Origin: Gymnothorax reevesii
Lineage: Eukaryota; Chordata; Actinopteri; Anguilliformes; Muraenidae
DNA: 64,000 nt
Reading direction: 5' to 3'
Assembly (NCBI GenBank): GCA_029721435.1
Contig: CM056588.1
Location: forward strand, 40,813,430 to 40,877,429
Shown: positions 1 to 64,000 of the stretch, piece by piece
How positions within the stretch are numbered: position 1 is the first letter of the stretch
Layout of the letters: every line of letters begins with the position of its first letter
Notes under the pieces: generated by a model
The model's input: the letters and a program-made list of their open reading frames with translations, nothing else
What the model was told of the DNA's origin: nothing
Database searches by the model: none
Translations under genes and position numbers: made by a program

Positions 1-3
1 TAC

Positions 4-130
4 ATTGGGTGCATTTCCCAAAATCGTAGTTGCTAACTGAGTTACCAAATTGCATAGTTCGTCAATTCACAGTCAGATGTTCCAACTATGTAGGTGAGTT
101 AGCATTCATGCTTGTGGGAAATGCACCCCG
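4..130. mobile_element. Short palindromic MITE, copy 1
   Basis: The two ends are near-perfect inverted repeats (GGGTGCATTTCCCAAAA at the left, GGGAAATGCACCC at the right), with GTAGTTGCTAACT-type internal arms. A second member with the same ends lies at 59222-59341. It has no coding capacity. Superfamily is unassigned because no clear target duplication is visible. Confidence 0.6.
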
Positions 131-893
131 GGATGGTATATCTCTGGGAGCAGGAATGGTGACTACTGATCAGGAGGAAACCCCTGTCCACACTGAGCAC
201 GGCCCACTTAATCAAAGAATACTGAAGGGCACATCACCAGTATTGTTTTGGCATGGTAATTACCCAATTCTTGTTTTTTTCTCTCTGAAAATCATGAACT
301 AATTTTGTGCAATTCTTTCCACATATTTAGCTGCAAAATATCAATCAGTTTGGGGACTGTGAATAGAATCCTTATCTTTTTCGGTCACCCCTATACTCCT
401 CAATTTCTCCCCACTGTGGATTTCTCAGTCTTGTTGTAAGCCACTGTTTCTGACCTCACTGTGGATTATGAGTCTTGCTCTCACAGATGGGAATCAGTGG
501 AAGACCCTCAACAGGTGGACTAATGGGCACGTCATTAACCAGCTAGAACAATTTCGGTGTCGTTTTGCTGGCAGGGCTATAGCTAGGAATGGTGCGCCCC
601 CTGTTTTTTAGATAAAATGCAGTCCATCTCCAGCTGTGAGCCCCGAGAATAGTGACCTCCTTTCCCCTGCTCTATGGCCCAACCTGCTGAGATTCCTCTC
701 ATTTTTGATGCTTGAACAATATTCTCATCAATTTACCACCTTTGTTCATACTTAAACTATGCACAATATACTATGTGTTCTGAGGCTTTGAGAGATTGGA
801 ATAGACTAATCCACTACTTAACTGTAGTGTGGCTGAGCCTTCCTGGCTGCTGTGTCCTTTCTCAAAGCAGGTTTAACTGCTCTGTTCTTTCAG

Positions 894-3690
894 GAGCCAC
901 CACTGCCATACCAACTACCACCATGCAAACTACCGCCATGCCAACTACCGCCATGCAAACTACTGGCATGCTAACAACCACCATGCACACTACCGCCATG
1001 CCAACCTCTGGTATGGCCAATGTAACCACAGGTTTCACTGCAGGCAGCATTCCCACTACAACCCAGTCCCAGGAGGGCACGGCTGATCCAGGTAGATCAT
1101 GGGCGTAATGTCGGGGCGCATTATCTAGCTTCTGAGACAGAAGTGCTTTGCTGCATTTGTTGCGCTTGAGTGCTGTTCTTTGGCAAGGTGGTGAAACTTA
1201 GAACTAAAATCAGCGAGCAGAGTTTGGGTTTTTTAAAAATCTCCAATCCCACTTGAATTTGGAATACTCAGTCAGAAAATTATGTACAGGTATTGTACGC
1301 GACTCAGGCTGTCGCCTCAGGAGAGCACAGATAGTTAATGGTTTTCTTATGAAACGCTCCTGTTGGCTGCCGGTTATTTTACTCATAGTTTCAAACCTCA
1401 CGAGCACAGAATGAGGGCGGCGGAAAGCCGAACATTGGCCTGCGTAGAATATAAGTGAGGTGGCCTGTGTGAAGCGCTTGAGCAAAAACTATGCTGACCC
1501 AAACTGGCAGTATCCCTCCCATATCCCTGAGCAGCACACTCATGCACTGCTTTCATGAGGCTGCTGGCCACAGTCTGCACTGGTACAGTAGGTTTGGTCC
1601 GATACTGCGATTATTACTGTGCATCGCAAGAGGTGCCTTTACTAAGAGAGCCAACCCTGCGGCCCAGAGACAGGACTTTCTGACCGCTGGATGCTCTGGG
1701 CCCCAGATCTTTACTACGCTGATCATTGGAGTCTCCCATCAGGCCAGTACCCACCTTGGGTCTCAGTATTGGCGGACAATTGGCTACGCATTTCTCAGGG
1801 TGGATTGGGGGTTGTCCTGAGTTACCTGCATTTTTCATCCAATCACATTTCACTTTTAATTAATTTTTAAACTCCGAGCTTATCTCTGCTTCATGCTCAT
1901 CTGCCTGGTCAACATGTTCCTGAGAACTGCACCACCCTAAATCTCTCCCCATAAAATCAAAGTCCGGGCCTTTAAATCAGGAAATGAAATCGATAAATCG
2001 CTTGCATCCTCTTGTAGATTGTTGTTGATGCCTGACCATTCCTTTGTCATTGCTGATTTGTGGAATTAAAAGATTCAGAAAACCTGGGTATTTCATGGTG
2101 CATGATCACTGAGCGTTAACTAGATGACTGCACTGAGCAAAACCAAGAACAGCTCTCCTCACTTAGGGCCATGTTTAAGATTAGAGTGTGTCCCAGTTTT
2201 GCTCATTGCATTTGTCTTGCTAACTTGCTAATCCTGCGTTATGAAACGAGGCCCTGCTTTAAAATCTCTCTGCCTGCTGTCTGGAGTAGACCCTGAGCCC
2301 CCTCAGATGACAGGGGGGTATAGCGAGACGGACATGGCAGCCCTGGGTGCCAGCCTGGCAACCCTGTTGGTGCTGTGTTTGGCCATCATCACTGTGCTGC
2401 TCGTCCGGATAAAGAGGGGTGACGTGGCCTGGAAGAAGCTCGCCGAGGCCAGTCTCTTCCGCAGCACGGTGAGCCCCGGAGCACGTCCTCATGCTCAATA
2501 GACTCAATATTTACATTCTTGTATTTTTTTTAGATTTTAATTACAATGTAAGAAAAAGAAATGTAATCATGTCTGCATAAAACTCATGACTTGAAACTGG
2601 CGTGCTAGGAGAGCCTTGTTTGAGCTGACTGATTTCATTAATTTAAGGAGCTGTGTCATGGTTTGACTCCATGTCAAATTTTCTATTTGCCACAAACTAA
2701 TTAGATGGAGATTGCTGCTATATTAATGACAGTTTTAAAATGAAGCATCTCATTTTCAAACTTCCGGACTTAAGCGTGATTTTACACTTCACTTTCTGCT
2801 GAAAAAAGTTTTCAAATCTACAGATGGCTGAAAAGTATTTTAGATACAAGTAAAAGCTAGATATAATTTGAGCATCTTCCAGTCATCCGGCCCTGGCCAA
2901 AGGATGTTAACCTGTCTTTCTTTCCCCTGGACTTGCGTACCTGTGATTTATCGGTTCTGGATCTCTCTGTCTGTGTCTGTAATGGTTCTCTGTGGCTGTA
3001 TAAGTAAATGTTTTCCCATAGCTCTGTAAGGGTTCTCCCCAACAGCATCTGAAATGATTCACTCCTCTCTGTGTTTTTAATGGTTCCTGTACATTTGTGC
3101 GTCCTGAGTTCCCTTGGCTGAGTATGAAATACTTCTCCCTTCATTTTCTCTGTTGCATTCAGCTTTTCCGAGGCTCTGGCGGGACGAAGGAAGGGGTGCA
3201 GTACACCAACAGCGGATTCCAGAATGACGGGGACACAGGCAGCGTCTCCTCTGACCTCACCAAAAAAGCAAGCCTGACGCTGGACGTGAGGGGGATTGAA
3301 GCAGGGGCCAGGGACACATCGGTGACCCAGGCCTCGCTGACGGCCGCCGCCCTGCAACGGTCCATCCAGCCCGACAGTAGCAGCCTGGCCGACTCCGATA
3401 AGGCTGACAGCGAGAAGGAGGTCAAACCCATCCTCACGAAGGAGCGGAGGAATGAGGAGGGCTACAAATCCGTTTGGTTCAAGGAGGACATCGACCCCAA
3501 CGCCAAAGAGGAGGTGCTCATCATCCCGGAAAGTGGGGAGCGTGAAGCCGACGAAGATGACGATGAAGAGGAAGCGGACTCCATGGACGGCGAGGATGTC
3601 TCGCCCCCAGACACGCCGTCTGGGGCTCAGCATTTCGATATCGGCGGAACTGTGGACTCCTCTGAGGAAGGAGACAACTCGGACCTGTAA
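894..3690 (+). CDS. cdhr5: cdhr5, cadherin-related family member 5 (3' end only)
   Basis: Three coding exons are joined: 894-1091, 2287-2468 and 3163-3690 (TAA 3688-3690). Phases agree (1 into 1, then 0) and all sites are GT-AG. Exon one is a mucin-like stretch of about seven 5-residue units (T-T-x-M-x) rich in potential O-glycosylation sites. Exon two carries one membrane segment (ALGASLATLLVLCLAIITVL) followed by basic IKRGDVAWKK. Exon three is an acidic cytoplasmic tail containing ILTKERRNEEGYKSVWF, which closely resembles the human CDHR5 tail ILTKERRPEGGYKAVWF as I remember it. The protein ends NSDL, which fits a class I PDZ-binding motif (S-x-L). The family (mu-protocadherin) pairs with CDHR2 in intermicrovillar adhesion of brush-border cells and binds harmonin, ANKS4B and MYO7B. 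The cadherin repeats and signal peptide must lie upstream of the window. The gene is convergent with ctsd. Confidence 0.88.
1092..2286 (+). other. cdhr5 intron, no further feature
   Basis: This intron lies between the mucin-like exon and the membrane-segment exon. Short open frames at 1398-1853 on both strands show no recognisable domain and no splice context. I see no mobile element with defined ends. Confidence 0.5.
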
Positions 3691-3774
3691 GGGAAGGGTT
3701 CCAACTCGGCCAGTGACGAGTATGTCATGGGGTAAATCGCTGCAGCCCTGTTTTCTGAGTCTATGCTCATCTTT

Positions 3775-3995
3775 ACGATCTCCGCCCCTGTGTGCATCAT
3801 TACACACTCGGCCCCATGCATATCTTTACACTCCAAGTTCCTGTATGCATTTTTACATCTTTACACACTGACTTGTGTGTATCTGTACATATTTACACTC
3901 TGAGCCCCATGTGCATAATTACATCTGTACACTTTGAGCTCCTTTGTGCATCTCTTTACCCTCTGATACTCCAAGCTCCTGTGCACATCTTTGAA
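3775..3995 (+). repeat. Degenerate tandem repeat in the cdhr5 3' UTR
   Basis: About five imperfect copies of a ~45-base unit follow the stop codon. Each holds variants of CTGTGTGCATC, TTTACAC and ACTCNNAGCNCC. It lies in the predicted 3' untranslated region, before the polyadenylation signals. Confidence 0.5.
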
Positions 3996-4458
3996 TCGGT
4001 TTACCGTTTTCACCTTCTAAAGAAACACCTTGATGCATATCCAGTCTGGCACTGCAGGGCATAAAGAGTGATGGCCAGATTGTGACAGAATGTCGACCTT
4101 TGCTCCTTATCATGCATTTTTGAATCATACTTCCCGTTCATTACCATCAGTCATGTCTAATTTGTAACTTATTTATCTTTTTTTACTTCTGTCAATGACT
4201 GCAATATCATCTAGAAGACAACTGCAAGTCATTCCAAACGAAAAGATTTCAAACACAAGTATGGTATGCAGGAAATTATTTACAAAAAAAAAAAACAAAA
4301 AACAATCAAGTTTGCACATATTTTGCAAAATCCTTGCACTTAAAATTGCTGAATGGAAAATGTGTACTCATTGGTACTTGAAAGACAGGGACTGTCTAAA
4401 AAAATTGTATATATTAAAAGTTTGATTTGAGAAAATGTCCAAAGACCATTATGTTCAG

Positions 4459-4464
4459 AATAAA
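4459..4464 (+). promoter_or_regulatory. Candidate cdhr5 polyadenylation signal (AATAAA)
   Basis: AATAAA lies about 770 bases after the cdhr5 stop codon in A/T-rich sequence. A second AATAAA is at 4964-4969. Sequence alone does not show which is used. Confidence 0.4.
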
Positions 4465-5502
4465 TTTTTTGTTCTAACTTACTGCGTATTCATTGTAAAA
4501 CAAAGGAGAGAGTAATACCCCATATTCCCCATTAACTCATTGCGTTCCTTACAGATCATCAGCTATAAAAAGTGAGAGACCGATGCAAACTGGTAGACCT
4601 TTGATCACAGCTCAGGCACAATCACCATAAATGTGGAACATTAATACTTTTGTAATATGAATAGTTAATATTAACTTGGTAGGGTCCAGAAATGTTTGGA
4701 TACAGTGGTGATTTAAATCTGGACAAAATGGTGAAAATAAAATTAAGAAATGCAATTAATAGAGAGGATGTTGGAGCACTTCACATTACACAATATCAAA
4801 TGTCTCAAAAGACATTTTTGAAGTTTTCAGCACAGAAACACTCATCTGTTTCTAAAACAATCCAGAATGGGGCGTTCTCTGGTCTCAAACCAGCCATTTA
4901 GGGACATTGAAAGCACTTCAAGAAAACTTATGCTAAATAATTGTGCTTCGGCTGTCGTTCTTAAATAAATGCGTGCACACTATATACAGAGGTCTGTGGA
5001 CAGATTTTTATAGCGCATTACATTTTTGTCATGCTCCAAAATAATTTTGACATGGGGGACTTAAGTCTTTGTTCCATTAAACATTAGGGTGTGCAAGATC
5101 TCTGATTCAAGCAGCAGTCTTGGCGTTATGCTCGCTAGTGAAAGTAATTCCTAAATCTTGAAACTGCAACCTTGCTGGGAGTTACACACTTCTGTCTCTC
5201 CGTTTCAAAAAAAAAAAGAAAGTTATCAAATATCTCCTTTGAGATAACCGTATGTGTGCATGGCGAAAAAAAATACACAGGAACTGCATAAACACGATGC
5301 AATCAACTGCAGACAAATGTCTTAAAAAAATAAAATGGTAATAATTAAGCTCACCCAGTGCCTGGTTGAAACAAAGCTGTTCTGGGGCAAAACAGTTACT
5401 ACCAGAAAACAGTTGTTTGATGTACCTAATAAAGAGGACAAGCCTCTCAATCCAATCCAATAATGTGAACACACAACACAAATGGAGACCTGGTAAAACA
5501 GC

Positions 5503-5508
5503 TTTATT
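5503..5508 (-). promoter_or_regulatory. Candidate ctsd polyadenylation signal
   Basis: The plus-strand TTTATT reads AATAAA on the minus strand, about 455 bases after the ctsd stop codon. It would give a compact 3' UTR. With the cdhr5 signals at 4459 and 4964, it places the two convergent 3' ends about 0.5-1 kb apart. Confidence 0.5.
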
Positions 5509-5963
5509 TTGTTACCATCTCAGCTTACATTTTGTAAATGACAGTGTCCAAGGGGGGAGGAAAATTATTTATATACATACTAAATAACAGGCAGTTGATT
5601 AGACACGTCGGTACCCATTGAAACAATCAAAATTAAAAAGGCAAAATGACACAAATCCCTAAAACCAGATAGAAATCTTAATCTGGATAAAATAATTAAA
5701 ATCACCAGCCAGTTAGAGTTCAGTTACTCTTTACACAATCCTTCTCCCACATCGATCACGTCGCTTTTAAAAAAATTTTTACTGTTATTGAAGCAGTGCA
5801 TTTTAAACTCCACACAAAGCGCATTGCTACTCTGTTTAAGTTGGAGGCAACAGAAATCTCACCTGTGTAGACTCCTCAGTAGTATTCCTAACCCCCACCC
5901 CACCCCACCCCCCTCCCCCTTTCCTCCTGAGTCGCGATTGTCATGGTGACACCATAACCACGC

Positions 5964-18813
<12,850 letters not shown>

Positions 18814-18962
18814 TTTACCCTGGTAGTCAACACTAACTACCAGTACAAAAAGCTTTTGCAGATGTATCCCAGACGTTACTGTGCACTAAACAATGACCTA
18901 GCAGAAACACGACCGATAAGTAGCCCAGGCGCTTAAGTCAGGTGATGTTGTTGTAAGTCAAG

Positions 18963-18970
18963 TCATGTGA
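18963..18970 (+). promoter_or_regulatory. TCATGTGA E-box (MITF/TFEB, CLEAR-like) upstream of ctsd
   Basis: TCATGTGA lies about 150 bases upstream of the ctsd ATG, preceded by a related AGTCAGGTGATG at 18936-18947. MITF/TFE factors bind TCATGTGA and GTCACGTGAC to drive lysosomal genes (CLEAR network), and cathepsin D is a known target. The motif is short and palindromic, so the assignment rests on its position. Confidence 0.45.
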
Positions 18971-19217
18971 TGATGACAACAGTGGGCGTGATTCCTGGAT
19001 CTGAAAGAGTTCCGGTAGAGATTATACTGGTGTTTTAAAATGAGTTCTGTAAGTTGGATGCACGTTCTTATCCGTCCTTCAACTGCTGAATTTCATGCGC
19101 TTCGTGTAATGGCTGAAGCACTAATAGTGGGATTTCATAATGAAGTGAATGACTGCGGCTCTGATCCCATACAGCGGAATTCGAATCAAACACACGTTTT
19201 CGTCTCTCTATGGCTTT

Positions 19218-19498
19218 AGGGCAGAGGTGGGCAACGAGGGCAGCTGGTTTTCACACTGACTTCTGGTCGTAGTTGATAATCTAATTTAGCCAAACTCTTC
19301 TGAAATCTGATATTACATGCGCATTTCTTTAAATTATCATGAATGGCCAACGAAGACTGCTCCCATCTCCCCACATATTTTTTTCATTGTTCTAATCTTT
19401 ACACAAATCTAATTTGTGTATGCAACCAACAAACTCAATTAGTCAGAAATAAAAACCTGCATACATACCGGCCTTCCAGGACCAGAATTGCCCACCCC
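19218..19498. mobile_element. Short inverted-repeat element 5' of ctsd
   Basis: The left end GGTGGGCAACGAGGGC and right end GACCAGAATTGCCCACCCC are inverted repeats around GGTGGGCAA. The ~280-base body is A/T-rich and non-coding. MITE-like; superfamily not assigned. Confidence 0.45.
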
Positions 19499-19499
19499 A

Positions 19500-21469
19500 G
19501 CTGTAGGGTGTAACTTTCATAATATGTCCGTTATTACTTTGAATTTTGCAATTACATTAACATCAAGGTGTCCATGAAATCATTTCAAGCATGAAACACT
19601 TTTAATCATCTAAAACATTTGATTGCAATAGCATCATTCTCAGGAATGACTACAGCTGTTGAGTAAAATATCCAACTTTGGACCAAACTTTGAATAATCT
19701 GCCTCAGCATGCCTGGATGATGATTTCAACGGGGATTAACTGCTTGGAAGTGCAAATTGATCACAGAGGCTGGTTGATTGCGTGATCATATCAAATGGCG
19801 GCAGACTGTCACACTGACGCGACAATGGTTAAGTTAATCACTCAGCCTCAGTATGCTTGAATTTGACTTATTGGAGACGTGGAAGTTCCAAGATTGATAG
19901 CCCATCTGAGAAGGGGCAGATGTGTCAAGGGGTGAAAATGAAGTGCCTCACGGGTAGATTATATCCTGGGAAAGGTTGTTGATTCTGGTGACTGCTGGCT
20001 GACACTGCATTAGTTTCCTTTCCTTGCTTTTATCCAGTGCATCTTATTGTGATTTTTTTTTTTCTTTTTTGGCTGACAAATTGTGACTGTCCTAAACTTT
20101 GAACCTACAAACTGCCTGATGGTGAAAAACCCTATAACACAATGAGATTTGTGCTGCCGCCGGGCCCTTTTGCAAGACCCTTAACCCCACATTGTAGCAG
20201 CGGGGATAGGCCCCTCCACAGCCTATTTAAACTAAAGTAATTAAGTGGCTTTGGATAAAGGCATCAGTATATTAACAGAACTATTATGAAAGAACAACTT
20301 GACACTGAATGTATAACACCCAATGTTAGAGTAAAATGGGAATTAGCTACCAATTTGTTGCTCCAAGACTGTACGCCTGATTCTCATGTGAGGGCAATGC
20401 ACTGCCACTATATGCATGATCAAATTAAAACACAAACTTTGTTGCTTTAGCAAATATCCATTAGTACAAATGGGTTGTACACACAAGGCACATTGTGTAA
20501 ATCACCCTGGATTACAGTATCTGCTAAACGTAACTGTTAAATTCGGGACATTTCATCAACACTGAATTGCGTCTAGTCATTTGAAATATTCCTATTTTAA
20601 ATTGATGAGTAAGATTTTTATTCATACTCAGGGGAACATAAACTTGCTTATTCAGCAAGAGTTTTGATCACAAGAACAGAAATTTCTCAAGGCTTCAAGG
20701 GGGAAATGGCAGCCAAACGCAGTGTCACCAACTATGCAGAAGAAAGTGCTAAATCACAGTTTGCATGTGTCATTGATGGGTCAGGGATTATTTTTAATTC
20801 TGAAAACCAGCTGCGTTTACATTTATTCAGTAAATACATACCATAGGCTAAATTGGTGCAAAATCTGTCAGAACTTAATGAATCCAGCAGTGCTGTTATT
20901 GTGAATGTAACAGGATGTGGACTGGAAGTGGTTTATTTGTCCATACTTGTGGGTAAGTGCTGGGTTAGGAACACTGGGTACTTCCTCTTTTTACTTCTGA
21001 CTAGATATTTGACACTGCTCCTCACATTCACTGAAAAACTCAGTGATGACGCCATACAATAATTTTGAGTACTATTCAAGTACCTTGCAAAGGACTTTCC
21101 AAGCAGAGCCATTCACCAATCGACTACCATGTAAAGATCATTAGTACTTGTAGCGTGCGGATTCTGAGTGGGAGGATTTCAGAATCCCTGCAGTCGCCTG
21201 ATACACAACTGCCCTTAAAAAAAAAAATTCTTCAGATGATATGCAGCTATGCTGTTTGTCACACAGATTTGAGAACTTCAGTAGTTAGATCTTGTGACTC
21301 AGCAGGAAAGATGCAGAGTTATGGTGATACATCCAGCACTGCTCTATGACTCATACATCATGAGCGGCTAAATACGCACATTTTTTCCAGCTCTGGATTA
21401 AGCAGCACAAAAGGATACACAGAATTATCTGCGCAGCACAAACCGCAAACAGACTGGTATACAAAACAT
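19500..21469. other. Intergenic, no gene seen
   Basis: Open frames here (20664-21349) are short, lack splice context and resemble no known domain. A block at about 20150-20290 (GCCCTTTTGCAAGACCCTTAACCCC, then GGATAAAGGCATC) resembles the degenerate 3' body of fish SINEs, but its ends are not defined. Confidence 0.4.
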
Positions 21470-22510
21470 CAGTGGTTCTCAACGTCCTCCCTTAGAAACC
21501 GGTGTAAGCTGCTTTTTGTTCCAATCACAATTTCCAGCCCAGAATTTTTACAAGGAATTCATTTTTTTAAAATTGGACCATTAATGTTTATAGCGATAAT
21601 CTCCCCTTTTAATACGCATTTTGCCATAATATTAGCCAAGCGTGCTCTGACGGGCTCCATATTCATACTGTACCATGTTGCAAACTTTTTGCATTAAAAG
21701 GGGGAGAAAACTGCAACAGATGATATTAAAGAAACAATGCTTGTAATCAGTGAAAGCGTGGACACATTGTCTATAAAAAAATATATACTTGGTAGTTAAT
21801 GACAAATTCAAAGACAAAGCGTGAGCCAAACTTTGTGTAACATGAAAAAAAATCAGTCACGTTCACCAATGTCATTAAGACCCGAATGTTTCACCATCTT
21901 CAACTAGATTTAGTCAGTAAGCATGGCTTGCAGGATACCCCCCGCATGTATATCAGTACATTCATACTGAAACCATCAGACCTACAATAACAAAAATGTG
22001 TAAACACTACAAAAAACAAGTAGTCAGGCAGTACCACAGTCAACAGACCTTGCACCAAGAGAAAAAATTGTCAAAATCGGATGAGTAGGTTATAAGATCT
22101 AGGTCCGGACGCACAGACGCACACACACACACACGCACACAGACACACGCACGCACACACATGCACGCACGCACGCACGCACACACGGACGGACACCGCA
22201 AATCCAGTATACCCCCCTAAACTTCGTTGCGGGGGGTATAATAAACTTTGTTGCGGGGGGTATAACAATATGCAGCCTTTTTTGTAAATGTTCACAATAA
22301 AGCACAATTTTTATCCTAAATGCACTGCAGCTATAGCCATGTTGGACACTGTGGCTAATAAGGGTAGCTGTGATGCCATTAAACATGAAAATTAAAAACA
22401 TTACCTAATTAAAAACATGTAACAGCTGCTTAAAATAGTGATTTCAGTTGCAGTTAGATTGAAAACCAGCAAACGCAGGGGGCCCCCAGGACCTAAGTTG
22501 AGAAACACTG
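21470..22510. mobile_element. hAT-type non-autonomous element
   Basis: Ends are CAGTGGTTCTCAACG and GTTGAGAAACACTG, the classic hAT-type terminal repeat. Flanking octamers CAAAACAT and CAATAAAT match at 6 of 8 positions, as expected of an old target duplication. Inside are a CA/CG microsatellite and two direct GTTGCGGGGGGTATA blocks (about 22228-22263), probably from a further insertion. Confidence 0.6.
22113..22192. repeat. CA/CG/GACG microsatellite
   Basis: Mixed CA, CG and CAGA repeats end in GGACGGAC. Open frames across it on the minus strand are low-complexity artefacts. Confidence 0.75.
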
Positions 22511-24278
22511 CAATAAATCTCACAAATTTAATTGCTGGTCAAATTATTACAATTTTAATTCATGAGTGAAAATGCATATTTTGCATTATATCAATAATCC
22601 ACATTGTATCAATAATGCACATAGCAAGTTGCTTTTCCAGTAGCTTGATCTGATGTCTGGTGAACAAAGCCAGGGCCGTTGTTGAAGCTGCTTAACAACT
22701 TACCAACTACAGTGTACTCAGAGTATGTACTGTCCATTAAAATAGTTCCTAATCATTTAGGCATGGAATATGCACTTCAGTGTAGATACTGCGAGCACAG
22801 GATGCTCAGTGCTTTTGGGTAAAGTCACTTGGCAAAACCCAATGTTCACATTTTTTGTGTTCAATCCAAGGCAACCGAGTGGATGAGCCAAAGTGGGGGC
22901 AAGTCCTCAACAGAGCAATGCAATGTGGGTCAAGGGCCCAACTGCTGCACTGATCTTAATCTTAAACTCCAGGGTCCCCCAATTGGGGGACCCTGAGACT
23001 CACCGCAGCAAAATACCTACAACGCCGCGCAAATTAAGTAGCAACATAGTCATATTACACATCAAATGAAACAGGAGAGCCTCTGCTACAAGCACATACA
23101 AGTCATTTTTCCATACACCAAGCACAACTCAAACGCCAAGCATATTAATGTTCAAATATCAAAATCCGAGTAGCGTCAGAAAATCAACCCTCTCTCCACA
23201 TTTCCATGTCTCCCTCTCTGATACTTCATGCTACACAAACAGAGATATACTCTATTCATTTTGGGTATGTCATTTTCAAACAGAAACCTATAAAAGAGGC
23301 TGGGGCTTAAGAGGTTAAAATGGTTATTTTGGGGCATGCACCACGATACAATCAGTCGCAGTCAGGCAGCCAGGCCCCACTCCCCCTGAACCATGGAACG
23401 GCATCGTTCAGAGATTTTTTAATGCTGACATTCAGAGAAAATTATTCCAGCATGACTCCAGAATACTTCATGCATGTGTTAGCTGGAATTTATGTCACTT
23501 CAGGCACATCCAAAGATGACCTTTGTAAACCTTAAAGCAAAATGGTTCAGAAACATCTGGTTTCCCAGAATTCAACGGACCGGGCAATTCAACGCCATCT
23601 TTCTGCAACATGCTTTGATCTGCACACAGGTACCGGTCAACCAGTGTTGGCCGTATTCCCTTGTGCCTCTGCCCCTAACTCGCCACGTAAGGCAGTCAGA
23701 AAGTACTCGTGGCAAGATGCATGAAGGCAACATTTGGATGCTGTTTTTGCATTTCAGAGGAGAGGTTATGTCCTTCGTTGACCTATATTGCTGTCTGTTA
23801 AACAGAGCACAACTCACTATTTGGCTTCAGGCTCTATTCTTTGAAGCACTGAATTTGAGTGGTGTGAACTTGTGGTTGCAGTGGACACTGTCGGCTTCAA
23901 TTCAGACATATTAAGTCATAATCGCGTGCGTCATGTTTCAGCCATTTGGATATGGTGTGAAGGTCCTAACACTTAATGGCCTGTGCAGTATTTATCATGC
24001 ACTTATTGCGCCTTGCAGAACAGTTGAAAACAGCAGATGCATAGGCTAGCCTGTGTATGCATCTACACTCATAATTCATCCGTGTATTTTTTAACTTGGC
24101 AAATAAAAGTGAGACAGTTTTATAAAGACGGCTCCGTTTCCTGCCAGTGGAACATTCCAAAATGGAGAGACACTGAAGCCAGAGTAAAGATTCCAGGAAA
24201 GATACCCACAGTAGACTGACCCAAACAAAGAGTACTTTTGAAGAAGTGGACTCAGTTTGTCAGACAGACGTGGCCGCA
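22511..24278. other. Intergenic between the hAT element and the nt5c1-like gene
   Basis: No supported gene. This is the 3' side of the minus-strand nt5c1-like gene. Only a weak ATTAAA (minus strand, near 23418) was noticed as a possible polyadenylation signal. Open frames at 23492-23914 overlap on both strands without a recognisable domain. Confidence 0.4.
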
Positions 24279-27200
24279 TCATGACTCCGCAAGAAAATGA
24301 TGTGAGCTTGGTAGACTGTAGTCAAACAGGATATGGGGCCGCACGTGGGCGAGGATGGGGCCCCTAGGGGCGCCGGCCAGACAGAAGGCCTGGTCCATGT
24401 CCAGGCCCCGGCTGCGCAGCATCTTAAGGGCTCGGGCGCACACGTCCCTGGGGCCCCGCGCCACCATCAGGAGGGTGCAGAGAGGGCTGCCGTCCCACCC
24501 GAACCTGCTCCTCATTTTCCCCACGCATTCGGCGAACTCCATCATGGCGTCCTTCAGAAAAATAACATAAAATGTTAATTTTAGACAAAAAAATAGGAGG
24601 AATGGGAGCGCACTCCTCAAGAACACATTTTGAAACTCTGGACAGGTCAAGGTTCACTCATTTGGAACAGACTTTTTCCTGAAAACCATTTTGGACTGCG
24701 GATTCCCTTTTTTCCCCTCTAAATAGAGAGTGGACAGTCTGTCCTTTCCATGTTCCTTTTATATTTATTGAGACAAAACATAAATAAACTCAGAAATGGA
24801 GAACAGAGTGTCATGGTAGGGACTGTACCCCCAGCCCTGGTCATTACTGCTAGCCTAGCACTACGGGAGGGATGCTCATCTAGGGTTAATGTTATAGCAG
24901 TGATGTGTCAGGTTAAGCAGTTTGTGTAGTGCTGAGGAGCAGCAGCTAAAATGGAGTTACCTTTACAGCGGTGATGTGCTAGTGCTGGGTTATGCAGTTA
25001 GTGTAGTGCTGAGGAGGAGAGACTAATATAGAGTTACAGCATCTGACAAAAGTGAGTACACCCCTCACATTTCAACAATTAGACTTAGGGGGGGATCTGA
25101 TTGAGGTCTTTACATATGTTAATGGGATTAACAAAGTTAATTATGTAGGATTCCTTTGACCAAGTGTTGTTAGCAGAACTCAGGGTCACAAATGGAAGTT
25201 GACCAAAGGTAAATTTAGCACTGATATTTGGACATATTTCTTCACCCAAAGAGTAATTTCGATGTGGAGTAGCCTTCCTGACCATATTGTTGAGGCAGAG
25301 ACCATGGGGGTTTTCAAGAGCAGGCTTGACTTAAAGCTAGATACTATTGAGTCATTGAGTATCTGAAGAGATATATTCACAATAGTATAAAGAAACTGGC
25401 GAGCATAGTTAGGCTGAACGGCCTGTTCTCGCCACTCGTTAATTAATTGATTACATCTTTTCAAGGGACAACATTACGGAAATGAAACCGGAATATATTC
25501 TGCAGAAGTCCTTGTACAATATGTGAAGTAATGTAGATTTACTGAACTGTTAAAATAAGTGAACCAACAGTCACTCTTTCCAAAATAGGCAGCAACAAAA
25601 GTGGGTACACCTCACTGTCAACACGCCAAATTGTGTCCATAGTGTCAATATTTAGTGTGAAAACCATTCTTGTCCAGCACTGCCTTGATTCTCCTAAGCA
25701 TGGAATTCACCAGAGCTGCACAGGTTGTTGCTGGGATCCTCCTCCACTCCTCCATGGCAACATGACGGGGCTGGTGGATGTTGGACACCTGCTGCTCCTC
25801 CACCTTTCTCTTGCGGATGCCCCACAGGTGCTAAATGGGATTCAGGTCTGGAGACATATTTGGCCACGCCATCACCTTCACTTTCAGGTTCTTCAGGAAG
25901 GCAGTTGTCATCTTGGAGGCGTGTTTTGAATTGTTATCATGCTGGAAAACTGTTTAGCGTCCCAGTTCCCGAAAGGAGGACATCAAGTTCTGCTTCAGAA
26001 TGTCACAGCACATGTTGAAATCCATTATTCCATCAACGAAGACCCCATGCAGCCACAAACCATGATGCTACCACCACCATGTTTGACTGTAGGCAGTACA
26101 CACTTGTCTTGGTACTCCTCACCAGGGCGCCGTCACGCATGCTAGACGCCATCTGAGCCGAGCAAGTTTATGTCAGTCTTGTCAGACCACTGAACATGGT
26201 TCCAGTAGTTCATGCTCTCGGACTGATTGTCGTCAGCAAACTGTTTTCGGGCGTTCTTGTGGGCTAGCTTCAGAAGAGACTTCCATCATACCCGACAGAC
26301 ATGCAGACCAACTTGGTGCAGTGCACAACATATGGTATGAGCACTGACACGCTGTTCTCCCACTGCTGCAGCCACGCTAGCAAGGCTGCCAGCACTCCTG
26401 CGTCTGTTTTTTTAAGTCAAGTTGTGCACCTGACACAGAGCACGAGCACTCAACCTCTTTGGTCGACCCTGACGAGGCCTGTTCCGAGTAGAACCCGTCC
26501 TGGAAAACTGCTGGATCACCTTGGCAACCGCGCTGTAGCTCAGTTTCATGGTTTTACAGATCTTCTGTAGCTTAGACCATCTTTGTATACAGCAAAAATT
26601 CTCTTTTCCAGGTCCTCAAAGAGTTCTTTCCCATGAGGTGGCATGTTGACCATCCAGTGACCAGAATGACAGCATTGCACCCAAAGCAGCATAATTTAAA
26701 CCTTCAACACATTACACAACCTCATACAGCACAGTCGAACAGACAAAAGCATGAAAATGATGAAAAAGACATGTTTCATTGCTTGGTTGACCAGTACCAA
26801 TTGGGGTGTGTACTCACTTTTGTTACCACCCATTTTGGAAATAATGATCTTTGGTTCAGTTATTTGGACAGTGCAGTAAATATTCAAGCTTCATTTCTGT
26901 AATGTTGTCCCTTGAAAAGAAATAATCAATTAATTGTCCACACTGGGTTTAAAGTGCGTGAAAGTCTGAAAAAAAGATACTGAAACAAGACCTGTGTCAT
27001 TTTGTAGGTCTTAGTGAGCAGATAAAGAAAATGCAAAAATAAAAAAAATCTGTTGTGAATTTTTGGAGAAAATCCACTTTTTCATCGGCATTCAACATGA
27101 AATTTTCAAATTGACGTTAAAGGGTTAAAAAAACTTCTGCGCTTTGGTGATTTATTCCTGAAAGTCTCCTCTGCAGGGCTGTCGATCAAAAGACTGTGAA

Positions 27201-30200
27201 AAATAGTAATAGTAGTCCATCTCCTTTCTTTAACCCTCACGCGGCAAAAATGTTCTATCTAGCTAAATGTAATGCTTAGATGTGCACTATAGTACTCTTT
27301 GACGGCTTGCTTTAATCGCAGACCAAATAGTTTGTTGCTGCTATCCTTTATCTGATGCCTCTCCGAGAATGTTGAGAGGTCAGCGTAAACTGCTTCGAAG
27401 GCTTGCTCAGAATATCAAGCCAATCCACGACCATGGCACTTACAGAACACGCAAATGGTCTCTGATAATGTGGAATTTGGGTGTGATCGAGATGCCAAGT
27501 TTCGCATAGGCCTCACAGAAGTGGGAAACATGGTCTTCCCATCCACTGTTTAGGCTTTGTCCGAAGTAGGAAGTGACCATCTTTCCCATTGCTGCAAATG
27601 CATTTGCGAAGAGTGTGGCTGGATGGCTTGCTGGTGTTTTCGTCGTTGAACTTATGAGCTGGACTAAGATATCAGTTCTGCATAGTAAGGTGAAGCATTC
27701 ATTTCCCTAAAACTGTTTATGGTATTCTTCCTTCACCAGATGTAGCTTCCTTGGCCACTGGATTGCTTCTGGGTATTTTTTTTCTACTTCCATTCCAGCT
27801 GAGGTAATGAATGAAAAGGCCTATTATACATAATGTAATCAGCTGCCAATTGTTCCTACCACACAAAAGGAATGTCCTTGACTATTGGATTAAAGCTGAC
27901 CAACATGAGGGGTTATATTCAGGGATTTAATATTTTCATATTTGTGACAATAAATTTGGTTACCATGGTAACCATTTTGTATTTTCACCAATCTGACCCT
28001 GTGGTATGATTATCTAATAAGTCAAACAATCAAAAGAAAACATGATGGCTTGCAGTTATTAACCCCTTTCTTAGGATTTTGCAATTCAAGATGACTGCTA
28101 CATGAACAAGAGTTGCCAGAAAGACAATAAAGCTCGCCGGGGGGCAACCATCATTATTTACTGTTTTACGACCTGTGCTTTACTGTTTTACTACCTGTGC
28201 TTTAAAAAAACTTTAAGGTCAGGTGAAGGTCAAGGTCAAGGTCATCAGGTCAAACTTCGGCATCAGTAGGTAGGTCTTGCACCAAGGAGTACACAGGCAA
28301 AGTATGAAAGCCCTGTCTCTCACGGTTCAAAAGTTATGGGCAAGGTTAAAGTTTTCTAAAGGTCAGTCAAAGGTCAAGGTAACGAGGTCAGAAATTTTGG
28401 CATCGGTAGGTAGGTCTGGCATCAAGGAGTACACATGCAAAGTATGAAAGCCCTATCTCTAATGGTTCAAAAGTTATAGGCAAGGTTAAAGTTTTTGTTA
28501 TGGGCAAGGTTAAAGTTTTTTAAAGGTCGGTTAAAGGTCAAGGTCAAGGTCACCAGGTCAAAATTTCAGCATCAGTAGGTAGGTCTTGCACCAAGGAGTA
28601 CACATGCAAAGTATGAAAGCCCTGTCTCTCACGGTTCAAAAGTTATGGGCAAGGTTAAAGCTTTTCTGCATGCGGACGAACGCGGACGCCGGGGGTACGA
28701 CAATAGCTCTCCGGACATTCGTCCCGGCGAGCTAAAAACATGGATTTTCTCCAAAAATTCCCAACAGATTTTTTTTATTTTTTGCATTTTCTTTATCTGC
28801 TCACTAAGACCTACAAAATTACACAGCTCTTCTTTCAGAATTTTTTTTTCAGACTTTTAAGCACTTTAAATCCAGTGTGTATCAAAATGTGAGGGGTGTA
28901 CTCACTTTTGTGAGATACTGTACCTTTACAGCTGTGATGTGCTAGTGCTGGGTTATGCAGTTAGTGTAGAGCTGAGGAGGAGAGACTAATATGGAGTTAC
29001 GTTACCGCGGTGATGTGCTAGTGCTGGGTTATGCAGTTAGTGTAGTGCTGAGGAGGAGAGACAAATATGGAGTTACCTTTACAGCCATCATGTGCTGCTG
29101 CTGGGCTTCGCTGAAACCCATTTTTGTCAGAAGTGGTGCTGGGTTGTCAGTCAAGCCCAGTAAGTCCCCCATGAACAGAAGTCTGAGCTGGTCGCTGGGG
29201 TCTGGATCATCCTGTGAGTATAACAGTGCTGCTGCAACACCTGTGTGGGACACGGAACCACAGAGTCTACTCATAAACCAGATTTTGTGCTCCTAGAGTA
29301 ATTATAAAGTCTACGCTCTTGGGAACGAGTGGGATTCTAGTTGGCAACCTGAGATTCTGCTGCCATGTAACAGTTCTTACACCCATCAGCCCCCACCCAT
29401 CTACAGTTTATCATGTAATGTATCTTGGATGCCCCAATCCAGTCATGGACTCGGACACATACAAATAAAATATGAGGAAGGGCATAAGATTAAGGATTGC
29501 GTGATTCCAATATCTGCTGAATTAACAGTGTGATTGCAGAGAACTCGCTCTCCCAGAATCCTCAGCAACAGGCAGGCCCAGACAATGCTCGCGAGCTATG
29601 ACGAATGCAGATTTCTCGCTTGATAAACTGCAGTGATTGAGCAGTGTTCTAAGTGTAGATTGCACACACACACACCCCTCTGCCATGCCTTGCAAACTTC
29701 ATTCCGGTCTGTTGACAAGAACAGCTTGACGTTGTTTGACTGCAGTGGTTCCGCAAAGTCTTCAGGTCCACAAAAGCAGAATCGGCCGACCTCCAGACCT
29801 TGCAGGAGAGAATAGGGAGACGGTGTTGAAACAACACTCGAATGACACAAAAATGTGCCTTTCAGGCCGTATTCATGCATTTGCATATTCCAAAATGGCT
29901 CGTACCATAATGCTCCACACTGGTCTCTATCCTGGAGCGGGTGTGGGAACTATGATTTGTCAACACAAGGATCACATCAAACAGCGACGTTTCTTCTGGA
30001 TCCATCTCCAACAAGTCCTTATTAACCCTCTTTATTGTCTGCAGAGGACAAGAAAAACAGATGGAAAATATCCACTAAAACACTGGCTATGTGACTTGCA
30101 ACGTGGTTCCCTTTACAAGTCTGCCTTGTTACCCCCTTGGCGATTCTTGTCGATGGAGTATTGTCAGTCCTTTCGCTGTCAGTACATCTGTCTGTCCTCC

Positions 30201-33200
30201 CATCACTTTTCCCTGTTCTAGGTGCTCAACTGTTGTAGGGACAGCCCTCAGATTTAAGTAGCTTATACTTATTGGGTGTCTCCAGAAGCGTATTTGATGT
30301 CAAGGTCATAGCTCCGATTTCAGCTCAACTTTTTCAAGTTCAAAGGTCACCCATAAGGCATGGAGGCGAGTATATAGCACCGAGCGCTATCTAGTGTTAG
30401 ATTTATTATTATTAATTCTTTGAACTGCAGGGCCATGTTTAAAACTTTATTCAATTTCCAAACTACTATGGCCACCACCAGGCAGCGACTGTTATCACTT
30501 ATATATTGACTTCTAAGCTCAAGATGGTTTAAAAAATGAATATTAAAGCAAAGACAACCCAGAACCACAATCATACCTTTGAGCACACAGACTGGCCACG
30601 CACCAAGTCATGCGACGGTCCACAATCAGAACACGTACTTTGAACTTTTTTTCCGCCTGATCTGAGCGAGGTACTTCTGAAGATGGTGTGATGAGGAAAT
30701 TTGAATGCTGTGTGAGGCAAGTCTGCTTCGTAAACATGCTTTCTGACTGCAGCAAACCACAGTTTCCTCATAGTTTCTTGGTGCGCACCGCTGCTCAAAG
30801 TTTCGTTCCGTGTCTGGTTACACCGCAACAACCCTTAACACCTAACAGATGTGAAAAAAAGGGATTCTAAAGTCTTCTGAACTATGCAATTTAAAGTGGA
30901 CATGGTGTTCACGGGTGAACTGCAGGAAAACCAAACAAAAAGTCCTGCATCCTCAATTCTGCCACATCGTATCTGGCAGTGTGTTCTTCCCCATGATTAC
31001 ATCATCAGTGCTGACACCACTTAAGGAATTTGAAGGTCACGCATAGTGCTTGTGTAAATTTAAGAATGCACATAAATAATGCTTGTCACTATTGGAAAAT
31101 ACAATTTTAATTCATATTGCGCTCTGTTATGTACGCAATACGCAGAACCCTTTGAAACACATGATATAGCCTAAACATGACTAACGATTAAAAATATAAC
31201 ACATTTAGTTAAATTAGTTGGCTATTGGCAGGTTTAAGATCCAGGTTAGGTTCATGATTGTGAGAATCGACTCAATAGATGACACGTTCTTTCTGCATGT
31301 TGAATGATGACAATAAAAAAATATTGTCATCATCCATCAGGTATAATTCCTGACAGAGGTCTCCCCAATTATGCCAGCAATACCCTCGTCTGCAGTTGAT
31401 AGTTGTGACTGTGAGCCGCCTCCTCCTGTGGCTGATGTATTTTTTGTGCACTTTACCTCCAGTTTCATGTCAAACCATTTACTCTTCACCTCGGACTTGG
31501 TTCTTTGTACAACAGAGACAACATTAACAGCATCTGTCACCTCCATCCAGGCCTTTGCTTTGCCTGTCCCTGTCACACCACTGCTAACAGATGAAAATAA
31601 AATGTTTTTTCTTAACTCCAGTTCACCCAAAATTATTTCTATCTCCGCTTCGAAAAAATTCTTTTTTCTTTCTCTCCCTTTCTTTGTTTGCGCCATGACT
31701 GACAGGTCGACTGGATGCATCTACACCTCCTTATATGGTGGTCATTGGCAATTCATGGGCGGGGATTTATGCTAATGTCGGGAGCGCGCTGTCGCCTAAC
31801 GATGGATTGGCATTCATGATCATACACACGTGTTTACGATCAGATCTGAGTTTCCCGCGGTGTTCATGAATCCGGAGTAGGTTTGCAGTAGCGTAGGATT
31901 TTATGTGCAAATCTTCGCACATATTTACTAACGTTTCATGAATGACACCCATAGTCTTCAGTAACTTGTTTAGCCACTATTTAAGTGCTTAGGCACCACA
32001 TAGAACTTGTGGATATTTAACCAACAGTTATATTTAGCTACGACTAACATGTCACAGATAAACACAGGAAGGAAGACACTTGTCAGAAACATTGTCATTT
32101 GCTTAAGGACTACAAGGGAAGGAAATGTAATTTTTTTTTTTTTCCAGTTACTGCACAGCAACAGTTTTTCACTCTATTATGCATGCATCCATTTGGTCAT
32201 ACAGAACTCCTCAGACGTACCATACAGTAAAAAGTCTGCTTAAAAGACTGCCAGCTCTCATGATGAAGATTAATATCAAGTAACCATTGAAAGATGATAA
32301 CGCATTATCAATTTTATTACGATCAATGCTGAAATGAAGCTTTTGCTCTTGGCTATCTTTCATTCAAAAGGGCTGAGGGAAGAATCAACTGTGAAATGCG
32401 CTTGGTGCAAAGCTGTTTGGGTGGTTGTAATGTTTCATGAGCCTCCCCTGCGGACGCTTAAAGCACATCTTTCTCATGCAGCATATCCTCATCCACTAGT
32501 ATGTCAACCCCCACCAAGAAGACCAAAGGGTGCTGCTCCCTATTGGAGTAAATAATTACTGCACCCAATTTCAACAAGTCAGTCTGCCAAAAAGGAGCAG
32601 CACCTCTCATATGGCAGCCCAATTATCAGATGATAAACAGGAGATTGACTACATCAGTAGGATTCACTAAATTCATTTGGAAACTGGGTACAAGGGAAAA
32701 GCAAAAAAGCTACAACTAGTCTTGAGGTCCTGATTATTCATGGCCTAAACTCCTGTGGCCAGCATCTTTTTACCTTAATAAAGGGAAACGCTCTGCCCAT
32801 CTTAAAAGGCTCATCATCATAGGCAGTGGAGTCTCTGTCAAGCCCCTCCTCCTCCCCCAGGTCAAAGATGGAGCTGGCAGTCACTGCTATGACCACTGCC
32901 CGAGACATGTCTTTCTGTAGAGGGAAACAGTGATTATATGCACAGCTTTTCAATCTAGAGCCACTATAGATTATATCAACAGAAAAATGGAAAAGTACAA
33001 TGGAACAGTCTTTAATAGAAGTCTGAAACTCGGTGAGCATTTTTTCCAGACAAATACACTTAATGTCACATCAATATGGGGGGGCCGGGCGGGGGCACAC
33101 AGTGAACGGTAAGAAATGCATATAGGTAGGATACACATGCTCCTTGTTTGTAAGAAACAGGTGATATTACTGAATAGATAGCCAGTGACTTTGCCCTTCA

Positions 33201-35696
33201 AATGCACTCTTGAACAATCATACAATATTGGGCTCATTAGGCACTCCCCTACACTCTAAGTTTGACAGCCGTTGAAGGTTATTATATCCCTGAACGCTGA
33301 ATGGCGTTACGAGGGATATTATGTTTTTGGTCCGGCCGCCGCACTACGTGTTAACGCAATAACTTCAGTAATATTTCAATTACAAATTCCAAATTTTGCA
33401 AATAAGTAAGTATCATAAAGAGGAAGAACTGATTCGATTTTGGACAATTTACGATGTCTAGATTGGCCACAGGCCACCAGGGGCCAAAAACTGATTTCAG
33501 TGTTAACGCGATAACTGTAGTAATATTTCAATTAGAAATTCCAAGTTTTGCATATAAGTAAATATCATAAAGAGGAAGAACTGATTCGATTTTGGACAAT
33601 TTACAATTTATCTCTAGATTGGCCACCAGGGGCCAAAAACTGATTTCAGTGTTAACGCGATAACTGCAGTAATATTTCAATTAGAAATTCCAAGTTTTGC
33701 ATATAAGTAAGTATCATACAGAGGAAGAACTGATTCGATTTTGGACAATTTATCATTTCTAGATTGGCCACCAGGGGCCAAAAACTGAAAAAAAATCACT
33801 GTTTTTATCATATTTCTGGAAATATTGACCTCAAATCAAGTGCAAATGAAATGAGGATGTGTCCCACGATGACATTATACCTGCTTGGTTCAAAATTTTG
33901 ACACAAGGTGGAGCTTTGTCACATAAAATTCACCATTTTTGCTATATCTTTGGAACTATTTCTCCAATTGACATGAAACTATGTGTAACTGCAAGCTCAT
34001 GACCTCAAAACGTGTCTCATGATGACATCATACCTGTATGGTTCAATATTTTGCCACCTGGTGGCGCTTTGTGATGGAAAATTACCATTTTGGCCATATC
34101 TTCAGAACCTTTTGACCGATTGACCTGAAATTAAGTTCAAATGAAAGTGTATTCAAGGTCTATTCAAGGATTGGGGAATTGGAGGATTGGGGGCGTTCGG
34201 GGATATACCCCCATCCGTCGCCTCCAACGGCATAAGCCTAGTTTTTATATGCAAAAGTGATCAAAACAGTTTACCTTCCTCATCCGCCTCTCTTTGCTAA
34301 CAGTGCAGAAATAATTTAGATACTCTGCATTTGAATAAAACAAAGATTGACCAAATAAGCTTAAATTTTAAGTGGGGTACCATGTTTTTCTGACCAGAAG
34401 CACTGGAACATAACTAGAGCACTTGGCAACCGAGCACATGTATTCCCCGAAGGCCCTCTAGTTGGGCCCAGATGGTCCCAGAGTACCCAAAATCAATAGG
34501 CGTTGTGAACATACCATAATACATGTCCCTGCAAAATTTGAAAAGAATCGGTGCACTTATGTGGGCTATAGAGCGTTCACAAGAAAATCTCTGCGGACGC
34601 GGCGGACAAGTGACGAGGCCAAATCAATAGTATCCTCGAACTTTGTTCAGGGGATAAAATTAGATTGGAACTCAGGAAAATCAACTTGGAACCGAAGTTA
34701 CAAACTTCCGTCCAATATACAAACAGCAACCAAATGTCAGAGTGCAATGTGCAAATTAAGGGCTCTTATTTTTCCGAGTATTTGTTCCAAGTTTGATTGT
34801 GTTGCATTTTAAAGTTCTTTGAATAAGCTTTCACTTGAGGCCAACTTTTTGAAAATCAAAACAGGCCCACGTGGTCAAAATGAGGGTCAAAAGGTGCACC
34901 GTTTCAGTAATTAGCTGAAAAGGGGTTAATGTTTCTCCAAATTGGATGAAGATAGAAAGATGTTTTTACCTTCATTTGAAACTCCGTCATGTATACTATC
35001 AACAATGTAAATGGCAAAGGGGACATTCTAAGGATACTTGCATAATACATGTATTTCATTTGAAATCGACATGTTAGGCACCAAATTTCAATGTTTAGGG
35101 GTTAATTGCAAAGCACTCAAAGGGTTAATCACTATATTAAAAGGTTTGTAGCAGACTATTAAACAGAATAAACATATCCTGAAAGAATGAAATTTGTATC
35201 CTTATTAGTTCATTGGTTATAACCCTTTGAAAATGGTCACAAACTGTGACCAGAGGGTTAACGTGGGACACGCCCCCTTTTTCGGGGGCCCATAAACTGA
35301 GAACGGAACGAGATATCAACTTCAAACCACCTGCAATTTAATTTGCTCATCACAGGCAACGAACTATTACCAAATGAAGCATTTCTGAGACCATCAAGAT
35401 GGAAGCTTGGGTGATTTCATATGGAATGACCCTGACGTTACATAAAAGATGGATGAAGCAGTCGAGTCGCTAGATACCGAAGCCATTCATCAAATGAAAT
35501 AAATGAAAAAAATACCGACTTGTATTGCTAACAATAATTAAAACTTAATGACAACTTAACCTTCCTGGTCTGAACTGATCACCATGCGGAAACATTTTTT
35601 TTTCTCAAAAGCCGAAGGGATTCATTTGGACAGTACATTCAGAGTAAATGGACTCACCGCTTTCACTCTCGAGTTAATAACGATACTTGCATCCAT
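24279..35696 (-). CDS. Cytosolic 5'-nucleotidase 1-like protein, probable pseudoenzyme (6 exons, 290 aa)
   Basis: Exons in order: 35696-35658, 32914-32774, 30038-29906, 29798-29676, 29240-29077, 24551-24279 (stop TGA). All junctions are GT-AG and phases match. The protein follows NT5C1A/NT5C1B along its length: RAVVIAVTASSIF (N-terminal strand), GRAFPFIK, LFDVILVLTNHSS, VEHYGLEVGRFC, AAALLYSQ, then ARALKMLRSRGLDMDQAF, LAGAPRGPI and RPHILFD. NT5C1 enzymes hydrolyse AMP/IMP in the cytosol. Here the residues expected to be catalytic are altered: FDGDAV is FMGDLL (M169 replaces the nucleophile Asp, D171 kept); LVTARS is LMVARG (V230 for Thr); GAPKG is GAPRG (R263 for Lys); FFDD is LFDY. At 290 aa it is shorter than NT5C1A (368 aa), missing N- and C-terminal extensions. 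An acceptor-like TTTCAG directly precedes the ATG, so an upstream non-coding exon is likely. Exon structure is solid; lack of activity is inference. Confidence 0.88.
24884..25036. repeat. Decoy-donor minisatellite, distal part
   Basis: One good and one degenerate copy of a ~76-base unit (TGATGTGCTAGTGCTGGG ... GAGGAGGAGAGAC ... GGAGTTACCTTTACAG) lie in the last intron of the nt5c1-like gene. It continues at 28921-29076 on the other side of the Tc1 insertion. Each unit repeats the end of exon 5 plus its splice donor (see findings). Confidence 0.75.
25085..25440 (+). mobile_element. 5'-truncated LINE 3' end (L2/CR1-like) inside the Tc1 element
   Basis: The plus strand reads the C-terminal end of a reverse transcriptase ORF with one early stop: KWKLTKGKFSTDIW, YFFTQRVISMWSSLPDHIVE, GVFKSRLDLKLDT. 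The 3' tail GGCTGAACGGCCTGTTCTCG is common in fish LINEs. The Tc1 terminal repeat resumes at about 25441. Confidence 0.7.
25620..26650 (-). pseudogene. Tc1 transposase remnant
   Basis: The minus strand shows successive Tc1 transposase blocks, C-terminal part first on the plus map: a MEEWRRIPATTC-like end with PATTCAALVNSMLRRIKAVL near 25680-25760, then the DDE core and the N-terminal helix-turn-helix toward 26640. Several frameshifts and stops break the frame; no intact open frame remains. Confidence 0.8.
26939..28878. mobile_element. Non-autonomous DNA transposon nested in Tc1
   Basis: Terminal inverted repeats of about 150 bases: left CACTGGGTTTAAAGTGC..., right ...GCACTTTAAATCCAGTG, continuing through AAAATGCAAAAAATAAAA and GTCTTAGTGAGCAGATAAAG on both sides. 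On the minus strand at about 27390-27700 a decayed frame reads YFGQSLNSGWEDHVSHFCEA and GISITPKFHIIRDHL, like the C-terminal part of a transposase-type protein. Superfamily unassigned. Confidence 0.7.
28215..28665. repeat. Three ~140-bp tandem units inside the nested transposon
   Basis: Each unit holds AAGGTCAAGGTCAAGGTCA, then GGCATC(A/G)GTAGGTAGGTC, CACCAAGGAGTACACA and GGTTCAAAAGTTAT.GGCAAGG. The last unit runs into TGCGGACGAACGCGGACGCC, a GC-rich block common to fish elements of this kind. Confidence 0.75.
28921..29076. repeat. Decoy-donor minisatellite, proximal part
   Basis: Two copies of the ~76-base unit directly abut the exon 5 donor of the nt5c1-like gene (exon end at 29077). Unit spacing is 76-77 bases, measured from TGATGTGCTA at 28935 and 29011 to the matching TCATGTGCTG at 29088 within the exon. 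Confidence 0.8.
31025..31960. mobile_element. PIF-Harbinger-like element carrying the MYB-like ORF
   Basis: Approximate borders. The left part contains CGCATAGTGCTTGTGTAAATTTAAGAATGCAC and the right part GCACATATTTACTAACGTTTCATGAATGACACC. The same blocks recur, inverted, at about 63440-63655, which argues for one mobile family. Exact ends and the expected 3-bp target duplication were not resolved. Confidence 0.45.
31337..31720 (-). CDS. PIF-Harbinger MYB/SANT-like protein (transposon-derived, 127 aa)
   Basis: This open frame in the second intron of the nt5c1-like gene resembles the MYB-like DNA-binding protein of PIF-Harbinger transposons and their host relatives (NAIF1, MSANTD). Recognisable blocks are KKNFFEAEIEIILGELELRK, ILFSSVSSGVTG, KAWMEVTDAVNVV and RTKSEVKSKWFDMKLEVK: a trihelix with conserved tryptophans. 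The start is the first Met of the frame (31720); a second Met nine codons later (MAQTKKGRERKK) is a better initiator. The frame is intact over the whole domain, but no Harbinger nuclease frame was found nearby, so it is a lone element remnant rather than a host gene. Confidence 0.6.
   Translation of the reverse strand: MHPVDLSVMAQTKKGRERKKNFFEAEIEIILGELELRKNILFSSVSSGVTGTGKAKAWMEVTDAVNVVSVVQRTKSEVKSKWFDMKLEVKCTKNTSATGGGGSQSQLSTADEGIAGIIGETSVRNYT
33283..34230. repeat. Dispersed repeat family A, copy 1, with internal tandem triplication
   Basis: Begins ATTATATCCCTGAACGC and ends GGCGTTCGGGGATATACCCC, so the ends are roughly inverted repeats. Inside, a ~165-base unit (GTTAACGCGATAACTGNAGT, AAATTCCAAGTTTTGCATA, GAGGAAGAACTGATTCGATT, GGCCACCAGGGGCCAAAAAC) is repeated three times. 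Blocks with CATATCTT.GGAA and CACCTGGTGGCGCTTTGTGA follow. Copy 2 lies inverted at 52568-53270. Confidence 0.75.
34300..35650. other. Repetitive intron sequence of the nt5c1-like gene
   Basis: First intron of the nt5c1-like gene. Blocks such as CCCTGCAAAATTTGAAAAGAATCGG and AAACTGAGAACGGAACGAGATATC look like mobile-element debris, but no defined ends were found. Open frames at 34462-34812 lack any recognisable domain. Confidence 0.35.
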
Positions 35697-36544
35697 CTGA
35701 AACGTCTGCCACGGCAATCAGGTCAAAGCGCACTGATTCATTCAATTAGAGAACCAGTTGTACACAGCCTGATCTACAAAAATGAAAAGCATTTCTATTC
35801 ACCCCACAATTTACTATATGACACCATTATTGCGGGCAATCACAGGCTGCTCTGAAAGAATACGTGTTTCGGGTTACATTACATAGACAATCTGAGTTTA
35901 ATTTATTTCTTACACTGTATTTATAATATATGACATGAAGGAAATGCGGCAGACTGGCTAAGGGCACGTGTTGAAAAGTTCACCTTGGCTAACAATCGTA
36001 GCTTACACGGTGTCTACATGGCAACCAGAGCAAATCGACGCGTTTAGAAAATGTAGTATTTCTTCGATATAGGATAAAACACAGGTTGTTATAAACGATT
36101 AGCCACATACATTCAATATGTCGCGAGCCAAGAAGTTGGGTGATAAGATCCTTTCACTTCCGTTCAAGAACCGTCTTTCTCGATGGTAAGGTGATCTTAT
36201 AGGAGAATACAAAATGCTCGACTACTACCACCCAGTGGAGGGATGTAATTCATGCACAGAATCGTTTTACTCTTAGCCCCTTAGCCGGCTAAGGCTAAGT
36301 GCAATAACTACGCAATAATTTAAACAGTAAAAAATGCCTTCAGAGTTCGTTTGCTGTCCTAACAAATAAATTGTCAGCACTTCTATGATAGATTATAATT
36401 AACTGATTCACCATGGTATAATTTCTGTCCAAATATACCCTGACCTCTATATACTTTCAGGCCCAAGAATGTGTAAGTTACATTTTACCCAATATTACTG
36501 CGCTTTGTAGGGCAGTATTGCTGTCCCCTTTGCAGAAGGGCATC

Positions 36545-36960
36545 CAACCATTGTCCAGGCCATTTTTCTGTAACCCCTTGGGTCAGGAACTTCATTTTGC
36601 GTATGTGGACTCGCCTTGGTGGGTAGCCACGCTTCATCAAGGTTTCGTACCAGAATGACCTTTTTCCTTTAATTAGTGACCTTGACCTTCGAAACTTTGT
36701 CCGTGCCATTTCTCTCAAACCGATTGGGTTAGGAACTTCATTTCAGATATGTGGACTTGCCTTGGTGGGTAGCCGTACCTCGTCGAGGTTTCATACCCGA
36801 ATGACTGTTGACCTTGCCTCACTGACCTTCACCTTTAAAGCTTGGTCTGGGCTATTTCTCTCAAACCGCTTGGTTCGGAACTTAATTTTGTATTGGTGGG
36901 TAGGCATGCCTCGTCCAGGTTCTGTACCACAATGACCTTTCACTCCGGCTCAAACACCTT
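36545..36960. repeat. ~150-bp tandem repeat, three units, upstream of the nt5c1-like gene
   Basis: Each unit contains GGAACTT(C/A)ATTTT, CTTGGTGGGTAGNC, CCTCGTC.AGGTT and TACC.GAATGACC. Unit three is shorter. No element ends recognised. Confidence 0.65.
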
Positions 36961-38114
36961 TACCTTTGATTCAGTATTTTGGGGCTGAAGGATATTGCCT
37001 TCACTCCTGCGAAGCACATTTTTGAAAATCTCACTTGGTCCAACAGACGTAAGGGAGCAAATGGGATCATGCGGCAAAGTTGGTGTCTGAAGTAACTTTG
37101 ATCTTCTTCTGCCAAACCACTTAAGGGGTCAATGTGAAATTCTGTGGGGAGGTACATCTGGATGTACAGAAATTTGTCCGAAGTGTCAAAACTTGATATC
37201 GAACATGGCTGCCAGTAGGCCATATTTAAAATTGCACTATATCATGCTGGAGAGCATTTGAAAGCAGGTAGAAGGCTGAAACTTTGTACACATATACTTT
37301 TGAGGACATAAAACTGAAAAGCTTTGCACTTTATTTACTACAATACAACTTCCTTGAGCGACACACTTGAGCCCAACAGCCAAAGGTTAGCTCTTCAGTA
37401 TATAATGCCGGGCACAATGGAGCTGCACTATGAGAAAAGCACTGATCCTGGAAAAAAAAAAAAATTCAGGATTAAACATCAAACCAGGATTTCGAATTTT
37501 GTTTGAAATTTTTATTTCTCCTACACAAATTACAAAAGGGGTTTTTTCATTTTCCCAATTTTGAATCCAAGCATGAAAAAATACCACTGTTTATGAGCTT
37601 ACATAACACTTGAGCCTGAAATTAGCCAAGTGAGCTATAATGCCCATGGCACTATTTTTAAACTATCAATCCAAGTCCAAATTGATCCAGAAGTAATTCT
37701 CCCCTGGGCAGGAAGCGCACTGCAAGTCTAAATATTCTCAAAATTTTTCTCATATGAACAATTTTAATGGTTAGGCATTAAATGTTATGGTTCTGTCTCA
37801 TGTGTTTTTGTGCTTATTAATTTTCTGATCCTGCTTCTTCCTCCGTGCCTCACTCTCTCTGTGTATTTTTCAGCTTTCATTCCACCGTCTGCAGAATTGC
37901 AGATTGATTCACTCATGCCCAAACTCCTGTGATGTCGCGTGACTGCGTTGACCATGCCTTTGTTTCTTTGTCCAATCACGTTTCCTCTTTCGGTTTCGAC
38001 GGTGGTATTTAATTCATTGCTTCCACCTAGGTCTCACTAAACTCTGAGTGAATGAGTTCTCTGATAGGATAATTACTAACTCATACTAACCAGCACGTAT
38101 TTGAGGGTGTTTGT

Positions 38115-38957
38115 TAGTGATGTTACCGCTGACACCGAGGCTCCGAAGCGCGCTTCAAACTCGACAGGGTATTTTTCTGAAGCACTGTGCCAGAGTTTGC
38201 TTCATATCGAGAAAAACTACGTGACTGATGAAGTTCAAAGCACTTCACTGCTTCATTTAGACTGAATCAGCTGTTATGGAGCTTTGAAACGCGATTCAAA
38301 TATATTTAAGATGGACGAAGCTGCTCTTATTCCCCGCCAACACGAAGTGGGAGAGGGATATAGGTTTGACGTCCGTCCGTCCGCGTGTCCGTCCGTCCGT
38401 CCGTCCATCCGAGAGAAAGGGGACAACTTTTCTCAGAAACTATTTCAGATTCTGTAGGACATCCAAATTCTGTTTGTAGCTTATAACCATAAAGACCTTG
38501 ATGGAGTTCGAAAATAAGGAGCATACGATTGGTGGGGGATGTTGTTGACCATGTCGACTTGTAATTTTTGAATAAGAATGCCTAAGTTGCACAATCACAC
38601 CCAGCATACACTAAGCACAATCAAAAACAAAATAAAATATAACGTTTTTTGGACAGAGCAAATAATGAGGCTGTGGCTGTAATTAATGTCAATACAATAG
38701 GCTATAATATGAATTACTAAGGTAAGGAAGAAAAACGACAAACACGTGTGAAACGAAGTTAGATTTCAGCTTTAAGTATTTTTTACTATACAATAAAATT
38801 CAAGGTGCGTCAGCCTTTGCAAGGCTGTTCAACAATCTCTGTGCCAACAGATGTCACCCACGTGCTCAATGAATGAAGCTTTGAGTTGTGAACCAATTTT
38901 CAATACAATGGCCCAAAACGGTCGAAAGCTTCATAAGTCCTCGTTAGGCCATCACTA
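38115..38957. mobile_element. hAT-type element inserted in solo LTR 1
   Basis: Ends TAGTGATG and CATCACTA are inverted repeats, flanked by perfect 8-bp duplications GTGTTTGT (38107-38114, 38958-38965), as for hAT elements. Inner arms GAGGCTCCGAAGC and GAAAGCTTC extend the symmetry loosely. It contains the GTCC microsatellite and no transposase. Confidence 0.85.
38370..38411. repeat. (GTCC)n microsatellite
   Basis: Imperfect GTCC units with one GCGT interruption, inside the hAT element. Confidence 0.8.
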
Positions 38958-39609
38958 GTGTTTGTATATTTTTTGTCACGTAGTATTAGCCCTAATTAAC
39001 GCATTAGCGAAAGCGTTTCTAGCTTTTGTAATTCCTTCCTAAGCTTTCCCTGATTAGCTGCATCTAAAGCTATGTTTTCCTTTGCTTCTCTCGTAGTACT
39101 TGATTGATTGTCTCAGCGTCTTGTCTCGAGTCATCATTGTTACCCCGGTCCTCATAAATTTGTTTATTAATCCCATGAGTTTCTGTTTCCATTAGAGATT
39201 GCGTACTGAATCCCCGCCTCTTCCCATGCATATATCAGTGGGCTGAGAGAGACAGTCAGCAGACTTAGCATTGTGAAATCTCATCTCCTTCTGAGTATTT
39301 CCTTTTTGTTTTTCTGAATCTTGTATTTTGCTGCGCCCACATCTTGTCTGCACTTTGACTAGTCTCCCAGTGTTTTCCATCAGTCTAGCTAGGACCAGTT
39401 ATTGTTTTTCTAGTTTAGCCACTCTTGGAGTGTGTACCTTTGTTTCCCCCTGCCTTGGGCATGTACCTTAGTTTTCCATTGGTTCAGTGCAAGTGCACAG
39501 TGTTTTATTTCTGTCTTGTTGCCTACCCTTCTCATTTAGTGTTCTGTGATTTAATAAACCCTTTTGGATCCTGCATCTGGTGTTCCCCCGACCTCATAAC
39601 ATTAAAGGT

Positions 39610-41440
39610 AGTTTTATTGAATTCAGATTATAATCATAAGGGTTTACATTTAATTGAACCATTTGGTTAATTGCTCAAGAGCAAAATAAACATGGGAATT
39701 TTTGGTTTACTCCATTGCTTCTTTTTTTTTAAAGTTATTTTGAGTTGCACATTAGTATTAATTTTTTAATGCCGTTTTGCTTTGGCAGGGATCCCCACTC
39801 CATCAGGACTTTGTTAATAATATCATATGAAATCTATAGAAAAACTTGGTATTACCATTGTATGGTATTAGATATCTTTTATATGCAATGCAGATATTGA
39901 TTGACTTTTTAACATAGCATAACATTTGACAATCTCTATCGGACTTAACAATTCATGTTTTTGAGTTAAATAAGTGAAATTTTAGCTTCAAATGAGGAGC
40001 AAGGTGCTGCATCTGTAGGAGACTAAACTGGGAAAAATGTCTTTGCACACACACCTGCCCTTAAACTGGTTTTCTGAGTTGATATTCAGTAAGCCTTTGT
40101 GTTTGTGTTCTGTGTTTACTCAGTCATTCAAGAAACACCGAACTGCAGTTAAAGTATTTTTGACCGTCAGGTCTGTGATGTCTATGTTAGGGTGCATAGA
40201 ACTAAATGTTCTGCAACATTACATGCCATTTTATTTATTACCAGTGGCATTTTTCTAAAAGATGTGCCCTGTTGAGGTTCTGTAGATATACAGTGAAGTT
40301 TGTAAATTGTTGTTCAGAAGCACACTTCAAAAGAGATGAAATGTGTTTATGGCCCACTCAACATGGATGACAGTCTACAAGTACAGATTATTCACATTCA
40401 CATTGAATGGACTACACAGGAATTTAAGCCCTTTAAAATTTTTCCTCCGTCCAAATTTTTTTCCAGTCCTCTCTTAAGCTCCATGCTGTTAGTCCTACTC
40501 GTCTTGTGTACAGTGTGCTTGCCTGAGGGGGAATGAAGATAGATATGTGCAGGGCTTTTCTGCCTGTTTTTCTGGGATCTGCCTCTACCTGGACCTGCCT
40601 ACAGACGCTTTTAATTCCGGGGGAAGAAAGTCAGAAATTACTGAACCTTCCATCTTTTCTTACCCTCTAGCCACCATTTAATTCAGCTTTCCAATTGCAG
40701 TTGTTTCTGGTAAGTTCCTCATATCTGTCAAATATGTCTTATATGGTGCTCTTATCACTTTCTACAATACAGTTAATACTTGAAACCTTTTCGGAAGTAC
40801 TTCAAAATTACTTTCATTATCTGTTTTACCACCACAATTTTGGAGCTTTAAGTTAGTTTTGATAAAGATGGAGTGTTCTAACTGGAGAAAATACATTAAG
40901 GTAAGTTCCTGAAAGGTTAGCATATTACCGGTCCTCTTCAATACCATCAGATAAGCATTACTGATTTTGAACAGCAGAGAGCGCTACTGGATACTGTACT
41001 TGCTGTGAAATTCTCGCTTGATAATGATACACTGATTTCTAAACTTTGGGGAAAGAAGATGACATAATGGATTTTTTTTTGCAATTGATGGTAGCAGTCA
41101 AATGTATGAGATGTACCACGACTCATTTAACCATTTGAGTACTAACAGTACACATAAATTACATATAAATCCAATAGGTAACTGATTTGTATTACTGTAT
41201 TCAGTATTGAAAGGGTTAAAACAATGCACTATTCCCTGCCTTGTCCCTGCAAAAGGCCCTCCGCTATGATTATCAATCTTATTGTAAACGTATGATAAAT
41301 AATAACTACTGTATATATTTATAATTGCTGGTCATGTTTATAATGGATTAAGAGTATTTGTCCTATATTGTATGATATGAAAATATGCAGTATCTGCTGT
41401 ATATATTACATATTTTATCTTGTGCTTTTTTTCCTATCTA
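39610..41440. other. Region between solo LTR 1 and the first syt8 exon
   Basis: No gene or defined element recognised. It should hold the syt8 promoter and an upstream non-coding exon, because a splice acceptor at 41441-41447 precedes the coding start. Open frames at 40037-40536 lack coding signals. Confidence 0.4.
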
Positions 41441-41484
41441 ATTTCAGGTCTCTCAATCTCAGCCTATAAGCAATTCATGACAAC

Positions 41485-44400
41485 ATGTCTAACTTGAGAG
41501 TCCAATCTGCCACAATCCACACTCCAGTTTTTAACAGCACCTCCAGGGTTTCCTTGGGCTTTCTGGCCCAGCTGCTTTATCATTTACCCTGTGAGTGTCT
41601 GCTCACTGGTGTCACATGACCTGCCCCCTCCCTACTTCCCACTATGAGCAGCTTCACCCCCGAGCTGAGCGGTTGCACCTGTTCCTCGCGCCATATCGTA
41701 TTCTGCTCCAGTGGCACATTAGTCACCTCTCACTTTACACTCCTCAGCAGTGTCTCTCCCTTCAGACCTCTTGGCTGTGCTCTTGCTTCACGTTTTGCTT
41801 ACACCTGGGCAAAAGCTGAGCACCACCAAATTCAAAAATTAAAATTTTCTGAAAACTGGCAAGTCCTGAACTCTATACATTTAGAATATATCCCATGCAC
41901 ATTTCACATTCAAATGAGTATGTCATGGTACCTAATTGCAGGTACTGAGTGTTAGTAGTTGGGTTGCAATTCTGAAAAGTTTGATCTCACTCTTGGTCAG
42001 ATATTGGTTTTATTTCTTCCAATCATGGGTCAGACTTCAGGGGACAGTGTTTGGCAAATGCAAGTCACCTTGAACTCTTTAAATGCCAGTAGATCCACAC
42101 TTTTAACAGCATTAAATGTGTTTAAAACTTACCCTTTCTTTAAAAGCTAATAAAGAGCGAAGTAAAGATCAAATTCTTTTCAAACTGATTTTCTATATGC
42201 CAGGAAACATCAAAACCCTGGACTGTTTGCAAACATCAAACCAATTTACAAGAATTTGGCAATGTTTGATGTTATTAATTTTGCCCTTTGGAGAAGTGGA
42301 ACTTGTTTAAAGAATTGAAAAATGTTTAACTTCTTCCCAGGTGTACATTTGCTCTGTGGCAGCAATTTCTTCGGTGCAGATAATGCAGCTAATTCTGCTC
42401 AGCTGCAGTTAATGTGCTGATACTATAGAGCTGCAGGTATTGCAGCTAATGTTGAGTGGCTACAGGTGTTGGGGCTACCACAGAGCACACTGAATAGCCC
42501 GGGGGCGGGTGGCTCACTGTGCTCAGCTGCTATCTTTTGCTGGTAATTTTGCAAGCAGTATAACAGAGCGTAATGCGAGAGGGCTTCAGGTAATGCAAAG
42601 CCAACATCCAACAGTGTGCCAAAATGTTTCAAATTCAAATAATTGTCTTGGTTGGTGAGCAGGTAATCAATTAAGCAATGCGAGCTATGACTTAGCGTGC
42701 TAACAATCACATTAGCAAACTCAGTCACACTTTATTTGAAGTGTTGCTCATAAAGGCTTTATACAGCATGTATAATGCCTTCATAAATGAGACATAATGT
42801 CTTCATAAATCATACATAAGCGAATGTCATGCTTTGTAAAGGGTGAAATAACACATCCTTATTCAACATGTGATGCCAGATGTGACAATGACACATCAAT
42901 GTCATTGTCATTTAGCTGACAATGTCACGCTTTATCACAATTAGCCTCTAGCAAGTAACATTGTCAGTTATATCACATCTGGCATCACCTGCTGAAGAAG
43001 GATGTGTTACTTCACCCTTTACAAAGCATGACGATTGCTTATGTATGATTTATGAAGACATTATGTCTCATTTAGGAAGGCATTATACATGCTCTATAAA
43101 GCCTTTATGAGCAACACTTCAAATAAAGTGTGACCGCAAACTCAAATTAGCACGAGTAGTATGCTAACATTAGCATTGCCCTGCTCGCGATAGCATTGGC
43201 ATGCTAACATTAGCATTAGCAAGATAGCAGGTCAACATTAGCATTAGCTTGCAACCAGTTGCATCAGCAAGCTAACATTAGCATTATGTTTCTGGCAGTG
43301 CCACTGTGGGCCATTTCTGCCATCTCTGCAGGGGTATTTGTGCTGCTCCTGATCTGTGTTGTGTGCACCTGCATGAAATGCTACTGCCATAAAAAGAAGA
43401 TGAAGAAGAAGAACCCAGAGCGACCAAAGAGCTCCACTGATGCAAATGCCTCCTCTAGCATAGAGCTGGTAAGGTTATAACGCTGCGCTGCCACCATGAA
43501 GTGCTTCTGCCTGTAAGATATAGCACCTTGGACTTTCATACTTTAATTGGTGAAGAAGGCAGCACTGACCCTAGTGTTTTGGAAGAGTCCTTCTCTTAGG
43601 CCATGAGTGGTTAACCCCAGGTTCAGAAAGTATTTTTTCCCAGTCACCTGGGTTTGCTGATCAGCACAACTCTTCAGGTAACAGGTAGAATTGACATGGA
43701 AAATCAGCGGGCTGAAAATCATGGGTATAAGAAATTCAAGGCAGGATAATTACTCTGTGACCCACATTTCATCTTTGGTAAGGGCTGGGACAATCAAATT
43801 TAGTTAAGTATAAAGATTAGTTCCTGGTTTCCTTTCTCTTACTGTAAAAATGGCCTTGCAGACTGCTCATATCCAAAACACGTATACATATGGATGCTCA
43901 CCGGGTTTCTCTCTTGTGCTTTCACAGTATACACAAAGAAAGCCTCAAAATTATGGCAGGCTCTGTGCTCGGAGCTGTATTGGTTACGTCATTTATTGGC
44001 GTACCTGTGGATCTTTCTGTGATTAGCTTGTTTGGTGATTGACAGTGCCTGTGATTGGCAGGTCCAGCCCCAGAAGGCAAGCGCTCCTGAAAAACACAAA
44101 CCCAAACCCAAAGGACGACTGCAGTATTCCTTGGCGTACAACCCACAGAGCTCAGAGGTGAGGACTGCTCACACCAGGGCAATATGCTCAGTGGCCAAAA
44201 ATATGGACATTTATTCACTCAACATCTCGTTTCAATATCATGGGGATTAATATGGAGTCAGTCCAAACTTTGCTGCCGTAGCAACCACCAATATTGCAGA
44301 AAGGCTTTTCACAAGATGTCAATACACTGATGCAGTAATTCCTTTCCATTCCTGCTGGACAAGTGTTACCGAGGTGGTGCAGTGACCATGTAGAGTAAGG

Positions 44401-47400
44401 CCTGGATTGAAATCAACCGTCTGGTTGATCTTAATGGTGTTTGATGGGATTGAGATCAAGGGTCTGTGCTAGGCAGGCAAGTTTTTCAACACTGGTCTTG
44501 ACAAACCATGTATGGACCACACCATGTGGATAGAGGCAGTGTCTTACTGAAACAGTAAAGGGTCTTCTACAAACAGTTTAAAGAGCAGAAATATGTGGAA
44601 TTTCACTTTTTGCGGTAGTTTCAGGAATTTCCTTCAGTAGAACAGAGGCCAAGGCTTAGCCCAAACCATTAAAACCAGCTGCTGACCATTCCATTAGCAA
44701 AGTATTGCACCTGCTAATCAATTGTAACAGCAACATGAACGTGCTTTTGAGCCCTGGATCTATTTCGTATGCGTAAATGAATTGTAAATGAAAGCTGCCC
44801 AGCCCTGTTCCTTGAGACCTACTCTTATGAGTGTTTCACTTCAACCCTAATAAAGCACTCCTCATTCAACAGACATCTCTTTGAGCTGCTTGTTGAATCA
44901 GGTGTGCAGAAGTAGGGTTTACATAAAGACCTATGGGGTGTTGCATCTCCAGGAACAGGTTTAGGAAGCCCTGAGATGAACAATGTTTTTCTTCTGAGGA
45001 GAAGGCTGTCTAAGATTTTATTTATTCCATTGCGGAACATTATCCATTTCTAACCTCTTTTGCGAGCATCTGATATTTTTATCTCATGTTGTGAGTTTGT
45101 ATTGCATATTGACAGAATCTGCCATTTTAGATTAGTTTAATCTTATCTGATTGGCTGAGCTTGTCAGCTGTCCAATCTTTGATGGCACGGTTTCTTTCTG
45201 AAAGGTCACAGTGGGAGTGATGCAAGCAGCTGGATTGAAAGCAATGGACCTTGGGGGCAAATCGGACCCGTATGTCAGACTATACATCCTGCCCAAGCAC
45301 AAGGAGACTTATGAGACCAAAGTATTGAGGAACACACTTAACCCAGTGTTCAATGAGCGATTTACTTTCCAGGTGTGTTTCTTTAAAAAACTTAATTTTA
45401 CGCGGGGAGTTCCATCGATAATGTTTCTGTTACGAGGATGACCTTGGAGAAATTCCTGTTAGAGCAGTTGCAAGCAGGGGAACGGTGGAGAGAAACCGTG
45501 ATAGAGTCTCTGGAGCAGTTTTGAGATTAAGGGCCAAGAGCAAGGGCCTGCCAACTGAGTTTTTGCTTAGTTCATCTCTTCAAATATAAATCAGAATCCC
45601 AAGCCTGACCAGAGACAGTGCTATAGTGGAGGGTATGCTGTACATTAATGTAGTGTACCCACCTCTTTTTCTCTCAGTTTACTTTATACTTACCTATAAG
45701 CCAAAAAACCATTGAAATACCCACTTGCACCTCAGTGATCTTCCCTATAGAGTGCACCTTCTTCTCCAGGGATCACTACATCACTGATCAGGGATTCTCA
45801 CCAACAACTCTGCAGCAAACAAAACTAACACCTATTGCAAAGCTACCCTGCTGCCCCAAATGTTGTTCCAGGCCTTTGAGCCCTGGTACAGACCAGGGGT
45901 CTCAAACTTCAGTCACAGCCAGTACTCGGCCAAAGATTGTAAGCCAATTACAAGACATCCCTGTCCCAAACTCTAATTGGAGTAATCAGTTTATGCACAG
46001 TTTTGGAGTAAGAAGTTATTTTGTGAGACAAATGTCTTTGCGAGGTGACTAATGCAGCTGTTTCTTCATGGAGGTGTTATGCTCTCTGTCTAGATCCCCC
46101 GGTCGGAGCTCAGCAGCTCTACCCTGGTGCAGCAGGTGTTTGACTTCAACAGGTTCACCAAACATGACATCATCGGGGAGGTGAGGCTAGATCTGTCCAC
46201 GGTTGACTGGACCCATGTGATCGAGGCGTGGAGAGATCTGAGCGAGGCATCTGAAATTGAGGTAATGATGAAATACTGGTTAGTTTGTTGTACATGGGTC
46301 ATTCCAAGTCAAACTGAACAAAGCTCACCCCCCGGACCCCCTTCGATTTCTATGAAACTTATTTTGTGAATATCCCTTAGGAACAATAGTGATATACTAA
46401 AATTTCAGAAACAACAGCGGAATAGCTTTCAAGATATGCATGATTGAAATTTGCTGGCCCCATTTTGCTATTTTTCTTGCTCCGGGTCCAATGTTTAGAG
46501 GCCAGTATCTGCTTGCGCATCAGTGAGAATCTCAAGTTTTTTTTTTCTATGTCATCAATGCCTTGCTCGCTTTAAAGCTGCAGTTGGTCAGTTTTAGAAA
46601 AGTAACTTTTTGTCAATTTTGCTAAAACTGTCACTAGGTACAGACAGTATTACATAGAACTAGTACTCTGTAATTTAAAAAAGGCTCCTTTAAACCCACC
46701 TGATGCTCCTACTGCAATTTAAAAGAATCGTTCAGACCGACCAAAAAGAACCAATTAGAGCCAGGATGGTGTCTGACAGCCGTCAAACAGTGCACATGCA
46801 CGCGCTGCAGACAGCCCCCTCCCCCTTCCTCCTCAGTTCATGCCAGTGCTCAGTCAAGTTCAAATCTCCGAGAGCGGGTTCAGGAGCTTAGAGCCATCAG
46901 CGAGGAAAAAAATACCGATACCTCCGTTACCGACAACAGCACACATGGCTAAGACAAGCAAAAAAGGAAGCCTGAAGAAAAAAAGCACAAAAGACAGAAT
47001 TTAACAAAACCCAGGATAAAACCAGAGTGAACAACGGAGTGGATTTTTAGAAGTGGAAGGAATTCCGTCATCTGGAAGGATTAAAAACTGATGCAGAGTT
47101 TGCGACTTTTCTCCTTGACAGGTAAACCCCTGCTTTATTTGTTGGTTCATTTTTGCTTTGCAAATAAGCGAGTTGGCGTCGCTGACATGCTCACCAAACG
47201 AACTCCAGCCCTAACCAGCATCAATTCATTTTCACTCTGCAAATAAGCGAGTGAACGTCGCTTACAAGCACAGTCGCTGTTCGAATAGCCAGAGTCTTGT
47301 AATTGTAACAGTACACCGCAGTGCATGTGATGTCACTGTGATGTTGCAGTCGAACTAATGTTCGCTTGTTTCAGATGCTAAGGCTAACGTTACTGGCATT

Positions 47401-50400
47401 GTTTTATTAGAAACAGCAGAAAATCTCTTTATGAAGTGACCTGGCAGTCTAATCAGTTGTGTTGTTGTCCTTATAAATATGTGTAACGTTTCTGTGCTCT
47501 CACAGCCAAATGTTGACATACATGATTTACTGGCCATTCAGCTGGATTCAGGACAGTTTCTGTACTCAAAAAACGGGTAACTAACTGAAATAAGCGTGTA
47601 CGGGGTTTTTAATGAATACATACTGCTGTAGATTACTTTTCATGTCGACATGATTTATTTCTGCTCGTTTGTTGGCAGGTGTGTCGTTGGACCTGAAAAA
47701 TCTGGGGCTAATATGCCTCCTTTTTTTTAAACTAATTAATCCTGGCTAATTCTAGACGTCATTAACACGTTTTCCAATTCATGAATAATCGAGTGGCAAT
47801 CGAAGAGACGGCTTCTCTCCCTCATGCGATCTGAAAGCGACAAAATAATGGACTGCAGTCAGGACGGAAAAACAATTTAATTATAATTTGGTCTATGCAC
47901 CTGCACTCGGCGATGGCATTTCAGACTAGTAAGTGGTTTCGTCCGTTTACTTTTTCCAATCGGACAGCTGTCTATTTTTTTTACTACGAATTGAGCGAAT
48001 GTGCTGCAAAAACAGGTGTATGTACTTGTCGCCAAACTTACCTTCATTCGCTGAAGAGTTATGAAATGCCATCGCCAAGTGATGGCGCATAGACCTAATC
48101 ATAATCAAATCATTTTTCGGTACTGAATGTAGCCTATTATTTTGTCACTTTTAGATCGAAAGTGGGGGAGAAGCCGTGTCTTCAACTGCCATTTGATTAT
48201 TCTTGAATTGGAAAATGTGTGAATGAAGGAAAACCATCTAGAATTTGCCAGGACTAATTATTATCCCTCGGTGGCGGGGGATATTGCCATGTCAGAGGCA
48301 AGCACTTGTTTTCAATAAAAGGAGGGATGTTAGCCCCAGAATTTTCAGGTCTAACGACGCGCCTGTTTGTTGGCCAGCAGTGTTGACTGTTTGCAACAGT
48401 AGTGTCTAGCCTCTGCAACTTGGCCGCTTTCATAATGTGAACGTGCAATATCTCTCCGCAGTTCCATGTGTAACAGTTCGCGTGCCTTCGCGTGCACGGC
48501 AGCTTTCTGACGGAGGGTCTGAGGAGTGCAGTGGAGAGGGAGGGGGAGGGATCTGAAAGTAGCTTTTTTCAAATTTTTGTGTGAAGTCCTCTCTCTCCTC
48601 AAAGTTACAAACTGTAGCTTTAACCCAGATAGCAAAATCATATTTTAATTTTTACCTATTTTTTGGGGCCCCCATCAGTCAGGAGCCCTTGGAAATGTCC
48701 TAACTTTTCCCCCCCATACGGCGCCCCTGTTCAGTTAACTCATTACTGTAACCTGCAATGTACAATTGTGTTTGTGAGGCCGCATCATCCTTTGCTCATT
48801 CAAGAGGCTGTACATTAGCACATTTGATTTCTCAGTTTCAGCAAGAGCTCATTCTTTTGTTCTAGAGTTCACTTTCACCGTTGTATTGTTATACCGTCAT
48901 GCGTTATTCTGATGTTCCCTGTGCATTTAATCATCAGTGAAGCTTTTCTCTTTGCTTATGATGACATGACCATTCCCTCAACCCTTTTCTGATATCCATG
49001 ATCTTTTTGCAGGAGAACTTTGGTGAAATCTGTTTCTCGCTACGCTATGTCCCTGCGGCTAAGAAATTGAGTGTGGTAGTCCTGGAGGCCAGGAACCTGA
49101 AGAAAATGGACCAGGATGGTCTGGCAGGTGGGTGGTAGATGAAAAATAAGTAGATTCAGGTGGAGACACGGGTTCTGAACACAGAGAAAACCTGGAAAAA
49201 TTAGGGACAGCAGGTATGTGCTAAGGTACACTGGTATGGCCAATTAATTAATTTTACAAATGCAAACTGTGCAAGCATTGGGTCATTTTGGTATTGTATG
49301 TCTGGAATTATTGCCAGTACGGGTACAAGCAGGATCTTCAGAGCCTCTGTTGGGCCATCTTTGACATGAGTTACAGACACTGCTTGGCTGATGTTTCTCA
49401 AGGTACAGTGTGTAATGAGGGCATGTATTTACAGGTGTTTCAGCTTTAAGCTTTGCAGTGCTGTCCTGCCCTATCAATGATGGATGAGCTGGGTGGATGT
49501 TCTGACATGCATCACTTCATTCAATAGCAGCAGCCATACCACAATTCGATCTGCTTCAGCTGTGTGGATGAAGCTATGCAGGTGTGGGCTTGGTCAGTAC
49601 TTGGCTGGAAGAGGTGTTGGTGGGCCAGTAGGTGGCGATCTTCCCTCTGGCAGGATAATGCCCTAGTGCAGTGACAGGGACACTGTACTGAAGGAGACGC
49701 CGTCTTTCGGATGAGACGTTAAACCGAGGTCCTGACTCACAGTGGTCAGTAAAGATCCTATGACACTCTTCGATAAGAGTAGGAAGTACCCCGGTGTCAT
49801 GGCTAAAGTCCCAACCTGGCTCTTTTGATCTGCTGCCTAATCATCCCCTGATCTAATTGGCTGTGGAATTCCTCTGTCCCTCCCCACCTCTTCCCCCAGG
49901 GCTCCCTTGAAAAAGAGATTTCAATCTCAACGGGAAATAAAAAAAATAATAAAAAAAAAATAGCTAGAAAAGTCCTTTATTTCCCTAAAAACTGGAATGT
50001 TGCGCTCAGTTTTACAAAGCACTTTAATACAATTTTATCAATGCTGCATTACAATACAGTAGATAAACAACTCCATTAATAGTATCTGATTTGAGGAAAA
50101 TCCATGCATGGGAGTGAACATTCGTGCAGAACTACTTGTGTGAACAAGAAGTTCTCTACTCAGAGCTCCTGACTGTCATCTTCACTAGAATGCTGATCCA
50201 GTATACAATGACCATGCACTGCTTAGGAATCACCTGTTAACCCATTTAGGTCTGAGGCCTATTCAAAAAAGGCCAATGAAAACCTATGGTCGATCTTGAG
50301 AAGAACCCCCAAAACCTGAGTTTTTCTGGAAATCAGCACCCAGGTGTCAACGTCTAGTAAAAAGCTGATATCTCAGCCTCTGTAGCAGATAGAAACAAAA

Positions 50401-53400
50401 TTCAAAAAAGCATCTGAGAGCTTACACCTGTGGCTTTCATAAGAACTATGTTTTTTGTTAGTGTAAATCTTCATCACAATATTTAAAACACTGAACAAAC
50501 TATAGCAATTTATAAAACACAATAAAACCAATAAAATACATAACAAATCTCTATCTACATAACATGCACAACTCAAATGGAATTTAAGAGGCCTAACAAA
50601 TAAAATTATAAGCTCTGCACTAGAGAATAACAAACATTGAACAGGTGGCAGCAGTGGCGGAGCTACAGGGGGGGTGAAGACATGTCCCTTTTAGTCCTGG
50701 CTAGATCTCAATCATTTTCCTTTATTGACGTCTTTTCCAATTGTTGTAATTGGCAACTGAAGACACGGTTTCTCTCCACATGCGATCTAACAGCGATTAA
50801 ATCGGTTAAATTCAGCACAGTGGTGGAACAGAGAATTGGGTTGCACAAAACACAAAACATAAATTCTGACCTGTTCTCAGTCATCTTCATGATTAACAAA
50901 AGATTCACCGTAACAGGTGCTGTTTGTTCTCCCCGATTAGGTAAGATGACAATCATTCCTCTGGACGCGTATTTGCTGTATTTAAATCTACGTTATTCAA
51001 AATTGCATAGCCTACCTGTCGACTCTCACGCAAATGGCTTGAGCCGCACGTTTGTTATAACCTTGGCTATTTAACTGCCGAGTGCCACTGTTTTTTTTTT
51101 TTTTTTAAATCAACCCACGAAATACCGAGAGTGAAAGTCCGCCTTTCATTGGAACACGGACCAATTCAATCACGCAAAGCATTGGCCAATTAATAAGTAC
51201 ATTATTTTTCTGCACTGAATTTAGCCCATGATTTCATCGCTGTTAGATCTCATACGGTGAGAATGTCCGTGTCTTCAGTTGCCAATTACCATCATTGGAA
51301 AAGACGTCAATAAAGGAAAATGATTTAGATCTAGCCAGGACTAAAAGGGACGTATCTTTGCTCTCCCTGTAGCTGCGCTACTGGGTGGCAGGCATGGTAA
51401 AGTGTCCGTTCAAATAAAATAAAAATAAACATAAAAATATAAAAATTAAAGTGTCTTGAAGTGTTACTATGGCATCTGCCCTAGTATAAAGTGCCAGTAA
51501 AAGAACAGCTATGAGCCCGGAAATGGTCGGAAAAGTAATGAAAAAAGTAATGAAAGGTTAAAATGCACACATGCTGTGCCGGTTTAAATGGATTCACCAC
51601 AGAGTCTCAATATTAGTTTCAATTCCCCAGTTTTACCTTTAACTCGTTTTCAGATCCGTTTGTGAAAGTGCAGCTGATTTTGGATGGGAAGAGATGGAAG
51701 AAGAACAAGACTTCAATAAAGAAGCAAACATTGAATCCCTACTTCAATGAAATATTCTCCTTCAAGGTTTCACTTGACCAGATTCAGGCAAGTGTTATGA
51801 TTTCTGATGATGATGGTAGTGGTGGTGATGTTTCATATGTGAAAGAGTCTAACCTCAAGGCTTTGTAATGGAGCCTATATTGAATATGCATTTGAATTGC
51901 ATCTACTCTTTCAGTTTGGATTATTTTTTTCTTTTTTTTACTGTTGTAGACTATTGAACATAAACCTTTCAAATACATAACAAAATTTCTTCCTGAATAA
52001 TTACAGAAAATGGGTCAGAAATATTTGTACACCAACAATTTTTATGTGTCAGAGTTGGAAAAATTACATTTTAATACTTGACAATGTGAATTTTCGAGTG
52101 ATCAAAGTGGCAACCTTTAACGATAATAACTGCTGAGCAGATTTATGGTATTTTTATTTACTAAATTTACACTCTTATTGTTCCAAAGGTTTACTGCTGT
52201 CAGTATTCTGGAAGTTTGCAAGGATACACTAAACTTGTCGTTTGTGTTTTCATTTCATTTGCTCCAATCTACTTTGATTTTTATATCCTTTCTCAGAAAA
52301 TTGAAATTATAAGGTCACTAGTTAGTTTTCCAATTTTTTTTTATTAAAGGGATGCTGTGTAAGCTCCCCATGCCATAGGCACTGATGCAACTCGATACCA
52401 TCAGAGTTATAGGCTTTAGAACTGTGCGCTGATAACAAGCTAATTGGTCCCCCTCCTCTTTAGACCACATGACACGTTGTCCGTGGTTTCCAAAAAGAAC
52501 TTCAAATTTTGATCTCTGACTGTAGAACAGTTTTCCATTCTGCCTCAGTCCATTTCAAACTAAGCTTATGCCGTCGGAGGCGACGGCTTGGGGTATATCC
52601 CCGAACGCCCCCAATCCTCCAATTCCCCAATCCTTGAATAGACCCAATACAATATAAAGCCCCTCAGGTCATGACCTTTCATTTGAACTTAATTTCAGGC
52701 CAAACGGACAAATGGTTCTGAAGATATGGCCAAAATGGTAATTTTCCATCACAAAGCGCCACCTGGTGGCAAAATATTGAACCATACAGGTATGATGTCA
52801 TCATGTGACGTTGTGAAGTCATGACCTTGCAGTTGCACATATAGTCATGTCAATTGGACAAATACTTCCAAAGATATGGCAAAAATGGAGAATTTTATGT
52901 GACAAAGCTCCACCTTGTGTCAAAATTTTGAACCAAACAGGTATGATGTCATCGTGGGACACATCCTCAGGTCATAACCTTTCATTTGCACTTGATTTGA
53001 GGTCAATCGGACAAATATTTCCAGAGATATGATAAAAACAGTGATTTTTTCCGTTTTTGGCCCCTGGTGGGCATCTAGAAATAGTAAATTGTCCAAAATC
53101 GAATCAGTTCTTCCTCTTTATGATACTTACTTATATGCAAAACTTGAAATTTCCAATTGAAATATAACTGAAGTTATTGCGTTAACATGTAGGGCGACGT
53201 GGCGTGGCGGCGGTCGGACCAAAAACATAATATCCCCGGAACGCCATTCGGCGTTTGGGGATATAATTAACTTTGGCCCAGAGTAGATGGCGGCGTTTCT
53301 AGTTCGTGTTCTTATATGGCTTCTTCATTGCATGATACAGCTTTAGCTTGCATTTGTAAATTGCATGGCAAACTGTGTTTACAGACAATTACTTCTGGAA

Positions 53401-56144
53401 GTGTTTCTGAGCCCATGCAATGTATTCAGTGCAGAAACATGCCTCTTTTTAACATAGTGCTGCCTGAGAGCCCGAAGATCACGAGCATCCAATGTTGACC
53501 TTCGGACTTGTCCCTTGCACACAGAGATTTCTCCAGATTCTCTGAATCTTTTGATGTGATATGGAATCAGTGACACCAGATGCGGGAAAAGGGAATGAGG
53601 ATTTTATTATAAACCAAAACAAAACAGGCACGAGGGCCAACAAAAAACTTGGCCCAATGGGTTGCAAAAAACAAACTAAGGAAGCTACACAGAGCTATAA
53701 ACAATAAATGCAAAAGGCAAAAAACAAAAGGCACTGGAAACTCCAGGCAAGATGCACAAGAAAAGTAAATAACAAGACTAAATATATATATATACAAGAC
53801 GAGAGGCTAGGACAAATACTAGGGAACTTGACAAGAACTTGGCTAAACGAGACGCGACTAGAAACAAACTTGAGACACTGTCTGCCAGCCAACTTCCACC
53901 GCAACCAGATAAAGGCTTGGAAATCATGACATGAGGGGTAACACCTGGAGAGAGAGAAACAAGAGGCATGGCAAGATCAAGACATGGACAGAGATTGGAT
54001 GACATGACCTGCTCATTAAGAGAATGAGCGTGCTCAGCTTAAGTACCAATTAAGTATGCAGTTTGGAAGCAAGCATGAATGTTAAGAACAGAAAAGCACA
54101 GCAAGATCTTGAAATAGCAAAGCAGGAATCATGACAATAAACTCCCTGTCTAAATTAGTAGTATTAGTAATGTGCCTATCTAAGAATTACACCAACCCAG
54201 TGAGTGTTAGTAAATGTTAGTAACTTAAAAACAGTTAATTGTCAATTAAGCTTAGAGAGCTTCGAATCAGCACAGCACAGAAGGAAGAGGGAAATACCAA
54301 AGCCAACCCAGAGCTCTGAAATGTGCAACAACGAAGGCACGGGGCGGAACGCAGACAAGCGGTGGAGTGGCATGGCAGACCTGGCATGAACAAAAACATG
54401 GAAAAGTAAAAACATGGACATGGAATGTGAATTATGAAATGTAAAATCCTAATACAAGAAACTGTTAAACTATGACATGAACATGAACTATGAAACATGA
54501 AACTATGAACTATGAAATCTTGAAACTTGAACTATGGAACATGAAACTGTTAAAACCATAAATACTGTTCTGGCCAAAGGCCAGAACCCTGGAACACAAC
54601 ATGATGATATAATGTACTGTAGATTCAAAGTCTTTGCAATTTTACATTGAGGAACATTTTTCTGAAATTGTTCCACAATTTTTATATGCAGTTTTTTTTT
54701 GCAGATTGGTGAATCTCTGTCCATCTTTACTTCTGAGAGACTCTGCCTCTCTAAAATTCTCTTTTTATACTCAGTCATGGTACTGACCTGTTGCCAATTA
54801 ACCTGATTAGTTGCAAAATGCTCCTCCAGCTGTTTTTTTTTCTTTTTAAAATTATTAGTAGAACCACTTATACTTTTCCAGTCTTTCATTGCCCCTCTCC
54901 CAGCTTTTTTTAGCAGTGTTGCTGCCATCATATTCAACACGAGCTTTTGTAATATTTTTCATGAAATGGTAAAATGTCTCACTTTCAACATCTGATATGA
55001 TGTCTATGTTCTATTTTGCATAAAATGTGGTTTAATGAGACTTGAAAATCATTGCATTCTGTTTTTATTTACAATTTACGCAGCATCCAAACTTTTTTGG
55101 AATTGGGGTTGTGCATTTCTACTGTCTACTGTAGATGCCTCTGAGCCCATAGAAGTAGACTGTGCTTAATATGAGGCTGCCTCCTTTGTACTTAAATGAT
55201 TTAATTGGAACTAGAGGGTGTGACTGTTATTATAATACTTGAAAAAGGTCTGCTACAGTAATCCTGAACCCATTTGGTTTTATCATTTATAGATAAATTA
55301 TGGTTCTTGAGTGAGAGGAGGTCATAGATATTCAGTGTAGGCTTGTGCACATTACGCACAGAAATTCCTCCAGGTTCCTTGAGTCTTTAACTTATGTTAT
55401 GCACCTTAGAGAGTGAAATATTCAAATCCCTTACTACCTCTCTTTCAGGAACATTTTTTAAACCTTTCAAGAATTTTCTCATGGATCTGTGGGCAGATAG
55501 TGAATCTATGCCCTAACTTTGATTCTGAGGAACTAGGCCTTTCCTGTAGGCCTACGCTGCTTTTGTGCCAAATCATGATTACATCACCCACTGAAACCAG
55601 CTGTTTCAAATCAAAGTTCATTATTATCAAATCACACTTTTTTTTTACCTCATTAGTAGTCTTGAATTATTCTCAAAGCATATTTTTTGGGAATGCGTTG
55701 CAAGCCTGAATCCCAGGAATGGAGGAATATGAACAAATAAAATGAAGTTGACAGGGCAAAACATGTCTTCTCTTGGTGCTGTCAGCAATGAATTACAAGT
55801 TAGAAATTTAGAAATCACTGCCTCCTATTTTAAACTTTTTTAAAATATATGATTATATCATTAAGCATGCGGCGCTTTCATGATCACTAATTGCCTGTCT
55901 TCTCCCCTTGTAGCGCGTTCAGCTGGTAGTGGCAGTGTGGGACCATGACAAGATGAGCAGAAATGATGCCATGGGGAAGGTGCTTCTCGGGTGTGGGGTT
56001 TCTGGGAACCAGTTACGGCACTGGGCAGACATGCTCCTGAACCCACGCCGACCTGTGGCACAGTGGCATATGCTGCTGTCCTCTGAACAGGTGGACTCCA
56101 CTTTGAAGCTCAAACGCTCTATCCCTGTCCCATTTATCAACTAG
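41485..56144 (+). CDS. syt8: syt8, synaptotagmin 8 (complete, 8 coding exons, 395 aa)
   Basis: Coding exons: 41485-41590, 43299-43468, 44062-44157, 45205-45372, 46094-46261, 49013-49127, 51654-51787, 55914-56144 (TAG). Phases agree; seven junctions are clear and intron 7 uses GC-AG (CAG|gcaagt). A short luminal N-terminus with an NST glycosylation site leads to one membrane segment (residues ~39-60, [19 protein letters not shown]) and a Cys/Lys linker. C2A (about 107-236) has calcium-ligand positions D139, D145, D197, N199, D205; the usual third-loop Asp is Asn. C2B (about 237-395) keeps all five: D269, D275, D329, D331, D337, plus a polybasic KRWKKNK strand and the family signature [19 protein letters not shown]. 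Synaptotagmins couple calcium to membrane fusion. Symbol chosen by domain layout, length (human SYT8 ~401 aa) and synteny with cathepsin D; a related paralog (syt1/2/5 group) is the alternative. Confidence 0.88.
42724..43135. mobile_element. 412-bp palindromic MITE (MULE-like) in syt8 intron 1
   Basis: An almost full-length palindrome: CACACTTTATTTGAAGTGTT at the left and its complement at the right, continuing through CATAAAGGCTTTATA, GACATAATGTCT and CACATCTGGCATCA arms. It is flanked by the 9-base duplication GCAAACTCA (42715-42723, 43136-43144), a length typical of Mutator-like elements. Confidence 0.85.
43145..43290. repeat. TTAGCATGCTAACA minisatellite before syt8 exon 2
   Basis: Irregular tandem copies of GCTAACATTAGCATTAGC run up to the acceptor of syt8 exon 2. 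Related units also lie left of the MITE (about 42690-42714), so the MITE landed inside this repeat. Confidence 0.7.
44190..44800. mobile_element. DNA transposon fragment in syt8 intron 3
   Basis: Blocks AAAATATGGACATTTATTCA, AATGGTGTTTGATGGGATTGAGATCAAGGG and CTTGACAAACCATGT resemble a transposon widespread in fish. Ends and superfamily are not defined, so this is a weak call. Confidence 0.35.
46576..48619. mobile_element. 2-kb TTAA-flanked foldback element (piggyBac-like) in syt8 intron 5
   Basis: Ends AGCTGCAGTTGGTCAGTT and ACAAACTGTAGCT are imperfect inverted repeats directly next to TTAA on both sides (46572-46575, 48620-48623), the piggyBac target. No transposase frame. Its right half is filled by a second foldback (47680-48361). 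Confidence 0.55.
47680..48361. mobile_element. Foldback unit nested in the TTAA-flanked element
   Basis: Arms GTCGTTGGACCTGAAAAATC and its near complement at about 48325-48358, continuing through GGGGCTAATATGCCTCC / GGAGGGATGTTAGCCCC and ACTAATTAATCCTGGC / GCCAGGACTAATTATT. Inner arms (CTTCTCTCC.CATGCGATCTGAAAGCGA) match the hAT foldback at 50652-51383, so the two are related. Confidence 0.6.
49530..49962 (+). mobile_element. 5S rRNA-derived SINE in syt8 intron 6
   Basis: The 5' head matches 5S rRNA: GCCATACCAC, then GAAGCTATGCAGGTGTGGGC and TTGGTCAGTACTTGGCTGGAA, which cover the internal promoter boxes. A conserved body with TTTCGGATGAGACGTTAAAC and GAGGTCCTGACTC follows, and an A-rich AATAAAAA tail closes it. 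This layout fits SINE3-type elements of fish. Confidence 0.75.
50652..51383. mobile_element. hAT-type foldback, 732 bp, in syt8 intron 6
   Basis: Ends CAGTGGCGGAGCTACAGGG and CCCTGTAGCTGCGCTACTG, flanked by perfect 8-base duplications GGTGGCAG (50644-50651, 51384-51391). Long arms (CCCTTTTAGTCCTGGCTAGA; GATGACGTCTTTTCCAAT-like; CGATCTAACAGCGAT) make most of it self-complementary. The open frames inside (50637-51074 and its antisense) are palindrome by-products. Confidence 0.85.
52568..53270. repeat. Dispersed repeat family A, copy 2 (inverted to copy 1), syt8 intron 7
   Basis: Reads as the reverse complement of 33283-34230, from GCCGTCGGAGGCGACGG through GCGCCACCTGGTGGC and GAATCAGTTCTTCCTCTTTA to GGCGTTTGGGGATATAATTA. 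Only one ~165-base unit is present, where copy 1 has three. Confidence 0.75.
53285..55115 (-). mobile_element. Tc1-like DNA transposon remnant split by solo LTR 2
   Basis: Right end CCAAACTTTTTTGGAATTGGGGTTGTG is a terminus common in fish DNA elements; a related end is at about 60065-60090. On the minus strand a helix-turn-helix transposase N-terminus is visible on both sides of the [22 protein letters not shown] at about 54610-54680 and [14 protein letters not shown] ... [15 protein letters not shown] at about 53479-53560. The left boundary is approximate. Confidence 0.6.
53557..54601 (-). mobile_element. Solo LTR 2 (Gypsy-like), 1045 bp
   Basis: On the minus strand it starts TGTTGTGTTCC and ends CCATATCA; plus-strand flanks TGATG (53552-53556, 54602-54606) are a perfect 5-base duplication. 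AATAAA lies near the 3' end on the minus strand (plus TTTATT at about 53601). The block before the end (CGCATCTGGTGTCAC) matches GCATCTGGTGTTCC of solo LTR 1, so they belong to one group. Confidence 0.8.
55330..55720. mobile_element. Second decayed DNA transposon fragment in syt8 intron 7
   Basis: Blocks GCACAGAAATTCCTCCAGGTT, GGAACATTTTTTAAACC and GTGGGCAGATAGTGAATCTATGCCC parallel those of 53500-54720 (ACAGAGATTTCTCCAGATTC; GAACATTTTTCTGAAATTG; GATTGGTGAATCTCTGTCC). It is a diverged relative of the same kind of element. Ends not defined. Confidence 0.45.
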
Positions 56145-56539
56145 TCCTCCTGACAACAGACATCTCTCTTATGTTGGTAAACCTCCATCTGAACATAACC
56201 AGCTTTTGGTCCTCAGACCTCTTCCGTCTGTTGACAGTCCCCGCCCGGGCCTTCCTTTAGCCTGCCATATTCTGGTATAATCGGCAGGATTCAGCAGCAT
56301 GCGTAAAGCATGGAGCGTGAGGACACACTCCTGAAAGAGGGGGAGAGATGTGACAGTTGATGGGTCCAGTCACTAATAATACCGCGTCATAAGTATGCGC
56401 TCTGGCTACCTTGCCAACGAGCCTGGATTTTTGTGGTCAGTGCGTGTGACTCTTACCTGAGAGTCTGGGATTCAGTTCACCGCCTGGGCCCTTCTGTGGC
56501 CTGCCACATTTAGGTCCTCAAAGCAAAATTTATTGCCTT

Positions 56540-56890
56540 TTCAGGAGTCTAAGTTCAAAACAGTGAGATTTATTCCTCTCATTTAAAGCTCTGAGACTCT
56601 AGAATGGCCTCTCCCCTAATGTTAGGACTGCAGTGTAAGCATCCTCTTTTAAATTCCCTTTAAAGTTTCATTTTTTTGGGCTTGCTTTTCATTGAACTGT
56701 TGTTTTTCTGGCTTTACTTTATGTACATCTATTGTGATTCTTCTTCTTCCAATTAATGTGTTTGATTATTTTAAGCCTCTCCTTCTGAATGTTAATTTTA
56801 TTTTAGTCTAATCAGTCTGTGAAGCACTTTATTCTATACTGCTTGAAAGGTACTACATAAATAAAATGTCTATTAATAATAATAATCGGC
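56540..56890 (+). mobile_element. LINE 3' end (L2-like) downstream of syt8
   Basis: The block TGAAGCACTTTATTCTATACTGCTTGAAAGGTACTACATAAATAAAATG followed by (TTAATAA)n is the usual 3' end of L2-type LINEs. Its AATAAA (56860-56865) may also serve syt8; a later AATAAA is at 57009-57014. Confidence 0.55.
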
Positions 56891-57346
56891 TCAATAGTGT
56901 TATTTTATATTTTTTGAGGTTTGACACTTTTTTCCTCTTAATCTTTTGCACTTACATTTTGCAAAGACAGAAATGAAATTCTTTTTCCAGGTATGTCACA
57001 TCGATCCAAATAAAGGCGTTGGAGAGCAGAAAGGTCGGTCTCTTGTTCTCTTTGAAACCCTGGGGTGCTGCTAGTTGTCATGTCACCAGCGTGCAGAAAA
57101 TTGATTTTTTTTTTTCCCCAGGGGCAGGCCTCCTCTAGCTGTCAAAACAGCTAACCGCTTTGATCCTTTAACGGCGTCTTCCGCACTCATCAGGTGCCTG
57201 ACGGGACGCCTGCTGTGGGCCACCCTGCATTGCAGTCACGATTCACACATCAAATACCCGGGCAATTGCGCACGTCTCAGCCATGGCAATATGGTTTTGG
57301 GGCTTGACCTAATTTTCCCATAATCGGGTACAGCATTTGGCCCATC

Positions 57347-57520
57347 TGGGGGTTATACTACGAAGTTGGCTTTGTGATTAAACCTTGCTTTAAACATAAG
57401 TAAAGCCTGGAAAAGCACTTTTTACAGGAGTTCATGTTCCAGATTTGAAGAGTTTCCTGGTTTTATCAAATGCTAAAATCAGGTTTAATCACAAAGCCAG
57501 CTTTGTAGTATACCCCCCTG
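57347..57520. mobile_element. ~170-bp MITE
   Basis: Long inverted repeats: GGGGGTTATACTACGAAG..., continuing TTGGCTTTGTGATTAAACCT, and AGGTTTAATCACAAAGCCAG... to GTAGTATACCCCCC. The short loop leaves almost no body. Confidence 0.75.
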
Positions 57521-57732
57521 GTCTGGCTATCCAAACAGATTATGTCATTGACCTTGTAAATAAGGATAGTTAGGTAGTTTCTCCTTCCTTTGTTTTCAAT
57601 GACAGCTCTCAGTAAAGCAAGCGGTGTACCTGGATCTTTTTCTGGACCCTTGATGCCGGCAGGAACATGGTCAGCAATGCTGCTTGACAAAGGTAAGGTA
57701 AGGAGGAATAATATTGTTGTGTTTTCACTGCA

Positions 57733-57830
57733 TTATAATAATAATAATAATAATGATAATTGTTGTTATTATTATTATTCTCGTTGTTATTGTTATTATT
57801 ATTATTATTATTATTTTTTTTTTTTTTTTA
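57733..57830. repeat. (AAT)n/(ATT)n palindromic microsatellite
   Basis: Eight AAT units, a short TGATAATTGTTG centre, then ATT and GTT units and a poly-T tract. The two halves are complementary and can form a hairpin. Confidence 0.8.
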
Positions 57831-59221
57831 AGTTGTGGTTGCTCGAAGCAAAAAACGTTGCATAGGCCTACGTAATTTTTTTTCAACCGAAAAGTGCTGC
57901 AAGTTGGAAATGACATACTATGACAAAGAAGACCCTGACATTTTTGTGAAACGCATTCAACTCGTTTGGTTGTGGTAGTGAAGTGCTCTGAGAGCGCTGT
58001 GGATAGCCGACTCCGCAGACCGACACACTCCAGATCCTCGCAGGTTTCTTCAGTCTCCGAACCCAAGTACAGTCCTACAAGACTACATTTACCAGCACTC
58101 ATTTCTTGTCGCGTTTCTGAGGTAACATGATTGTCCACGTGAGCCTCTCCCTGCGCTGGATGCTGCATAGTGCGAGTTTATGGAGCGAGGTTTGTTTTCT
58201 AAATGTTCTTTTTCTTTGAATTTGCTGCTGTACATTGATAACTTGTTTATGCAGACTCTCATGCGACAAGTGCTGCATTTCATTAGAGGGGTAATGTAGA
58301 GCCCCGTGTTAAGCGGCCAACCGCTGCAGTCTCCGTGGATAGGAGATGCTATACTTGGGGAAATATCCGCAGTGATTAAAAAAAAAAAAGCATTACACGT
58401 TTATGTGATGAGTAATGGCCTTTACTTCCTGCATAACCGATATATTGAATGTAAACTAATTGACGCACAGGTGAACTCTGTTCTGTACTGAACCGTACAT
58501 TTCAGTTGCCGTTCAACTAAGCGTGATAAATGGGATTTGAATTTTATAAAATCTGAATTTGTCCATTTTTCATCTGCTTGCAAAATTGCGTGGGTGTTTT
58601 TGTTGTTGCGCTGTTTTATATATTGTAATGTATATGAAGCAAATCACTCGACTAAATTCGGAGCCTTCAGTATTTTTTGCCCGCAAATCTGGCTAGACTT
58701 GGGGTCTGGAAATACATTTATTATTAACACGGATCTTGTCCCCTTCCTAGATGGACAGAAAATGAAATCCTCAGAAAATGGAAGTTAAGTGGATAAGTTG
58801 TTGAGCCTCGTGAAGAGTGGCTGTCGAGGCTCGTCTGCTGTCTTTTGGAAATGTTACTCGCTCTACCGAATCTATGTAACCACAAGTATTAGCTTGGACC
58901 AGGTCTGGCGCTTTAGGAATGAGGCCCGCTGGATATCATTTGCGCTGGGTAGATCTTATCATATATTATATGATAAGTGCTCATTGTTATGTGTTTTTCC
59001 TAATCAATTAAGTTATTTATTTTTTTCAAGGAATGATTGTAAAACATCTTCAACCCACTGCGTTTACGCTGGACGCTTCCTTCAGAATGTGTCGTCGGTA
59101 AGTGATTTTTCACCACCATAATTTTACTATTTTCTCACCTGCCTCTGTGCGTAAATAGCCCATTGAGTTTCGGCGTAGGAAAAAGCGAGGGCACACTTGC
59201 GGGCGGTACGATCAGATCATT

Positions 59222-59341
59222 CAGGGGTGCGTTTCCCAAAATCGTAGGTGCTAACTTGCATAGGTGGAGCCATTGAATGTGAATGGACGGACTACGTAAG
59301 TTGCTAACTTAGCAACTACGCTTTTGGGAAACGCACCCCAG
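59222..59341. mobile_element. Short palindromic MITE, copy 2
   Basis: Ends CAGGGGTGCGTTTCCC and GGGAAACGCACCCCAG, arms GTAGGTGCTAACTT / AAGTTGCTAACTTAGC. Same family as the element at 4-130. Confidence 0.7.
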
Positions 59342-59897
59342 AGCAGATGGCATCTGAACCTACTTGCACAGGCTACTGAACAATGGCCTTAGGGGAATTA
59401 TTTATCTTATCTATTCTAACAGTAACCCCTGCAAACCTTCATGTGTTCCTTTTGCTGTGTTGAGTTTGATTATCTTTTTGGCTGTACTGTGATTTTTATG
59501 TTAATATTTAACCAGATTGCATGTGGTATGGGTCTTGTTATGCTCTACAAACTCTCTAGGCTCTCATGGGCTTGTTTTGAGACATTGGTTGCTTATGATG
59601 TTACAAATTACCTAGCATCAGTCTGGATGGACTTCTGCTAATTTTGCATTGTATTTGGATAACCCTTTTTCAGCAAAACTGATTATATAAAACCAGGTCT
59701 AAACAGTGGACTTAAGTTGAATTGCCCAATTATGTCTTAAAAGAAATTGGAAATTGATAACCCTCTGTACCCAACCTCTGCTTTTAGATGAAAAATGTGA
59801 AAAGGTTGTTGTTAAATCTGCAGTTGATGTGAAGATGGAAAATCCTCTTTTGATTTATTGTTTTTTTTGTCTTTGTTAAATGCAGCTCTTTGGTAAT

Positions 59898-62800
59898 ATG
59901 GAATCCAGTACAGAGGAGAATGAACTGGCACAGTTAAGCAAAGGTAAATATTTCTGTGGGTAAAAAAATCACGGCCACAACCAATCCATGTCCATACTCG
60001 GTCTTTTGAGCTTTGTTTATCTGTTTGAAAGGTTCATGTACATTTCCTGTGTAAATATTACCATTTGGACAACCCCATTTCCAAAAAAGTTGGTCCATTA
60101 TGGAAAATGCAAGTAAGACTTTTACTTTGTTGAAAAAATGACGCATTATTTGTTGCTTTAATTTGTGAATTCAATTGTATATTGAAAATGTATTCTTTAA
60201 AATCTAATGACTGCAACAGAGTCTTAAGTTCACCTTCAACGCTGCATAATATAATTTACAGTTAGAAGTACACCGATCGAATGTTGGTGCTTGCAGGTCC
60301 AAACCACTCACGATTGTGCATGAGGGAAATTCTACCGTGACTAACATGACATTCAGAGAGGGAACAGGCCCTTTGGTATGGCCTGGTAGTAGAACTTGCA
60401 CTCTTTGGATGTTCATATTTTGTGACAAGCATACTGGTGACCAGGTTTACTTGGAGGCAGAAGGAAACTTTGGCATGTTTAAGTTAGCAGGATGTGGAAT
60501 TTCTAGCGTGACTGACGTTACACAAAAATGGACTTTTTCAACTTTGTTGTAAACTTGTCTTCAATCCATTCAGGGTTGACAGCTCTTTGTCATTGCATGA
60601 TATAAAGTAGTTTGCTACTGAAATTCTAGAAAATTACTGCCATGTTCCCAAACAAAAGCATTACCAGAATGATGACATAATTATGTGTGACTGACATTGG
60701 ACTTTGCCACATAGAGTTCAAGGCTTCTGAGAATGAATTTCAGAGGGCCCAGTATTTTTATTTAATCAAAATCATCTTTTCTTGGCTGCTCTGTAGCACA
60801 CAGTTTGCCTTTGTACGCCTGATAAACTTTCCCAGGTGGCATAGTCAACAGTGTTCATGTACTTTGTGTACACAATGATAATCTTCTTTGAGTGTATTAA
60901 CCTACATTAACTGATGATACCCTGACAGACTATAGCCAGATAATGAAAAATACTTATACAAATATCTTTTATAAATTAAAAAGAGTACTGGTAACACTTT
61001 ATAATAAGGGTACAACAATTTAACATAATTTAACATATCAGTTAATTAGTGTGGAACTAATGCGTTAGATAGCCGAATAACCATTAAGCAACTATAATTG
61101 AACATCTATTAATTTTCTGTGTCTCCTTTATTGTGAATTTGAAAACATCCCTCAAGTATCCCGTACGTAGCACTTCAAACTGTATAACCATAATTTATAA
61201 ATTAATACCTTAATTGATGTGAACATCATTTATAAATTATTACCAGGTGCATTAGTTAAATGTTAATTACCTGCTAGTAAATGCTTATTATTGCATTAAC
61301 TAATGTTAATTGTTGTACTTTTATTGTAAAGTGTTACCAGAGTACTTTACAAACCTGCTTATCGAGGATGGAGGTAAATTAAAGAGATTTTTCTTCAGTC
61401 TCTTCTTGTTTCTTTGGATGAAGCCAGGTTGACAAAGTACATCATGGGAAAATCATGAATATTCATGTTGATGGTGCTACCGTCTAATGATAATAAACAA
61501 CACTAATCATTTGTATTAAAGAATGCTTGTCAGAGACAAGTATTTTGTTGCACGACTTTGAAGCTTGTGTTTAACCGTGACTGATGTTACAGACCCGGGT
61601 TTACTTGTAACTGACGTTACATGTGACTGACGTTACCAACTTTATTGCATTCTCAGGCAAGATTGATACATGAAAAGCAACAAATTAATTGGGTTTTTGG
61701 TTAATGGGGACCAGTTCTAACAAATTTGTGGATAATGGTTTGAAATATTCAAAGATTTTTTTTACAGCACTATGTACATCTGACTTTTGTGGCTGATGTT
61801 ACAGCCATGAAACCAGTTTTTTTGAAAGAAATTTTGAACTTAGTGCTTTGAACAAGCCATTTATTGCTGTTATCACCTTGTCAATGTGGACACTGGTTTT
61901 ACAAAACTTAAGCATTGGATAAGAAGCAAGTTTACCCACTATATTTAAAGTGAGGCTATTTTATGCATATTTTGATCGTGGAAAAACATGAGAAGGCATG
62001 TCCTCATTGATACACCATAGCTACCCTCAAGCACTGTTTGCCCTCATTTCTGGTGAATAATTTTCTGCCTCTGAGCTTCTGCAGAATGGAATTGCCCATG
62101 ATCTCTGATATCTTTGGGCCGAGTACAATGACTTCAGAATTTTCCTTAAAAAAAAAAAAATCATAATTTCTGTCGCCCTTCATTGAGTACTTAGTGCAAC
62201 CACCTCTGGCAATGTTAACCTCTGACATGCCGACGCTGTATCTGACTGAAACGTGGCAAACGTGACTCCAGGCACTTGCCTCCATGTCTTGTGGTCAGAA
62301 AAGGCTTTCTTCTGGAAACCCTTCCAAAGAGCCTGTGGTCATGGAGGTGGCACCTGATGCTGCTTTTTGAAACCTGGTGACCCCAGGATGCCACTAAGGC
62401 CTCCGATTCCTTCACAGTGATTCTTGGGGATTTTGTTACTTCTTTCACCATCCTCATCAGTATCCTGGGGGGCAAAATGCAGATGCGTCCTCTAATCTTG
62501 AGATTTTCAACAGTTCTATAGTTTTGGAATTTTTAAATAATTGCCCTGACGGTGCTCAGTGGCATATTCAATCATTTGTGAATCATCTTACAGCCATTAC
62601 CAGATTAATGAAAGTCTATGTTCATCTGCCTCTTTTGAACTGGGTTGTGTTGTTTTCTTCATGGTGTTGGATGACAAAGGGATATTGCATGTGTGTTACC
62701 TCATGTTTGTAACCCAATGACACAGGAAGTGATGTAATGGCTCAATATAGTTCCTCAAGACTTTGATAAAGCTTAACTAAGTGGAATTTAATACCTGCTT

Positions 62801-64000
62801 TCATTTTGGTAGATGTCATTTACAATAATTTTTTATGGTGCAATTAATTGTGAATCATTGATTTTGTGGAAATAGATTTTTAATTGAATCAGAAAATGTT
62901 TTTGTTTGGAAACCCATGAAATTTCAGAGAAACTGCATGCAAGGAGCAATCAGGCTAAATGCTCTGATGGTGTTTTGTGTCCCTTACAGGCTCCTGTCCA
63001 GAACTGATGATGAATAGGAAGGAGCAGCTTGAAGCCCGGCGGGTTGCCGCGGCGTTGACTCCCCAGTTGCCCCCCCGCACCCACCGGCCTCTGTGCGTGT
63101 CTGTCTCCTCCGACAGCAGTGGCCGCTTCAAAGCCCTGCAGACGCAGGAGTGGAAGAACAACCTCAAAGCTCAGGTAGGTCACCTGTACTGTGCTGGATT
63201 ACAGGGCAGGTAGGCCACCTGTGCAGCTCTGGGACTCTGGGCAGATAAATCACCTGTGCTGGTCTTGACTATGGGGCAGGTTGGTCGCCTGCGCTGCTCT
63301 CGTATTGTTCTGTGGCTGTGACAGTAAATGGGGTTAAAAGCTATTATGAGAATGCATCTTTCATGGAGTTAAACCAAGCGCTAAACTAAATTCGGTTTTG
63401 AATGGAGCCTTTTGTTTGTTTAGGATTAAGCTGATTCTGTTAGTCGCCAGAGTCAGCTACAGTCAGGAGTGCTTATGTGCATTCTTAAATTTACACAAGC
63501 ACTACGCATGGTCAGCAGCATGTGTAGATTTTGTCAGTAGCTACGAAAAGATCGGCGCTAATAAAATATTGATGAATGCGATGATGCACTTAAATTTTCG
63601 TCTGCAAACAGTTTACACACAAATTTGTTCAGGTCACGTTTCGTGAATGAGACTCATTGCACGTTTTTTGCACTTATTAAATTTATATACTCTGAATGAT
63701 GTCAGAGAGCGTGTGTTTGTGATGGTGTATGTGGGGTGAGGTAAGGGGTCGCTACATCACCTTTGTGGGGCCATGGTAAGTGCTCTGCATATTTTCCTTC
63801 TTTTTTTGTCCTTTGCCAATCACAACTATGATGACTGTATTGAGTCATGCCTGTGTTGAGCCCTGTGTACATACTCATTTGTAGATGGAGCAGGCACACA
63901 GCGCGGGAGCAGCCAGCAGTACGGGTTCTCTGGAGCGAGCTTCTCTCTTCTGTGCCTCCACTCCTACCCCAGCCTCCTCCGCAAGCCTGCCGAGCCCCGC
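59898..64000 (+). CDS. Unrecognised gene, 5' coding part (runs off the window)
   Basis: Three exons join in phase: 59898-59943 (start ATG; exon acceptor after 59885), 62990-63174 and 63885-64000 (open at the edge). All sites are GT-AG (AAAG|gtaaat, cccttacag|GC, GCTCAG|gtaggt, gtag|ATG). The N-terminal sequence is MESSTEENELAQLSK, then MMNRKEQLEARRVAAAL, a Pro-rich LPPRTHRPL, SSDSSGRFKALQTQEWKNN, then a Ser/Ala/Pro-rich stretch in exon three. No domain, membrane segment or signal peptide is visible; it looks like a cytosolic, partly disordered protein with a basic, possibly helical segment. In human the genes after SYT8 are TNNI2 and LSP1; this is not troponin I, and I cannot match it to LSP1. 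A ~3-kb repeat-rich intron separates exons one and two. Confidence 0.65.
60060..60190. mobile_element. DNA transposon terminal fragment
   Basis: ACAACCCCATTTCCAAAAAAG resembles the complement of the terminus at 55085-55115 (CTTTTTTGGAATTGGGGTTGT). Only this end is recognised. Confidence 0.45.
60337..61802 (+). repeat. Dispersed direct repeats of GTGACTGACGTTAC
   Basis: Seven near-identical 14-mers in one orientation: 60337, 60508, 60687, 61577, 61607, 61623 and 61789 (variants GTGACTAACATGAC, GTGACTGACATTGG, GTGACTGATGTTAC, GTAACTGACGTTAC, GTGGCTGATGTTAC). The block lies in intron 1 of the unrecognised gene and is interrupted by the MITE at 60990-61338. Confidence 0.65.
60990..61338. mobile_element. 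349-bp MITE (GGTAACACTTTA family)
   Basis: Ends GGTAACACTTTATAATAAGG and its near complement (TTATTGTAAAGTGTTACC), flanked by perfect 8-base duplications AGAGTACT (60982-60989, 61339-61346), as in hAT-type insertions. Confidence 0.85.
62000..62475 (-). pseudogene. Tc1-like transposase fragment
   Basis: The minus strand reads KEVTKSPRITVKESEALVAS, VSKSSIRCHLHDHRLFGRVS and RRKPFLTTRHGGKCLE: the second helix-turn-helix of a Tc1-like transposase. Further toward 62000 a second frame continues the catalytic region in broken form. Frameshifts and missing ends show it is dead. Confidence 0.75.
63440..63655. mobile_element. PIF-Harbinger-like MITE, relative of 31025-31960
   Basis: Shares GTGCATTCTTAAATTTACACAAGCACTACGC and ACGTTTCGTGAATGAGAC (inverted orientation) with the element at 31 kb. 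It lies between exons two and three of the unrecognised gene. Ends approximate. Confidence 0.45.

What the first reader, a model, noticed from the sequence alone, without database searches (positions are those of the whole stretch)
24279..35696. NT5C1-family protein with every catalytic motif altered: probable pseudoenzyme
The six exons assemble into an intact 290-aa frame that keeps the NT5C1 fold blocks, yet the motif residues are changed together: FDGDAV to FMGDLL (nucleophile Asp to M169), LVTARS to LMVARG (Thr to V230), GAPKG to GAPRG (Lys to R263), FFDD to LFDY. A decaying pseudogene would show stops or frameshifts; none is seen across 873 coding bases and five splice junctions. That combination suggests selection for a non-catalytic role, e.g. 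nucleotide sensing or regulation of an active paralog.
Basis: partly seen in the sequence, partly recalled or inferred. Interest (0 to 1): 0.75.

Follow-up and report, generated by a model that had tools for sequence, protein, structure and literature searches.

The report
Ancient dead fish nucleotidase, kept alive
A moray eel gene makes a protein related to enzymes that break down AMP and IMP but without the parts needed for the chemistry, and its relatives in gar, bowfin and teleost fishes lack the key part too, so fishes seem to have kept a broken enzyme for some other job.

Summary
Observation confirmed: six GT-AG exons encode an intact 290-aa PF06189 protein with M169, V230, R263 and D277-Y278 where active enzymes have Asp, Thr, Lys and Asp-Asp. 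It is not a one-off. It belongs to a third vertebrate cN-I paralogue (chicken C5NT1AL, between SYT8 and CTSD). In that paralogue 77 of 88 rows outside neopterygian fishes (shark to sturgeon and bichir) keep all six catalytic residues (7 of the other 11 are gapped there). The neopterygian clade (128 rows: window, named fishes, 36 unnamed rows) lacks the nucleophile Asp in 128 of 128. Lys, Asp-Asp and two lid segments were lost in steps. Sixty-one columns remain at least 90% conserved in 103 non-redundant rows. Reading: one nucleophile loss on the neopterygian stem, then retention as a pseudoenzyme. cN-I also looks like a tandem of two HAD halves with an N-half lacking the nucleophile, so here both halves look dead. 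Caveats: no dN/dS, no assay; the non-catalytic role is inferred; a close moray's deposited protein is frameshifted over its last 24 residues.

The parts
35658..35696 (-). exon 1, MDASIVINSRVKA
   Evidence: N-terminus recurs in eels, sturgeon, coelacanth and chimaera
32774..32914 (-). exon 2 (N-repeat strand 1 and shortened N-lid; lid segment F30-G53 at 32866-32795, 24 residues against 33 in 45 of 45 outside rows)
29906..30038 (-). exon 3 (N-repeat)
29676..29798 (-). exon 4 (N-repeat end); donor within a GT run
29077..29240 (-). exon 5 (C-repeat strand 1, motif I, most of the C-lid segment, 39 residues against 44)
29170..29172 (-). codon M169, at the nucleophile Asp position
29164..29166 (-). 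codon D171, retained second Asp of motif I
24279..24551 (-). exon 6 with stop codon (motifs II, III, IV)
24462..24464 (-). codon V230, at the motif II Thr position
24363..24365 (-). codon R263, at the motif III Lys position
24318..24323 (-). codons D277-Y278, at the Asp-Asp position
13240..13386 (-). neighbour: cathepsin D exon (ctsd), same strand, downstream
   Evidence: PF00026 E 1.8e-16; cathepsin D best PDB sequence match E 1e-21
55914..56042 (+). neighbour: synaptotagmin C2 exon (syt8 by position only)
   Evidence: PF00168 E 1.2e-4; synaptotagmin-1 E 1.4e-14

Best explanation
The gene is the neopterygian form of a third vertebrate cytosolic 5'-nucleotidase I (C5NT1AL; locus syt8 - C5NT1AL - ctsd). 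The ancestral protein was an ordinary Asp-nucleophile HAD phosphatase. On the stem of gar + bowfin + teleosts the nucleophile Asp was lost; Lys, the Asp pair and the lids followed in steps in different lineages, so transfer of the phosphoryl group to Asp is impossible (inferred from sequence). The protein was nevertheless kept as a folded, non-catalytic tandem-HAD protein. Most likely mechanism, inferred: the retained phosphate-loop elements (x-G-D of motif I, Thr of motif II, often Arg for Lys) still bind a nucleotide or other phosphate without turnover, and the conserved core serves binding of a partner, plausibly an active cN-I enzyme. In most eels, the window included, even the Thr is gone, so there partner binding is likelier than phosphate sensing. 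Shown: gene, motif loss, clade, lid shortening, conservation. Inferred: inactivity, selection, binding role.
For: Intact gene and PF06189 match. Nucleophile absent in 128 of 128 clade rows (C72 S41 M5 I5 T2 F1 Y1 A1), present in 85 of 88 rows of the same paralogue elsewhere (other 3 gapped there) and in 45 of 45 outside rows; nucleophile and Lys both lost in 126 of 128. One clade, support 100/99, 31 rows, nested in the third paralogue. D+2 kept in 122, Thr in 117, Arg at the Lys column in 88 of 128. Lid medians 15 and 24; exactly 33 and 44 in 45 of 45 outside rows and in 83 and 78 of 88 rows of the live paralogue. 61 columns >=90% conserved in 103 non-redundant rows; D181 and T245 at the 13th and 21st rate percentile; site rates correlate with the live clade, rho 0.39. 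Neutral simulation: at 46% protein identity 7 of 4000 copies are stop-free; gar against 101 other clade rows, median identity 0.42. Roles of the motif residues: PMC3946280 (passages). Chicken order SYT8, C5NT1AL, CTSD and an IMP/inosine association in that 1-Mb region (PMC10525433, passages); sturgeon gene model fused to an aspartyl protease.
Against: No dN/dS, expression, binding or activity data. Protein databases under-represent broken copies, so the intact frames are a biased sample. The clade evolves fast (tree length 19.2 for 103 rows; 8.2 for 56 rows of the live clade, a crude comparison). Six rows keep both Asp of the DD pair and two keep Lys; gar keeps nearly full lids (30 and 43) and two tarpons and Aldrovandia a 33-residue N-lid, so the decay was not one event. 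The live paralogue is not spotless: 4 ungapped rows of 88 have one or two catalytic changes and bichir has a 39-residue C-lid. The window protein has lost the Thr, and P0001 is frameshifted at the C-terminus, which fits weakening constraint in morays. Binding of nucleotides or partners rests on residue retention only.
Confidence: 0.7

Rival explanations
1. Relaxed constraint in morays: the gene is a conserved pseudoenzyme in most fishes but is now decaying in morays, and the window copy is an early-stage pseudogene that happens still to be open.
For: Nearest moray protein P0001 is 95% identical but reads in the other frame for 24 residues at the C-terminus; differences between the two morays include W/R and G/R in or beside motifs; moray stem branch 0.24 is long.
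Against: All six window exons, five junctions and the start are intact; the path from the moray-conger node (about 0.29) is only moderately longer than Conger's (0.22); the P0001 shift falls at a run of C in the window sequence and may be an assembly error.
Confidence: 0.2
2. New chemistry: Cys or Ser at the nucleophile position gives a different hydrolase or phosphatase.
For: C in 72 and S in 41 of 128 rows; Thr and D+2 usually kept.
Against: The position also holds M, I, T, F, Y and A; Lys is lost in 126 of 128 rows and the Asp pair is complete in only 6; both lids are shortened in most rows. The window has Met.
Confidence: 0.05
3. Pseudogene or assembly artefact with no product.
For: Motif losses; fast evolution.
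Against: Open in many species on a tree that largely follows the species tree as recalled; residue-specific conservation; stop-free survival improbable at these distances.
Confidence: 0.03

Closest known systems
C5NT1AL (cytosolic 5'-nucleotidase 1A-like) of chicken, LOC770392
   Same: Same paralogue by the tree position of bird proteins (chicken itself was not a row) and same neighbours SYT8 and CTSD
   Different: Most rows of this paralogue outside neopterygian fishes keep all six catalytic residues (77 of 88) and full lids (83 and 78 of 88); the window protein does not
NT5C1A / NT5C1B (cN-IA / cN-IB)
   Same: PF06189 family, same order of motifs
   Different: Separate clade, 100/100; 33% identity of the window protein to gorilla NT5C1A; all 45 rows outside the third paralogue (29 animal or unnamed, 16 bacterial-type) keep six of six catalytic residues
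Medaka Nt5c1aa (PMC13156797; read: abstract, introduction, sections 2.2, 2.3, 4.8, first part of the Discussion, found passages)
   Same: A fish cN-I paralogue without detectable IMP-degrading activity
   Different: It keeps motifs I and III and has a Pro to Leu change in motif S, partly reversible; so not this clade by its motifs (it was not put in my tree)
Pseudoenzymes and pseudophosphatases in general (recalled kind)
   Same: Retained fold, lost catalytic residues, ancient retention
   Different: No 5'-nucleotidase pseudoenzyme clade appeared in the listings (titles and abstract starts only)

Membership tests
cN-I / PF06189 (homology) | Pfam match above curated cut-off | tested here: met
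   134.2 bits against 28.2, residues 14-277
cN-I 5'-nucleotidase (enzyme) | motif I DxD with nucleophile Asp | tested here: not met
   M169
cN-I 5'-nucleotidase (enzyme) | motif II Thr/Ser | tested here: not met
   V230
cN-I 5'-nucleotidase (enzyme) | motif III Lys and Asp-Asp | tested here: not met
   R263; D277-Y278
cN-I 5'-nucleotidase (enzyme) | full-length lid segments (33 and 44 residues; my own observation, not a published criterion) | tested here: not met
   24 and 39
cN-I 5'-nucleotidase (enzyme) | AMP/IMP hydrolysis | not testable with these tools
   needs assay
C5NT1AL orthologue group | tree position inside the third paralogue | tested here: met
   47-row clade 100/100 against 12 NT5C1A, NT5C1B and Saccoglossus rows
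C5NT1AL orthologue group | between syt8 and ctsd | tested here: met
   cathepsin D exon 13386-13240, synaptotagmin exon 55914-56042; chicken order from PMC10525433. The genes between were not annotated, and syt8 rather than another synaptotagmin is by position
Pseudoenzyme | catalytic residues lost across orthologues | tested here: met
   128 of 128 clade rows lack the nucleophile
Pseudoenzyme | maintained by purifying selection | tested here: inconclusive
   residue conservation and simulation in favour; no DNA of relatives for dN/dS
Pseudoenzyme | non-catalytic function | not testable with these tools
   needs binding and knockout experiments
HAD fold | HAD structures among the best fold matches of an active orthologue | tested here: met
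HAD fold | HAD match of a neopterygian member model | tested here: inconclusive

The most novel reading that the evidence does not exclude
A purine-nucleotide-degrading enzyme lost its nucleophile once, on the neopterygian stem, and became a tandem-HAD protein with two dead halves that gar, bowfin and teleosts still use as a nucleotide-sensing or regulatory partner of the active cN-I enzymes, while birds use the live version of the same gene to set muscle IMP.
Probability: 0.3. Interest if true: 0.8.

Novelty: new variant of a known kind. Interest (0 to 1): 0.6.

Why it matters
The named fish records of this clade are mostly called 'cytosolic 5'-nucleotidase 1A' or '1B', so pathway maps and work on IMP flavour in farmed fish may count a dead protein as an enzyme. 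It gives a natural experiment: the same gene, in the same genomic place, with catalytic residues in birds and sturgeon and without them in gar, bowfin and teleosts. It also points to an internal duplication in cN-I: each member seen carries a HAD half without nucleophile (1 exception in 261 rows) next to the live one, and in these fishes both lack it.

Tried and rejected

Confidence in the best explanation went from 0.72 to 0.70 because the losses are stepwise.

Full report
Observation. The minus-strand gene is as described: six exons, GT-AG introns, 873 nt including stop, 290 aa. It matches PF06189 far above cut-off. The altered residues are at the columns of the catalytic residues. The second motif I Asp (D171) and the first Asp of the DD pair (D277) remain.

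Which gene. The best match is a moray, Gymnothorax javanicus, 95% over 94% of the query, so the window is most likely a moray eel (inference). Downstream on the same strand is cathepsin D; a synaptotagmin C2 exon lies at 55914-56042 on the other strand. A sturgeon gene model fuses this gene to an aspartyl protease. In chicken the order is SYT8, C5NT1AL, CTSD (PMC10525433, passages seen). A tree of 59 rows puts the window protein in a third cN-I paralogue with sharks and chimaera, coelacanth, lungfish, amphibians, sauropsids and marsupials, apart from NT5C1A and NT5C1B (100/100), and groups all 31 gar, bowfin and teleost rows in one clade (100/99). Bichir has a long branch and an unsure place.

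Loss of the active site. In 261 aligned rows the nucleophile Asp is missing in 128 of 128 rows of the neopterygian clade, present in 85 of 88 rows of the same paralogue elsewhere (3 gapped) and in 45 of 45 outside rows. All six catalytic residues are kept in 77 of those 88; of the other 11, seven are gapped at one or more of the positions and four are ungapped rows with one or two changes. Sturgeon and bichir keep all six. In the clade Lys is kept in 2 of 128, one of them bowfin; the second motif I Asp in 122 and motif II Thr in 117; Arg stands at the Lys column in 88. The complete DD pair survives in 6 rows (five named characiform or gymnotiform fishes and one unnamed row), which keep four of the six residues but never the nucleophile. 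Thr is lost in 11 rows: five of six eel rows including the window and P0001, one of two tarpon rows, Aldrovandia and four others. So nucleophile loss maps to the neopterygian stem, the rest came in steps; the age, roughly 300 million years, is recalled, not computed. By the mechanism described for cytosolic nucleotidases (PMC3946280, passages) a protein without the first Asp cannot form the phospho-enzyme.

Retention. In 103 non-redundant clade rows 61 columns are at least 90% conserved, spread over both halves; D181 and T245 are among the slower columns (13th and 21st percentile), K278, D292 and D293 are not. Site rates correlate with those of the live clade (rho 0.39, p 8e-11). New near-fixed residues appear, for instance Cys at sturgeon positions 253 (100 of 103) and 272 (94 of 103). 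Neutral copies of this coding sequence would rarely stay open: 117 of 4000 at 67% protein identity, 7 of 4000 at 46%, before indels. Protein databases favour open frames, so the residue conservation counts for more than the open frames.

Against it. The deposited P0001 protein follows another reading frame of exon 6 for its last 24 residues, and several differences between the two morays are radical. The neopterygian tree is long. No DNA of relatives, expression or assay was available.

Mechanism. Committed reading: non-catalytic, with a phosphate-loop remnant that may bind nucleotides in most fishes and a conserved core for protein contacts, probably with active cN-I enzymes, one of which in medaka (Nt5c1ab) degrades IMP (PMC13156797, section 2.3). 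In birds the live gene lies in a 1-Mb region associated with breast IMP, inosine and hypoxanthine (lead SNP p 5.83e-27 for inosine; 16 genes in the region, so C5NT1AL is a candidate only). This makes a role in purine balance plausible, not shown.

Noticed in passing
PF06189 family in general; sturgeon P0014 residues 19-164 and 163-315: cN-I nucleotidases look like an internal duplication of a HAD domain with an N-half lacking the nucleophile (profile comparison of halves E 2e-15; both halves match HAD phosphatases by fold).
   Followed up: partly
P0001 (Gymnothorax javanicus), C-terminus: Deposited protein reads in the other frame after the HVRP segment, relative to window exon 6.
   Followed up: partly
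window 31340-31720, minus: 127-aa open frame with a Myb/SANT-like DNA-binding domain (PF13873, E 3.5e-17) inside the intron between exons 2 and 3; looks like a transposon-derived piece.
   Followed up: no
window 25834-26615, minus: Transposase-like pieces (DDE_3 E 1.4e-4, below its cut-off; HTH_29 E 5.7e-7) in the intron between exons 5 and 6.
   Followed up: no
window 22089-22220: CA/TG-type simple repeat, seen as low-complexity frames.
   Followed up: no
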